NCBI GenBank assembly: GCA_016213785.1
Contig: JACQZQ010000089.1
Span: 1-57,843 of the forward strand
Source of the DNA: Acidobacteriota bacterium
Lineage (GTDB): Bacteria; Acidobacteriota; Blastocatellia; Chloracidobacteriales; JADJPF01
DNA length: 57,843 nucleotides
Direction of reading: 5' to 3'
The translations under genes were made by a program, and so were the position numbers. A model generated the notes under the pieces. It did not search any database and was not told the origin of the DNA. It saw only the letters and a program-made list of their open reading frames with translations. Positions 1 to 57,843 of this stretch are shown piece by piece (positions within the stretch are counted from its first letter, which is position 1; the number at the start of each line of letters is the position of its first letter).

Positions 1-1
1 T

Positions 2-145
2 GTTGAGATGGTTATGCCTGGTGACAATATTGCTCTTGAAGTCACTTTGATTACTCCTATTGCTATGGAGAAAGGCTTACGTTTTGCTATTCGTGAAGGT
101 GGCAGAACTGTTGGTGCTGGTACTATCTCTGAAATTATTGAGTAA
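2..145 (+). CDS. tuf: Elongation factor Tu, C-terminal end (partial)
   Basis: This is the last 47 codons of EF-Tu, cut by the left window edge. The reading frame gives the conserved C-terminal beta-barrel (domain 3) ending: [10 protein letters not shown], then [16 protein letters not shown], and a TAA stop at 143-145. EF-Tu is the GTPase that brings aminoacyl-tRNA to the ribosomal A site. The GTPase domain lies outside the window. The following order rpmG, tRNA-Trp, secE, nusG is the classical arrangement downstream of a tuf gene, which supports the call. Identification from this short tail is secure because the C-terminal motif is nearly invariant in bacteria. Confidence 0.96.
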
Positions 146-183
146 TTTTTTAGTGATGGTTCAAATTTTTAGGTAGGTAGATT

Positions 184-336
184 ATGCCCAGAGACAATAT
201 TATTTTACAATGTAGTGAGTGCAAAAATCGTAACTATGTAACGACAAAAAATAAAAAGAAAACAACAGGTCGTTTAGAGTTTTCTAAATTCTGTCGTTTT
301 TGTCGTAAACATAAGCCACATAAAGAGACTAAATAG
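184..336 (+). CDS. rpmG: 50S ribosomal protein L33
   Basis: A 50-residue basic protein starting [10 protein letters not shown]. It has the usual L33 length and carries two CxxC pairs (Cys10/Cys13 and Cys37/Cys40), so this is the zinc-binding form of L33. It is a component of the large ribosomal subunit near the E site. The gene lies 38 bp after tuf and 16 bp before tRNA-Trp, as in many bacteria. An AGGTAGG-like stretch upstream of the ATG can serve as ribosome binding site. The identification is firm despite the small size. Confidence 0.96.
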
Positions 337-352
337 AATTTACTAGGTTTCT

Positions 353-425
353 AGGGGTGTAGCTCAATTGGCAGAGTGGCGGTCTCCAAAACCGTAGGTT
401 GGGGGTTCGATCCCCTCCACCCCTG
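353..425 (+). tRNA. tRNA-Trp (anticodon CCA)
   Basis: A complete cloverleaf is visible. The acceptor stem AGGGGTG (353-359) pairs with CACCCCT (418-424), followed by discriminator G425. The anticodon stem GCGGT/ACCGT (379-383/391-395) encloses loop CTCCAAA with anticodon CCA at 386-388. The T arm contains GGTTCGATCCC. The 3' CCA is not encoded and must be added after transcription. Its place between rpmG and secE is conserved in many bacterial genomes. Confidence 0.97.
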
Positions 426-479
426 CTGTCTAGCTTTATTAAACATTGATTGGTTATAAAACTTAAGAGGTAGTTAATA

Positions 480-722
480 ATGAGCGAAGTGACAGATGTC
501 ACAACCCAAGACCCAACACCGGAAGGTAAGTTGGGACAAGTTAAGCAATTTTATACTGATGTTAATTCAGAACTAAAAAAAGTTACTTGGCCTACTCGTG
601 ATGAAGTCTATGGAACTACTGTAGTAGTAATAATAGCTGTGTTTTTCTTTGGGGCTTTTTTATGGGTGTCAGACCATATAATAGGGTTGGTTTTTAAGTT
701 TTTAACAGATCTTCTTAAGTAA
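480..722 (+). CDS. secE: Preprotein translocase subunit SecE
   Basis: SecE stabilises SecY in the protein-export channel of the inner membrane. The 80-residue product has the short single-spanning form: an amphipathic segment with the family signature ELKKVTWPTRDEV (about residues 31-43), followed by one hydrophobic membrane helix near the C-terminus (about residues 46-66). Its position directly before nusG is the standard arrangement. The ATG at 480 has a purine-rich AAGAGG upstream. Confidence 0.95.
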   Translation: MSEVTDVTTQDPTPEGKLGQVKQFYTDVNSELKKVTWPTRDEVYGTTVVVIIAVFFFGAFLWVSDHIIGLVFKFLTDLLK

Positions 723-807
723 GATGAAACCTGCCATTGCTACCCTAAGTTAAGTAAAACATTAAATATTTCTAGATAATATAAAGCAAAATATAGAGTG
801 ATAAGTG

Positions 808-1368
808 ATGCCAAATAAGTGGTTTATTATTCATACATATTCTGGATTTGAAAGGAAAGTAAAAGAAAGCCTCGAAAACCGCGTAAAAGCCTACACAATG
901 GAAAATGAAATCCTTCAAGTTTTAGTTCCTGAAGAAACTGTGGTAGAAATGCGTGGTAATAAACGCGTAGAAACAAAGAGACTTATTTTTCCAGGTTATG
1001 TTTTAGTAGAAATTGATTGTGATGAAAAAGGCGAAATGTCAGATAAGGCTTGGCATACCGTCAAAAGCACTCCTAAAGTCACTAGTTTTGTTGGCGGCCA
1101 AAAACCTACCCCTCTTACCGAACAAGAAGTTGACCAAATTGTGCATCATGTAACTGAGGCAGCAGAAAAACCAAAACCAAAGTTTACTTTTGGTTCTGGC
1201 GAAACAGTACGTATTATAGATGGGCCATTTACTAGCTTTACAGGGGTAGTCGAAGAGGTAAATGCAGATAAAAATACCTTAAAAGTTATGGTTACTATAT
1301 TTGGGCGTGCAACACCAGTAGAATTAGACTTTTTGCAGGTGGAAAAACATACATTTACTGAAGAATAA
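808..1368 (+). CDS. nusG: Transcription termination/antitermination protein NusG
   Basis: NusG binds RNA polymerase through its N-terminal NGN domain and uses the C-terminal KOW domain to contact Rho or ribosomal S10. The start [15 protein letters not shown] and the internal FPGYVLVE are hallmarks of the NGN domain. The C-terminal third has the KOW signature [20 protein letters not shown]. The product is 186 residues from ATG 808. A GTG at 805 directly before it would add one Met, and the two starts cannot be separated by eye. It lies between secE and rplK as usual. Confidence 0.96.
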
Positions 1369-1433
1369 ATAAGTAGATTTTTTATTGGGGTTTGTTACTT
1401 AGACCTCAACAAACAATAAAGGCTAATAAAATT

Positions 1434-1859
1434 ATGAAAAAAATTACTGCCTATGTAAAATTGCAAGTGCCAGCAGGTAAAGCTAACCCAGCTCCTCCAA
1501 TTGGGCCTGCTTTAGGTCAACACGGTGTCAATATTATGGAGTTTTGCAAGCAGTTTAATGCTAAAACTGCTCAAATGGGCGATGGATTAAATATTCCTGT
1601 GGTTATTACAATTTATTCTGATCGTTCATTTACTTTTATAACAAAAACACCTCCAGCTGCTGATTTAATCAAGAAAACTCTTGGTTTAGCAAAAGGTTCT
1701 GCAAAACCCAACCGAGATAAGGTTGGTAAAATAACTCGTAAACAAATTAAGGAAATAGCTGAGGCTAAATTACCTGATCTTAATTGTACTGATATTAATT
1801 CTGCTATGCGCACAATAGAAGGTTCAGCAAAAAGCCTTGGTTTAGATATTATAGACTAG
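1434..1859 (+). CDS. rplK: 50S ribosomal protein L11
   Basis: L11 binds 23S rRNA in the GTPase-associated centre. From ATG 1434 the product is 141 residues, the family length, with [19 protein letters not shown] at the start followed by the [19 protein letters not shown] signature. An in-frame TTG at 1392 would add 14 residues unlike any L11 N-terminus, so the later ATG is preferred; an AAAGG motif lies about 12 bases upstream of it. The protein probably folds into the usual N-terminal domain plus RNA-binding C-terminal domain. Confidence 0.96.
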
Positions 1860-1861
1860 TA

Positions 1862-1916
1862 ATGGGCAGTGCCCATGAATATCTGTGAGGGAGGCGCTCT
1901 AGCCGTTTTACCTCAC
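1862..1916 (+). promoter_or_regulatory. Structured leader in front of rplA
   Basis: The 69-base rplK-rplA gap contains two inverted repeats. ATGGGCA (1862-1868) faces TGCCCAT (1870-1876). GTGAGG (1885-1890) pairs with CCTCAC (1911-1916) around an inner GGC/GCC pair (1893-1895/1902-1904). The second helix ends just before the Shine-Dalgarno TGAGGA (1917-1922). In Escherichia coli the L11-L1 message is repressed by L1 binding to a leader. Whether this structure does the same here is inference. Confidence 0.45.
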
Positions 1917-1928
1917 TGAGGAAATAAA

Positions 1929-2618
1929 ATGCCGAAAGTCGGAAAGAAATATAAACAAGCTCTTTCTCAAATAGATCAACAAAAGGCATATACACTAAAT
2001 GATGGACTTGTACTGGCAAAGAAAATCGCTTTTGCAAAATTTGATGAAACTATGGAAGTAACTATGGTTTTAGGAGTTGATCCTCGTAAAGCTGATCAAA
2101 TGGTTCGAGGTACTGTAGTTTTACCAAATGGTTTAGGTAAGTCCAAAAAAGTTTGTGTAATTGCTAGTGGTGATAAGCAAAAAGAAGCGCGTGAGGCTGG
2201 TGCAGATGAAGTTGGTGGTGAAGAAATGGTAGCGCGTATCAAAGAAGGATGGCTAGATTTTGATGCTGTTATTGCTACACCAGATATGATGAAGGTTGTT
2301 GGTACTCTAGGTAAAATCTTAGGCCCAAGAGGTTTAATGCCAAACCCTAAAACAGGTACGGTTACTTTTGATGTAGTTAAAGCTATTACTGAAACAAAGG
2401 CTGGTAAAGTAGAATTTCGTGTTGATAAAACAGGCGTAATTCATGCTCCGGTAGGTAAGGTTTCTTTTAGTGAAACTAAAATTTTTGAAAATGCAAAAGT
2501 TTTAGTTGATGCAGTACTAAAGGCTAAACCTCAAACCAGTAAAGGCCGCTATGTTAAAGGTGTTTATGTTGGCTCAACAATGGGGCCTGGCATAAAAATC
2601 GACACCACTGGACTGTAA
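1929..2618 (+). CDS. rplA: 50S ribosomal protein L1
   Basis: L1 forms the mobile stalk that helps release deacylated tRNA, and often represses its own operon. The 229-residue product has typical family length. It shows the L1 signatures [20 protein letters not shown] in the first domain and [14 protein letters not shown] in the second. The C-terminal GPGIKIDT is also typical. The Shine-Dalgarno GAGGA sits about 7 bases before the ATG, at the base of the structured leader. The gap to rplJ is only 22 bp. Confidence 0.97.
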
Positions 2619-2640
2619 TTAGCAAAATTAGGAGATACTT

Positions 2641-3162
2641 ATGGATAAAAAAGGTAAACAAAAAGAATTAGACTCATTAAAAGCTGATTTTAAGAAATCT
2701 GATCATGCTTTTCTTGTGAATTTTCAAGGCTTAAATGTTGCTAATGATACGGTCTTACGCAGCGAAATGCGAAAAAATAACGTTAAATATAAAGTTGTCA
2801 AAAATACCTTAGCTCAAAAAGCTGCTGATGGAACACCTTTACAAGCCTTAAATAAAGATTTTGTAGGTCCAACCGCAGTTGCCATTTTTGATGACCCAGT
2901 AACACTGGCAAAGCTTGTTTCAAAGTTTGCTAAAGACTACGCTCAATTTAAATTTAAGTCTGGCATTGTAGAAGGTCGTGTTATTAGTGCAACAGATTTA
3001 GAAGCATTAGTAAATATGCCTTCCAAAGAACAACTGCTTTCCAAGATTATGTTTTTAATTAATTCTGGAGCACAACGACTTGCTACAGCAACCTCTGGTG
3101 TTGCTCGCAACTTGACTGTTGTTATGGGCCAGATTAGCGATCAAAAAAAGGAATCTGAATAA
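2641..3162 (+). CDS. rplJ: 50S ribosomal protein L10
   Basis: L10 anchors L7/L12 dimers on the ribosome. The 173-residue product matches the family in length. Its N-terminal RNA-binding domain includes FLVNFQGLNVANDTVLRSEM and KVVKNTLAQKA. The C-terminal helix that binds L7/L12 ends RNLTVVMGQISDQKKE. An AGGAGA ribosome binding site lies 8 bases before ATG. The 22-bp gap after rplA leaves no room for the long L10-binding leader known in Escherichia coli. Confidence 0.96.
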   Translation: MDKKGKQKELDSLKADFKKSDHAFLVNFQGLNVANDTVLRSEMRKNNVKYKVVKNTLAQKAADGTPLQALNKDFVGPTAVAIFDDPVTLAKLVSKFAKDYAQFKFKSGIVEGRVISATDLEALVNMPSKEQLLSKIMFLINSGAQRLATATSGVARNLTVVMGQISDQKKESE

Positions 3163-3178
3163 ATTAATTTAAATATGT

Positions 3179-3210
3179 CCGGGGCTTAAAAAGATAGCTG
3201 TCCGGTTTTT
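3179..3210 (+). terminator. Possible attenuator between rplJ and rplL
   Basis: CCGGGGCT (3179-3186) can pair with AGCTGTCCGG (3196-3205), leaving one bulge and a G-U pair, around an A-rich loop. Five T residues follow directly (3206-3210). This looks like a weak intrinsic terminator just before the rplL ribosome binding site AAGGAGG (3211-3217). The stem is short, so partial read-through or a purely structural role is equally possible. Confidence 0.4.
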
Positions 3211-3228
3211 AAGGAGGATTTTTTACTC

Positions 3229-3618
3229 ATGTCAGAGAAATTACAAGGCATTTTAGATCAAGTTAAAGGTTTAACCCTTTTAGAGGCTGCTCAATTAGTC
3301 AAAATGATGGAAGAAGCTTTTGGTGTATCAGCTGCTGCCGCTCAAGTTGCTGTTGCTCCTAGTGGTGGTGCTGTTGCTCCTGTTGCTGAAGCTGTAGAGC
3401 CAACAGAATTTAATGTTATTTTAGCCAATGTTGGTGCAAACAAGATTAATGTAATTAAAGTTGTTCGTGAAATTACTTCTTTAGGTCTTAAAGAAGCAAA
3501 AGATTTAGTAGAAGCTGCTCCAAAAGCTGTTAAAGAAGCTGTCTCTAAAGATGAAGCAGAAAACATTAAAAAGAAACTTGCTGAAGCTGGTGCAACAGTT
3601 GAAGTTAAGGGTGTCTAG
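3229..3618 (+). CDS. rplL: 50S ribosomal protein L7/L12
   Basis: L7/L12 is the multi-copy stalk protein that recruits translation GTPases. The 129-residue product has the N-terminal dimerisation domain ([21 protein letters not shown]), an Ala/Val-rich hinge (about residues 38-57), and the C-terminal domain with [20 protein letters not shown] and the ending GATVEVKGV. It has a strong AAGGAGG site 11 bases upstream, fitting the higher output needed relative to L10. Confidence 0.97.
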
Positions 3619-3726
3619 TTGTCTCAGTTAAAGTTAGTTTAGTTAGTAAGTAAATCTTATTAACCAAGGTTTCTAAATTTTTCTAAATAAATTAAAAACT
3701 GCTACGTAGACAAATTTTGTATACCA

Positions 3727-3755
3727 TTTACAAAGTTCGGGTAAAACATTATTTA
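3727..3755 (+). promoter_or_regulatory. Candidate promoter upstream of rpoB
   Basis: TTTACA (3727-3732) and TATTTA (3750-3755) are separated by exactly 17 bases. This fits a moderate sigma70 promoter. Transcription would begin near 3762, which would place the 46-base hairpin at the extreme 5' end of an rpoBC message. Such motifs arise easily by chance in AT-rich DNA. Confidence 0.35.
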
Positions 3756-3760
3756 GAATC

Positions 3761-3806
3761 GCGAAGGGCATAGTTAAAGCCTAAAGGCTTTAGTTGTATC
3801 CTTCGC
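3761..3806 (+). other. Long hairpin in the rplL-rpoB spacer
   Basis: GCGAAGG (3761-3767) pairs with CCTTCGC (3800-3806), and pairing continues inward through G-U pairs and one C-A mismatch to AAAGCC (3776-3781)/GGCTTT (3786-3791) around a TAAA loop. The result is a roughly 21-bp almost continuous stem. No T-run follows, so it is not a simple intrinsic terminator. A processing site or 5' stabiliser of the rpoBC message is a reasonable inference. Confidence 0.7.
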
Positions 3807-4009
3807 ATTCGTGTCTAAAAGCAGTGAACTACTAGTAATTTAACGTATGTTTTAAGCTTAAAACTTAAAATTTACAAAAATAAGCTACACATATCTTCTC
3901 GCATCTCAGACCAAGCTGCATGAAACACTCGAAGAGTCAAACTAAAGAAATTTGGCAATAGCCTTTTGAGATACGTTTGGACAGATAATGCCACACGAAA
4001 GGAAAGAAT

Positions 4010-7000
4010 ATGTCATCTCAACCAAAAGTAAATAATGGTAGTGGCGTGATAAAACGTTCCCGACACGATTTTTCTAAAATTAATACTACTGTACGTATTC
4101 CAAATTTAATTGAAATCCAACGCGAGTCTTATAATAGATTCTTACAAATGGACTTACTGCCTGAGGAAAGAGAAAATGGGGGTCTTCAAGCAGTATTTCG
4201 ATCCGTTTTTCCTATAAGTGATTTTCGTGATACTTCACAACTAGATTTTGTTGATTATTCCATTGGTGAATGGAAATGTAAGTGTGGTCGTCAAGATGGT
4301 CTTTATCACTTACGCTCTAATTGCCGAAGTTGCGGTTCTACTATTAGAGTTAATCCACTCTCCTCTGATGATGTACTTTGTCGTAGTTGTGGCAATTTTA
4401 ATAAAAATGTAATTAAGCTTTGTGATAATTGTGGTGAACCTGTAGGGCTTAAGCATAAATACGATGTTCAAGAATGCCAAGAAAGAGGTATGACCTATGC
4501 TGTCCCTCTAAAAGTAAAAATTCGTCTTACTGTTTGGGATAAAGACGAGTCAAGTGGTTATAAATCTATTCGTGATATTAAAGAAGAGGAAGTTTATTTT
4601 GGCGATATCCCATTAATGACAGACAATGGTACTTTTATTATTAATGGTACTGAAAGAGTTATTGTTAGCCAATTACATCGTAGCCCAGGTGTATTTTTTG
4701 AAAAATCCCCAGCATTTTTAGCAAAAATTATTCCTTATAGAGGCTCTTGGGTAGAATTTGAGTATGATGCTAAAAATCTACTCTATGTCCGTATTGACCG
4801 TAAGCGTAAGTTTTTAGCAACTATTTTTCTACGTGCATTAGGGCTAATCCAAAACTTAAACATAGATATTTCTAAATGGAGAAAAGACGGTGCATCAATT
4901 AATGAGCTTGAAGAATTAATAAAATTCTGTAGTTATGCAGATGGAGATATCTTAAGAATTTTCTATGAAACTAATAAGATTTATATCCAAGAAGGAAGAT
5001 TAATGTTGGCTGTTTCTCCTGCTATTTTGGATATGAAAGTATCTAGTGCTGTAGTCGATCCTAAAACAGGGGAAACTCTAATAAAAGCTGGTAGAAAAAT
5101 CTCTGCTATTGCTTACGAAAATCTACAAAGAGCAAATGTTAGTCAAATACCAGTAGATATTTTAGACCTAGAAGGAGCTTTTGTTGTTGATGACATTATT
5201 AATAACGAGACAGGTGAGTTTATTGTAGAGAGCAATCAAGAGTTAAATGCTCGTGATTGTGCAAGAATTATTGAAGCTAGTGTAAGTGAGTTTGAGATAT
5301 TTTTCCCTGAAAGAGATGAAGTTGGTGCGGTAATTAGCCAAACACTTAAGAAAGATACGATTAAGATGCCTAGGGATGCTCTACTTGAGATTTACCGTAA
5401 AATGCGCCCAGGAGACCCTCCAACTATTTCTACTGCTTGGACTCTCTTTTATGGCATGTTTTTTGATGAAAGAAAGTTTGATTTTTCTCGTGTAGGCCGT
5501 CTAAAGTTCAACATAAAAATGAGTTATGAACAATATGACAACCTAGATGAACAAATCCTTACGCCAAAAGACTTTTTTGATGTAATTAGGTATGTATTAA
5601 AACTTAAGCGCAATATTGGCGATGCAGATGATATTGATCATTTAGGTAATCGTCGGGTTCGTGCGGTTGGTGAGCTTTTAGAAAATCAGTTTCGTGTTGG
5701 TCTAGTGCGTATGGAGAGGGCAATTAAAGAAAAAATGTCTATCCATCAAGAAATGCAAACTGCTATGCCAAGAGATTTGATTAATGCTAAACCAGTTACA
5801 GCCGCAGTAAGAGAGTTTTTTGGTTCTAGCCAACTTTCACAGTTTATGGATCAGACAAATCCGCTTTCTGAAATTACCCATAAACGCCGTCTATCAGCCC
5901 TTGGGCCTGGTGGACTTTCCCGGGAACGTGCGGGGTTTGAAGTGCGTGACGTACACCCTACTCACTATGGTCGAATTTGCCCTATAGAAACCCCTGAAGG
6001 GCCAAATATTGGCTTAATTTCTTCATTATCTTGTTATGCACGTATTAATCAGTTTGGTTTTATTGAGTCTCCTTATCGTAAAGTAGAAAGTGGTCAAGTT
6101 ATTGATTATGTAAGGATTACAAATAGCGGCAACACAGAATTCCGTATAGGCGACCATGTTCCAAAAAGAGATGTAGAGGAGATAAACAGTAAGTTAGTTG
6201 AAACTTCAGCCAAATTAGCTGAATCTGAAACCTATCCATTTTATTTATCTGCTTGGGAAGAAGATAAACATACTATTGGGCAAGCAAATATTGAGCTAAA
6301 TGAGAGTATGAAAATAGTCTCTGAACGTGTTGCTGCTCGTAAAGCAGGCGATTTTATCCTCTCTCATCGTGATGAAATTGACTATATTGACGTTTCTCCA
6401 AAACAATTAGTATCTGTTGCAGCTTCGCTTATTCCATTTTTGGAAAATGATGATGCAAACCGTGCTTTAATGGGTTCAAACATGCAACGTCAAGCTGTTC
6501 CATTACTACGTGCCGAAGCACCTTTTGTTGGTACAGGTATGGAAAAAGTAACTGCTCAAGATAGCGGTGCTGTTGTAGTAGCAAGACGTGATGGGGTTGT
6601 TGATAGTGTTGACTCAGAAAGAATCATTATTAGAGTTGATCATCAACAAGATGGCAGTTTGTCACGTGAAGTTACTGCTGATATTTATCAATTAGTTAAG
6701 TTTAAGCGTTCAAACCAAAATACTTGTATTAATCAAAAACCAATAGTTGCAGTTGGTCAAAGAGTAAGTAAAGGTGATGTAATTGCTGATGGGCCTTGTA
6801 CAGACCGAGGCGAGCTAGCCTTGGGACGTAATGTATTAGTCTCCTTTATGCCTTGGAGAGGTTATAACTTTGAAGATGCTATTTTAGTATCAGAAAAGTT
6901 AGTTAGAGAAGATTCTTATACTTCTATTCATATTGAAGAACTAGAGATAGAAGCACGTGATACTAAACTTGGGCCAGAAGAAATAACTAGAGATATCCCT

Positions 7001-8377
7001 AATGTCTCTGAAAGTATGCTTAGAGATTTAGATGATTCTGGAATTATTAGAATAGGTGCTCAAGTTAAACCAGGCTCAATACTTGTAGGAAAAGTTACTC
7101 CTAAAGGTGAAACCCAGCTTACAGCAGAAGAAAAACTTCTTCGTGCAATCTTTGGTGAAAAAGCAGGAGATGTTCGTGATGCTAGTCTAACCTGCCCACC
7201 AGGAATTGATGGCACAATAGTAGATGTTAAAGTCTTTACCCGTAAGGGTGCGGAAAAAGATAAACGTAGTATGATGATAGAGCATAGCGAAGAAGCTAAA
7301 CTACGTAAAAATCTTAATGATGAAACACGTATCTTGCATGAAGAAAGAAATAAACGCATCTATGAAGTTTTAGAAGGGCAAAAATTAGCTAAAGACCTTG
7401 TTTACAATAAAAAAGTTTTACTAGAAAAAGGAACTCTTTTAACCAAAGAGGTCTTAGAAGAGATAGAAAAAGGCGCTTTAAGTAAAGTAGAAATCCAAAA
7501 CCCCAAAGTTGATGCAGCTAAAGAAGTTCAAGAACTAGAAGAAAGAACTAAACGCCAAATCGAGATCTTAGAAGAACTTTATAAAGATAAAATTGACAAG
7601 ATTAAAAGAGGAGATGAATTGCCTCCAGGTGTAATAAAGATGGTAAAAGTCTTTATTGCTATGAAGCGTAAACTCTCTGTTGGTGATAAAATGGCAGGTC
7701 GTCACGGTAATAAGGGCGTTATTGCTCAAATTTTACCAGAAGAGGATATGCCATATTTACCAGATGGTACTCCAGTAGAAATAGTTCTTAATCCTTTAGG
7801 TGTACCTTCTCGTATGAACGTAGGGCAAATTCTTGAAACGCACTTAGGATGGGCTGCAAAAGTCTTAGGCTTGCACTTTGCTACACCTGTTTTTGATGGA
7901 GCCAGTGAAGTAGAAATTAAAGAAATGCTTAATCAAGCTGCACTTCCTGAAAGCGGTAAGACTGTGCTCTATGATGGTATGACAGGAGAAGCTTTTGAGC
8001 AAAAAGTAACGGTGGGATACATTTATATGATGAAATTATCTCACTTAGTAGATGATAAGATTCACGCTCGCTCAATTGGGCCATACTCTTTAATTACTCA
8101 GCAACCCCTAGGCGGCAAAGCCCAATTTGGTGGTCAAAGATTTGGAGAAATGGAAGTTTGGGCATTGGAAGCTTATGGTGCTGCTCATATTTTACAAGAA
8201 CTCTTAACTGCAAAATCAGATGACGTAGCAGGCCGCTCTAAAATTTATGAAGCAATTGTAAAAGGTGAATCAGACTTTGATCCAGGTTTACCAGAGTCAT
8301 TTAATGTATTGATTCGAGAATTACAATCGCTTTGTTTAGACGTGGAATTAATTAAAAGAACCATTAGTGAGGAATAA
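4010..8377 (+). CDS. rpoB: DNA-directed RNA polymerase subunit beta
   Basis: This is the beta subunit of RNA polymerase, 1455 residues. Recognisable parts are the N-terminal [37 protein letters not shown], the rifampicin region [20 protein letters not shown] with all usual drug-contact residues wild type, and the C-terminal [17 protein letters not shown]. An odd feature is a cysteine-rich insert at about residues 88-148, between GEW and YDVQEC. It holds Cys90, 92, 105, 108, 124, 127, 138 and 141, spaced like two zinc ribbons; Escherichia coli RpoB joins these segments directly. I believe a similar insert occurs in other Acidobacteriota, from memory only. The ATG has GAAAGGAA upstream. Confidence 0.98.
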
Positions 8378-8378
8378 C

Positions 8379-8422
8379 AGAGAATAAGCCAGAACCTTTA
8401 GGGTTCTGGCCTCTAGTTCTCT
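8379..8422 (+). other. Two-part hairpin between rpoB and rpoC
   Basis: GCCAGAACC (8388-8396) pairs perfectly with GGTTCTGGC (8402-8410) around a five-base loop. Outside it, AGAGAA (8379-8384) pairs with TTCTCT (8417-8422). The structure ends two bases before the rpoC ribosome binding site AGGAGGT (8424-8430). No T-run follows. It probably affects message processing or rpoC translation rather than termination. Confidence 0.65.
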
Positions 8423-8436
8423 CAGGAGGTGTCAAA

Positions 8437-11400
8437 GTGTTTAGAACACAAGAAAAACAAAACCTAGCGCCTGATTTTGAGGCAATCCGAATTTCTTTAG
8501 CGTCTCCAGAAAAAATACGCTCTTGGTCACGCGGAGAAGTCACTAAACCGGAAACTATTAACTATCGCACATTTAAACCAGAACGCGACGGACTCTTTTG
8601 TGCTCGGATTTTTGGCCCAGTAACAGACTGGGAATGTCTATGCGGTAAGTATAAACGCATGAAACATAGAGGCGTTATTTGTGATAAATGTGGTGTAGAA
8701 GTTACTCAAGCAAAAGTAAGACGTGAACGTTTAGGTCATATTGAACTAGCTAGTCCTTGTTCTCATGTTTGGTTCTTTAAGGGTTTACCTTCTCGTATCG
8801 GTCACTTATTAGATATTCCTTTACGCGATCTAGAAAAAGTACTCTATTTTGAGTCTTATATTGTTATTGACCCAGGTGATGTTCCTGATCTTAAAGAAAA
8901 AGATTTAGTTTCTGATGAACGCTATCGTCAATTAGCTAAAGATTATCCAGGAAAATCATTTTTTGCTAAAATGGGCGCAGAAGCAATAAAAGAATTACTT
9001 CAAAAAGTGGACGTAGATACTCTATCAGAAGAGTTGCGTAAGAGAATGAAGGAGGAAACCTCCCAACAAAAGAAACTTAAGCACTCTAAACGTCTTAAAG
9101 TAGTAGATGCATTTCGTCGTTCTGGTAATAAACCTGAATGGATGATTTTAGATGTTATTCCAGTAATTCCACCTGAGCTAAGACCTCTTGTGCCACTAGA
9201 TGGTGGGCGTTTTGCTACTTCAGACCTTAATGATCTTTATCGTCGGGTTATTAACCGTAATAATCGCTTGAAAAAGTTACTTGAATTAAAAGCACCTGAG
9301 GTTATTGTACGTAATGAAAAACGTATGTTACAAGAAGCCGTTGATGCGCTTTTTGATAATGGGCGACGCGGACGTGTACTTAGAGGTGTAAATAACAGAC
9401 CATTAAAATCTCTATCAGATACATTAAAAGGTAAACAAGGGCGTTTTCGTCAAAACCTACTTGGTAAACGGGTTGACTATTCAGGCCGTTCTGTAATTGT
9501 AGTAGGCCCAGGTCTTCAACTTCATCAATGCGGACTGCCAAAGAAAATGGCATTAGAGCTATTCAAGCCATTTATTTACAACCAATTAGAAAAACAAGGT
9601 CATGCTGCTACCATTAAACAAGCTAAGGAAATGGTAGAAAAGCAAGAACCTATAGTTTGGGATATTTTAGAAGATGTAATACGCGATCATCCAGTACTGC
9701 TTAATCGTGCTCCAACACTTCACCGTTTAGGTATCCAAGCCTTTGAACCTGTTTTAGTTGAGGGAAAAGCTATAAAGATTCATCCATTGGTTTGTACTGC
9801 TTTTAACGCAGACTTTGACGGCGATCAAATGGCTGTACATATTCCGCTTTCGCCTGAGGCTCAAATTGAAGCTAGTGTATTAATGCTTTCATCAAATAAT
9901 ATTCTTAGCCCTGCTAGTGGACAGCCTATTGCTGTACCTACTCAAGACGTAGTACTAGGTTGCTATTACTTAACAAAAGAGCGAGTTGATGCTGAAGGGG
10001 CAAATAAGAGTTTTTCATCTATAGAAGAAGTATTACTTGCTCTAGATGCAGGGCTTGTTTCTACTCATACTCCAATACGCTTACGCTATAAAGGTAAGTA
10101 TATGGATCTAGAAATAGCTAGAGACTCTCAAGATATTATTCGTGCAGAAGTAGAAGAAGTAGATAGAGTAGTGAATACTACTGTAGGCAGAGTAATTTTT
10201 AATGATCATTTGCCTAAGCCTATGCCTTACATAAATGGTTTATTAAAGAAAAAAGGTCTACAACAGCTAGTTAACTATTGTCATTTACGTTTTGGTCATA
10301 GCGAAACTGTAAAAATGCTTGATGAACTTAAGACTTTAGGGTTTTTCTATGCAACTAGAGCAGGTATTTCTATTGGTATAGATGATTTAGTTACACCACC
10401 TTCTAAGCCATTACTTGTACAACAAGCTGAGAGTGAAGTTATTGAAGTAGAAAAACAATATCAAGATGGTGTTATTACTACAGGCGAACGTTATAACCGT
10501 ATTGTTCAAATTTGGTCTGAAACTACGGAAAAAGTAGCTAAAGAAATGTTTGATGCAATGCGTCAACGTGAAAAAGACTCACGTGAGCTTAACCCAATTA
10601 TGGTTATGGCTGATTCAGGTGCTAGGGGTTCAGCACAACAAATTCGACAACTTGCAGGAATGCGGGGACTTATGGCTAAACCATCAGGTGAAATTATTGA
10701 AACCCCAATTCGTGCTAATTTCCGTGAGGGTCTTAATGTGTTGCAATATTTTATTTCTACTCACGGTGCTCGTAAAGGTTTGGCTGATACTGCTCTTAAA
10801 ACAGCGGACTCTGGTTATTTAACTCGTCGTTTAGTAGATGTTGCTCAAGATGTTATTGTTTCTGAGTCAGATTGTGGAACATTAAAAGGCATTTGGGCAG
10901 AGCCAATAATTGAAGGTGGTGAAGTTGTTGAGCCTTTAAGAGATCGTATTATTGGTAGAGTTGCTCTAGATGATGTAATAGACTTTGTTACTAATGAAGT
11001 TATTGTTCCATCTGGACAAGAAATCAATGAAGATCTTGCAGGTAAAATTCAAGATGCTGGTGGTATTGATAGAGTAAAAATCCGCTCAGTACTGACCTGT
11101 GAAGCTCGTCGTGGAGTTTGTATAAATTGTTATGGGCGTAACTTAGCTACTGGTCGAATGGTTGAAATGGGTGAAGCAGTGGGTGTAATAGCTGCTCAGT
11201 CTATTGGTGAACCTGGAACTCAGTTAACAATGCGTACTTTCCACATAGGTGGTGTTGCTACAGGTAGCACAGCACAATCCTCTCATGAAGCACGTAAAGC
11301 TGGTACAGTAAAATTCTTTGAGTTAAAAACGGTACATAACCGCGAAGGAAATTTAGTCGCAATGAACCGAAACGGTTCAGTTATTGTAACAGATGAGCGC

Positions 11401-12612
11401 GGGCGTGAAGCAGGCCGTTATCAAATTGTTTATGGTGCTACATTAAATATAAATGATGGGGATAAAGTACAAGAAGGTCAAAGCCTAGCTACTTGGGATC
11501 CTTTCACTTTCTCGATACTTACAGAAGTTAGTGGAACATCTCAGTATAAAGACTTAATTGATGGCATTACTGTTAAAGAAGAAACTAATGATATTACAGG
11601 TAATATTTCTCAAATAGTAATTGATTCAACCGATGAAAAACGCCAACCTCGTATTGAAATTTGTGGCGAGGATGGAAAAGCGCAGCGTATCTATCAAATG
11701 CCTATCAGGGCTAACTTAATGGTTAAGAACGGCCAAGAAGTGATGCCTGGAGACGTTATAGCTAAGATTCCTCGTGAAACCACACGCGCTAAAGACATCA
11801 CAGGTGGTTTACCTCGTGTAGTTGAACTCTTTGAAGCTCGTAAACCACGCGAAACTGCTGTAATGACAGAAATTAGCGGCCAAGTTAAATTTGGTAGTGT
11901 TTCAAAAGGACAAAGAAAAATTCAAATTATTGGCGATGATGGAGAAACAAAAGAGTACTCCATACCTCGCGGTGTACATGTTAACGTACAAGAAAATGAT
12001 CGTGTTAGAGCAGGTGAGCCTTTAATTGATGGCCCACTTAATCCACACGATATTCTAGCTGTACAAGGCCCAGAAGCCCTACAACGCTACTTAGTCAATG
12101 AAATTCAAGAAGTTTATCGTCTGCAAGGTGTAAATATTAATGATAAACATATTGAAGTAATTGTGCGTCAGATGCTGAGATGGGTTAAAGTCCGTGAGGT
12201 TGGTGATACAGAGTTTTTATTAGAGGAACAAGTAGACCGTTTCCGTTTTGAAGATGAGAATCGTCGTGTAAGAGAAGAAAACGGTCAAGGGGCTACTGCT
12301 GAGCCTCTACTTTTGGGTATTACTAAGGCTTCACTCTCAACAGATAGCTTTATTTCTGCTGCATCATTCCAAGAAACAACTCGTGTATTAACAGAAGCCT
12401 CTATTTCTGGGCGTGTTGATTATTTGCGAGGATTAAAAGAAAACGTAATTATGGGACGTTTAATTCCTGCTGGTACAGGTATGGAGCATTATAGACGAGT
12501 TCGTTTAGAAACAGATCCTGCACTTAGAGATATGGAAGATGATGAGGAAGATGATGATTTACTTGATATTTCTGAAGTGGAAGTGAATGTAAAAGGCAAA
12601 AGCTCAGATTAA
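8437..12612 (+). CDS. rpoC: DNA-directed RNA polymerase subunit beta'
   Basis: This is the largest RNA polymerase subunit, 1391 residues, with the active-site magnesium loop [12 protein letters not shown] at residues 457-468 (Asp459, 461, 463). The N-terminal zinc ribbon uses Cys67, Cys69, Cys82 and Cys85. The second zinc site is seen in [19 protein letters not shown] together with an upstream Cys. The protein ends in a strongly acidic tail ([10 protein letters not shown] and following). The start is GTG 8437, set by a perfect AGGAGGT seven bases upstream; the product begins [20 protein letters not shown]. It follows rpoB by 59 bp and is closed by a palindromic terminator. Confidence 0.98.
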
Positions 12613-12637
12613 ATAACTAAACTTATTAAGAGATCTT

Positions 12638-12664
12638 AAAAGGCTAGGTTAACCTAGCCTTTTT
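12638..12664 (+). terminator. Bidirectional terminator rpoC/bioA
   Basis: AAAAGGCTAGGTT (12638-12650) and AACCTAGCCTTTT (12651-12663) form a perfect 26-base palindrome flanked by T-runs on the plus strand and, through the A-run, on the minus strand. It lies between convergent rpoC and bioA and can end both transcripts. Confidence 0.85.
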
Positions 12665-12679
12665 ATTTTTCTAATTTTT

Positions 12680-14014
12680 CTAAATTTTTTCTAGATCAGT
12701 AATTATTTTAGCAATTTTATCTAATGCCAAGTTTGTTTGTTCTGGAGTGATAACATATGGAGGCATAAAATAAACTATATTACCTAGAGGGCGTATAAGC
12801 AGACCTTCAGTTAAGAATTTAGCTGCTAATTTTGGGCCAATGGTTGATAAATAACCTCCAGTATCACGGTTTTCTTTATTGGTTACTAATTCTAAAATCC
12901 CTACTCCTCCAATTACCCTTACCTCGCCAACAAAAGGCAAATTTTTAAGCGGATTAAGTCGATTTACTAATATGTTTTCTAGCACTGCTATTTTTTCTAA
13001 AACATTTTCTGTTTGAAAGATTTCTAGGCTAGCAATTGCTACAGCACAACCTAATGGGTTAGCAGTGTAGGAGTGACCATGAAAAAAAGTTTTGCGACGA
13101 TCTTCACTTAAAAAAGCCTGATAAATTGATTCTTTGGTTGCAGTTATAGCTAGAGGCAAATAGCCAGCCGTAAGCCCTTTAGATAAACAGATTATATCTG
13201 GGCTAATATCTGCGTGTTCACAAGCAAACATTTTTCCAGTACGGCCAAATCCTGTAAATACTTCATCTGCAATCATTAGCACATTATACTTATCACATAA
13301 TTTTCTAACACCTTCTAGAAATTCTTTAGGCCAAACAATCATTCCCCCTGCTCCTTGAAGCATTGGTTCAATTAAAACACCTGCTACTTCTTTGGCTTTT
13401 GTTTCAAGGAGATTAGCAAGAGACGATAAACAGTCTATTTTACAGGTTTTGGGATCAAGTCCTAATGGACATCGGTAGCAATAGGGGGCATCAGCACGAA
13501 TAACAGGAAAAAGAAGGCTTTGAAAAGAAGCAGTAAAAACAGACTCTTCACTAGGGGACATTGAGCCAACAGTATCGCCATGATAAGCATAATGAAGTGC
13601 AATAAAGAGCTTTCTATTATGCTGGCCTTGATTTTGCCAGTATTGAAGAGCCATTTTTAAGGCAACTTCTACGGCAGTTGAGCCATTATCAGAATAAAAA
13701 ACTCTACTTATTCCCTTAGGTAGTAGCGGGATAAGTTTTTCTGCTAGTTCTACTGCTGGTGGATGTGTACAGCCTGCAAAAAGCACATGTTCAAGTTTAT
13801 TTGCTTGATTTGCTAAGGCTTCATTTAATTTAGGGTGGCTATGCCCATGAATATTTACCCACCAGGATGAAATTCCATCAAGGATTTCTCTACCATCTTC
13901 GGTGTATAAATATACTCCTTTAGCTTTAACTATAGGTAGAGGTGCAGGTGCTGTAAGCATTTGGGTATAAGGGTGCCAAAGGTAAGTTTTATCGCGTTTA
14001 AGTAAGTCTTGCAT
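12680..14014 (-). CDS. bioA: Adenosylmethionine-8-amino-7-oxononanoate aminotransferase
   Basis: BioA transfers an amino group from S-adenosylmethionine to KAPA, giving DAPA, the third step of biotin ring assembly. The 444-residue product is a class III PLP aminotransferase. It shows the BioA N-terminal HPYTQM, the DGISSWWVNIHGHSHP segment with the family WW pair, YHGDTVGSMS, DEVFTGFGRTGKMFACE and the PLP lysine in CLSKGLTAGYLPLA. It sits 6 bp downstream of bioD in the same direction, so the two form an operon. bioB and bioF are not in the window. Confidence 0.95.
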   Translation of the reverse strand: MQDLLKRDKTYLWHPYTQMLTAPAPLPIVKAKGVYLYTEDGREILDGISSWWVNIHGHSHPKLNEALANQANKLEHVLFAGCTHPPAVELAEKLIPLLPKGISRVFYSDNGSTAVEVALKMALQYWQNQGQHNRKLFIALHYAYHGDTVGSMSPSEESVFTASFQSLLFPVIRADAPYCYRCPLGLDPKTCKIDCLSSLANLLETKAKEVAGVLIEPMLQGAGGMIVWPKEFLEGVRKLCDKYNVLMIADEVFTGFGRTGKMFACEHADISPDIICLSKGLTAGYLPLAITATKESIYQAFLSEDRRKTFFHGHSYTANPLGCAVAIASLEIFQTENVLEKIAVLENILVNRLNPLKNLPFVGEVRVIGGVGILELVTNKENRDTGGYLSTIGPKLAAKFLTEGLLIRPLGNIVYFMPPYVITPEQTNLALDKIAKIITDLEKI

Positions 14015-14020
14015 TGTCTA

Positions 14021-14698
14021 TTATTTATTATCTTGAGAAATATAAGGTTTTAGTACATTGTCTGGATCAAAGTTGTTTTGTGACCATTCGGCTAGGGTTT
14101 TTGGGGTGAGCATAGCAAAATGAGGCATTTCTACTACTACAGGAACTTTACCATAATGCTCAATTGCTGTGCGGTTATCAGTATTTTTTTCACCAATCAT
14201 TGCTATTGCAACAGGTTTTAATCCTCTATCTCGTAAAACTGTTAAAGTAAGTAGAGTATGATTAATAGTACCTAGAGATGATCTTACAACCACTAAAACT
14301 GGAAGGTCAAAGCCTACCATAAGGTCAAGCATCATTTGTTTTTCATTAATTGGCACCATTACCCCACCAGCGCCTTCAACTATCCAATAAGTTGCTTTAT
14401 AACGCAAAATCATTAAATTAACCAGTGTAGAAGTCCTAATTTTTTTGCCTGCTAGTTGTGCTGATAAATGTGGTGATAAGGGGCGAGGAAGGCGAAAGCC
14501 TTTATCAAAAATTTCTGATTTACTACATTCAGCTAGTTCTCTTACAGTTTCAGTGTCATTTTCAAGCTCTATTCCTGTTTGGATTGGCTTCCAATAGCAA
14601 AGAGATGTATCGCTACGATAGCGATGCATCAATGCTGCACAAACTACAGTTTTGCCAATATTAGTATCTGTTCCAGTAACAAAAAGACCATTGCGCAT
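14021..14698 (-). CDS. bioD: Dethiobiotin synthetase
   Basis: BioD closes the ureido ring of dethiobiotin from DAPA, CO2 and ATP. The 225-residue product begins MRNGLFVTGTDTNIGKTVV, with the P-loop GTDTNIGKT at about residues 8-16. Further family motifs are YWKPIQTG (substrate lysine) and VEGAGGVMVPI. It is the first gene of a bioD-bioA operon. Its promoter must lie in the AT-rich gap towards the divergent gene at 14910. Confidence 0.94.
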   Translation of the reverse strand: MRNGLFVTGTDTNIGKTVVCAALMHRYRSDTSLCYWKPIQTGIELENDTETVRELAECSKSEIFDKGFRLPRPLSPHLSAQLAGKKIRTSTLVNLMILRYKATYWIVEGAGGVMVPINEKQMMLDLMVGFDLPVLVVVRSSLGTINHTLLTLTVLRDRGLKPVAIAMIGEKNTDNRTAIEHYGKVPVVVEMPHFAMLTPKTLAEWSQNNFDPDNVLKPYISQDNK

Positions 14699-14753
14699 AA
14701 GTTTATAAAATAACTTGCTTTATAAATAAAGCTTATAAAAAGTAGTTTATTTT

Positions 14754-14788
14754 AAGGTTTATACTATAAATATTATCAATATAACCTT
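14754..14788. promoter_or_regulatory. Inverted repeat between bioD and the divergent gene
   Basis: AAGGTTTATA (14754-14763) faces TATAACCTT (14780-14788), one base short of perfect symmetry, across 16 bases. Its position between two divergent genes suits an operator. Its half-sites are inverted relative to the known BirA operator (AACC outside, GGTT inside), so a biotin-repressor site is not claimed. Confidence 0.3.
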
Positions 14789-14909
14789 GAGAGGATTTTT
14801 CGGGAAGTAGTATCCCAATTAGCAAAAAATAATGCAAGGTTTTAATTTGGCTTCATTCTTAAGAACAAAACTAAACACATTTGGATTAAATAAATTAGGA
14901 GAAGCAAAT

Positions 14910-15413
14910 ATGAAAAAACCTATTACTACCATTTTATTATTGATTGTATTAACTTTTAATTCAGCTATAGTTTTTGCACAAAATTTAGCAAACCAAAATG
15001 ATATTTATTGGCAGCAAGTAAAGAACTTAAGTATAGGGCAAGAATTAGTTGTTGAATTAAAAAGTGGTAAAAAAATAAAAAGTAAATTACAAAATGTAAC
15101 AGATGGAAAACTATCTATAATCTCTAAAAATAGTACTACAGAAATTAATAAAGAAGAAATCAATAAGGTTTATAGAGTGAAAAAAGTGAATAAAGCCACA
15201 AGTACTTTGATTGGAGCAGGTGCAGGTTTTGCTATTGGAGCAGGAACAATGGCAGGTATTGGAGGCGATGATAATGGTAATGCTGCTCCTGAGTTTATAG
15301 TAGGTGTTGGTACTCTTGGGGCTGGAATAGGCGCAACTATAGGGTTTTTAATTGCTGCTTTTCCTGGAAAAGAGCTTGTTTATGAACAAGGTAAGGATTT
15401 AACTAAAAAATAA
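14910..15413 (+). CDS. Small secreted or membrane-associated protein of unknown function
   Basis: I do not recognise a named family. From ATG 14910 the product is 167 residues. An AGGAGAAG site lies 6 bases upstream; an in-frame ATG at 14832 would put 26 extra residues before an otherwise clean signal peptide, so it is rejected. Residues 1-23 form a signal peptide ending near VFA/QN. A middle section (about 45-85) of the form VELKSGKKIKSKLQNVTDGK resembles the small SH3/LSm-like beta barrels seen in many hypothetical proteins. Residues about 100-150 are glycine-rich with alternating hydrophobics, like a glycine-zipper membrane segment. It is followed by a strong terminator. Confidence 0.8.
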   Translation: MKKPITTILLLIVLTFNSAIVFAQNLANQNDIYWQQVKNLSIGQELVVELKSGKKIKSKLQNVTDGKLSIISKNSTTEINKEEINKVYRVKKVNKATSTLIGAGAGFAIGAGTMAGIGGDDNGNAAPEFIVGVGTLGAGIGATIGFLIAAFPGKELVYEQGKDLTKK

Positions 15414-15466
15414 ACTACTAAACAAAAAGACAATAGTCTTTGAGATTTATAAAATTTAACGGAAGT

Positions 15467-15505
15467 TTTATAGCCTAGTCCCAATGTACTAGGCTATAAA
15501 TTTTT
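15467..15505 (+). terminator. Terminator between the secreted-protein gene and rpsT
   Basis: TTTATAGCCTAGT (15467-15479) pairs perfectly with ACTAGGCTATAAA (15488-15500) around an eight-base loop, and TTTTT follows on the plus strand. It clearly ends the plus-strand gene. It lies just past the rpsT stop and may also stop that transcript, though the T-run on that strand is poor. Confidence 0.8.
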
Positions 15506-15516
15506 AGTTAGAAACT

Positions 15517-15792
15517 TTAAGCTGCTTTTGCTTTCATGTTATTGACTCTAATAGTCAAACGTGATTTATAGCGAGAGCCTGTATTGTCGTGGATAATCCC
15601 TTTTTTAACTGCCCTATCAATAATAGAAACTATTGTAGGCAAGATTTGAACGGCATCTTCTTTTTTGCCACTAGAAATAGCAGAACGCAATTTCTTTAAT
15701 TCAGTACGCATTTCACTGCGATTCCTACGATTGATTACTGTGCGACGTTTAATTTGACGATCACGTTTTTCGGCAGATTTATGATTTGGCAT
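15517..15792 (-). CDS. rpsT: 30S ribosomal protein S20
   Basis: S20 is a primary 16S rRNA-binding protein of the small subunit. The 91-residue, very basic product has the family start MPNHKSAEKRDRQIKRR, the middle ELKKLRSAISSGKKEDA, and the ending in which HDNTGSRYKSRLTIRVN lies; S20 proteins have a closely similar KNKAARHKSRL-type motif. It is a lone gene, as is usual for rpsT. An AAGGAG ribosome binding site lies upstream on the minus strand. Confidence 0.94.
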   Translation of the reverse strand: MPNHKSAEKRDRQIKRRTVINRRNRSEMRTELKKLRSAISSGKKEDAVQILPTIVSIIDRAVKKGIIHDNTGSRYKSRLTIRVNNMKAKAA

Positions 15793-15997
15793 TAGAAAAC
15801 AAAACTCCTTCTAAGTATCTAAATAATTAAAATTTATTGTCTCTGATTTAACAGGTAATGGGTTGTTTTAATATAAAAATTACAAGTAATGATTTCTTGA
15901 GACAAGCGGAAAATATAACTAGGTAGAGGCTATGTTGTCAAGATTTCAACCCTAAAAATCTTGTAAAATTATAAAGAGATAGCTGTATAAGCTTACT

Positions 15998-16996
15998 CTA
16001 GGCAATCTCTTTTATTTGTAATCCTTGTTTAACTAAATGAAAATCAAGAACTTGTCCGCCAGCTTGACTAATAGCTTGGCTTACCTCTAGTTTTTTATCT
16101 GGTGGAGTTAAAAACGTTACACACCCTCCTCCACCTGCACCACATACTTTTGCTGCAAGTGCTCCTTTACTTTTTGCTTCTCCTATTAGTTCTTCTATTT
16201 TAGGTGTAGAAACCCCTGGAGCAAGTTCTTTGCGGGTTTCCCATTCTTGGTTTAATAGATTTGCTACTTCAGTAAGATTATTAGAGATCAAAGCTTTTCT
16301 CATTTCAGATGTAATATCACGGATGCGATCAAAAAGAGCAAAAATAGTTTTATTACCATCAATATGATTTTTAGTAATTTCCCAATTATTTGTGCCGCTA
16401 AAATGGGGCTTACCTGTATAACAAAGCACCAAATGGTCTTCAAGTTTGGCTAAGTCTACTTCAAGTGCTTCTCTTTTAATTCCTTCAACGTTTAGGTGCA
16501 TTACATTTGCACCACCATACATTGCAGGATAATAGTCTTGATCTCCAGCAGGAACACGAATTACTTGGGTTTCTAAGTTTTTTGCTATAGTAAGTATTTC
16601 TGTCTTAGAGCAGTTTCGTTTAGTAAAATGATTTAATGCTCCGCAAACAGCTATATCTAAGGTTGATGAACCTCCAAGTCCAGAGCCTGCTGGAGCACTA
16701 CATTCGGTAATTAATGTAAGCCCTGTTTGAGGTTTAAAGAAGTCTACTATCTTAACAAGTAATTCTAATTCACTAGTTGTAGAGAGTTTATCTAAAGTGG
16801 TTTCTACAAAAGTATTAGTATCTTTAGACTCTATAGAAACAATATTATCTTCTCTAGGAATTAGCTTGCAATTAGCTGTAAGACTGATCGCAAGATTTAG
16901 GGTTTTTGCGCCAGGATGAAATAAGTAAAGCGGCCAAATATCTACTGTTCCTCCAGCGAGATCGATTCTAGTTGGGGCTGAAGCTTGGATTATCAC
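15998..16996 (-). CDS. GHMP-family sugar kinase
   Basis: GHMP kinases phosphorylate small sugars or isoprenoid alcohols using ATP. The 332-residue product starts MIIQASAPTRIDLAGGTVD, the N-terminal motif of the heptose-7-phosphate/galactokinase-like branch. The ATP-binding glycine loop APAGSGLGGSSTLDIA is at about residues 101-116, and the C-terminal motif KVCGAGGGGCVTFL is present. The sequence suits D-glycero-alpha-D-manno-heptose 7-phosphate kinase, but other sugar-1-phosphate kinases share these motifs, so the substrate is unassigned. It follows the RodZ-like gene in the same direction. Confidence 0.82.
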   Translation of the reverse strand: MIIQASAPTRIDLAGGTVDIWPLYLFHPGAKTLNLAISLTANCKLIPREDNIVSIESKDTNTFVETTLDKLSTTSELELLVKIVDFFKPQTGLTLITECSAPAGSGLGGSSTLDIAVCGALNHFTKRNCSKTEILTIAKNLETQVIRVPAGDQDYYPAMYGGANVMHLNVEGIKREALEVDLAKLEDHLVLCYTGKPHFSGTNNWEITKNHIDGNKTIFALFDRIRDITSEMRKALISNNLTEVANLLNQEWETRKELAPGVSTPKIEELIGEAKSKGALAAKVCGAGGGGCVTFLTPPDKKLEVSQAISQAGGQVLDFHLVKQGLQIKEIA

Positions 16997-17045
16997 GAAA
17001 AAGTCCTTTCTAACTATATTTCTTTATAATCTATAAACTTAAAAT

Positions 17046-18323
17046 TTAATTTGGCTTAGTTTCCGTATTATTAGCTGGCTTAGGGCTAGCTTTAGGTTTA
17101 GGGGTTGTTTGGGTTGTTGTAGAACTAGTAGTATTTCCACTTGTGGTTTTAGGTTTAGGTGATGCTGTTTGTGTTGTGTTTGGGCTAGTAGTAGTTCCTA
17201 GGCCAGTTGTAGTTTTAGGAACTACTTTAGGCGTAGCTGTAGCATTTGGATTTCCTGTTGCTCCTTCACTAGGAGGTTTAACTAGCTTTGGTTTAGGGCT
17301 ATTTATTACATCTGGGATATTTATTCCATTATCAGGATTATCAGGATCTACTGGCTTAGGTTTTTTGATTTTTGGAGTAGGTGTTGAATCAGGATTGGTT
17401 GGATCTATTGTGGTGTTAGTTTGGTTAGCATTTCCATTATTTGGACTAGGGCTAGCTTTAGGTTTAGGCGATAAAGTAGTTTGTGGGTTTGGTAAGGTTG
17501 TTCCTGTAGCAGATTTAAGACCTGCAACTTTAGGTTTAGGAGTCGGTGTAGATTCAGGGTTACTTGCAGCAGTTATATAGTTTTGGAAATTTTCTTTAGT
17601 AATTACAACATTTTTAGCAATTAAGCCATTATCACTAGGTAGCTTAGCATTTTGACCATTAATTTGTGCTTGTACAGCAGGTAAATTCCCAATAGTTATT
17701 TTTAATTTAGAATCAGCCTTAAAATCTCTAGAGCTATTAGCTGGAATAGTTAAAATTAAAGGTTTTTCAACATCATCGGTATTTACACTAACCCATGCAT
17801 CTTGTTTGGTTTTTAAGGTTAGTACGACTTGTTCAAAAACAGGTGTTGGGCTAGGAGTTGCTATTGTATTTGCTGGTGTAGTTTCGCTATTTGGTGAGGA
17901 TAGAGGTGTAGGCGTAGAATTATTTACAATGCTTTTAGTTGAAAGGTCTTTAAAATCGATATATTGGAGTAACCCATAACCACTGCCAAGGATTATAACT
18001 AACAAAACAATCGCCCCAATATAAAGAGACATAGGGCTAGATTCACTAGGATATTCCTTATAACTCATCATTGGTTCAGCAGGTTCTTCTGTAGCTACTT
18101 GTTTACGGTAGCGGGCTACTACTTCCTCTTCATCCATTCCTAGAAATTTTGCATAAGCACGAACAAAAGAACGAGTATAGATTCCTCCAGGGAGTGCTGC
18201 AAAATCATCAGCTTCAATTGCTGTTAAAAAACGCACTCCAACTCTAGTAGCTTCTGCAACATCTTTGAGGTTTAGTTTACGTTCTTCACGTCTACGTTTA
18301 AAATCCTGACCTAAAGTTTCCAC
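17046..18323 (-). CDS. RodZ-like cell-shape protein with long Pro/Thr/Lys tail
   Basis: RodZ links MreB to the elongation machinery in the inner membrane. The 425-residue product has an Xre-type helix-turn-helix domain (about residues 5-70, RREERKLNLKDVAEATRVG and IYTRSFVRAYAKFLGMDEEE), one membrane helix (about 99-120) and a periplasmic DUF4115-type beta domain (about 156-237, with DAWVSVNTDD). Unlike standard RodZ it continues for about 185 residues of low-complexity Pro/Thr/Ser/Lys/Asn sequence with recurring SPKPK and TPKPK motifs. This tail could span or bind the cell wall. The 5' half is conventional, so the annotation is secure for the core only. Confidence 0.85.
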   Translation of the reverse strand: METLGQDFKRRREERKLNLKDVAEATRVGVRFLTAIEADDFAALPGGIYTRSFVRAYAKFLGMDEEEVVARYRKQVATEEPAEPMMSYKEYPSESSPMSLYIGAIVLLVIILGSGYGLLQYIDFKDLSTKSIVNNSTPTPLSSPNSETTPANTIATPSPTPVFEQVVLTLKTKQDAWVSVNTDDVEKPLILTIPANSSRDFKADSKLKITIGNLPAVQAQINGQNAKLPSDNGLIAKNVVITKENFQNYITAASNPESTPTPKPKVAGLKSATGTTLPNPQTTLSPKPKASPSPNNGNANQTNTTIDPTNPDSTPTPKIKKPKPVDPDNPDNGINIPDVINSPKPKLVKPPSEGATGNPNATATPKVVPKTTTGLGTTTSPNTTQTASPKPKTTSGNTTSSTTTQTTPKPKASPKPANNTETKPN

Positions 18324-18466
18324 CTTAGTAGTCTCCTTAGCACGGGCTATTTTATTTATGTGGGAAGATTTATCTTACATTTTTACCTAACAAAAGTCAA
18401 AAATTGACCAAAGTTATAAAGCTGAAAATTAAGGCTAACAATATTTAGGGATAGGATAGTAATAGC

Positions 18467-19750
18467 TTAAGCTACTTTAATTACTAAAACTGTACAGTCA
18501 TCACTCTGGGTTGCATTACCAGAAAATTCTCGAACTGTCTTAAAAATAGCTTTTGCAATTTCTGATGAAGACAAATGTTTATATTTTTGTGTAGCCTCAA
18601 CTAATCTTTCTACCCCAAATTCTTCTTCAAGTGATTGTGGTGGAGTTGCTTCTGTTATTCCATCTGTGTAAAGCAAAATTATATCACCAGGCTTTGTATA
18701 GTGAGTAAAATGCTCATAAGATTGTCTAGGAAATAAGCCTAGGATTAGGCTTGCTTCAGATAACATTTCATAACTATCATCTTCGTGTAAGACTATTGGA
18801 CGATTATGACCAGCATTTAAGTAGGAAAACTTATAGCTAGTTTTATCTAAATCTAGATAGCAGGCTGTAACAAATTGGTCTAGAAAATTATTTTGTCTAA
18901 GTAGCTCATTCATTTGATAAAAAGTGCTAGACAAGGAGCAAGCACTACAAACTTGACCTCTAAGGCTAGCCCGGAAAGTAGCCATAATTAAAGCAGCAGG
19001 AACACCTTTTCCAGAAACATCTGCAACAACTACACCTAAGCGATTTTCATTAACATTAATATAGTCAAAATAATCACCTCCCACTTCTGAAGTAGGACTA
19101 TTTAATCCAGAAATTTCATAATGTCCAAATAACGGATCTGAGATTGGAAGTAAACTTTGTTGGACACGACGAGCTACTGCAAGCTCAGCTTCTAGGCGTT
19201 GTTTTTGCATCAATGCTTCATAAAGACGGGCTTTTTCAATGGTAATAGCTGCTTCATTAGCAAAGAACATAAGCATTTCTAAATCATATTTTGAGTAAGC
19301 TTTAAGCCTGTCAGACTCTAAGTTAAAAGCTCCTATAACTTTTCCATTAGCACGAATTGGAGCGACCATTTCAGATTTTGTACTGCAACGCCCAGAAATA
19401 TAACGAGAATCTACGCTTACATCAGGAACTATTGCCCCACTACCTGTTTTTATAACCCACCCAACAATTCCATCTCCAACTTTCATACACATACAAGAAT
19501 TACTGCGTTCTTCTTCATAGCCTCGTGAAGTTTGTGCTATAACACGCTTATATTTTCCTGTTCGCTCAATTATGTATATACCAGCAGCATCATAATCAAT
19601 AAAAGAACGTACCATATCAATAATTAGGTTAAGAACATCATCTAAGTCTAAACAAGAGCTAATCTTACGTGCTAACTCCATCATCAAACGGAGTTTAGTT
19701 TCCGCTGGTGGCTGAGTGTGTTGACGTTTAGCTAACAGATTTGAAATCAT
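18467..19750 (-). CDS. GAF-domain PP2C-type (SpoIIE/RsbU-like) serine phosphatase
   Basis: Proteins of this type dephosphorylate anti-sigma-factor antagonists in response to a sensed signal. The 427-residue product has a GAF domain at about residues 35-175 and a short helical linker (RLEAELAVARRVQQSLLP). The SpoIIE phosphatase domain fills residues about 205-427. Metal-binding aspartates are seen in EVGGDYFDY, VADVSGKGVPAALIM, YTDGITEA and SDDCTVLVI. There is no visible partner kinase or antagonist nearby. Its start overlaps the stop of the upstream uracil-DNA glycosylase by four bases, so the two are co-translated. Confidence 0.9.
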   Translation of the reverse strand: MISNLLAKRQHTQPPAETKLRLMMELARKISSCLDLDDVLNLIIDMVRSFIDYDAAGIYIIERTGKYKRVIAQTSRGYEEERSNSCMCMKVGDGIVGWVIKTGSGAIVPDVSVDSRYISGRCSTKSEMVAPIRANGKVIGAFNLESDRLKAYSKYDLEMLMFFANEAAITIEKARLYEALMQKQRLEAELAVARRVQQSLLPISDPLFGHYEISGLNSPTSEVGGDYFDYINVNENRLGVVVADVSGKGVPAALIMATFRASLRGQVCSACSLSSTFYQMNELLRQNNFLDQFVTACYLDLDKTSYKFSYLNAGHNRPIVLHEDDSYEMLSEASLILGLFPRQSYEHFTHYTKPGDIILLYTDGITEATPPQSLEEEFGVERLVEATQKYKHLSSSEIAKAIFKTVREFSGNATQSDDCTVLVIKVA

Positions 19751-20400
19751 AAAACCTCAATATGTTTTGTATTATTTTCCCTATTCTCAGCAGAATTTCC
19801 TGAGCTATTATTTGTGGTCATTAAAATATCTACAATTACTTTATAATCAAGTAGTTGTTCATTTGCGCGACGATGACCATTAACCACATGTGGACTAGGA
19901 TGATAGAGTGGAACTAGTTTACGGCCATACCAGTCAAAGGCTTTTCCCACATCTTTAAGTGTAAGTTTATGTGGCTCTATTTGTTTAAGCGAACTTAATG
20001 CTACAGCACCCAAAGTAGCTATGATAGGAGGTTGAAGCAGTTCTATTTGACGTAGAAGAAAAGGCTTACAGTTTTTAATTTCCTGGTTATTAGGTCGGAC
20101 ATTACAATCATCTTCCCTAGGATTACATAGTACAGCATTGGTAATAAATATTTCTTGTCGGCTTAGTCCAGTAGCCGTAAGAAATAAGTCAAAATTTCGT
20201 CCAGATATATCACCTACTAAAGGGATACGTGTTCGGTCGGCTCCTTTTTGACCAGGGGCTTCGCCAATAAACATTACCAAAGGGTGTAGAGTTCCATTTA
20301 AGTGGCTAAGTACCGCTCTACGATCTTGGAGCCTTGGACAGAGACGACACTCAGCAGCTTGACTAGCTAACTGCTCAAAAGCCGTCTTTAGTTCCAACAT
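19747..20400 (-). CDS. Uracil-DNA glycosylase, iron-sulfur family 4-like
   Basis: This enzyme removes uracil from DNA in base-excision repair. The 217-residue product has the water-activating motif GEAPG (residues 46-50) of family 4 and the C-terminal HPSPH motif (167-171). Cys18 and Cys21 (CRLC), Cys92 and Cys111 are placed to hold a 4Fe-4S cluster; Cys99 is extra. The segment GADRTRIPLVG after GEAPG leans slightly towards family 5, so the subfamily is not fully settled. It is the first gene of a two-gene unit with the GAF-SpoIIE phosphatase. Confidence 0.85.
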   Translation of the reverse strand: MLELKTAFEQLASQAAECRLCPRLQDRRAVLSHLNGTLHPLVMFIGEAPGQKGADRTRIPLVGDISGRNFDLFLTATGLSRQEIFITNAVLCNPREDDCNVRPNNQEIKNCKPFLLRQIELLQPPIIATLGAVALSSLKQIEPHKLTLKDVGKAFDWYGRKLVPLYHPSPHVVNGHRRANEQLLDYKVIVDILMTTNNSSGNSAENRENNTKHIEVL

Positions 20401-20544
20401 TATTTTTTACCTCAATTAGCCTAAGAATTATTTTTAGAAATTCTAAAAAATAATACCACAAAATCAGCATTTCGCCTTGTTGTAGAAGAAAAGTAAAAGT
20501 TATTTTAGGATAATCCAAAATTTTTAAGAAAGTATTTGCCGACA

Positions 20545-20576
20545 AAAGCCAGCAATAATAATATATTGCTAGCTTT
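20545..20576. other. Hairpin in the divergent spacer
   Basis: AAAGCCAGCAATA (20545-20557) pairs with TATTGCTAGCTTT (20564-20576) with one C-A mismatch and a six-base loop. It lies in the 298-base gap between the divergent glycosylase and HEAT-repeat genes. I see no gene in this gap. Confidence 0.5.
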
Positions 20577-20667
20577 CTGTTCAAAAATAGCAAAGCATAA
20601 TTTAAAATAGGCTTTATAACAAATTTGTTTCCCGCTATCATTGCTAACTAAAACATAAGCTTAAAAC

Positions 20668-20695
20668 TTAAAAGTAGTAATCCTTACAATATAAT
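20668..20695 (+). promoter_or_regulatory. Candidate promoter abutting the HEAT-repeat gene
   Basis: TTAAAA (20668-20673) and a perfect TATAAT (20690-20695) are 16 bases apart. The -10 box ends only three bases before ATG 20699, and there is no Shine-Dalgarno. If functional, the message would be leaderless or nearly so. Confidence 0.35.
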
Positions 20696-20698
20696 ATT

Positions 20699-22594
20699 AT
20701 GTACGAATTAAGTAAAACCAATAACCCCATAGAGCATCTAATTAATGCCCTTAGAGATGAAAACGCTGGTGTAAGAGCTAGTGCTGCTGAAGCATTAGGA
20801 GACTTAGGAAATATTGCTGCGGCTGAACCTCTGGTAAATATATTAAAAGATGGTGATTCAGAGGTACGTCGCAAAGTTTCTCTAGCCTTAAATAAACTAG
20901 TTGAACCTTTAATTGCTGCACTAGCTAGCCCTAATAGCGAGATTCGCTGTGATGCTGCTGGTGCATTAGGTGAGATAAAAGATATTCGTGCAGTTGGGCC
21001 ACTTATTGCTGCTCTAAAAGATCCTGATGAGGGTGTTAGACAAAATGCTGTTTGGTCTTTAGCTCAAATCAAAGATAGCCGTGCTATTGAGCCAATGATT
21101 GATTTACTTAAAGATCAGAGCGCCACTATTAGATTAAATGTGGCTAGCGCTTTAGGCGAACTTAGAGACTTACGCGCAGTTGAGCCAATGATTTCAATAC
21201 TTGATGACCCAAGCTTAGATGTACAACAAAATATCATTTGGGCCCTAGGTAGAATAAAAGATACTCGTAGTATTAAACCCTTAGTTGCTAAACTAAAAGA
21301 CTCCAATGCTTCTGTAAGAATGGTTACTATTAGAGCTTTAGCAGAAATTAGAGAGTATGATACTTTAAGAGAATTAGTAAATTTACTTTATTATAATGAT
21401 AATATGGAGATTAGAGAAATTGCTGCCAGTGCTATAGCTGCTTTAGGCGTTAATTATAATTATGTTGCCACTGCGCTACCAATCGCACTAAAAGCTAAAA
21501 ACCCTGATATTAGGTATGCTGTCTTAGGTGCTATGGCACAGCTAGATAATTTAGAATTAGTAGAAGAAATTATTGGAGCGCTTAAAGATGAACACCCTGA
21601 TGTTCGTAAACGTGCTATTTATGCTTTAGGGATGAAGAAAACAGACCGTGCAATTGCCGCACTACTAGAAACTATGCGTAATCAAAATGAATTAACGGAG
21701 ATTAGATATTTTGCAGGTTATTCACTTGCTAAAATAGATGATTTAAGAGTTGTGCCTATTTTAATTAAACGTTTAGGTGATGATGACATTGATACTAGAG
21801 TAGGGGCTATTATTTCGCTAAGCGAAATGAAGCAGGATTTTGTTATAAGTAAATTAATTGCAACATTAAATAATCCTTTAGAACATAATGATTTTGCTAG
21901 AGAATCGGCTGCATTAATTTTGGGGAAAATGAAAAGCGAGCATGCAGTAAAATCACTGGTTGCTGCTTTATCTGATAAATGCACTTCTGTAAGACAACGT
22001 TCAGGTGAAGCACTAGTTAAAATATTAGACTTTGATGCGGTAAAATACTTGATCACTGCTCTAGCCAGCGATGATATTGAAGTAAGACAAACAGCAGTTT
22101 TTAATATATCAAAAATAAAAGATATTAGAGTTGCATATAAATTAATTGATTTTCTAGAAGAAGCTACTGTAGATGGAAGGGCAGGCGCAATAGTAGCTTT
22201 AACCGAAATGAAAGACCTTCCCATAATGGGACTTTTAATGGATTCACTTAAGGATGCAAGTTCTAATGTTAGAGAAGGTGTAGCCATTACATTAGGTAGA
22301 TTAAGCGACTTACAAGCTGTTGAGCCTTTAATTAATCTCTTAAGTGATGAAGTTTCAACTGTACGCTACCATGCAATTGAAGCTTTAGCTAAGCTTAATG
22401 ATAACCGTGTAGTAGAGCCACTAATAAAACTCTTAAGTGATGAAGAGCCTGATGTAAGGCGTAAAGTTGCTGAAATCCTGGCAGATTTTGATGATGAGCG
22501 TGCTATAACAGCTTTACGCGAAGCAGCAAATGATCCAGTTAATACTGTAAGAGATGCAGTAAGAGAAGCATTATTGCAACTTTACCGGAACTAG
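20699..22594 (+). CDS. HEAT-repeat (PBS-lyase-type) protein
   Basis: The 631-residue product is made almost entirely of about twenty tandem helical repeats of roughly 31 residues. Typical units read EPLIAALASPNSEIRCDAAG, AVGPLIAALKDPDEGVRQNA and ALGEIKDIRAVGPLI. These are HEAT/PBS-lyase-like repeats, which stack into a solenoid used for protein-protein binding. No catalytic domain, signal peptide or membrane segment is visible, so it is probably a cytoplasmic scaffold. The start is uncertain because a TATAAT box lies immediately upstream and no ribosome binding site is present. It is followed after 73 bp by a secreted protein gene in the same direction. Confidence 0.88.
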   Translation: MYELSKTNNPIEHLINALRDENAGVRASAAEALGDLGNIAAAEPLVNILKDGDSEVRRKVSLALNKLVEPLIAALASPNSEIRCDAAGALGEIKDIRAVGPLIAALKDPDEGVRQNAVWSLAQIKDSRAIEPMIDLLKDQSATIRLNVASALGELRDLRAVEPMISILDDPSLDVQQNIIWALGRIKDTRSIKPLVAKLKDSNASVRMVTIRALAEIREYDTLRELVNLLYYNDNMEIREIAASAIAALGVNYNYVATALPIALKAKNPDIRYAVLGAMAQLDNLELVEEIIGALKDEHPDVRKRAIYALGMKKTDRAIAALLETMRNQNELTEIRYFAGYSLAKIDDLRVVPILIKRLGDDDIDTRVGAIISLSEMKQDFVISKLIATLNNPLEHNDFARESAALILGKMKSEHAVKSLVAALSDKCTSVRQRSGEALVKILDFDAVKYLITALASDDIEVRQTAVFNISKIKDIRVAYKLIDFLEEATVDGRAGAIVALTEMKDLPIMGLLMDSLKDASSNVREGVAITLGRLSDLQAVEPLINLLSDEVSTVRYHAIEALAKLNDNRVVEPLIKLLSDEEPDVRRKVAEILADFDDERAITALREAANDPVNTVRDAVREALLQLYRN

Positions 22595-22667
22595 AAACTT
22601 TATTAAGCAAACCTTTGTAGTATTTTAGGTCATCTTAAAGACCTACTCCATAAATAGGTAAAAAGCA

Positions 22668-23774
22668 ATGCAATCAAAAGGTTTAAGGATATTTTTTATA
22701 ACCGTTTTTTTATTAACCCTTATAATAACTACAAGTTCTCCTATACAAAATGCAGCCATTTTTCAGAAAAAACCTTTAAATAAAGCAGAAATAATAAGTA
22801 AATTAGAGGCTGTAGGCCGGCATGAGACTACTCAAGGTGATGTTGCTGCTGAAATTAACGAAAGGGGAATAGATTTTCCCTTAACTGATGCAGCTTTAGG
22901 CGAATTTCGTAAAGCAGGAGCTAGATCCATAATAGTAGATGCTTTACTAAGAGCCGCATCAAATAAATCTATGCCTACAAACGATTTACCAGAAGAGCCA
23001 GCCTTTAATTCTAATGATCTTGATGAAGAAGTTGACCCAACTACAAAAGCTAAACAATTGGCCTCTCTTCCATTTATTGAACAGGCCAGATACTATGCTT
23101 TAACTTATGTTCAAGAATTGCCTAACTTTATAGTTAATCAAAAGGTTCAACGATATACCCGTGATCCTAATAGCGGTCAATGGCGAGCAAGAGATGTGCT
23201 TGAGATGGAAGTAACTTATGAGGCTTCTAAGGGAGAGACTTATAAGCTTAAATCTGTTAATGGCAGACCAGCTAATAACGGCTATGACAATGTTGGAGGT
23301 GCTAGCTCTACAGGAGAATTTGGCACAATCCTAGTTGCCATTTTTAGACAAGGCGCTAAAACCCAATTTAAGCAAGGCCCAAATGACCGTATTGAGGGAC
23401 GTAATGCTGTAATTTATGACTTTCGTATTCTAACCCCTAATTCTACTTATCAAGTAACAGAAACACGTTCTAATAAATCTGTAATCTCAGGTTATAAAGG
23501 TAGTATTTGGATTGATCAAGAAACTAAACGAGTACTGCGTATTGAACAATCTGCTGATGATATTCCACCTAATTTTCCTATCACAGTCTCAGAATCAGCA
23601 GTTGATTATTCTTGGTTTGAAATAAATGGAGAAAAATATTTACTTCCTAAACGAGCAGAACTAATTATTGGTTCTGATAAAGACAGACTCTATAGCCGTA
23701 ATGTACTAGAATTTACTAATTATCGTAGATTTGATACAGACATTAAAATTGGTGTTGGTGGAGATGATGATTAA
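22668..23774 (+). CDS. Exported protein of unknown function
   Basis: I do not recognise a named family. The 368-residue product starts with a signal-anchor or signal peptide (about residues 8-29). Residues about 37-95 form a helical domain (KAEIISKLEAVGRHETTQGD and following). Residues about 130-360 look beta-rich with LolA-like spacing: alternating strands with GRNAVIYDFRI and SIWIDQETKRVLRIEQSAD. The latter pattern is seen in outer-membrane lipid-carrier-like proteins, but this is only a resemblance. It converges on the HAD gene, with the two TAA stops sharing the TTAA at 23771-23774. Confidence 0.75.
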   Translation: MQSKGLRIFFITVFLLTLIITTSSPIQNAAIFQKKPLNKAEIISKLEAVGRHETTQGDVAAEINERGIDFPLTDAALGEFRKAGARSIIVDALLRAASNKSMPTNDLPEEPAFNSNDLDEEVDPTTKAKQLASLPFIEQARYYALTYVQELPNFIVNQKVQRYTRDPNSGQWRARDVLEMEVTYEASKGETYKLKSVNGRPANNGYDNVGGASSTGEFGTILVAIFRQGAKTQFKQGPNDRIEGRNAVIYDFRILTPNSTYQVTETRSNKSVISGYKGSIWIDQETKRVLRIEQSADDIPPNFPITVSESAVDYSWFEINGEKYLLPKRAELIIGSDKDRLYSRNVLEFTNYRRFDTDIKIGVGGDDD

Positions 23775-24388
23775 AGCTTAGGATTTTTTAAGTAGAAAGA
23801 CAGATCTTTTTGTAGTTTCTCTAAAGATATAAAATGAATAGCGTTAAGACCAACTTCACAAGCAGCTATTACATTAATTTCACGGTCGTCAATAAAAATA
23901 CATTCTTGAGCTTTTCTTTTTATTAAGCCAAGCGTTGCTAAATATGCCGCATGTTCAGGTTTACGAAAACCTATTTTATAGGAAACGCTATAGCCTTGAA
24001 AAAGACGGTCTAGGTTTAATCTTTTACGGACTTCTTCAAACCAAAAAGAATAATTTGAATGTATCCATAAAGGATAACCTAATGAGTTTAGCTTAAATAA
24101 AAAATCTTCCATTCCTTTAATAAAATAATAAGATGAAAAAATAGCGGATTTTAATTTTTCTGGATCCTCGAGTTTATATCCAGAGTTAGGTAAGAAAAAT
24201 TCTTCAAAATATTGCTTTTCTGAAATTTTACTAACCTCAAACTTAGGCCAATTGTTAGGGTTTTTTATTTTATAGAGTTCTTCTAGTGTCATATTAAAAT
24301 ACTTAGGAAACATAGCATAAAAAGGATCTATTACTATAGTATCCATAAGGTCAAAAATTATAGTAGGAGGTTTTATTATTTTGCTCAT
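23771..24388 (-). CDS. HAD-family phosphatase, similar to plastid FMN hydrolase type
   Basis: Haloacid-dehalogenase-like hydrolases dephosphorylate small metabolites through an aspartyl intermediate. In this 205-residue protein motif I is IFDLMDTIV (Asp13, with Met15 where the second Asp is usual and Asp16 next), motif II is HSNYS, motif III is the Lys in GFRKPEHAAY, and motif IV is IFIDDRE. The start (DLMDTIVIDPF, then ELYKIKNPNNWPKFE) recalls, from memory, the plant FMN-hydrolase group, which also has an aspartate-x-Met-Asp-Thr motif. The substrate is therefore a suggestion. It is the last gene of a trio after the decarboxylase and membrane protein. Confidence 0.78.
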   Translation of the reverse strand: MSKIIKPPTIIFDLMDTIVIDPFYAMFPKYFNMTLEELYKIKNPNNWPKFEVSKISEKQYFEEFFLPNSGYKLEDPEKLKSAIFSSYYFIKGMEDFLFKLNSLGYPLWIHSNYSFWFEEVRKRLNLDRLFQGYSVSYKIGFRKPEHAAYLATLGLIKRKAQECIFIDDREINVIAACEVGLNAIHFISLEKLQKDLSFYLKNPKL

Positions 24389-24409
24389 TTATTCTTATTA
24401 TTTTATTAA

Positions 24410-25228
24410 TTAAGAGGGTTTTAAGTCTTTTTCTAAAGCCATTCTAAGCCAATGCCCTAAAATTGATCCTGCTGCACCAAGCCCACAAATGACTAAAGAA
24501 TAATTCCAAGATTTACTAGGGATTGCTATTAGTGCAAATTGCTGTGTGAGATCAGGAAAAGATAAAATAATCATTCCACAACTCGCCACATAAAAAGGCA
24601 CTGTGGCAGAGTACCAGAGCGTACTCCTAGACTTAAATATATAAGAAGCTAAAAAACCTCCAATAATAAAACAAAGTAGAGTGATTTTACCACTCCAGCC
24701 TATTAAACTGGCAAAAGCTAATCTTAGAATTGCTGCAATTAATATAGTGGTTAAGGCACAGGGTAGTAACTGACTTAAAAGTAACTTTGAATTAACTTCT
24801 TTAGGCTTAGGCTTTACAGATAGATTACGAAAAACTACTTGAGTGTCAGCTAGCCAAGCTGCTGAGTAAGTAAGTAGTGTTGCTAGTAACACTATTGTTG
24901 CTTCTATAGAAGATGTAATCCAAGCATCTTCTAAACTTATGTAAGATGTTGAGTCAGTAGTTTTATCAGTAGTAAAAACTGCTGAAATACCTAAGCTTGT
25001 TAATGTAAGCGCAAATGCCATTCCAGGAAGTCCTGGAGTATGTTTCCAAGAAATTAAGGAAGTAACACCACCTACTAGAAAGCCTAATAGCGCCATAAAA
25101 AATATTTTACTTATCCATAAATCGCTTTCTAGAACGGAAATAAATGGAAAACTGGCTAGGCCAAATAAATAGCCTAAAAAATATCCTGTAGCTGTAGCTA
25201 CACCTAATGCAATAATTTGTCTGGTCAT
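24410..25228 (-). CDS. Polytopic membrane protein of unknown function
   Basis: The 272-residue product has about eight hydrophobic segments, for example near residues 5-30, 42-62, 68-85, 105-128, 150-175, 182-198, 205-225 and 242-262. A cytoplasmic-looking basic loop (KPKPKEVN) lies at about residue 140. I do not recognise a family. Its start overlaps the stop of the upstream decarboxylase gene by four bases (ATGA), so the two are translationally coupled. That arrangement suggests a functional link with the decarboxylase, but transport of its substrate or product is only a guess. Confidence 0.72.
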   Translation of the reverse strand: MTRQIIALGVATATGYFLGYLFGLASFPFISVLESDLWISKIFFMALLGFLVGGVTSLISWKHTPGLPGMAFALTLTSLGISAVFTTDKTTDSTSYISLEDAWITSSIEATIVLLATLLTYSAAWLADTQVVFRNLSVKPKPKEVNSKLLLSQLLPCALTTILIAAILRLAFASLIGWSGKITLLCFIIGGFLASYIFKSRSTLWYSATVPFYVASCGMIILSFPDLTQQFALIAIPSKSWNYSLVICGLGAAGSILGHWLRMALEKDLKPS

Positions 25229-26655
25229 ATAGGGTTTTCTATTAATTGATCAACGGCTATTTTAATTGCATCAATTGTTGCTTGAACTTCTCTTAAATGG
25301 GTACGAAAACATAATATTGCTATACGTAGTATTAATTCATTATTAATTGTAGTACTTGAGATAAAAGTTTTTTGTGTAGCTAAAATGTTTTCTAAGAATT
25401 TTTTATTAGTTTCATTAAGTTTTTTAGATTTATAGCGAAAAGCTATAACTGAGAGTTGGGGTTTAGCAATAATTTCAATACCAGGAATTTTCTTTAATTC
25501 CTTACAAGCCCAAAGAGCTAGATCTAGTTTTTCATCCAAATATTTACGAAAACTTTCTATTCCATAGAGTTTAAGTGGTAGCCAAACCCGTAAGCCTCGA
25601 AAACTCCTAGTTAGTTCTGGAGAATAATCATTAAAGTTTATTCTATCTTCTGAAAATGTTAAGTCTTGTAAATAATCGGCCCCTACTTGGTGTGCTTGTT
25701 TAAGTCTTGCCCCATCACTTACTAGTAAACAACCGGTTCCATAGGGAAGGAATAGCCCTTTATGAGGGTCTAGTGTTATTGAATCAGCCTTTTCAATACC
25801 TTCAAAAAGTTTGCGACCTCGCTCGGTAAGAATAAAAAAACCACCATAAGCAGCATCTATGTGTAACCACATTTTATTGGCTTTGGCAATGTCAGCTAAT
25901 TCAGAAATAGGATCAACTGCACCAGTGTTAGTTGTTCCAGCGCTTCCAACAATTAGAAATGGTATTAAACCTTGTTTTTTGTCTTTTTCAATAGCTTCTA
26001 ATAGAGCCTTAGGTTTAATTCTAAACTCTTCATCAGTTTCAATAGCTCGAATATTGTCGTAAGAAAAACCAGTTAATCTTGCAGCTTTATAAACTGAAGC
26101 ATGTACTTGATCTGAAGTATAAATAATGCCTGAGAGAAAGTTTTTAGGAAGTAGGGTTTCGCGTGCTGTAACAATTGCTGAAAAATTGGCTAGAGAGCCT
26201 CCAGAAGTTAAAATGCCTTTAGCCTTTTCTTTATAACCAACTTCATTACAAAGCCAGCGAATTACAGATGTCTCAATTTCCACAGCAGCAGGAGCAACTC
26301 CCCAAACTCCTACATAGCGGTTAGTTGCTGCGGCAATAAATTCTCCAACTGCTGCGGCAAAAACACCTCCTCCAGGAATATAGGCTTGGTAAGTTCCTCC
26401 AGCAGTATTTACTGAACATCTAACTATATGTTGATCGATTAAGGATAAGGCTTCTTCTAACTTAATACCTTTTTCTGAAATGGGTTGGCCTATTGCGGCT
26501 AAATGAAACTCAGGGTTAGTAATATTAGATGCCGGTTCATTACTTATATTAGAAAAATAGTTGACTAGTAAATCGGAGGTTTTTTGAATTAATAACTGCA
26601 TATCTTCTGCACAAGGCTCTAGTGTGTGCAGACTATTAGGATTATTAGTCAGCAT
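25225..26655 (-). CDS. PLP-dependent group II decarboxylase
   Basis: These enzymes decarboxylate amino acids such as aromatic amino acids, glutamate or diaminobutyrate. The 476-residue product shows the family's ILTSGGSLANFSAI, the conserved SAGTTNTGAVDPI, WLHIDAAYGGFF with the PLP-contact aspartate, and the lysine motif LDPHKGLFLPYGTG. Length is normal for the class. The DPHKGLF form is common in bacterial members whose substrate is unknown, so I do not choose between tyrosine, tryptophan or other substrates. It starts a three-gene unit with a membrane protein and a HAD phosphatase. Confidence 0.85.
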   Translation of the reverse strand: MLTNNPNSLHTLEPCAEDMQLLIQKTSDLLVNYFSNISNEPASNITNPEFHLAAIGQPISEKGIKLEEALSLIDQHIVRCSVNTAGGTYQAYIPGGGVFAAAVGEFIAAATNRYVGVWGVAPAAVEIETSVIRWLCNEVGYKEKAKGILTSGGSLANFSAIVTARETLLPKNFLSGIIYTSDQVHASVYKAARLTGFSYDNIRAIETDEEFRIKPKALLEAIEKDKKQGLIPFLIVGSAGTTNTGAVDPISELADIAKANKMWLHIDAAYGGFFILTERGRKLFEGIEKADSITLDPHKGLFLPYGTGCLLVSDGARLKQAHQVGADYLQDLTFSEDRINFNDYSPELTRSFRGLRVWLPLKLYGIESFRKYLDEKLDLALWACKELKKIPGIEIIAKPQLSVIAFRYKSKKLNETNKKFLENILATQKTFISSTTINNELILRIAILCFRTHLREVQATIDAIKIAVDQLIENPI

Positions 26656-26690
26656 AGATAGATTTTTAAGGTACTCCCTAAGAAATATTA

Positions 26691-27047
26691 TTAATGTCTA
26701 CTACCACGTTTTTGTTCGCTACGTCGAACTTCATCTATATCATAGTCACGTGTTTTGGAACGTGTGCCATATTTTTCATCTGCTTCACTTCTACCACTAG
26801 CACGACGTAGTAGATGTAATGAGCGATCTTTTACTTTTTTAATTTCTTTTCTGCCATCTTCAAACTCAATTTCTACGGCTGGAGAAATTGGATCTGAGAC
26901 TAACTTAACAACCTTGCCATAAAACATACCTTGAGGAGCAGCAAAAGATATTTCATCTCCTATGCGATACTCAAAACTAGTTTGTTTCTGATTTTGGTTT
27001 TGAGAATTAGGTTTATTAGAGGGTTTAGGGTTATTTTTACTATTCAT
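26691..27047 (-). CDS. Small basic protein with a possible SH3/KOW-like core
   Basis: The 118-residue product is not recognised. The N-terminus is Asn/Gln/Lys-rich and probably disordered (residues 1-25). Residues about 27-70 read IGDEISFAAPQGMFYGKVV and PAVEIEFEDGRKEIKKVK, a beta pattern like small SH3 or KOW domains. The C-terminal 45 residues are highly charged, with many Arg, Asp and Lys. It lies divergent from purE and upstream of nothing obvious. A nucleic-acid-binding role is possible but not shown. Confidence 0.65.
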   Translation of the reverse strand: MNSKNNPKPSNKPNSQNQNQKQTSFEYRIGDEISFAAPQGMFYGKVVKLVSDPISPAVEIEFEDGRKEIKKVKDRSLHLLRRASGRSEADEKYGTRSKTRDYDIDEVRRSEQKRGSRH

Positions 27048-27210
27048 AAATAAAAATTTTCATCTCCCTTAGCAATTCTTAGTAATTCTTTTTAATCTTT
27101 CTAATGTTGGTAATTTTAAAAATTATCTTTATAGTACTATGATTTTAGCGATTAAGAAAACCTAGCTTGTTAGGATCCTGCATTGAAATACAAAATACTT
27201 AGGAAAAATT

Positions 27211-27693
27211 ATGGAAGAAAAAAGAATAGTGGTTGGAATTATAATGGGAAGTAAATCAGACCTAGAGACTATGAAAGAAGCCGCTAAGATTTTAGAGCAA
27301 TTTGAAATTGGCTTTGAAATGAAAATAGTTTCTGCTCATCGAACGCCTGAATTGATGTTTGAGTATGCCCGTAACGCTAAAGGTAGAGGCATTGAGGTAA
27401 TAATAGCTGGTGCAGGTGGAGCGGCGCACCTACCTGGAATGACTGCCTCATTAACTACACTTCCTGTTATTGGTGTACCAGTAGAATCACGAGTACTAAA
27501 AGGTGTAGATTCCTTGCTTTCAATTGTTCAAATGCCTGCGGGTGTACCAGTAGCGACTATGGCAATAGGAAATAGTAAAAATGCTGGCCTAATGGCTGTT
27601 AGAATCCTTTCTATAAAGGATTCTAAGCTTGCTAATAAGCTGCAAACTTATATGGATGAAGTTGCAGAAGAAGTAAAAAATACTAAACTTTAA
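27211..27693 (+). CDS. purE: N5-carboxyaminoimidazole ribonucleotide mutase
   Basis: PurE interconverts N5-CAIR and CAIR in purine biosynthesis. The 160-residue class I enzyme shows [10 protein letters not shown], the conserved [20 protein letters not shown] and [29 protein letters not shown] motifs, with length typical of the family. purK and other pur genes are not adjacent. A hairpin of 10 bp lies 10 bases after the stop. Confidence 0.96.
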
Positions 27694-27702
27694 TTTTAAG
27701 CC

Positions 27703-27732
27703 AATAGCCCAGCCATAAATGACTGGGCTATT
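27703..27732 (+). terminator. Hairpin after purE
   Basis: AATAGCCCAG (27703-27712) pairs perfectly with CTGGGCTATT (27723-27732) around a ten-base loop, 10 bases past the purE stop. The T-run is weak, so termination efficiency is uncertain. Confidence 0.55.
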
Positions 27733-27801
27733 AACAAATGCTGCTAATGGAAGAAATAAAAACACTTTATAGATATAATTTCTTAAAATAAAATCATTTA
27801 A

Positions 27802-29289
27802 TTAACTATTCTGAAACTGTTTAGAAGATGTTTCTGGTGCAGCACTACTCATATTTATGTCGTCTGAAGAGATGCCTTTTAATCCATAATACTTACGACA
27901 AGCTTTTAGTAACACAGCAATTTCTTCACGAGGGGCTATTTCAATACCTGCTTGAGAGAAAATTTTATTTAACCGGTCATAATCGTTTAAAAAAGACCGA
28001 TAAACCGCTACTTCACCTTCATAATTAAGTTGGGCAATTTGTTCTACAGTTATATCTTGTAAAGGATGTGTTTTAGCAGTTTTACTATGGCGACTAGGCT
28101 TAAATATTTGAATATAGATATTGTTGTCTTCTTCATGTCGATAGGAACGAAGGGCTGTATTAAATTTTTCTAAATAAGTCATTTTTAATGATAAAGAAAG
28201 CATTTCTAAAACACTTAAATTAGTATAATCACTACCAGCAGGAAATACTGGGGGTACAAAAGGAAAGAAAGTTAAAATAATAGCAGGAGTCTTATGTGTA
28301 GGTCTTACATAATTAATACGATCAATTAAGTTTTGTAAGTGTAAGCTCTTAATGACTCCTCCATCAGTATAGTATTTTCCTGTTTGTTGAAGATGAACAG
28401 GTTTAAAAAACACTGGGATAGCACAAGAAATCTCTACACATTTTGAAATAGGGACATCAATTAATTCATAAGGGAGATGTTCGCCATGATTGCCAAAAAC
28501 ACGTACTTGAGATGTATTTAGTTCTGCTGCATAAAGATATAGTTCTTTTGTTAAACTCTTAAAATTATCTTCGTAAGGAGAAAATTCTTCTATAACTTCT
28601 TTAATATATTGACCAATGCCTTCAGGATTATAAAGGCCACCTTTAATAGTATCTAAAACATTATGAATAACATTATTTACATTTGCTTGTTCAAATGCCC
28701 CATAACGAACTAAACGAGCTAGAACACGCATATCAGAAAAGCTTAATTTAGGAGCATTTTTCCCTGGTAGCCATATCATAGGTAAATCTAACCTAAGTAG
28801 TCCATTAACTACTGATGCAATAGTACGCAGGACTCCTCTAGAAAGCTGCTCGACTAAAGTAAAATACATAAGAGGTTGTGTGCCTAAAGCTCCACGAGAG
28901 AGAGAGGGAAAAGCCGCAGATTGTTCTAGCATTACATCTCGAATTGAGTGAGGTGAAAAGCCTAAGGCCATTAAAGTAGAAACAATTGCTCCAGCAGATA
29001 CACCTTGATAACCTGTTAGCAAGTCATTAAGTTTAGTTCCATGTTTTTCATCAAGGTTAAGAATTCTTTCTAATGCACATAGTCCACCTATTTCAAAACC
29101 AAGTGCTGGGACACCTCCGCCAGCTAGAGCTAAATAAATCAGACCATGTTGTTTATTTTTTTTGCCTTTGCGATGGCTATTAATAGGGGTAACATTACTA
29201 GTTTCCCGTTTTGACGGTTTTTCAGACATAGTTGCTCGCTTATGTTTGGAGATTTCTACAGGAGGAGATAAACCAAAAACATTGTACAT
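27802..29289 (-). CDS. Patatin-like phospholipase
   Basis: Patatin-family lipases hydrolyse acyl esters with a Ser-Asp dyad. The 495-residue product carries the oxyanion glycines in LALAGGGVPALGFEIGG, the nucleophile serine in GVSAGAIV, and the catalytic aspartate in YYTDGGVIKSL. The usual Arg after GGG (GGGxRG) is replaced here by Val-Pro. No signal peptide is visible, and the first 40 residues are basic and probably disordered. GTG 29292 and ATG 29289 both follow a short AAGG; a later ATG at 29229 (MSEKPSKRE) is also possible. It is the last gene of the long minus-strand run. Confidence 0.83.
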   Translation of the reverse strand: MYNVFGLSPPVEISKHKRATMSEKPSKRETSNVTPINSHRKGKKNKQHGLIYLALAGGGVPALGFEIGGLCALERILNLDEKHGTKLNDLLTGYQGVSAGAIVSTLMALGFSPHSIRDVMLEQSAAFPSLSRGALGTQPLMYFTLVEQLSRGVLRTIASVVNGLLRLDLPMIWLPGKNAPKLSFSDMRVLARLVRYGAFEQANVNNVIHNVLDTIKGGLYNPEGIGQYIKEVIEEFSPYEDNFKSLTKELYLYAAELNTSQVRVFGNHGEHLPYELIDVPISKCVEISCAIPVFFKPVHLQQTGKYYTDGGVIKSLHLQNLIDRINYVRPTHKTPAIILTFFPFVPPVFPAGSDYTNLSVLEMLSLSLKMTYLEKFNTALRSYRHEEDNNIYIQIFKPSRHSKTAKTHPLQDITVEQIAQLNYEGEVAVYRSFLNDYDRLNKIFSQAGIEIAPREEIAVLLKACRKYYGLKGISSDDINMSSAAPETSSKQFQNS

Positions 29290-29385
29290 CACCTTTTAGA
29301 TCTTACATATAGAGATGATTCCCCTAATTGGAAGCTCTAAAATATAATGATTTATTTATTTCTATTTTTTAGTCTAAGTTTAATA

Positions 29386-29688
29386 TTAAGAATGTTTTTC
29401 TAATAGTGTCCACGCTAACCCAAAACGGTTATTTTCTTGCATAGTAGCAATTGTTATAGTTGCATAATCTTGACCAACTGCCCAGAAAATATCTTTAATT
29501 TTTACTAAAGTTCCCGCAGATAAAGAAGAATAGGCTTTTCGTAGTTGGTAGACTTGATTTATTTGTGCTCCACAAGTGGTTTGTCCTGCTGGACATATAC
29601 CGCTTTGTCGCCTTTCTAACCAATTACAATGACTACAAAAAAGCTCTTCTAATTCTTTAATTCTTGTTGATTTGTCTTCTCTATTCAC
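29386..29688 (-). CDS. Small cysteine-containing protein of unknown function
   Basis: The 100-residue product is not recognised. Its N-terminal half carries four cysteines in CSHCNWLERR and GICPAGQTTCGAQ (residues 18, 21, 32 and 39), a spacing that could bind zinc or an iron-sulfur cluster. The second half (about 45-100) looks like a small alpha/beta domain. It lies between a TPR protein gene and the patatin gene in the same direction, with gaps near 100 bases on each side, so operon membership is uncertain. Confidence 0.62.
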   Translation of the reverse strand: MNREDKSTRIKELEELFCSHCNWLERRQSGICPAGQTTCGAQINQVYQLRKAYSSLSAGTLVKIKDIFWAVGQDYATITIATMQENNRFGLAWTLLEKHS

Positions 29689-29816
29689 AAAAAATTCCTA
29701 ATGTGTAAGTTTTCTAAAAATTATAAATTAAATTAGCAAAATCAAAAAGCTACAAAACATTAATAGCTTTTAATAAGGTCTAAAAAATCCTAAAAAAGTT
29801 AATTTTAGATGGTATT

Positions 29817-31949
29817 TTACCTAAGGTTTTCTAGATCTCTTAATTGAACTAAATAACTAGAGTTTCTAGGTTCTAGATTAAGTAGTTGGTTTAGTGCTGC
29901 TTTGGCTTCTTCCCAATTACCTTGTGAGCGAGCTTCTATTACTAGACGTTGTAGAGTACGTTTTAAGTTTGCTTCATCCTTCATTAGTATATAAAGCTTT
30001 ACAAGCATTTTTAATGAAGCAAGATGTTGAGGATTATTTGCTAAAGAGCTTTCTAATAAATTTATAGTTTGGCGCTCTTTGCGCTGAGAAATTAAAGCAT
30101 CAATACAGGAATCTAAAACTACTCCTACCATATCTAGTTGACCAACAAATAAAAATCTTCGTCCAAGCTCTAATAACTCATCTGTAGCATTACTATCTAA
30201 TTGGAATAAATTAAGATATGTTTTATAGGCCTGATCAAGTTCATTGTTATTAAGATAGGCTTTACCCAAAGCTCTAAGGAAATCTAAATTGTTAGGCTCA
30301 CTTTGACAGCAGGGAACAAGCATATCAATTGCTTTATGATAATCTTCTAAACTTAAGTAAATATAACCAAGACGTTCAAATGCTAATTGATGTAGAGGTT
30401 TAATTTTTAGAACTTCTTCATAAACTTCTGCTGCTAGTGGGTATTGCTTTTCTAAAAAAAGAATTTCTCCTGCTGTAAGTAAACCTTTAAGTGCTTGGGG
30501 TTTTTGTTTTTTAGCTAAGTAGATTTCTGCTAAACGACGCTGGTTAATTGGGTTTTTTGGTTCTAGGCTAACGGCTAACTCTAGAGCCTTAAAAACACCT
30601 TCTCTATCATTAGTTTGACTAGAATATTCAACAATTCTTTCACATTGTTGAAGTGCAATTTCTTGACAACCCTGTTCTGCACATATATTAGCTAGCTTTA
30701 GACTAGAAATAATATCTTTAGGATTAAGTTTATTTACTCTTTGATACATTAACATTGCTTGAGGAACAAGCCCTGAAGCCATACATTTTTCAGCAATTTT
30801 ACGAAAACTATCTATTGCTTCTTGACGCTGGTTTGCTGGTATATAAAGTTCTCCTAGTCTAGTTGCAATGGCTAAATTATCTGGTTCTAGCTCATAGACT
30901 TTCTTAAATTCTAAAATTGCTGCTGCTAAATTACGTTGTTCAATGTATTTGCCTACTTGTTGTGCAAGTTGAATTCTAGATTTAGCTCGTCCGGTTTTTA
31001 TCCATTCTGTAAATCTATTAAAAAGTCCTCCTTGAGTCAGTGTAAGTTTAGGGCCTTCTAGATTTTGAAAAGTCTTAGGTAGTTCTGCTTGCCAATAGCG
31101 TAAAAGCTTTTCTTGGTCTGCTCCTTGAATTTCATCATAAAAAATAACTAAATGATGGCCTATAGGAAGGGTTTCATCTGCTTTAGCTGAAAGTAGTTCT
31201 ATGGTTTCCACAAGCATTAATAATGGATGTAAGCTAAGTAATGTGTTAGTGTTTTGAGATTTAACCGATACACGACCAAAAGGTGCTCCAGGCAAGCGGC
31301 GAGCGTTTATTATTTGACTAATTGCCTGTGCTCCCATCAAAACTTCTGCTAAAGAAAAACTATTGGGCGATGGTTGCTCCATAGCTTCTAGCTCATCCAT
31401 AGGATCGTGAAAATAAACCAGTGGCAAAGCAGAAAGAAAGCCTGCATGTATATAGAGTGCTTTAAGTAAAGGAAAATAAGCTTGAAAATCTGTTTCACAT
31501 TCTAATTCGTTAGAATCTATTTCGCCTCTATATGGATAGAGTTGAGCAAAACCTAATAATGCTTGTATTAAACCTGAAACCTCTTGTCTCAGTTGAGGTG
31601 TTTCTGAGAACTTGTTATAAATGAGTAAGTAAAGCTCGGGTTCAAAAATTATTTCTTGGTTGCGGCGAAATAAAAATAATGTTTCTGTAAGTAAATTTGT
31701 TAGGGTACTTGCCGTTGGATTAAGTAACTGTTCTGCTATAGTTGGAGATTGGCGAGTAGAATTTAGCTTAGTTCTATAACTATCTTGAATTGCAATTAAA
31801 ACACAATATTTAAGTAATGCTTCTAGTGCTCCTGTAAGGGCTTTTGTCTTAGCAAAAGAATCTTCCTCCATTATTACACGTTGGTATTTTAACGCTAATG
31901 GTATAGGGTATTGATTTATTATTGTTTGATCAATTTTATCTATATCCAT
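29817..31949 (-). CDS. TPR-repeat protein downstream of thiD
   Basis: The 710-residue product has an unrecognised N-terminal region (about residues 1-330) that looks globular and helical, then about ten tetratricopeptide repeats to the C-terminus. Repeat cores include AAILEFKKVYELEPDNLAIA, RLGELYIPANQRQEAIDSF and LAEIYLAKKQKPQALKG. TPR solenoids bind partner proteins. The ATG follows the thiD stop directly (TAA then ATG with no gap), so it is co-expressed with the thiamin genes, although no thiamin role is evident. The repeats resemble those of the larger TPR protein upstream at 33771. Confidence 0.8.
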   Translation of the reverse strand: MDIDKIDQTIINQYPIPLALKYQRVIMEEDSFAKTKALTGALEALLKYCVLIAIQDSYRTKLNSTRQSPTIAEQLLNPTASTLTNLLTETLFLFRRNQEIIFEPELYLLIYNKFSETPQLRQEVSGLIQALLGFAQLYPYRGEIDSNELECETDFQAYFPLLKALYIHAGFLSALPLVYFHDPMDELEAMEQPSPNSFSLAEVLMGAQAISQIINARRLPGAPFGRVSVKSQNTNTLLSLHPLLMLVETIELLSAKADETLPIGHHLVIFYDEIQGADQEKLLRYWQAELPKTFQNLEGPKLTLTQGGLFNRFTEWIKTGRAKSRIQLAQQVGKYIEQRNLAAAILEFKKVYELEPDNLAIATRLGELYIPANQRQEAIDSFRKIAEKCMASGLVPQAMLMYQRVNKLNPKDIISSLKLANICAEQGCQEIALQQCERIVEYSSQTNDREGVFKALELAVSLEPKNPINQRRLAEIYLAKKQKPQALKGLLTAGEILFLEKQYPLAAEVYEEVLKIKPLHQLAFERLGYIYLSLEDYHKAIDMLVPCCQSEPNNLDFLRALGKAYLNNNELDQAYKTYLNLFQLDSNATDELLELGRRFLFVGQLDMVGVVLDSCIDALISQRKERQTINLLESSLANNPQHLASLKMLVKLYILMKDEANLKRTLQRLVIEARSQGNWEEAKAALNQLLNLEPRNSSYLVQLRDLENLR

Positions 31950-32756
31950 TTAATTATTTTCCAAAAAGTAAAAATGATTAAGAAGATTTCTACCCTTTCC
32001 AATTTTTCGAGATGCTTTTAGTGCTTCAGTAATAAAGTTTTTAGCTTTTTCTACAGATTTAATCAAATCATTTCCACAGGCAAGACCTGCTGTTATTGCC
32101 GAAGAAAGCGCACAACCCGTTCCATGTGCTAAATATGGCTCACGAGGTGCAAAAAAAGTTTTATAACTACTACCATCATATAATAAATCAATTGGATCTT
32201 GAGTTAAATGACCTCCCTTGATCAAAATGGCAGAATGACTAAAATTATAAAGCTTTTTTGCTGCTATTTTCATTTGCTCTAGATCTAAAATTTCTTCTTT
32301 AACTAAAATAGAAGCTTCTGTTAAATTAGGAGTAAGTAATGTAACTAGAGGAAATAATTTATTTATTACTGTTTCTATAGCATTAGAATTAAGTAGAGGA
32401 TAACTGCTAGTTGAATAAAGTAATGGGTCAAGAACAGTAAATCTTGGTTTATAAGATTTAAGAAAATCTATTATTACAAATACAATTTCCTCACTATCTA
32501 ACATTCCAATTTTTATAGCATCAATATTAGTATCTTTAGCTAGGGTTTCAAGCTGTTGCTTTACTAAATCTGCACTAAGTGGGTTGCTGGAATAAACTTT
32601 ACTAGTGTCTTGTACTGTAATGCTAGTTATTACACTCAAGCCATAGCAATTAAAAGCAGCAAAAGTTTTAAGATCAGATGTAATACCTGCGCCGCTTGTA
32701 GGATCAAAGCCAGCAATAGTTAAGGCAACAGGCTGTTTACAATTCTTTAAGCTCAT
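31950..32756 (-). CDS. thiD: Hydroxymethylpyrimidine/phosphomethylpyrimidine kinase
   Basis: ThiD phosphorylates HMP and HMP-P to HMP-PP for thiamin synthesis. The 268-residue product shows the family start ALTIAGFDPTSGAGITSDLK, TPNLTEASILV, ILIKGGHL and the ATP/substrate motif AHGTGCALSSAITAGLA. The length is normal. It overlaps the 3' end of thiE by 20 bases, indicating tight co-expression. No TPP riboswitch is visible upstream of the small cluster, and thiC and thiG are absent from the window. Confidence 0.94.
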   Translation of the reverse strand: MSLKNCKQPVALTIAGFDPTSGAGITSDLKTFAAFNCYGLSVITSITVQDTSKVYSSNPLSADLVKQQLETLAKDTNIDAIKIGMLDSEEIVFVIIDFLKSYKPRFTVLDPLLYSTSSYPLLNSNAIETVINKLFPLVTLLTPNLTEASILVKEEILDLEQMKIAAKKLYNFSHSAILIKGGHLTQDPIDLLYDGSSYKTFFAPREPYLAHGTGCALSSAITAGLACGNDLIKSVEKAKNFITEALKASRKIGKGRNLLNHFYFLENN

Positions 32757-33387
32757 TTACTAGTTCCGATAAATTAGGGGTTTCTGCAAAAAGTCTAATA
32801 GCTGCTAATCCTGCTACTTTAGATTCTAATACTAAACAGGCATTTTCCCTAGTTATACCGCCTAGAGCAATTATAGGACAACTAATAGTTTTAGTGGCTT
32901 GTCTAAGTAGTTCTAAGCCTAGGGGTTTACCATAAATTCTTTTAGAAGGTGTATCAAATATTGGGCTAAATAAAATAAAATCTGCGCCTTGGTCTGAGGC
33001 TAATTTAGCCTCTTCAATGTTATGAGTAGATACACTAATAATAAAATCATTTCCTACTAATTTTCTTACATCTTTAACAGGAAAGCTATTGCTAGGCAAA
33101 TGCACTCCATTTGCACCACAGGATAAAGCTATATCTAATCTATCATTTACTAAAATAGAAGTATGTTTAACTTCTTTAGTTAGTTGAGATACAAAGTTAG
33201 ATAAGTCTTTTGCCGAAAGGTCTTTTTCTCTGATTTGGAGCAAATCAATACCCGATTCTGAGGCTTTAACACAAAAACTTAATAGCTCATCTAAGTTTTG
33301 TTCGGAAGTTAAGTTTTTAAGATGGGGAGGGGATAGAACTTTACGGTCAGTTATCAAATATAGTTTAGTTTTGATAAGACTCATCAT
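32737..33387 (-). CDS. thiE: Thiamine-phosphate synthase
   Basis: ThiE joins HMP-PP and the thiazole phosphate to make thiamin phosphate. The 216-residue product has the usual motifs YLITDRK, LLQIREKDLSAKDL, ILVNDRLDIALSCGANGVHL, LFSPIFDTPSKRIYGKPLG and PIIALGGITRENA. It starts with two Met codons, so the start is 33387 or 33384. The 5' end overlaps the preceding small membrane-protein gene by about 23 bases. The gene order is small membrane protein, thiE, thiD, TPR protein. Confidence 0.94.
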   Translation of the reverse strand: MMSLIKTKLYLITDRKVLSPPHLKNLTSEQNLDELLSFCVKASESGIDLLQIREKDLSAKDLSNFVSQLTKEVKHTSILVNDRLDIALSCGANGVHLPSNSFPVKDVRKLVGNDFIISVSTHNIEEAKLASDQGADFILFSPIFDTPSKRIYGKPLGLELLRQATKTISCPIIALGGITRENACLVLESKVAGLAAIRLFAETPNLSELVNELKEL

Positions 33388-33670
33388 CTTTTTTTTCTGG
33401 TTCAGATTCAGATAATGTAGCGACCAGATTGCGAAAATTTTTTATTTCCCAAAGACAAATTAATAAATTAACTACTCCAAGCCCAGAAACAGCCCCTTTT
33501 ACATAACCACTCTGTAAGAAAGGAACTAAAGCTTGCCATTGTAGACGAGAAACAAGATATTCTAAAAAGAAATTATCAAACCAAAAATCAGACCAAGGAA
33601 CTATTAGTAGGACAATACCTACCTCAAAACATATAGCAATATAAAAAATTACTGTAATCTTGGTTGACAC
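33365..33670 (-). CDS. Small membrane protein upstream of thiE
   Basis: The 101-residue product is not recognised. It has two hydrophobic segments (about residues 5-27 and 58-75), an aromatic-rich loop between them (SDFWFDNFFLEY) and an acidic, charged C-terminus (ESEPEKKDDES). It probably sits in the inner membrane with both ends on the same side. It overlaps thiE, so translation is likely coupled, but no thiamin-transport family match is evident. Confidence 0.65.
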   Translation of the reverse strand: MSTKITVIFYIAICFEVGIVLLIVPWSDFWFDNFFLEYLVSRLQWQALVPFLQSGYVKGAVSGLGVVNLLICLWEIKNFRNLVATLSESEPEKKDDESYQN

Positions 33671-33770
33671 AAAACCTCAATCATTTAACTTCCTATTCTA
33701 AAAAACTTAAATAGAGTTTAAAAAATAGGTTGTTAAAATAAAACCCAAATTTTAAGAATTGGGTAAATGT

Positions 33771-36700
33771 TTAATTATTCTCTTCACGCATTTTTTCTTG
33801 TATTTCTCTTATTCTACTTCCTATATCACGATAATTAATATCTAATGCGTAAACTTCCTGTAAGCATTCTAGTGCTTTTTTATATTCGTGTAGGTTTTCA
33901 TAAGCATCTGCTAGATCAAATCTCATTGCTTGATATTCTTCATCTGATCGGTTGGGTGCTTCTAGTCCACGTTTATACCAGACTGCCGAAGGTCTTGCCA
34001 TATTATTACGTAAAAAGCAGTAACCAAGCATATTACAGCAATTAAAATAATTGCCATCTTCACTAGCAGGCGAGCTAGCCTTAAAAGCTAATTGGAACTG
34101 TTCAATTGCATCATCAAAGAGTTCCATATCTTTATAAGCAAGTCCAAGATTATAGTGGGTTTCAAAGTCTGGTTTATCAGCAGTTTCAAACTCATTTACA
34201 AACTCTTCTTCAAATAAAGAGGTTAAGCTTTCAGCATCAAGTAAAGATCCTGTTGTAGGTTTTGAACTAGAAGTTTTAGAAGACGTACTTTGGCTATTAG
34301 ATGCTGCTGTTTTAGCCATTGGCAAGACATCTTGAGTTGGCATCTCATCTAATTCGGCTTCAACATCAGAGATTAAAGAATCAAACATTGAGACTGCTTG
34401 ATTTTGCTGTAGAGCTATATTTTGTGCTTTTGAACTTAAAATCTCTGGTATTGGAGCAGGTGCTTGAGGTGGAGGTGGTAAAGGTCGTTGTGATGAAGGT
34501 GCACTAGTACTTGGTGATGCAAATGGGTTAAATGTACCAGGAGTAGAAGCATCTAAGAATGCTCCTTCAGGGAGTTCTTCAATAGGTTCTAAGTCTGAAG
34601 CAGTTTGTAAGAATTTAGACGCAGCACTAGGCGCAGGTTTACTAATGCCTATTTTAGCAAAACGCTCTAAAATAGCAGGGTGATTAGGGTGTTGTTTTTC
34701 TAGGTCTTCTAAAGTGCTTCGGGCTATTTCCATATAGCCTTGTTGAATATAAAAATCTACTCCATCTAGCTCATCTTTAAGAATTTTATCTTTTGCTAGC
34801 TGATTTGTCCCACCATCATCGATTGTTATTTCAAATTTAGCGCTTTGTAAGTCAGGAACCTCCCCCTTAGCTCCTAAAGGTGTAGCAGGAGCAGTCCTTG
34901 AAGGTGTTTGAGGTGTAGGGGGGAAAATATTAGCAAAAGATGTAGGTTGGTTAGCTTGTGGCATTGCTGGCGAAGAGGATTGCCCAAAAAGGTTTGGCAT
35001 ATCAAAAGAAGAAGGTGGTGCAACTTGTTGGCTAAAAGGATTAAAGTTACTTGATGGGCTAGACATAGCAGGAGGAGGTGTAGTTGCTGGCCCTGCTTGT
35101 TGATTAAATAGTTCTGGTAGCCCATAAGGTAGCGATGAAGTTGGTGGAGGTGCTGTTGGACTAGGAGAACTGCTTAATTTACTTGATAGGTCAAACGCGC
35201 TAAGGGTTGAAGCTTGAGGTTGATAAGTGGTGCTTTGGGGTTTTACAACATCTGCTTTTGGCTGAGAAAAAGAAGAAGGCTCAAAACTAAAATCTGAGCT
35301 TAAAGCATCATCTAAATTTATTTCTATTGAGTCTGCAAGCTTAGATACAGGCTGCCCATTGCGAGCAGGGGCTTTAGCTGCATTAGCGGGTTTTAACTTA
35401 GGATTAAGTTCATAGGCTTCAGATAATAGATCTGAAGCTAAAGCTTTATCTCCTTGAGACTCATAAAGTTTAGCAAGTGTCATACATTGACTTGCTGCTT
35501 TTTCTTCTTGGCCTCCATCAATATAAACTTGTTTAATTTTTAGACGGACTTCAATATTGCTTGGATATTGAGAAATCAGCCTTTCTAATATTTGTGCTGC
35601 GCTATCTGCATAACCTCTATTAAGAAATAGTTCTGCCTGGAGTATCTGACTATCAATTACTTGATTATCTGCTGATACTTGACTTGTTGAAAGTGGTGTA
35701 TTTGCCGCCGCTACAGGCTCAAATACATTTGGAATTGAGTAAGTTGGTTGCTGAACTTTAGGTGGTGTTGTTTTAACAGTTTCTATAGTTCCACCTAAAC
35801 TAATTAAACGTTGTTTATGAGATTGTTCATCAGGCTCAATTTCAACTAATTTCTTTAATGCTTCAATTGCATCGTCTTTTCGTTGCTGACGAAGTGATAC
35901 TTCAACAATAGTATTTAATGTTGAAGCTAAATTGTGATCTTCACGAGTACGTGTATAAATATCAGCCATACGCTTAAGTGCTTGCATATGGTTAGCATCA
36001 TACTCCAATATACCTCTTAGTAAATTAACTGCTTTTTCCTCTTGGCGACGAGCAAATAGTAAGTCTATACAACAATCTATCGCCCCTATAGTGCGATCAA
36101 ATTTCCCTACTTCTAAATAAGCTCTTCCTACTTGGATAAGGTAATCATACCTAGATTTATCAATATCCAATAAACGAATAAAAGTTTGTTCTGCTTGCTC
36201 TAACATTTTAGCGCTTATATAAGTACGACCAAGAATAACCATTATATCAACGTCATTTGGGTTATTTTCAGATGCTTGTGTAAGTAATTCTATTGCTCTA
36301 TATGGGTCATTTTGTTGTATATAAGCATCGGCTAAAGATTTAAGAGCTATTTTAGAGGAGGAATTTATTGAAGCAGCCTTAGTAAAAGCAGAAATTGCAT
36401 CGGGGATACGCCCTTTTTTAGCAAATTCTTGGCCTGCATAAACATAAGCATCATGTGCTTGTTCATCAAGACCTTCAACTTGATAGCTTTCAGCTAATTT
36501 TAATCTTACAGCAGTATTTTCTGGGTCTAGGTCAGCTATTTTTTGTAAAACTTCTAAAGCTCTTTTTGTCTGTCCATTTCTTTTATAAGCATCAGCTACA
36601 ATCAAATATTGCTGACGGGCATCAACAATTAAACCTTGTTTTGAGTAAAGATCGGCTAGTTTTAATGATGTATCAAAATTAGAAGGCTCTAGTTTTGAGA

Positions 36701-36953
36701 TCTTTTTATACATAGCAATGGCTTTTAGGGTAAAACCATTTTCACGATAATTTTCTGCAATACGTGAGAAATTTTGAATAGCTTCTTCTGTTCGACCAGC
36801 ACGGACGCACAAATCCCCTAATGTATTAATCATAGTTAAATCATTAGGATCGGCCTCAACAATTTTTCTGTACTCATCTATTGCAGCAGGGATTTTCCCT
36901 TGTTGAACATATTTCTCAGCCGATTTTAATACCTTTGCTTTATTGAATGACAT
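33771..36953 (-). CDS. Large TPR protein with Pro/Ser-rich linkers
   Basis: The 1060-residue product has three parts. Residues about 1-400 are tetratricopeptide repeats (for example YVQQGKIPAAIDEYRKIVEA and TLGDLCVRAGRTEEAIQNF). The middle (about 440-900) mixes further TPR-like helices with long Ser/Pro/Gln/Ala-rich linkers. The C-terminal 140 residues hold more TPRs (THYNLGLAYKDMELFDDAIE). No signal peptide or membrane helix is seen. Such proteins act as assembly platforms; similar long TPR proteins occur in gliding or pilus-bearing bacteria, but I cannot assign a pathway. It shares its repeat style with the TPR protein after thiD. Confidence 0.85.
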   Translation of the reverse strand: MSFNKAKVLKSAEKYVQQGKIPAAIDEYRKIVEADPNDLTMINTLGDLCVRAGRTEEAIQNFSRIAENYRENGFTLKAIAMYKKISKLEPSNFDTSLKLADLYSKQGLIVDARQQYLIVADAYKRNGQTKRALEVLQKIADLDPENTAVRLKLAESYQVEGLDEQAHDAYVYAGQEFAKKGRIPDAISAFTKAASINSSSKIALKSLADAYIQQNDPYRAIELLTQASENNPNDVDIMVILGRTYISAKMLEQAEQTFIRLLDIDKSRYDYLIQVGRAYLEVGKFDRTIGAIDCCIDLLFARRQEEKAVNLLRGILEYDANHMQALKRMADIYTRTREDHNLASTLNTIVEVSLRQQRKDDAIEALKKLVEIEPDEQSHKQRLISLGGTIETVKTTPPKVQQPTYSIPNVFEPVAAANTPLSTSQVSADNQVIDSQILQAELFLNRGYADSAAQILERLISQYPSNIEVRLKIKQVYIDGGQEEKAASQCMTLAKLYESQGDKALASDLLSEAYELNPKLKPANAAKAPARNGQPVSKLADSIEINLDDALSSDFSFEPSSFSQPKADVVKPQSTTYQPQASTLSAFDLSSKLSSSPSPTAPPPTSSLPYGLPELFNQQAGPATTPPPAMSSPSSNFNPFSQQVAPPSSFDMPNLFGQSSSPAMPQANQPTSFANIFPPTPQTPSRTAPATPLGAKGEVPDLQSAKFEITIDDGGTNQLAKDKILKDELDGVDFYIQQGYMEIARSTLEDLEKQHPNHPAILERFAKIGISKPAPSAASKFLQTASDLEPIEELPEGAFLDASTPGTFNPFASPSTSAPSSQRPLPPPPQAPAPIPEILSSKAQNIALQQNQAVSMFDSLISDVEAELDEMPTQDVLPMAKTAASNSQSTSSKTSSSKPTTGSLLDAESLTSLFEEEFVNEFETADKPDFETHYNLGLAYKDMELFDDAIEQFQLAFKASSPASEDGNYFNCCNMLGYCFLRNNMARPSAVWYKRGLEAPNRSDEEYQAMRFDLADAYENLHEYKKALECLQEVYALDINYRDIGSRIREIQEKMREENN

Positions 36954-37109
36954 AGTCCGGCCGCTCCGCAGTTGAAGACTTGTTTTGGGTTTAATTTGAA
37001 ATGGGTTTAAGGCTAAAAACTAACATACACAACTGCTATTGTCAACCGCTTTATCTTATAGAGGCTATGGCTAAAAGTGCCTTGTTTAGTCATCTTTAGA
37101 GTTAATATT

Positions 37110-37757
37110 TTAATCAATTTCTAAAGGTAATAGCTCTTGTAAGTCGTCTTCTAATACACCATGGAAAGTTTTTCTATGAATAGAACTTGCTCCATGCTTA
37201 CGCAAACTTGCTAGGTGTTTTGCTGTACCATATCCAACATTCTTAGCAAAACCATAGCTAGGCCAAGTTAAATCATACCCCTGCATTATTTCATCTCTTG
37301 CTACCTTTGCCACAATTGATGCAGCTGCAATAGATACTGATAAACTATCCCCTTTAATAATAGCCCTTTGAGCTATTTTTAACTTAGGTATAGAAAACCC
37401 ATCTACTAATATATATTCTGGGGTAATCTTAAGTCCTTCTATTGCCTTAAACATAGCCTTTAAGCTAGCTTGATGAATGTCAGTTTGATCTATTTCTAAA
37501 GCAGAAATCCCTACAATAGAAAAGGCAAGCGCTTTGTCTTTTATCTCACTGGCTAATTGATTTCTTACTTTTACACTAAGTTTTTTAGAATCGTTTAAGC
37601 CATTAGGTATATTATCTAGGTCTAAAATTACTGCTGCTGCTAAAACTGGCCCAGCCAATGCTCCTCTTCCAACTTCATCAACACCAGCAATCAACTTGAT
37701 TCCTTGGTCTGATAACTCAAGTTCTATTTTATTAGTACAAAGGTTTGGCTTTTTCAT
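37110..37757 (-). CDS. rnhB: Ribonuclease HII
   Basis: RNase HII cuts RNA in RNA-DNA hybrids and starts ribonucleotide removal from DNA. The 215-residue product has the metal-binding AGVDEVGRGALAGPVLAAAV (Asp-Glu), the aspartate in EYILVDGFSIP, the serine-rich SIAAASIVAKVARDE, and YGFAKNVGYGTAKH. All catalytic acidic residues appear intact. Its start codon is at the edge of a heptanucleotide tandem array, and AAGAG units of that array lie 3 and 10 bases upstream of the ATG as the only visible ribosome-binding sequence. Confidence 0.95.
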   Translation of the reverse strand: MKKPNLCTNKIELELSDQGIKLIAGVDEVGRGALAGPVLAAAVILDLDNIPNGLNDSKKLSVKVRNQLASEIKDKALAFSIVGISALEIDQTDIHQASLKAMFKAIEGLKITPEYILVDGFSIPKLKIAQRAIIKGDSLSVSIAAASIVAKVARDEIMQGYDLTWPSYGFAKNVGYGTAKHLASLRKHGASSIHRKTFHGVLEDDLQELLPLEID

Positions 37758-37852
37758 TAACTCTTAACTCTTAATTCTTAATTCTTAATTCTTAGCTTTT
37801 AATTCTTGGGTTTTAGTTCTTAACTCTTAGTTCTTAGCTTTTAATCTTTAAC
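37757..37852 (-). repeat. Heptanucleotide tandem array between ade and rnhB
   Basis: Thirteen consecutive 7-base units plus a partial one run from the rnhB start codon to inside the adenine deaminase stop region. The consensus is TTAATTC or TTAACTC on the plus strand (GAATTAA or GAGTTAA on the coding strand). Variant units are TTAGCTT (twice), TTAGTTC (twice), TTGGGTT and TTAATCT. The phase is kept exactly throughout. The array fills the whole 83-base intergenic gap and supplies the last codon and stop of the upstream gene. Confidence 0.9.
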
Positions 37853-39571
37853 AAAAAGGTCTACTAGAGCAAATTGAGTTACATCAACTAAGCCGCGATC
37901 AGTGATTTTAAGTTTAGGGATTACAGGCAGAGCTAGAAAAGACATTGTCATAAATGGGTCTTCTAATTTACAACCTAAACGGCTACTTGCCCGTTTAAGC
38001 TCATTCATATCAGCGCTTACTTTTTCAATTGGCTCATTAGACATTAGTCCTGCAATTGATAATTCTAGGGCTGCCTCAATTTTTTCACCATTTGCTGCAA
38101 CAATACCGCCTTGCATTTCTGCCACTTTGCTTACTGCTCTACAAATACTTTCATCATCTGCGCCAATTGCAATAATATTATGAGAGTCATGCGCTACAGA
38201 AGCGGCAAGTGCTCCTTGTTGAAGGCCAAAACCTTGTACTAAGCCAATTCCACGCTGTCCGCTGCCCCTATGACGCTCTACTACGGTGATTTTAAGTAAG
38301 TCTTGTTTGGTATCAGAAATCACTTTATCGTCTTTTATTGTAGGTTCTGTAACAAAGCCTTCAGTATAAAGCTGATGTTTTCCAAGCCCTATTACTCTAG
38401 CGTGGTGGCTAAGTGCTTTAATAAGAAAATCTTCTGGGCGCAAGCTTCCAATATTTACAGAGTTTCTAGCTTTAATATTTTGGCTATCTAGAGGTGGAAG
38501 TAACAACTTGCCATCTACCGCAACTAATTTACCATCCTTATAAACTCTGCGAGGATAAATATCTGTTAATGAGTCAAATGCTACTAAATCAGCAAAATAG
38601 CCTGGGGCAATTGCTCCAACTCTATCAATTCTAAAATATTCAGCAGCATTAAGCGTTGCCATACGAATAGCACTAATTGCAGACATCCCTTTTTTAACAG
38701 CGGTACGGACAAGAAAATCAATATGACCTTCTTCTAAAATATCATTAGGATGACGATCATCGGTTACTAAAAGGCAACGGCGCTCATTTTCAAGTGTGAC
38801 TAGTGGCATAAGATCAGAGAGGTTTTTAGCTGCTGTGCCTTCTCGTAGCATTATATGCATACCTAGGCGCATTTTTTCTTTTGCTTCTAAAATACTTGTA
38901 CATTCATGATCTGAAGCAATTCCGCTAGCAACATAAGCACAAAGTGCAAGGCCAGAAAGCCCTGGAGCATGACCGTCTAGACGTTTATTTCCTGCCAAAG
39001 CTAGTTTTTCCATCACATCTTGGTCAGTATTAACTACACCTGGAAAATTCATCATTTCAGCTAGTCCTAAAACTTGAGGGTGATTAATAAATGGCTCTAA
39101 GTCTTTTGCTGAAAGCATTGCGCCAGAAGTCTCTAGCTTAGTAGCAGGTACACAAGAAGGAAGCATAAAAAATACATTTAGAGGTACGCCTTGGCTAGAA
39201 TCAATCATAAATTTTAAGCCTTCTAAGCCTAAGACATTTGCAATTTCATGAGGATCACAAATTACCGATGTTGTGCCTCTAGCAACTACTGCACGGGCAA
39301 AACGTGGGACTGTTACCATAGAGCTTTCTATATGTACATGAGAATCAATAAAACCTGGCGAGAGATACAGACCTTTTAAGTCTTCTTCTTGTTTTCCCTT
39401 GTAATCAGAACCAATGCCAACCACCACACCATTATCAATAGCTACATCGGTTTGATAAATTTCTCCAGAAAAAACATTAATTAATTGGACATTTCTTAGC
39501 ACTAAATCTAGAGGTTTATCACCTCTTGCGGCTTGAATTAGACTTGAAAGATCTGTAATTTTTCTTGCCAT
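37841..39571 (-). CDS. ade: Adenine deaminase
   Basis: This metallo-dependent amidohydrolase converts adenine to hypoxanthine in purine salvage. The 576-residue product has the family's GFIDSHVHIESSMVTVPRFA metal site, RGTTSVICDPHEIANVLG, LLVTDDRHPNDI with a further aspartate, and MTMSFLALPVIP near the end. Its length matches bacterial Ade proteins. It follows an M28 peptidase gene by 31 bases. The gene's final bases and stop codon lie within the heptanucleotide array. Confidence 0.95.
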   Translation of the reverse strand: MARKITDLSSLIQAARGDKPLDLVLRNVQLINVFSGEIYQTDVAIDNGVVVGIGSDYKGKQEEDLKGLYLSPGFIDSHVHIESSMVTVPRFARAVVARGTTSVICDPHEIANVLGLEGLKFMIDSSQGVPLNVFFMLPSCVPATKLETSGAMLSAKDLEPFINHPQVLGLAEMMNFPGVVNTDQDVMEKLALAGNKRLDGHAPGLSGLALCAYVASGIASDHECTSILEAKEKMRLGMHIMLREGTAAKNLSDLMPLVTLENERRCLLVTDDRHPNDILEEGHIDFLVRTAVKKGMSAISAIRMATLNAAEYFRIDRVGAIAPGYFADLVAFDSLTDIYPRRVYKDGKLVAVDGKLLLPPLDSQNIKARNSVNIGSLRPEDFLIKALSHHARVIGLGKHQLYTEGFVTEPTIKDDKVISDTKQDLLKITVVERHRGSGQRGIGLVQGFGLQQGALAASVAHDSHNIIAIGADDESICRAVSKVAEMQGGIVAANGEKIEAALELSIAGLMSNEPIEKVSADMNELKRASSRLGCKLEDPFMTMSFLALPVIPKLKITDRGLVDVTQFALVDLFVKD

Positions 39572-39602
39572 AAAAATTCCTTTAACTCTAATAGTTACTA
39601 AA

Positions 39603-41351
39603 TTATTTACCGTTTTTTAGAGACTGCTCGCGTTTAGCCTTAAACTCTGTCCCATCACGCCAAGTGGGCATTTCTTTAGCATTGGCTACTTCAAGACCTA
39701 CTTGAAAAAGTAGTTGTAAATCTTCAATTGCTCCGCTTAAATCCCAATCAGACCTAACTTCATCTGAAGGTTTATGGTAATCAGTTGTAGTATAGGCTTC
39801 AAAAATCTTTTTGCTTTCTTCTTCTGTTTTGCCTGCTAAAACTTTTCCTTCTCCAGCATCTAAAGCAGGTACACCTTGTTTAGCAAAACTAAAATGATCT
39901 GAACGATAAAAATAACCTTTTTCAGGCTCTTGATCAGGTTTGACCTCTCGCTTTTGTGTTGCTGCCACACCTTTAACATAATCATCTAGAGTAGAATTGC
40001 CTAAACCAACTACAATTATATCTTTAGTTTTGCCTTTTACGTTCATACTATCCATATTAATAACAGCAGCAGTTTTACTATGTGAATAAAGAGGGTTTTG
40101 ACCATAGTAGGCTGAACCTAATAGTCCTCGCTCTTCTGCTGTGACTGCTAGGAAAAGTAAAGAGCGTTTAGGTTGGGTAGAGAGTTTAGAATAGGTTTTA
40201 GCAAGTTCTAAAAGTCCTGCTGTGCCTGTAGCATTATCTTTTGCACCATTATAGATTTTGTCGTCATTAATTGGCTTACCATCTTTATCTGTAGCCGGTT
40301 GGCCTACTCCAAAATGATCCCAATGTGCAGTAAAGATTACATATTCATTCTTAAGCTGTGGATCGCTACCTTCTAATTTAGCAATGACATTATTAGATTC
40401 TACTTTCTTAAACTCGTTTTTTGCGCTTAAAGAAGCTTTTACACCTAAAGCAACAGGCTTAAAGTCTTTTTTAAGAGCTTCTTTCTTTAGAGCATCTAAG
40501 TCTTTTCCTCCCATTTGGAAAATTTCTTTAGCCTTTGAGAAAGTCACCCAAGACTCTACAGGGCAAAGTGACATATTGTTATTATTATCGCTTATAGTAA
40601 AACCACCGCTTCCCCAACTATTTCTTACTACTTCCCAAGGATAGCCTGCTGGCCCGTCTTCATGGACAATAATGCAACCTGCTGCGCCTTTTTGCATTGC
40701 CATTTCAAATTTATAAGTCCAACGACCATAGTAAGTCATCGCCTTACCACCAAACATTTTATCATCAGGTAAAGGAGGATCATTAATTAACATAACTACC
40801 ACCTTACCCTTAAGGTCTTCTCCTTTAAAATCATCCCAACCAAATTCAGGAGCTTGAGCACCATAGCCAACAAAGACTAACTCTGCATCCATTTTAACTG
40901 TATTAGTTAGTTGACGAGTCCAAGCAACAAAATCATCACGAAATTTTAGGCTTAGGTTTTTATCCCCAGCCGAGAGTTTCATCTCTACTTTGTCATCTAT
41001 TTTATAGCTAACTAGAGGGACTTTTTGTAGGAATGTTCCATCGGGGTTTCCAGGCTTTAGCCCTAGTTTTTGAAAATTTTCCTGTAAATATTTAATAGTA
41101 AGTTCTTCACCTTTACTATTTGGACTACGGCCTTCAAATTCATCAGAAGAAAGTTTTTTAACATGTTCTAACATTTCAGTAGGGCTAATATTACTAGCTC
41201 CTGAATCAATTTCTATTGGTTTAACATCGCTAGACTTTGCTGTTTCTGTGGGTGTTGGACTACTAGTATTAGTCTTAGGACTATCACAACCTACCATAGT
41301 TGCAGCACTAAGAAAAAGGAATGCAAAAGAAAGATAAAAACTAGGTTTCAC
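39603..41351 (-). CDS. M28-family zinc aminopeptidase lipoprotein
   Basis: The 582-residue product starts with a lipoprotein signal (lipobox ending at Cys22, MVGC) followed by a Thr/Pro/Ser-rich linker, so it is anchored outside the cytoplasm. Residues about 140-270 resemble a PA-like insert (GKVVVMLINDPPLP, GCIIVHEDGPAGYPW). The peptidase domain shows the zinc ligands HWDHFG, the bridging Asp in GAKDNATGTAGLLELA, the catalytic Glu pair in TAEERGLLGSAYY, the Asp in NMDSM and the His in RSDHFSFAKQGVPAL. It likely releases N-terminal amino acids from peptides. Substrate preference is not predictable from sequence. Confidence 0.9.
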   Translation of the reverse strand: MKPSFYLSFAFLFLSAATMVGCDSPKTNTSSPTPTETAKSSDVKPIEIDSGASNISPTEMLEHVKKLSSDEFEGRSPNSKGEELTIKYLQENFQKLGLKPGNPDGTFLQKVPLVSYKIDDKVEMKLSAGDKNLSLKFRDDFVAWTRQLTNTVKMDAELVFVGYGAQAPEFGWDDFKGEDLKGKVVVMLINDPPLPDDKMFGGKAMTYYGRWTYKFEMAMQKGAAGCIIVHEDGPAGYPWEVVRNSWGSGGFTISDNNNNMSLCPVESWVTFSKAKEIFQMGGKDLDALKKEALKKDFKPVALGVKASLSAKNEFKKVESNNVIAKLEGSDPQLKNEYVIFTAHWDHFGVGQPATDKDGKPINDDKIYNGAKDNATGTAGLLELAKTYSKLSTQPKRSLLFLAVTAEERGLLGSAYYGQNPLYSHSKTAAVINMDSMNVKGKTKDIIVVGLGNSTLDDYVKGVAATQKREVKPDQEPEKGYFYRSDHFSFAKQGVPALDAGEGKVLAGKTEEESKKIFEAYTTTDYHKPSDEVRSDWDLSGAIEDLQLLFQVGLEVANAKEMPTWRDGTEFKAKREQSLKNGK

Positions 41352-41487
41352 GCCTGAAATCTCCTGGATTTTAAGTATAAGATAAGAATAGTTTTGTAAT
41401 CTTAATTGTTAGATAGGGTTACGTCAATGTAACAAGAAAAAAACTTAATATCCTTAGTGCTAAAGAAGAAAAGGTTGTTTCTATAAT

Positions 41488-41518
41488 AAAAGCCCAGTAG
41501 CTTATCTACTGAGCTTTT
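41488..41518 (-). terminator. Terminator of alaS
   Basis: AAAAGC-CAGTAG (41488-41500, one mismatch) pairs with CTACTG-GCTTTT (41506-41518) around CTTAT. On the minus strand it is followed by TTTTATTAT, fitting an intrinsic terminator about 50 bases past the alaS stop. Confidence 0.7.
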
Positions 41519-41565
41519 ATTTTGTCTTCTTAATATGGCAATGAGAGTTACTAAATATTTTCTAG

Positions 41566-44220
41566 TTAGCTAGTAAGCATTTTTTCTACAGATTGATAGC
41601 TTGCGCCTAGAGCATCATCTAGTTTTGCAACATCGCGACCGCCTGCTTCGGCTAAATCAGGTCTTCCGCCTCCTTTGCCTCCAACTATCTCAGCAAGTTC
41701 TTTAATGATTTTTCCTGCATTAAGTTTTTTAGTTAAATCACTAGAAACTCTTACTAAAAGAGCGGCTTTGTCTTCTTCAGTCATACCTAACACTACTACG
41801 CTTGAGCCTAGTTTTTGACCTAAGTTATCAGCTAGTTGGCGCATTCCGCTACGGTCTAAATCTTCAACTTTTTGAGCTAGGATTTTTACATTATTAATTG
41901 TTTTAGCTTGTTCTAAAACATTTGTAACTGATTGGGTAGCTAACTTGAGTTTTAGTGTATCAACTTGGGAAAGAGCAAGTTTTAATGATGTTTGCAATCG
42001 TTCAATTTGAGAAGGAATATCTTGCCAGCCAGACTTAAAGTTTACTGCTAGGCCATCTAGGATATCATAGGCTTGTTGATAGCGTTCAATAGCTCCTGGG
42101 CCAGTTATTGCTTCAATACGACGAATTCCTGCGGCAACAGAACTATCAGAAATTATTTTAAGTAGCCCAATATCGCCTGTTGCTGAAACGTGAGTACCTC
42201 CACAAAGCTCTGTACTAAAACCAGGAACGCTAACAACTCTAACTTGGCTAGAATACTTTTCACCAAATAGTGCCATTGCCCCTGATGAAAGAGCTTTTTC
42301 TAGCCCCATTTCTTGTTTTGAAACATCACTATTACGTTGGATTTGCTCATTAACTAAACGCTCTAGTTCGTTGATTTCTGTATCGGTTAAAGCTGCATAA
42401 TGAGTAAAATCAAAACGTAAGCGATCTGGAGCAACAAGACTACCTGCTTGTTTAACGTGTAGCCCTAAAACCTCACGAAGTGCCGCGTGTAAAAGGTGTG
42501 TAGCCGTGTGGTTAAGCATAATTCGGCGACGGCGCTCAGTGTCAACTAAAGCAGCTAGTTTGTCGCCTACTTTTAAGCTGCCTTTTTCAACTTTTACTTT
42601 ATGAACAGAAAGCCCTGAGACAGGAGAATAAGTGTCTAAGACTTTTGCTAAAGCTGATTGGCTTTCTAAAATTCCTGTATCACCGATTTGACCGCCAGAC
42701 TCAGCATAAAAAGGAGTACTTTCTAAAATTACCTCACCATCAAACTCATTTTCACTAGCATTTAGTTCAGAGACTTTTTCATCTTTAGAAATTAGAGCAA
42801 CTATTTTAGTTTCTAGTAATTCCGTTCCTTGATAGCCAGTAAAATTAGTTTTAGTTTGTTCTGCTAGTTCTTGATAAATAGGTTTAACTTTAGCTTGGGT
42901 TGGAGCAGCACAAACAGGCTGAGTAGTTTTTTGTAGTTCTTCTAAAGCAGCACTAAAAGATTGATCAAAACTTACTGGATCAAGTTGATGACCTTGTTGT
43001 TCTAGCATGACTTTTATTAAGTCTGAAGGCATCCCAAATGTGTCATAGAGTCTAACTAATTCGCTATATGGTGGCATTTGGCTTGCGTGTCGCTCTACTA
43101 AATCATGGAACTTAGGTAGGCATACTCTTAAAGTGTTGCGAAAACGTCTTTCTTCACCCTGAATAACTTGGCTAGTTAGATTTCGAGCAGTTAAAAGCTC
43201 TGGATAAGCTCCGCCCATCATATGAGTTACAAAGTCAGTGATTTTATGAAAGAAAAGCTCTGATATTCCTAGTTTATGACTACCATGATAAATAGCTCTA
43301 CGCATAATTTTACGTAGTACATAATTCCGTTCATTAGTTCCAGGTAAAATTCCATCGGCAATTGCAAAAGCAGTAGCACGAGCATGGTCGGCTAAAACCC
43401 TCATAGACATTCCTTCTTGAGTATCTGGGTCATATTCTCTACTGCATAATTCACTAATAAATTGTAAGATAGGGCGAATTAGGTCTGTATCATAATTGCT
43501 TTTAACACCCTGAAGTACCGCACTAATGCGCTCTAGCCCCATTCCTGTATCAACAGAGGGTTTAGGAAGAGGGGTTAATGTGCCGTGTTCATCGCGGTTA
43601 AATTGCATAAAAACTAGATTCCAAATCTCCATTACTGTATCACCAGCCCCATTAACCATTTCAGCGCGTTGCTTTGATAGGTCTTCACCCATATAGTAAT
43701 GGATTTCAGAACAAGGGCCGCAAGGGCCAGTATTGCCCATTTGCCAGAAATTATCTTTTTCACCAAATTTTAAGATTCTATCGGCTGGAGCACCTACTTT
43801 TTTCCAAAGTTCTAAAGCTTCATCATCATCTTTATAAACTGAAAACCAAAGTCTATTTAAGGGTAATTGAAACTCTTTTAGTAATAAATCCCAGGCAAAA
43901 ACAATGGCTTCTTCTTTGAAATAGTCGCCAAAAGAAAAATTTCCTAACATTTCAAAAAAGGTATGATGGCGAGCAGTCTTTCCTACTTCTTCTAAATCAT
44001 TATGTTTACCACCAGCACGGATACATTTTTGAGAAGTTACAGCACGAGAATAATCACGTTTTTCTAGTCCTAGAAATGTATCCTTAAATTGATTCATACC
44101 TGCATTAGCAAAAAGCAGTGTAGGATCATTAGTAGGTAGTAGGGGGGAGCTTTTAACAATACGATGTTGATTAGTAGCAAAAAACTCTAGAAATTTTTGT
44201 CTAATTTCATGTCCAGTCAT
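41566..44220 (-). CDS. alaS: Alanyl-tRNA synthetase
   Basis: AlaRS charges tRNA-Ala and edits mischarged serine or glycine. The 884-residue product has the class II catalytic core (MNQFKDTFLG, HHTFFEMLGNFSFGDYF), the editing-domain zinc site NHTATHLLHAALREVLG and CGGTHV, and the C-terminal DHHA1 GGKGGGRPDLAEAGG. All parts are full length. It is transcribed divergently from a coiled-coil protein gene and ends at a terminator. Confidence 0.97.
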   Translation of the reverse strand: MTGHEIRQKFLEFFATNQHRIVKSSPLLPTNDPTLLFANAGMNQFKDTFLGLEKRDYSRAVTSQKCIRAGGKHNDLEEVGKTARHHTFFEMLGNFSFGDYFKEEAIVFAWDLLLKEFQLPLNRLWFSVYKDDDEALELWKKVGAPADRILKFGEKDNFWQMGNTGPCGPCSEIHYYMGEDLSKQRAEMVNGAGDTVMEIWNLVFMQFNRDEHGTLTPLPKPSVDTGMGLERISAVLQGVKSNYDTDLIRPILQFISELCSREYDPDTQEGMSMRVLADHARATAFAIADGILPGTNERNYVLRKIMRRAIYHGSHKLGISELFFHKITDFVTHMMGGAYPELLTARNLTSQVIQGEERRFRNTLRVCLPKFHDLVERHASQMPPYSELVRLYDTFGMPSDLIKVMLEQQGHQLDPVSFDQSFSAALEELQKTTQPVCAAPTQAKVKPIYQELAEQTKTNFTGYQGTELLETKIVALISKDEKVSELNASENEFDGEVILESTPFYAESGGQIGDTGILESQSALAKVLDTYSPVSGLSVHKVKVEKGSLKVGDKLAALVDTERRRRIMLNHTATHLLHAALREVLGLHVKQAGSLVAPDRLRFDFTHYAALTDTEINELERLVNEQIQRNSDVSKQEMGLEKALSSGAMALFGEKYSSQVRVVSVPGFSTELCGGTHVSATGDIGLLKIISDSSVAAGIRRIEAITGPGAIERYQQAYDILDGLAVNFKSGWQDIPSQIERLQTSLKLALSQVDTLKLKLATQSVTNVLEQAKTINNVKILAQKVEDLDRSGMRQLADNLGQKLGSSVVVLGMTEEDKAALLVRVSSDLTKKLNAGKIIKELAEIVGGKGGGRPDLAEAGGRDVAKLDDALGASYQSVEKMLTS

Positions 44221-44462
44221 TTTATTTAAGTTCCAGTCTTTATATTAAATTAGCGAAAAGCGGTAAACCTTTAAGATAGTTCATTTGCCTAATAATGGCA
44301 AGGCTTAGAGGCTTAGAGCTTGCTAGATTTAGAAAAATTTCTTCTAACTTCAAAATTTTTTGGGAACTTTTTTCCACTTTTGAGGTTCAACCCTTTGAGC
44401 AAGAAAATAATAATAATAATTTTTAGCTGAGCTTTCATTAAAGCCAACATTTTGGAGAAATC

Positions 44463-45143
44463 ATGAGCTTTAAGTACAAATTACTAGTTACAGCAACAGC
44501 ATTAATTTTAAGTAGCCCTCTTATTGATGGGAATGTATGGCTATTTGCATTGCAACAACCTCGCCAAACACAACCACAAGTACAACCACAAACCCAACCT
44601 ACTCTTGTAGAGACTCAAAAAACTGATTCACAATCTCAAAAAAATTTAAACGCTAATTTATCAAAAGAAATTCGCACTTTAGCTAAAGAAATTCGCCAAT
44701 TAAACGCTCAACAACGCCAAATACTAGATTTAATATTCTTAAAAATAGAACAAGAACGTATTGATAAACTCTCTGATAAATTTGCTTCAATAGATGCTCA
44801 ACTCCGTTTATTAGACGCTAAAGAAAGACAATTAGATTTTAGATTAAAAAATATTGATAAGGAATTGCTATTTAGGAATTTTCTTAATCGTAGTGATGCA
44901 GAAAAAGCCATTAAGGATGAAATAGAAAACGAACGAGAACAAATTAAGATAGAAAGAAATAGATTAGAAGTAGATAAACAAAGACTAAGAGAAGATATTA
45001 ATGCTGGTAATATACAATTAGATATTATTCGGACAAGGCTTTTAACAGGTCTAAGTGGTCAAGTAAATGGAAAAGAACTACTTAACTACCTAGAAGACCA
45101 AGAACAAACTATTCCAATGCAAACAGATCCTGCTCTTCGTTAA
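44463..45143 (+). CDS. Exported coiled-coil protein of unknown function
   Basis: The 226-residue product starts with a signal peptide (about residues 1-30), then a Gln/Pro/Thr-rich stretch (about 31-60). Residues about 65-195 are strongly heptad-like with many Leu, Ile, Glu, Lys and Arg (for example LAKEIRQLNAQQRQILDLIF), so a long coiled coil is expected. No catalytic motif is seen. A periplasmic or envelope structural role is plausible. A terminator follows directly. Confidence 0.75.
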   Translation: MSFKYKLLVTATALILSSPLIDGNVWLFALQQPRQTQPQVQPQTQPTLVETQKTDSQSQKNLNANLSKEIRTLAKEIRQLNAQQRQILDLIFLKIEQERIDKLSDKFASIDAQLRLLDAKERQLDFRLKNIDKELLFRNFLNRSDAEKAIKDEIENEREQIKIERNRLEVDKQRLREDINAGNIQLDIIRTRLLTGLSGQVNGKELLNYLEDQEQTIPMQTDPALR

Positions 45144-45180
45144 AGATGAGTAACCCATAAGATTGTGAATTCGCTAAAAT

Positions 45181-45222
45181 AAGAAAGGTTGTTAGTTTAA
45201 CTAATAACCTTTCTTTTTTTTT
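45181..45222 (+). terminator. Strong bidirectional terminator
   Basis: AAGAAAGGTTGTTAG (45181-45195) pairs with CTAATAACCTTTCTT (45201-45215) through 15 pairs including one G-U, with a TTTAA loop. A run of T residues follows on the plus strand, and an A-rich tract precedes it for the minus strand. It sits between the convergent coiled-coil and TonB receptor genes. Confidence 0.85.
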
Positions 45223-45240
45223 ACTTTTAACATATAAAAA

Positions 45241-48200
45241 CTAAAAGAATAGCCTAAATCCAAATTGAAATTGACGAGGTGCAAAGGCATTACGAGCACG
45301 ACTAGCAGGAGCCGTAAAACGGCTACCATCTCTATTAGGAAGTTGGAAATTACCTTGCAAATCAGGTGAAAAAGTCCGGTCAATTTCACTAAAATTAACA
45401 CGGTTAAAAAGATTAAAGGCTTCAAAGAAACCTAAAATCTTAAAGTTTTCTTTTAGCGCAACTATTCTAGATAATCTTACATCAACATTAGCAAATCCTG
45501 TTGTAATACCAGCATTACGAGGTAGACTTACACCTTGAAATAGAGGTCTATCGCCATCACCAGCATCACCATTTTGGTTTAAGTCCGTTCCTGCAAGTAA
45601 GTTATAGGGTCTTCCAGAGTTTAAGCTAATTATAGAAGAAATCTGAAAATCTCTTAGGAAAGGATTTCTTGTAAAATTTAAATCCCAAATTCCTGATAAT
45701 ACAAAACGACTACGTACATCTTGGACTGATAAACTGCGCTCATCCCCCGGTTTAAGTGGGTCTAGAGCTTTATCAACTACATCTGTACGCAAGTCAAAAA
45801 CATTATCAATTGCCTTTGAAAAAGTGTAACTTACAAGAACTCCAAAACCTCTAGTAAACCTACGATTAATTGCTAGGGTTAAAGCATTATAGTAACTATC
45901 ATAGGCGTTTTCAAATTGGCTAATTTGTCCTGTTGTTGGATCAGAGCGACCTATTCTCAAACTAGTTAGTAAGTCTGCTTGAGGGCGGACTACAGGATTT
46001 ATTTGTCTGGTAGTAAATAGCTTAAGTCCACGAACATAAGTATAGCTTATTGAGGCTACAGTTCTATTAGAGATTAAGTAATCTAATCCAAAATTACCTT
46101 GTTGAGCATAAGTATTACGAATATTTGGGTCAAATTGGAAAAATTGGCTAAGTTGTGGCTCAAACTGAAATCCAGAGGGTAAGTTATTACTTGGTGTAAA
46201 CTGACGATTAGGTAGATTAAAAGGCAAGATAGAGAAGGGGAAAGGAATTACTAAGATTTTTAAGACCCCTGATCTACTAGGTTCAGAGAGGAAAGAGACT
46301 CCAACTAAAGGTGTAGAAAAGAATAAACCATAAGAACCGCGAACAGTGAGCTTAGGCAATTTAAGAGGTCTATAAGCAAAAGCAAGCCTTGGGCTAAAAT
46401 TACCACTATTATCTGGCATAAAACGAACTCGGTTTATATCATAACGAAGACCTGCTTTAAGTAAAAGGTTTGGTTTTAGTCTAAAATCATCTTGCACAAA
46501 AGCAGAGAAAAACTTACTAGGAACTTCTAGTGAAGTATCACCAAAACCTTGAGCATAAATTAAAGGTAGAGGTATATCAGCTAAAGCAACATTAGCAGGA
46601 AAGCCTGGAACAAGAGTGGGTAAAAGAGCAGAAGCAGCTTTAAGAAAAGCAAGTTGTGCAGGGGTACGAGCCGCAGGATCAAAGGCTTGTATTCCGCTTA
46701 AAGTAGGAAGATTAGGAATACCTGTTAATGCAGTAAAATCTATTGCAGAAAAAGTCCCATTTCCTTGATCTAAAAATGGTACACGAGATTTTTTATCTGG
46801 TAGCCCAGTATAACTAAAATCAATACCAAACTTTAGAGCATTACGGCCTTTAGTTAAAGATACATTATTAACTATTTGGTAAATTTCTTCTAAACGAGGC
46901 TGGTTAGTAGCAAAGCTACCAAAAAATATTGTACCCTCTGGGGCAGTAACACTAACACCTGGCCCTCTATCAAATTGCACTACATCTTGATCACGATGTC
47001 CATATAAAAAACGAGTTTCATTAATTAGCCCAAGACTTGGTTTTACATAGACATTATTAAAAACAACGGTATTATCTGTTAGGTCTTGGATTGAACCATT
47101 TTCTTCGCTTGTTAAACCCCCAAAAGGTTTAAATGAGCCATTATAGCTGCTACCAAAATTATAACGGACATAAAGAGTATCATTAGGATTAATACGTGCA
47201 TCTATACGGCCTAAAAGAGTTGTATTAGCAACAGAAAAAGGAACTGAGCCATTACGAATTAGAAAACCTTGCTGTCTAGCTGCTCTAACAGAATCATTAC
47301 TAATTGTTACTACTGCATTTTGTTTTACTGTTAGGCGCTCAAAAGATGTAAAGAAAAATATTTTATCTTTTTTAAGTGGGCCAGAAAAAGTGGCACCAAA
47401 TTGATATTGCTTAAAATCAGGCTTAAAAGTAGCAAAAGCATCTCTAGCGCTAAGTTCATCATTACGGTTAAGGAAAAAAAGTGAGCCGTGATATTGATTA
47501 GAACCGCCTTTAGTAACAATATTAACGATTCCTCCTAATGAACGACCAAATTCTGCTGAAAAGTTATCGCTAATGATTTGAAATTCCTGAACAGCTTCTT
47601 GACTAAATGTTGCACGTACTGAGCCAGACCCTATATCATTATTACTTAATCCATCAATAGTAATATTGTTAAATCTAGCAGACTGACCATTAAAAGAGAG
47701 TCCTGACGTAGCCGTTACGCCTTGAACAGGAACTCTATCAGGAGTTACACGTGCGGCAGTAAGAGCAAAGTCTAGAAAATCACGTCTGTTAATTGGGAGT
47801 ACTTCTATTTTATCTTTATCAATATTTGTACTAGATTCAGTGGTTTCTTGAGGAGTATCATTAGCTATAATTTCAACTATATCACTAGTTACGCCAATAG
47901 GTAGAATAAAGTCTGTGTTACTAGCAACACCTAAGAGTAAAGAAACTTCTCCTGTAACTGACTTAAAGCCATCAGAAGAAACTATAACTGTATAAGTTCC
48001 TGGTGGAAGCTGACCAATAAAATAAATTCCATCATCGGCAGAAATTACTTCACGAGAAAGATTAGTGTCTTTTTGTTTAACTGAAATTGTTGCACCTGGT
48101 AGTGCTGCACCTCCTTCATCAGTAATACGACCTGTTAAGGCTGAAGAAGTTGAGCCTACAGATTGAGCCATTACTAGTAGAGGTAGAGTAGAAACTAGTA

Positions 48201-48243
48201 GGACTATTATTTTAAACAAAATGCTTGCTATAATACGGGGCAT
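45241..48243 (-). CDS. TonB-dependent (Oar-like) outer-membrane receptor
   Basis: From ATG 48243 the product is exactly 1000 residues; AGAGGA lies just upstream, and the longer frame back to 48312 adds 23 residues in front of the signal peptide, so it is not used. After a signal peptide ending near VMA/QS comes a carboxypeptidase-regulatory beta domain (about residues 30-115, LTGRITDEGGAALPGATISV). A plug domain follows (FNGQSARFNNITIDGLSNND, FGRSLGGIVNIVTKGGSNQY), then a long beta-barrel ending in a C-terminal Phe (FGFRLFF). Such receptors import large substrates or export proteins in Acidobacteriota and Myxococcota. The substrate is unknown, and no dedicated SusD is adjacent. Confidence 0.9.
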   Translation of the reverse strand: MPRIIASILFKIIVLLVSTLPLLVMAQSVGSTSSALTGRITDEGGAALPGATISVKQKDTNLSREVISADDGIYFIGQLPPGTYTVIVSSDGFKSVTGEVSLLLGVASNTDFILPIGVTSDIVEIIANDTPQETTESSTNIDKDKIEVLPINRRDFLDFALTAARVTPDRVPVQGVTATSGLSFNGQSARFNNITIDGLSNNDIGSGSVRATFSQEAVQEFQIISDNFSAEFGRSLGGIVNIVTKGGSNQYHGSLFFLNRNDELSARDAFATFKPDFKQYQFGATFSGPLKKDKIFFFTSFERLTVKQNAVVTISNDSVRAARQQGFLIRNGSVPFSVANTTLLGRIDARINPNDTLYVRYNFGSSYNGSFKPFGGLTSEENGSIQDLTDNTVVFNNVYVKPSLGLINETRFLYGHRDQDVVQFDRGPGVSVTAPEGTIFFGSFATNQPRLEEIYQIVNNVSLTKGRNALKFGIDFSYTGLPDKKSRVPFLDQGNGTFSAIDFTALTGIPNLPTLSGIQAFDPAARTPAQLAFLKAASALLPTLVPGFPANVALADIPLPLIYAQGFGDTSLEVPSKFFSAFVQDDFRLKPNLLLKAGLRYDINRVRFMPDNSGNFSPRLAFAYRPLKLPKLTVRGSYGLFFSTPLVGVSFLSEPSRSGVLKILVIPFPFSILPFNLPNRQFTPSNNLPSGFQFEPQLSQFFQFDPNIRNTYAQQGNFGLDYLISNRTVASISYTYVRGLKLFTTRQINPVVRPQADLLTSLRIGRSDPTTGQISQFENAYDSYYNALTLAINRRFTRGFGVLVSYTFSKAIDNVFDLRTDVVDKALDPLKPGDERSLSVQDVRSRFVLSGIWDLNFTRNPFLRDFQISSIISLNSGRPYNLLAGTDLNQNGDAGDGDRPLFQGVSLPRNAGITTGFANVDVRLSRIVALKENFKILGFFEAFNLFNRVNFSEIDRTFSPDLQGNFQLPNRDGSRFTAPASRARNAFAPRQFQFGFRLFF

Positions 48244-48395
48244 AATGTCCTCTTTTCTTTGGTTTTTATTAATAGAATAAGGCTTTGAGTATACAAAATT
48301 TCTTGTCCTCAATCTACTTAGCTAAAATACGTGGAGAAAAGTTATTTAAAAAGTTTTTTGGTAGAAAATAAATATATTGTGATCTGATTATTGTC

Positions 48396-49193
48396 ATGAA
48401 AATAAATGTATGTATTGCAGGGGCTAGTGGGTGGGTTGGAAAACCTCTTTGCTTAGCTTTATCCTCAACAAATGATTTAAATCTTGTTGGTGCTGTTTCT
48501 AGGACAAATAAAGGCACTAGCCTAAAAGATTTTTTTAATAAAGAAAGTTTTGAGCTAAATTTTAGTGAATCAGTAGAAGAAGCTCTTAAAGTTCCTACGG
48601 ATGTTTTAATCGATTACACAAAGGCAGATGTAGTTAAAGCCAATGTAATCACAGCTATTTGCAAAGGAGTTTCTGTTGTTATAGGCTCTTCTGGGTTAAC
48701 GGATGAAGATTTTGTTGAGATTAATAAGTTAGCTATTGAGCATAATGTAGGCGTAATAGCTGCTGGTAATTTTGCCATTACTGCTGTTTTATTACAACGT
48801 TTTGCTTGTGAGGCAGCAAAATACTTATCTCATTGGGAAATAATTGACTATGCGTCAGATAATAAAAAGGATGCCCCAAGCGGTACAACACGCGAATTAG
48901 CTTATCGACTTTCAGAAATTAGAAAACCTGAGCTTACTCACCCAATTTCTCAAACAATTGGAGAAAGAGATAGTCGAGGAACAACATTAAATGGAATTCA
49001 GATTCATTCTTTGCGCCTTCCTAGTTACGTTATCAGTGTTGAAGCAATATTTGGTGCAAAAGATGAGCGTTTAACAATCCGCCATGATGCTGGAACAGGA
49101 GCAGAGCCTTATATAGAAGGTACTCTTTTAGCCGTTCGTAAAGTTAAAAATTATGTTGGGTTAATTAGAGGTTTAGATAAGATAATGTCTTGA
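48396..49193 (+). CDS. dapB: Dihydrodipicolinate reductase-like protein, atypical
   Basis: DapB reduces 4-hydroxy-tetrahydrodipicolinate for lysine and diaminopimelate synthesis. The 265-residue product has an NAD(P)-binding start (IAGASGWVGKPL instead of GxxGRMG) and the C-terminal DAPSGT (159-164). The usual active-site motif with His159 and His160 of Escherichia coli is replaced by YASDN (152-156): Ala153 and Ser154 stand where the histidines are, while Lys157 corresponds to the conserved Lys163. Other motifs (AAGNFAITAVLL, VVIGSSGLT) also diverge. It may represent a variant DapB branch or an enzyme with another substrate. No other lysine genes are adjacent, and no clear ribosome binding site is seen. 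Confidence 0.75.
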   Translation: MKINVCIAGASGWVGKPLCLALSSTNDLNLVGAVSRTNKGTSLKDFFNKESFELNFSESVEEALKVPTDVLIDYTKADVVKANVITAICKGVSVVIGSSGLTDEDFVEINKLAIEHNVGVIAAGNFAITAVLLQRFACEAAKYLSHWEIIDYASDNKKDAPSGTTRELAYRLSEIRKPELTHPISQTIGERDSRGTTLNGIQIHSLRLPSYVISVEAIFGAKDERLTIRHDAGTGAEPYIEGTLLAVRKVKNYVGLIRGLDKIMS

Positions 49194-49257
49194 GATGGAT
49201 TAGCTGATATTAAAACCCTTAAGTAGTTTTTAGCTAGTTCAAATAGCTTCTATCTAA

Positions 49258-49286
49258 TTGACAGGCTAGAGTTTATCAGGTATAAA
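49258..49286 (+). promoter_or_regulatory. Near-consensus sigma70 promoter of the RiPP operon
   Basis: A perfect TTGACA (49258-49263) is separated by 17 bases from TATAAA (49281-49286), a one-mismatch -10 box. Transcription should start near 49293. It is the closest to consensus that I noticed in the window and lies about 96 bases upstream of the precursor ATG. Confidence 0.7.
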
Positions 49287-49288
49287 TT

Positions 49289-49339
49289 TATCGCAATTAG
49301 ATTGTGATTAGATTGTGATTAGATTGCAGTTAGATTATC
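49289..49339 (+). repeat. 11-bp tandem repeat in the RiPP leader
   Basis: Successive 11-base units read TATCGCAATTA, GATTGTGATTA, GATTGTGATTA, GATTGCAGTTA and a partial GATTATC. The array covers the predicted transcription start and first 45 bases of the message. The spacing is about one helical turn, so it could bind a regulator on one face of the DNA or act at RNA level. Confidence 0.75.
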
Positions 49340-49381
49340 AAAATTTTATTCCAAACAAAAAGTTTAAAGGATGCAAAAATA

Positions 49382-49687
49382 ATGAATCGTAGAGATTTTG
49401 CTAAACTTATGTTAAGTGCTGCTATTGCTGGTATGGTTTCTGGAACAGAAGTAGAAGCTGCTAGTCGTCGTCGCCGCCGTAAAAAGAAGTCTGCTAGTAC
49501 TCATAACAACCCAAACTCTAATACTCACAACACTAATAATTCTGATAATTCTGAAAAGAGCAGTTGTAAAGGGACAAGTAGCTGTAAAGGAACAAATAGT
49601 TGTAAAGGAAAAGAAGCTGGAAAAAGTAGTTGTAAGGGATCTGGTAGTTGCAAAGGAAAAAGTAGCTGTAAAAACCCTAAACAATAA
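49382..49687 (+). CDS. Predicted MNIO-modified RiPP precursor peptide
   Basis: The 101-residue product is small, has no known enzyme domain, and lies directly before a DUF692/DUF2063 pair. Residues 1-27 form a Tat-like signal peptide (NRRDF, hydrophobic core, EVEAA). Residues 29-36 are five Arg and three Lys. A Ser/Asn/Thr-rich spacer (37-60) leads to a core with six cysteines, all in Ser-Cys-Lys: Cys62, 68, 74, then after a four-residue insert Cys84, 90, 96. Five are followed by Gly and the last by Asn. By analogy with bufferin and Hvf precursors, the Cys side chains are the likely modification sites. AAGGA lies 10 bases before the ATG. Standard BufA (DUF2282) features are absent. Confidence 0.85.
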   Translation: MNRRDFAKLMLSAAIAGMVSGTEVEAASRRRRRKKKSASTHNNPNSNTHNTNNSDNSEKSSCKGTSSCKGTNSCKGKEAGKSSCKGSGSCKGKSSCKNPKQ

Positions 49688-49768
49688 ATTCTTAAACCCC
49701 GGATAGAATCCTAGGGAACTTAAACTTAAATTAAATTAATAATCTTTCTTTCCAATGGAATTAACCTT

Positions 49769-50620
49769 ATGTCAAAAAATCGATGGAATTTCCCAGACTT
49801 AGGCTATGGTATTGGCCTTCGTACAGTACATTATCCAACTATTTTAGAAGAAAGCCCTGCAATAGATTGGTTTGAGATTATCTCAGAAAATTATATGGAT
49901 ACAAAAGGTAGACCAATATATATCTTAGATAAAATTGCTGAAAAATATCCTATAGTTATGCATGGTGTTTCTATGTCTATAGGAAGCACTGATCCTCTTG
50001 ATATACCTTACTTAAAGAAATTAAAAGAGTTAGCAAATCGAGTTAAAGCTCTTTGGGTTTCAGATCATCTTTGTTGGTCAGGCGTTGCAGGAACAAATAT
50101 TCATGATTTGCTTCCAATGCCTTATAATGAAGAATCATTAAAATATACTATTTCTCGTGTAAAACAAGTTTCTGAAATTCTAGAACGACCATTAATTTTA
50201 GAAAACCCCTCTGCTTATATTGAATTTACCAGTTCTGATATTACTGAATGGGATTTTCTAGTCGCTTTAACTAAAGAATCTGACTGTGGGCTTTTACTAG
50301 ATGTAAATAATGTATATGTAAGCTCTTTTAATCATGGTTTTGATCCTAATGAATATATAGATGCTATTCCTAGTGATAGAGTAGTGCAATATCACCTAGC
50401 AGGCCATACTAATAAGGGCACTCATATTATTGATACACATAGCGATTATGTAATAGACCAAGTTTGGCAGCTTTATGAAAGATCATGTCAGCATACTGGA
50501 GGTAGAGCAACGCTTGTAGAATGGGATGATGAGATTCCAGCTTTTGAAGTAGTTCATGCAGAAGTCTTAAAAGCAAAAGCCTATCGTAAGCAGCCAGAAG
50601 TAGCAATGGTGGGGGTTTAA
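49769..50620 (+). CDS. DUF692 multinuclear non-heme iron oxygenase (MNIO), BufB/HvfB-like
   Basis: MNIO enzymes use two or three iron ions to oxidise Cys residues of ribosomal peptides, as in MbnB, TglH, BufB and HvfB. The 283-residue product has a TIM-barrel metal site: Glu40 (WFEIISENYM), His65 (MHGVSMSIG), His100 (SDHLCW), Glu145-Asn146 (LENPSAY), Asp178-Asn180 (LLDVNNVYVSS), His209 and His213 (HLAGHT), His224 (DTHSDY) and Glu251 (LVEWDDEIP). All expected ligands seem present. It follows the precursor by 81 bases and overlaps the partner gene by one base, so the three genes form an operon. Substrate is inferred from context. Confidence 0.93.
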   Translation: MSKNRWNFPDLGYGIGLRTVHYPTILEESPAIDWFEIISENYMDTKGRPIYILDKIAEKYPIVMHGVSMSIGSTDPLDIPYLKKLKELANRVKALWVSDHLCWSGVAGTNIHDLLPMPYNEESLKYTISRVKQVSEILERPLILENPSAYIEFTSSDITEWDFLVALTKESDCGLLLDVNNVYVSSFNHGFDPNEYIDAIPSDRVVQYHLAGHTNKGTHIIDTHSDYVIDQVWQLYERSCQHTGGRATLVEWDDEIPAFEVVHAEVLKAKAYRKQPEVAMVGV

Positions 50621-51471
50621 TGGACAAAGAAAATTTACAAGTAGGACTTGAACGCTTTCAACGCTGGATGTCTGCGGCAATAATGTATAAAGGAACAGAT
50701 AACCAAGCTCTTAAATCTACCGAGGTTGAAAAAGAACTCCCCTGGGCTGAAGCCTTAAAATTTATTAAACCATCTAAAACCCTAACTCAAATAGAACGCA
50801 TAGGGCTTTATCGCTCAATGTATATACTTAGGCTAGTAGATGTATTAAAAATAGATTTCCCTTCTATTGCAGCCTACTTAGGCGATGATGATTATTATGA
50901 TTTTGTTGAGCGTTATTTACAGGTTTATCCTTCACGCAGCTATAACTTAAATAATTTAAGTTACGATGTCCCAGATTTTATTAAAACTGCTCCAAAAATT
51001 AAAAATAGAGCATTTCTTTATGAACTAGCTTCGCTAGAATTAATGCTTAGTCATATTTTTAATGTTGAGGAAACACCCCTTTTAACTAAAGAAGATGTTG
51101 CTGCTATTACTGCTGAAGTTTGGGAAACAGCTAAAATTATCCCTATAAAGGCATTCCATTTGTTTGCTTTTAAGCATAATACTAATGCTTATTTAGAAGC
51201 AGTTCAAAATGAGGTAAAACCTCCTAAAGTTAAAAAACAAGATACTTGGCTAGCCGTTTATCGCCGTAATTATAAGCTTTGGAGACTTCCATTAAGTTAT
51301 GATGCTTATAATATGCTTAGTGATATTGTAGCAGGCAAAACCTTAGGTGATGCAATTGTTAATGCAATTGAAAAATCTAGTGAATCTCAAGAAGTTTTAC
51401 AAGGGCAAGTCTTTAACTGGTTTCAATCATGGGTTAAAGAAGGCTTTTTCCAAAAAATAGAAACACCCTGA
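50620..51471 (+). CDS. DUF2063-type MNIO partner protein, BufC/HvfC-like
   Basis: The 283-residue product has the DUF2063 N-terminal domain signature: GLYRSMYILRLVDVLKIDFP, then LGDDDYYDFVERYL and YPSRSYNLNNLSYDVPDFI. These partner proteins bind the precursor leader and present it to the MNIO enzyme (MbnC, BufC, HvfC). The C-terminal part (about 150-283) is more variable, as is usual. The start ATG shares one base with the MNIO stop (TAATG), giving translational coupling and roughly equal expression. It is followed immediately by a perfect inverted-repeat terminator. No DoxX, transporter or sigma factor gene is seen next to it. Confidence 0.9.
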   Translation: MDKENLQVGLERFQRWMSAAIMYKGTDNQALKSTEVEKELPWAEALKFIKPSKTLTQIERIGLYRSMYILRLVDVLKIDFPSIAAYLGDDDYYDFVERYLQVYPSRSYNLNNLSYDVPDFIKTAPKIKNRAFLYELASLELMLSHIFNVEETPLLTKEDVAAITAEVWETAKIIPIKAFHLFAFKHNTNAYLEAVQNEVKPPKVKKQDTWLAVYRRNYKLWRLPLSYDAYNMLSDIVAGKTLGDAIVNAIEKSSESQEVLQGQVFNWFQSWVKEGFFQKIETP

Positions 51472-51510
51472 ATTAATAGGTAGCAATTTTGCTACCTATT
51501 AATTTTATTA
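51471..51510 (+). terminator. Terminator of the RiPP operon
   Basis: AATTAATAGGTAGCAA (51471-51486) and TTGCTACCTATTAATT (51489-51504) form a perfect 16-bp inverted repeat that begins within the stop codon of the partner gene. A short T-rich tract (TTATTA) follows. It closes the operon. Confidence 0.8.
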
Positions 51511-51585
51511 ACCTCTTGTTAAATCCACTTTTAGGTAGAGTAGACTTAATAAAAACACTTCTAAAAATCTTTTCCCTCTCTTTAA

Positions 51586-51613
51586 TTGCGCTTAATTAAG
51601 TTGGTGATATAAT
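51586..51613 (+). promoter_or_regulatory. Candidate promoter of the REC-DnaJ gene
   Basis: TTGCGC (51586-51591) and a perfect TATAAT (51608-51613) are 16 bases apart, upstream of the ATG at 51670. It follows the RiPP-operon terminator and would give the next gene its own transcript. Confidence 0.45.
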
Positions 51614-51669
51614 ATTTTTTCCTAGGTTTATTACTTTTGACAAAATTCCTTTTCCAAGGATCAATAAAA

Positions 51670-53688
51670 ATGTCTAAGCCATTTAACGAAGTAGATGGAA
51701 AAGAGTCTTTACCTGGCAAAGTATTGATTTTAAGCGCTGATGAAACTAGTGCAATCGCTTGCCAAGAACGCCTTGAGCAAGAGCATTTTTATGTAAAGTA
51801 TAAAAATAATCTAAGAGATGCTTTAGAAGAAGTTAATGGTACTATTTATCAAGCAGTTATAACAGACTTTATCCTTCCTGATGCTGATGCTTTGGCTGTC
51901 CTAGACACTGTTAAAGAAAAATCTAAAGATACAATTGTAATAGTTATTACTGATGAAACAGGGGAGCTTTTATTATTAAAAGCAATGAATGCAGGAGCAA
52001 GTTATTGTATTCCTAAAGTCTCAGGTTATAGAGAACAACTTCCTTACTTAATTAAACTTAGTCTTGAACAACAGCTTGCTTTTAAGGCAGCTGAGAGTGC
52101 TGTTAGTCTTGCTAGCCAATCTACAACAAAAAAATTCTCTTCCCAAACAAGCCTTTCAGCCTTTATTGAGTACAAAGGGCAACTTAGCAATACTACTATG
52201 CCCCGATTAATGAGGGCATTCTATCAGCAACAATTAACAGGAGCATTACGAGTCTCTAAAGACGGACAGATTACAAGCTTTTATTTTGTTGATGGAGCAA
52301 TTGCTTTTGCTCGTAGTCCTGAGTCTGAAACTCTACTAGGAGAAAAATTAGTAAATCAAAGAAAAATTTCTCAAGTAGACCTTGACGCAATTTGTAAATT
52401 AATGAGCGATTCAGGTTATAACTTTACTAGAGCTATTACTAAACTAGGTTTAATGTCACTAGAAGAGTTAAAACCTTTACTTGTTAATCAAGTCTTAAAA
52501 TTAGTCTACTCAGCTTTTGAATGGACAGAAGGAGATTTTATTTTTGAGCTAGGAGTTAAGCTTGAGAATGAAATACTCTTATCGCTTTCAACAGCAGATG
52601 TTATTTTTGCTAGTATTCGCCGCTTAAAAAGTCGTAGTTTATTAGAAAAATGGTTAGGTGATTGCGAAAGAGTACTAATTCCTACCTCAGATTTACTATC
52701 ACTTTTTCAAGCTTTAACCTTACAGCCAAATGAAATAAGCGTAATTGAAAAAATTGATAAACCTATGTCAATAAACCAATTACTAACACTAATAGACTTA
52801 GATCCAGAAACAGCATTAAGAACAATTTGTGGGCTAATAGAAACAGGAATGTTAGTTCCTTTTGAGGCTAAAGCAGAACGCTTAATTGTTGAAGTTTCAA
52901 AGTTTGCTGAGTTTTTTGAAGACATACCACTAGCATCTGATTTTGATGCACGTTCAGCAGCAGAATTTTGTTATGAAGTTGAATCATTACTACAAAAATT
53001 TAGATTTTGTGATCATTACGCAGTGCTAGATGTTGGGCGTAAAAGTAGTAAAGAGCAAATAACAAATGCTTTTCGCGAGGTAGCAAAAAAATTTCATCCA
53101 GATAGACACTCTCAACTCTCTAGCTATCACTTAAACTTAAAAACTGACCTTAAAACTATTTTTGAACGCGTTGCAGAAGCCTATTACACTTTAACAGACG
53201 ATAAAAGACGTTCTGCTTATGACCTTACATTAAAATCCATTTCTACAATTGCAAAAGGTACAGGACATTTTGTTGATGGGAAGGCAAGCGCTGAACTTGG
53301 TCAATCTCATCATGGTACTAAACCTTTGCCTCCTTTCATTCCTGGGATGCCTGGAAGCGATGAGTATGAAGTAGCACAAGATTTTTATCGTAAACGTGAT
53401 TTTGATATGGCTAGAAAAATGCTTCTAGAAGCTGTAGCAGAAGCTCCTTCTAATGCTGAATACCAAGTGGCTTTAGCTCGCAGCTCACTAAAATTACCTG
53501 AGCATATTCGACAGGCTGAAACTGCCTACTTAAAAGCTATAGAACTTGCTCCAAGAAATTCTGAATATTGTGCAGAACTAGGACTTTTCTATCAACGTTT
53601 CTCACAAACTGCCCAAGCTAGAACTATGTTTAAGCGTGCTCTAGAATTAGATCCTAATAATCCAATTGCCTTACGAGTAAATATGTAA
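51670..53688 (+). CDS. REC-DUF4388-DnaJ-TPR multidomain protein
   Basis: The 672-residue product joins four modules. A CheY-like receiver (about residues 15-130) has the phospho-acceptor Asp66 (VITDFILPD). A DUF4388/PATAN domain (about 165-325) carries LTGALRVSKDG and FYFVDGAIAFARSP. A DnaJ domain (about 448-515) has HPD at 476-478, the Hsp70-activating motif. TPR repeats end the protein (from about 560). The start is ATG 51670, ten bases after AAGGA; a TTG at 51637 lacks such a site. It may connect a phosphorelay to a chaperone or scaffold. No histidine kinase is adjacent. Confidence 0.85.
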   Translation: MSKPFNEVDGKESLPGKVLILSADETSAIACQERLEQEHFYVKYKNNLRDALEEVNGTIYQAVITDFILPDADALAVLDTVKEKSKDTIVIVITDETGELLLLKAMNAGASYCIPKVSGYREQLPYLIKLSLEQQLAFKAAESAVSLASQSTTKKFSSQTSLSAFIEYKGQLSNTTMPRLMRAFYQQQLTGALRVSKDGQITSFYFVDGAIAFARSPESETLLGEKLVNQRKISQVDLDAICKLMSDSGYNFTRAITKLGLMSLEELKPLLVNQVLKLVYSAFEWTEGDFIFELGVKLENEILLSLSTADVIFASIRRLKSRSLLEKWLGDCERVLIPTSDLLSLFQALTLQPNEISVIEKIDKPMSINQLLTLIDLDPETALRTICGLIETGMLVPFEAKAERLIVEVSKFAEFFEDIPLASDFDARSAAEFCYEVESLLQKFRFCDHYAVLDVGRKSSKEQITNAFREVAKKFHPDRHSQLSSYHLNLKTDLKTIFERVAEAYYTLTDDKRRSAYDLTLKSISTIAKGTGHFVDGKASAELGQSHHGTKPLPPFIPGMPGSDEYEVAQDFYRKRDFDMARKMLLEAVAEAPSNAEYQVALARSSLKLPEHIRQAETAYLKAIELAPRNSEYCAELGLFYQRFSQTAQARTMFKRALELDPNNPIALRVNM

Positions 53689-53724
53689 AACGCTTATACT
53701 TAGAGAGTAGGAGATAGATTTAGA

Positions 53725-54642
53725 GTGCTTAAGCTCACTGTAGATGACCACCATGAAATCTTTATACATTCTTGGCCTATTGATTCACCTAGTAAAGTTT
53801 TATTAATTGCTCATGGTATGGCTGAACATGGCGCAAGGTATCAAACTCTAGCAACATTTCTTAATAACTATGGAATATCTGTTTATGCTATTGATCATAG
53901 AGGTCATGGTAAGTCTGTAAAAAGTGAGGATGAAATAGGACATTTTACACGTAACCCTTTAGATGATAGCTGGGAAAAAGTTATTGGAGATTTAGAAAAA
54001 ACTGTAAAATACCTTAAAACACTTTATCAAAATACCCCAATATTTTTATTAGGACATTCTATGGGGTCTTTTATTAGTCTTGGCTATGCAATACGTTATG
54101 GCAGTTCACTTAATGGGCTAATTCTTTCTGGTAGCAATTTCTCTCCAGCCTTTTTTTATCAATCTGCTCGCATTATTGCAGCTCTTGAAAGCCTAAGACA
54201 AGGAATTGAAGGCAAAAGCGACTTAATATCATTTCTTTCCTTTGGCTCATTTAATAAGAAATTTGAACCAGCACGTACAGAATTTGACTGGCTTAGCCGT
54301 GATCCTAATCAAGTAGATCTCTATATTAATGACCCACATTGTGGTTTTAAGCTAAGCAATAAGTCTTGGAAAGATTTGCTAGGAGGGCTAATTGAAATTT
54401 CAAAACAAGAAAATTTAGCGCGTATTCCTTCAAATCTCCCAGTCTATTTATTTGCAGGCGAACACGATCCTGTTGGTGGATTTGGTAAAGGTGTTAAACA
54501 GTTAGCTACTGAGCTTAGTACCTGTGGTATTACTAATCTAAAACTAAAACTCTACTCTGAAGGCAGGCATGAAATGATTAATGAAATTAACAAGAGTGAA
54601 GTTTTTCAAGATATTATTGATTGGATTAAAACTATTGTGTAA
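53725..54642 (+). CDS. Alpha/beta hydrolase, monoacylglycerol lipase-like
   Basis: The 305-residue product is a serine hydrolase of the lysophospholipase/monoglyceride lipase type: HGMAEHGARYQTLATFLNN near the start, DHRGHGKS, the nucleophile elbow GHSMGSFIS, the acid AGEHDPVGGFGKG, and the catalytic His in YSEGRHEMINE. The start is GTG 53725, supported by TAGGAGA about ten bases upstream. It likely hydrolyses acyl esters in the cytoplasm. It is separated by 36 bp from the REC-DnaJ gene and followed by an aldo/keto reductase. Confidence 0.88.
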   Translation: MLKLTVDDHHEIFIHSWPIDSPSKVLLIAHGMAEHGARYQTLATFLNNYGISVYAIDHRGHGKSVKSEDEIGHFTRNPLDDSWEKVIGDLEKTVKYLKTLYQNTPIFLLGHSMGSFISLGYAIRYGSSLNGLILSGSNFSPAFFYQSARIIAALESLRQGIEGKSDLISFLSFGSFNKKFEPARTEFDWLSRDPNQVDLYINDPHCGFKLSNKSWKDLLGGLIEISKQENLARIPSNLPVYLFAGEHDPVGGFGKGVKQLATELSTCGITNLKLKLYSEGRHEMINEINKSEVFQDIIDWIKTIV

Positions 54643-54695
54643 GACTAGAGTTATGTCTCTTCCCCATTAAAATCAAAAGCAATAAGGAAAAAAAT

Positions 54696-55532
54696 ATGTC
54701 AGATAAAAAAGTTTTTCAAGTTCCAGATTTTCTTTATGGAACAGCTTGGAAAGAAGATCGCACTACAACTTTAACCAAACTTGCACTTGAAATGGGCTTT
54801 AGAGCAATTGATACAGCAAATCAACGCCGCCATTATTTTGAAGCAGGAGTAGGCGAGGCATTAGCTTTAGCTTATCGCAATGGGACACTAAAACGCGAAG
54901 ACCTATTTTTACAGACAAAATTTACCTATCAACGAGGCCAAGATCATCGCTTGCCATATGACCCAAAAGCTAGCCTCTCTACTCAAGTTGCTCAGTCATT
55001 AAATAGCTCTTTTGAGCATTTAGGCACAAATTATATTGATAGTTTTGTACTCCATGGCCCTTCATCTGGCTATGGCTGGAGTGACTCAGATGCGGAAGTT
55101 TGGGAGACTATGAGAAAAGAACGCGACAAAGGACATATTAAGCTACTTGGTGTAAGTAATGTTTCTTTAGAGCATTTAGAAGAAATGGTTAGTATTCATA
55201 AAGAGATTCCTGCTTTTGTTCAAAATCGTTGTTATGCTCGTTTTGGCTGGGATCGTGGAGTTCGTGCATTTTGTAGAGAAAAAGGAATTATTTATCAAGG
55301 ATTTTCTCTTTTAACAGCTAATATAGAAGTATTACGTCATCCTTTAATCTTTAGTGTTGCTACAAAACTTCAAGCCACACCAGCACAAGTAATTTTTTGT
55401 TTTGCGCGTTTGATAGGAATGTTGCCTATGACAGGAACGTCTGATAGAGAGCATATGAAAGAAGATCTAGATAGCCTTAAACTCTCGCTCCCACAAGATG
55501 TTTTAGCTGCAATAGAAACTATTGCAGGTTAA
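54696..55532 (+). CDS. Aldo/keto reductase
   Basis: The 278-residue TIM-barrel oxidoreductase shows the usual tetrad: Asp in MGFRAIDTANQ, Tyr in RRHYFEAGVGEAL, Lys in LFLQTKFTYQ and His in SFVLHGPSS. KLLGVSNVS and TPAQVIFCFAR are further family signatures. It reduces carbonyl groups with NADPH; the substrate is unknown. Aldo/keto reductases often end near 280-320 residues, so the length is normal. The gap to the hydrolase is 53 bp. Confidence 0.88.
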   Translation: MSDKKVFQVPDFLYGTAWKEDRTTTLTKLALEMGFRAIDTANQRRHYFEAGVGEALALAYRNGTLKREDLFLQTKFTYQRGQDHRLPYDPKASLSTQVAQSLNSSFEHLGTNYIDSFVLHGPSSGYGWSDSDAEVWETMRKERDKGHIKLLGVSNVSLEHLEEMVSIHKEIPAFVQNRCYARFGWDRGVRAFCREKGIIYQGFSLLTANIEVLRHPLIFSVATKLQATPAQVIFCFARLIGMLPMTGTSDREHMKEDLDSLKLSLPQDVLAAIETIAG

Positions 55533-55572
55533 TAAGAAATTAGTAGATTAATAGCGAATTTTCTTCTGAGAA

Positions 55573-55615
55573 AACTTATTTGGGTTGTCAGGGTCAAATA
55601 AGTTGTTGTAAATTT
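55573..55615 (+). terminator. Terminator after the aldo/keto reductase
   Basis: AACTTATTTG (55573-55582) pairs perfectly with CAAATAAGTT (55595-55604), with a 12-base loop, and a T-rich stretch (55612-55618) lies a few bases beyond. The spacing from stem to T-run makes efficiency uncertain. Confidence 0.6.
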
Positions 55616-55683
55616 TTTAGTAACCTCCAGTGAACTTAAAAAAGCCATCAAATCTTCAAAGTTAAGTGTAGGAGTACTATTAC

Positions 55684-57012
55684 GTGAAAAAGACACTTGT
55701 TATTTTAACAGTTCTTATTGTTCTAATAATTTTACCTTTTCGTGAAAAAATAGGGTCATTTTTTGTTTCAAAAAAAGAGGAGAAGCTATCTGTTGCTAAT
55801 GCTGCTGTTGTTAGACCAGAGCTTGTTTCCCCTAAAAAATTAAATTCCTTAGATAATTATTTTACACGTCTTAGTGATAGCGGTGCTCCTCTAGATTTTC
55901 AAGGGATACTTATAGAAACTCTAGATGGAAAAATCTTAGCTGATCGTAATGCAGATATTTCGCTTAATCCTGCTTCTGTAATGAAATTAGCTGTATCTTA
56001 TTTGGCTTTAAAGCGTTTTGAGCCTGATCATAAGTTTAAGACTATTGCTTATACAAATGGAGTGATTGACGAGTCCAAACAAATTCTTTATGGAGATATA
56101 ATTGTAGAGACAGAAGGAAATCCTAGTTTTACTCTAGCCGATGCTGCAAATTTAGGCGCAGGCATTCGTAGTCAAGGGATAAAGAAAGTAGAAGGCGCTC
56201 TAATTATAAAAGGGCCACTCTTATTTAGGCATAGCTCAAACTCAGAGTATGCTTACTTAAGATTAAAATCAAGCTTAGGTGTTAAATTCTCTAAGCCTGT
56301 TGCAGGACTAGAAATTGTTGATAAGTCTAAAGATGGAGGAAAAATCTTATTATCTGCTCATTATTCACAGCCATTAAAAGACTTAATACTTTTTATGAAT
56401 GCTTTTAGTGATAATTACTATGCTGAGCATTTTGGATTAATGTTAGGTGGAATAGCAGAAGTAGAAAAAGATTTAGAGGCAGAATTTAACTTAAAACCAG
56501 AACAACTAGAAATTACACATGCATCAGGTCTAGATTATAACCGTATTACTCCTAGAGCTTCTATAAAAATATTTGGGCAGATGATTCGCTTATTAAAGTC
56601 CTATAAAATGAAAGTAGAAGACATTATGCCTGTTGTAGGTATTGACTCCGGCACATTGGTTACAAGGCTTACAGATACAAAGTTATTAGGCTCAGTAGTT
56701 GCTAAAACAGGGACTCTACATATTACTGATGATGGCGCATCTATTCTACAAGGTGTAATTTATACTCAAGAATATGGGACAGTAATGTTTGCTCTTTTTA
56801 ATATGGCTGGAAGAGTTAATTATTTTCGCCAAGAACAAGACCAGTTTTTGACAGAATTTATTCAAGAAGCAAAACTAACACCCAAAGCAGTTAGACTTAC
56901 AAATATTTTCCCTGATGAAAGCCCTATATTAACCGAAGTTAAAGACTTTCCAAAAAGCAAAGCATATGGCAGGCGAGATATTAGTATTAAAAGCAAAAGA
57001 CATCGCCGCTAA
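55684..57012 (+). CDS. D-alanyl-D-alanine carboxypeptidase, S13 (PBP4)-like, short form
   Basis: Peptidase S13 enzymes trim and cut peptidoglycan cross-links. The 442-residue product starts with a hydrophobic signal-anchor (about residues 5-18) and has the three penicillin-binding motifs: Ser98-Val-Met-Lys101, Ser242-Asp-Asn244 and Lys341-Thr-Gly343. The interval from the catalytic Ser to SDN is 144 residues, about 100 fewer than in Escherichia coli PBP4, so part of its inserted domain is missing. The start is GTG with TAGGAG upstream. It probably works in the periplasm. Other residues needed for activity look intact. Confidence 0.85.
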   Translation: MKKTLVILTVLIVLIILPFREKIGSFFVSKKEEKLSVANAAVVRPELVSPKKLNSLDNYFTRLSDSGAPLDFQGILIETLDGKILADRNADISLNPASVMKLAVSYLALKRFEPDHKFKTIAYTNGVIDESKQILYGDIIVETEGNPSFTLADAANLGAGIRSQGIKKVEGALIIKGPLLFRHSSNSEYAYLRLKSSLGVKFSKPVAGLEIVDKSKDGGKILLSAHYSQPLKDLILFMNAFSDNYYAEHFGLMLGGIAEVEKDLEAEFNLKPEQLEITHASGLDYNRITPRASIKIFGQMIRLLKSYKMKVEDIMPVVGIDSGTLVTRLTDTKLLGSVVAKTGTLHITDDGASILQGVIYTQEYGTVMFALFNMAGRVNYFRQEQDQFLTEFIQEAKLTPKAVRLTNIFPDESPILTEVKDFPKSKAYGRRDISIKSKRHRR

Positions 57013-57234
57013 TTAACCCAGACTTCAATAAATCGGTTACTGTGAAGAAAACTAAGATATATTACTTGATAATTTTATTGATTTGTAGACAAAACATCTT
57101 AAATTGGCTGGAAAAATTTTGCAGATTTTGAGTAACAATCTTCAGTTGGATTCTCAACCTTGTTTAATTTTGGTAAAAGCTCAAAAGCTTGTATAATTGA
57201 ACCTTGAATATTAATAGAAGTGGACTAAGATTAT

Positions 57235-57714
57235 ATGAATACTGCAATTATAGATACTTATACATTACCAACTGTGCTAGAGGGTATATTGTCTTTTCAA
57301 TTGCCTAAAAATCTCCCTCAAGAGTCTGCTTTACAAATTACTCTATCTACATTTAATTTTAGTCTTGACCTCAAGCCGCTATCTATAAAGCCATCCACTG
57401 ATAATCGTACAATAAAAATAGTTGCTACAATCGAGAAAGTAGTTAGTTTGTCTGTATACTTACAAGGCAACACTACCCCTGATGGAGAAAAATTTGAGAT
57501 AATAGATGCTTCATTAGGGGTTGAAATTCTAAAACAAACTCTTCAAGCTGAGTTTATTGCTTCGTCATTGAGAGCAGCCTTAGTTTTAGAAAACGAAGTA
57601 CGAATACGTATTCCCATTATTGAGTTTGACAATCAGTTAAAGATCTCTCTACCCGTCAATAAAATTTCTGAAATGCTTAAACGCCGCCAAATGGCTTATA
57701 AGCTGGGCGTGTAA
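57235..57714 (+). CDS. Unrecognised 159-residue protein
   Basis: I do not recognise this protein. It has no signal peptide, membrane helix or cysteine. The sequence is rich in alternating hydrophobic residues (for example IKIVATIEKVVSLSVYLQG, VRIRIPIIEFDNQLKISLPV), so a mostly beta fold is likely. The last 15 residues are basic (KRRQMAYKLGV). There is no clear ribosome binding site before ATG 57235; AAGTGG lies about 14 bases upstream. It lies 222 bases after the S13 peptidase gene. Confidence 0.6.
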   Translation: MNTAIIDTYTLPTVLEGILSFQLPKNLPQESALQITLSTFNFSLDLKPLSIKPSTDNRTIKIVATIEKVVSLSVYLQGNTTPDGEKFEIIDASLGVEILKQTLQAEFIASSLRAALVLENEVRIRIPIIEFDNQLKISLPVNKISEMLKRRQMAYKLGV

Positions 57715-57724
57715 ATCATTTTCT

Positions 57725-57768
57725 GTAAACGCGATGATGGCGAAAGCCAGAAATCGCGCTCCCTTTAC
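57725..57768 (+). ncRNA. Structured RNA candidate at the right edge
   Basis: Three stacked helices can form: GTAAA (57725-57729)/TTTAC (57764-57768), CGCGAT (57730-57735)/ATCGCG (57753-57758) and TGGC/GCCA (57738-57741/57746-57749) closed by a GAAA tetraloop. A five-base CTCCC bulge separates the first two helices. A small hairpin, TAAGTTATT (57769-57777)/AATAACTTA (57785-57793), follows. It does not match a riboswitch class I recognise. The downstream gene is outside the window. Confidence 0.4.
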
Positions 57769-57843
57769 TAAGTTATTCAATATCAATAACTTATCTGATC
57801 GGTAAAAATCCTAGTAAACCAGATTTTCTTCACAAATACAGAA

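Follow-up and report, generated by a model that had tools for sequence, protein, structure and literature searches.

The window, a 57,843-nucleotide stretch of an Acidobacteriota contig, contains a bufA-like open reading frame of 101 aa (49382..49687, + strand) with six regularly spaced cysteines, which raises the questions of what this peptide is, which enzymes would act on it, and by what route it would leave the cell. We find that it is a RiPP precursor and the first gene of a bufABC operon, and that it belongs to the captophorins as a genuine if unusual member, BufA2-like while failing the BufA2 test. Its repeat simplifies a known pattern and is not new; the surprising part is a twin-arginine signal that runs across the whole branch to which it belongs.

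The precursor and its maturation enzymes

The gene (full translation, 49382-49687: MNRRDFAKLMLSAAIAGMVSGTEVEAASRRRRRKKKSASTHNNPNSNTHNTNNSDNSEKSSCKGTSSCKGTNSCKGKEAGKSSCKGSGSCKGKSSCKNPKQ) is supported by a weak match to the NF050166 BufA2 model and by same-position orthologues in five related genomes. Its cysteines (residues 62, 68, 74, 84, 90 and 96; gaps 6-6-10-6-6) all stand in an SCK context and form two triads, SSCKGTSSCKGTNSCKG (Cys62/68/74; 49559..49609, + strand), which aligns to the first half of the six-Cys BufA2 module, and SSCKGSGSCKGKSSCK (Cys84/90/96; 49625..49672, +), divided by the four-residue insert EAGK (49613..49624, +), with a gap of 10 against the canonical BufA2 gap of 7. 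This regular spacing and the insert had been picked out in the initial annotation for the region 49466-49675 (residues 29-98), and both are borne out by the translation and by a random-placement estimate, in which six cysteines scattered at random over the 65 residues that follow the basic run yield four gaps of exactly 6 with P ~4e-5. The same annotation had Gly following five of the cysteines and Asn the last, whereas Lys follows all six; Gly (CKG, five times) and Asn (CKN, once, at the last) come at the position after Lys. At the nucleotide level the core forms an imperfect 18-bp array (6.9 copies, 64% match), on which a 48-bp higher-order unit (2.0 copies) is superimposed, and the codons have therefore diverged while the protein repeat was kept. 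The linker (residues 37-58; 49490..49555, +) is rich in Ser, Asn, Thr and His, and is poorly conserved when aligned to the congener.

The second gene, bufB (49769..50620, +), begins 81 nt downstream of the precursor and encodes an MNIO enzyme of 283 aa (PF05114, 363 bits) that scores 364.4 bits against the NCBIfam model NF050167 MNIO_BufB (cut-off 310), which identifies it as a bufferin-type MNIO; the Cys-rich precursor lies directly upstream, in bufABC order. The start of bufC (50620..51471, +) overlaps the bufB stop (TAATG), and its product, DUF2063 plus an RRE-like domain, is a PME-type-1 partner both by PF09836 (50 bits vs 27.2) and by fold. Structurally, the only significant Foldseek matches of its AlphaFold model (pLDDT 94) were the known MNIO partners TglI (8hi7, 8hci) and NGO1945 (3dee), followed by RRE-leader complexes, among them the RRE TbiB1 with its leader peptide; a PDB sequence search with BufC returned nothing meaningful. 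Together, the BufB score, the partner and the gene order support the original suggestion of a precursor core that undergoes repeated modification, and its association with a modifying enzyme.

Within BufB the MNIO residues are conserved, with E251-W-D253-D254 at the catalytic-base site. An Asp after the catalytic base has been reported for Cys-Lys MNIOs, and the window enzyme fits, with Asp254 following Asp253, where the Lys-Cys enzyme 3bww has Phe. As a Cys-Lys marker this residue is nonetheless weak, because the position varies in the sampled set and Ala is commonest there, a variability that counts against the Cys-Lys bufferin reading. Evolutionarily, the window BufB groups on the MNIO tree with L002, L003, L005 and L059; this group lies within the bufferin MNIOs, separate from those associated with TIGR04222. 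Between congeners (dS ~0.9), dN/dS is 0.35 for bufA, 0.11 for bufB and 0.12 for bufC; the faster evolution of bufA counts against a bufferin, and these values indicate a gene under constraint that is looser than on bufB and bufC, mainly in the linker and repeat order.

The operon lies between dapB upstream (48396-49193) and a gene for a DnaJ/response-regulator protein downstream, both of which look unrelated to bufABC. No DoxX gene was found within the operon and no copper-regulated gene was recognised beside it, two further points against a bufferin. Three to four 11-bp direct repeats (ATTAGATTGTG; 49296-49336), one helical turn apart and 45-85 nt upstream of bufA, are a possible regulator site; they were not found in the congener. 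A bufA-bufB intergenic hairpin that was considered folds no better than shuffles (z +1.0) and is not conserved. In the congener G001 a strong hairpin (L173, -20 kcal/mol) lies between bufA and bufB; the window has none such. Promoter and terminator scans gave no excess.

Homologous precursors and related systems

Homologues were drawn from the neighbourhoods of ~90 further bufferin-type MNIOs (genome search and contig scan). Among canonical relatives, which occur in Acidobacteriota, Planctomycetota, Myxococcota and elsewhere, the gaps are 6, 6, 7, 6 and 6, often twice over. Against the BufA2 model (NF050166, cut-off 60) the window precursor scores 18.8 bits (E 0.0013), a shortfall that counts against the Cys-Lys bufferin reading and because of which we file it as BufA2-like, not BufA2; L003, L005 and L056 reach 42.5, 43.3 and 64.1. 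The same-order precursors L003 and L005 (E 5.6e-11 and 3.1e-11 to BufA2) combine canonical modules (NECKGQGGCKSGDNGCAGKNSCKGKGGCK type) with an SCK tail and, judged by their sequences, bridge canonical BufA2 and the window form. Since homologues link both forms in this way, we read the two triads as the six-Cys BufA2 architecture, in simplified form and with its middle gap at 10. When the window clade was left out of its construction, an HMM of canonical modules gave the window core 14.7 bits, matched by 0/2000 full shuffles; that 14/2000 CKG-block shuffles and 2/2000 Cys-fixed shuffles also reach this score counts against a bufferin, so that the score alone is suggestive and becomes convincing once the operon and the intermediates are added.

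How far the hexamer phase is conserved was a question that the initial annotation had left to homologue alignment, and the answer is divided: the phase extends far beyond the species, but the grouping into triads is reshuffled even within the genus. The same-genus precursor L002 (MNRRDFAKLMLGAAVAGIVAGTEVEAAGRHRRKKK...) has three dyads of SCKG hexamers, the same-family L016 has three triads, and the same-family L004 and L059 have a long run of 7-residue SCKGEKA units. An exact hexamer register, or triads, can thus be set aside as a requirement, and because one family member uses 7-residue repeats the enzyme clade does not need the 6-residue phase.

Simple-repeat precursors (CKSKNACKSKN..., SCKDNSCKDNSC...) also adjoin bufferin-type MNIOs in the Alphaproteobacteria (L109, L126), and given their independence, cores may have become simplified on more than one occasion. 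A distinct, long type of precursor lacking a signal (L033, L034, L117, L120-L122, L124, L127, L130, L131 and L133; ELHxCMGLNACKGHDRFGTNxCAGxGxC...) adjoins enzymes closely related to BufB in Bacteroidota and in some Acidobacteriota, and the corresponding MNIOs cluster on the tree.

Compared with Bufferin 2/BufA2B2C2 (Buf_6/12Cys; Cys-Lys captophorins; PMC12452194, PMC13097082), the locus shares the bufABC order, an MNIO_BufB above cut-off, the DUF2063-RRE partner, six cysteines in two triads of 6-residue spacing, Cys-Lys that is mostly CKG, and a periplasm-directed N-terminal signal. It departs from that system in a core of SCK simple repeats without GQGGC/GDNGC modules, the wider gap between triads, the low BufA2 score, a signal that is twin-arginine by motif rather than Sec, the basic run, the missing DoxX and a canonical BufA2 encoded elsewhere in the genome. 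The EGKCG precursors (oxazolin HvfA, fontiphorin FonA, Lys-Cys captophorins) likewise combine short-period Cys repeats with a PME1-dependent MNIO, but there Lys precedes Cys and the motif has 5 residues rather than 6, and FonBC leaves unprocessed those substrates in which a charged residue follows Cys; the SCKG motif and Asp254 place the window locus outside this Lys-Cys group. Methanobactin (MbnABC) and pearlins (TglAHI) share an MNIO fold and a partner protein, yet have no Tat or Sec signal, other chemistry and distant MNIOs (the window MNIO scores 53.7 bits against the MbnB model, cut-off 325). A fourth kind of system, TIGR04222 membrane proteins with an MNIO, is represented in the same genome by a TIGR04222-like membrane protein with a Cys/Gly/Ser-rich C-terminus beside a second MNIO (L021:432-2915, G000 contig C74), and differs in its membrane protein substrate, its partner type and an MNIO that is only 34% identical.

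Twin-arginine signal and basic run

The precursor opens with a signal peptide of twin-arginine type (MNRRDFAKLMLSAAIAGMVSGTEVEA; 49382..49459, +), with RRxF, K at RR+4 and a weakly hydrophobic h-region; its N-terminus, MNRRDFAKL, fits the Tat consensus (S/N/D)RRxFxK, and cleavage would be expected after Ala26 (V-E-A). The sequence features of a Tat substrate thus found comprise the motif, basic residues near the cleavage site and a TatC encoded in the genome (235.6 bits). Among signal-bearing precursors beside bufferin-type MNIOs, 37/57 have an RRxF Tat-type motif (a count that leaves out the false match L135), with F at RR+2 in 36 of the 37 and K/R at RR+4 in 24. By phylum, with L073 corrected by hand, the motif occurs in Acidobacteriota (18/21), Planctomycetota (17/19), Verrucomicrobiota (1/1) and Armatimonadota (1/1), and in none of the precursors from Myxococcota (0/7) and Pseudomonadota (0/4). 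Mapped on the MNIO tree with L064 entered as lacking the motif, the label requires 15 changes vs 28.9 in shuffles (0/500 as low), and precursors with the motif are therefore strongly clustered, yet not one clade. A shared h-region motif, tried as a BufBC recognition site (40/57 vs 1% in shuffles), is kept as no more than a lead, because the data that yielded the pattern also supplied the count.

A twin-arginine motif would not by itself prove Tat use, and the same RiPP and enzymes could instead use Sec, the published bufferin pathway, with the RR as a mere positively charged n-region, an alternative that we consider rather unlikely. Characterised bufferins are described as Sec-dependent (PMC12452194), the Myxococcota and Pseudomonadota relatives lack the RR, and matches to the NCBIfam Tat model TIGR01409 are all sub-threshold, both for the window protein and for relatives (e.g., 16.5 vs 16.7, and 15.3). 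However, the F at RR+2 and K/R at RR+4 amount to the Tat consensus and not to charge alone, Sec would be hindered by basic residues behind the h-region, and TatC is present. A separate point counted against Tat export is that Tat usually proofreads folding; it does tolerate small unstructured hydrophilic stretches of 100-120 residues (PMC6708511), and the mature window peptide, at ~75 residues, would fall under that length. In the literature searched, we found no paper linking bufferins, captophorins or MNIOs with Tat.

The basic run RRRRRKKK (residues 29-36; 49466..49489, +) directly follows the predicted cleavage site. Conservation across homologous precursors, which the initial annotation had proposed to check, did not hold: the run is present in the two congeners only, in the second of them as GRHRRKKK. 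As a conserved docking or nucleic-acid element it is set aside as genus-only. The suggestion that it disrupts export is probably wrong, the signal being of Tat type and such basic residues typical of Tat substrates: in most E. coli and Salmonella Tat substrates the c-region or the mature N-terminus is basic and keeps Sec away (PMC7317946). In canonical Acidobacteriota precursors a K/R usually stands just after the h-region (SKAVSQ, SRAFAD, TRAFAD), and the window genus has the acidic TEVEAA there, with the basic run just behind. Because the canonical K/R site is acidic here and the run follows it, Sec avoidance is the simplest reading, and the run is likely a Sec-avoidance element.

Proposed maturation and competing explanations

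Functionally, we think it probable that the window peptide is a Cys-Lys (BufA2-like) captophorin/bufferin precursor of a Blastocatellia-type acidobacterium, modified by BufBC, exported by Tat with RRRRRKKK for Sec avoidance, and buffering periplasmic copper. In such a pathway BufC would bind the precursor, probably via the N-terminal signal/leader region, and BufB would oxidise the SCK cysteines one by one, by four electrons each, to 5-thiooxazoles. That BufB installs this group is suggested by analogy, thiooxazoles having been reported for PME1-dependent MNIOs generally (PMC13097082). The hallmark of a 5-thiooxazole is -4 Da per Cys and ~305 nm, and the expected mass change would be -24 Da in all. 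RRRRRKKK would keep the peptide off Sec until modification is done; the modified peptide would then leave by Tat and buffer the periplasm against excess copper.

It appears unlikely to us that the MNIO-modified peptide is a metallophore directed at a different metal or stress (zinc, mercury, gold, oxidative), or that it carries something other than thiooxazole. The simplified core would suit either variant, bufferin operons induced by gold and fusions to MerC have been described (PMC12452194), and which metals thiooxazole peptides prefer is only partly established (PMC13097082); against this, BufB matches the bufferin maturases at equivalog level, and the characterised products of PME1-dependent MNIOs described in the literature we read bind copper.

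The genome also encodes an unlinked BufA2 lipoprotein precursor (L167:2956-3609, G000 contig C105), with twin arginine plus lipobox (MDRRDFTKAVLGFAIAGMMSGC), three canonical six-Cys modules and 62.5 bits against the BufA2 cut-off of 60. It is divergent from an HvfX/DoxX-like gene (72.5, cut-off 80) and has no MNIO beside it; equivalents occur in G002, G003 and G004, and in G001 a fragment at a contig edge lies close to the DoxX-like gene of that genome. The two other MNIOs of the genome are of different types, the third being a weak MNIO-like protein on contig C130. Because bufC is the only DUF2063 gene in this 96% complete genome, the window BufBC pair probably serves both precursors. The pairing of a single DUF2063 gene with two precursors also fits a reading that we hold to be improbable, in which the precursor within the operon would be a paralogue in decay or set aside, and the real BufBC substrate the unlinked lipo-BufA2. 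All canonical modules are lost from the window precursor, repeat numbers drift, and the in-operon copy of G004 lacks a signal peptide through deletion or frameshift (L005, contig C78, ~2400-2720, minus strand; signal region deleted or out of frame, Cys-Lys core open). The loss in L005 reflects either an error of assembly or a gene in decay, in a genome with an intact unlinked BufA2. What speaks against decay in the window is that two congeners, at dS ~0.9 and dN/dS 0.35, have both retained the reading frame, the signal peptide and six Cys-Lys units, and that every operon-bearing close relative keeps a Cys-Lys precursor ahead of bufB. That the basic run binds nucleic acid, the membrane or the partner protein, as the initial annotation had offered, would suit the eight consecutive basic residues in the window and the seven (RHRRKKK) in the congener but is very improbable: no nucleic-acid-related gene lies in the operon, and the run cannot be a general docking site because it is absent from other members of the family and order that keep the same enzymes.

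How bufferin precursors avoid export before their cysteines are modified has been posed as an open question (PMC12452194), and some bufferins are predicted lipoproteins (PMC12636315). Taking the branch as a whole, we lean slightly towards a large, hitherto unrecognised bufferin branch, comprising most of the bufferins sampled in Acidobacteriota and Planctomycetota, that is exported by Tat and not Sec, with the window peptide as its extreme case: a minimal SCK-repeat core, a basic Sec-avoidance run, and a BufBC pair shared with an unlinked lipo-bufferin. Tat can retain an unfinished substrate as Sec cannot. If true, Tat export would thus answer how bufferin RiPPs avoid leaving the cell unmodified, and the branch-wide twin-arginine signal makes the question of premature export directly testable. 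The SCK-repeat relatives, which range from canonical modules to pure repeats, additionally offer a natural series for what BufB needs in register and Cys number.
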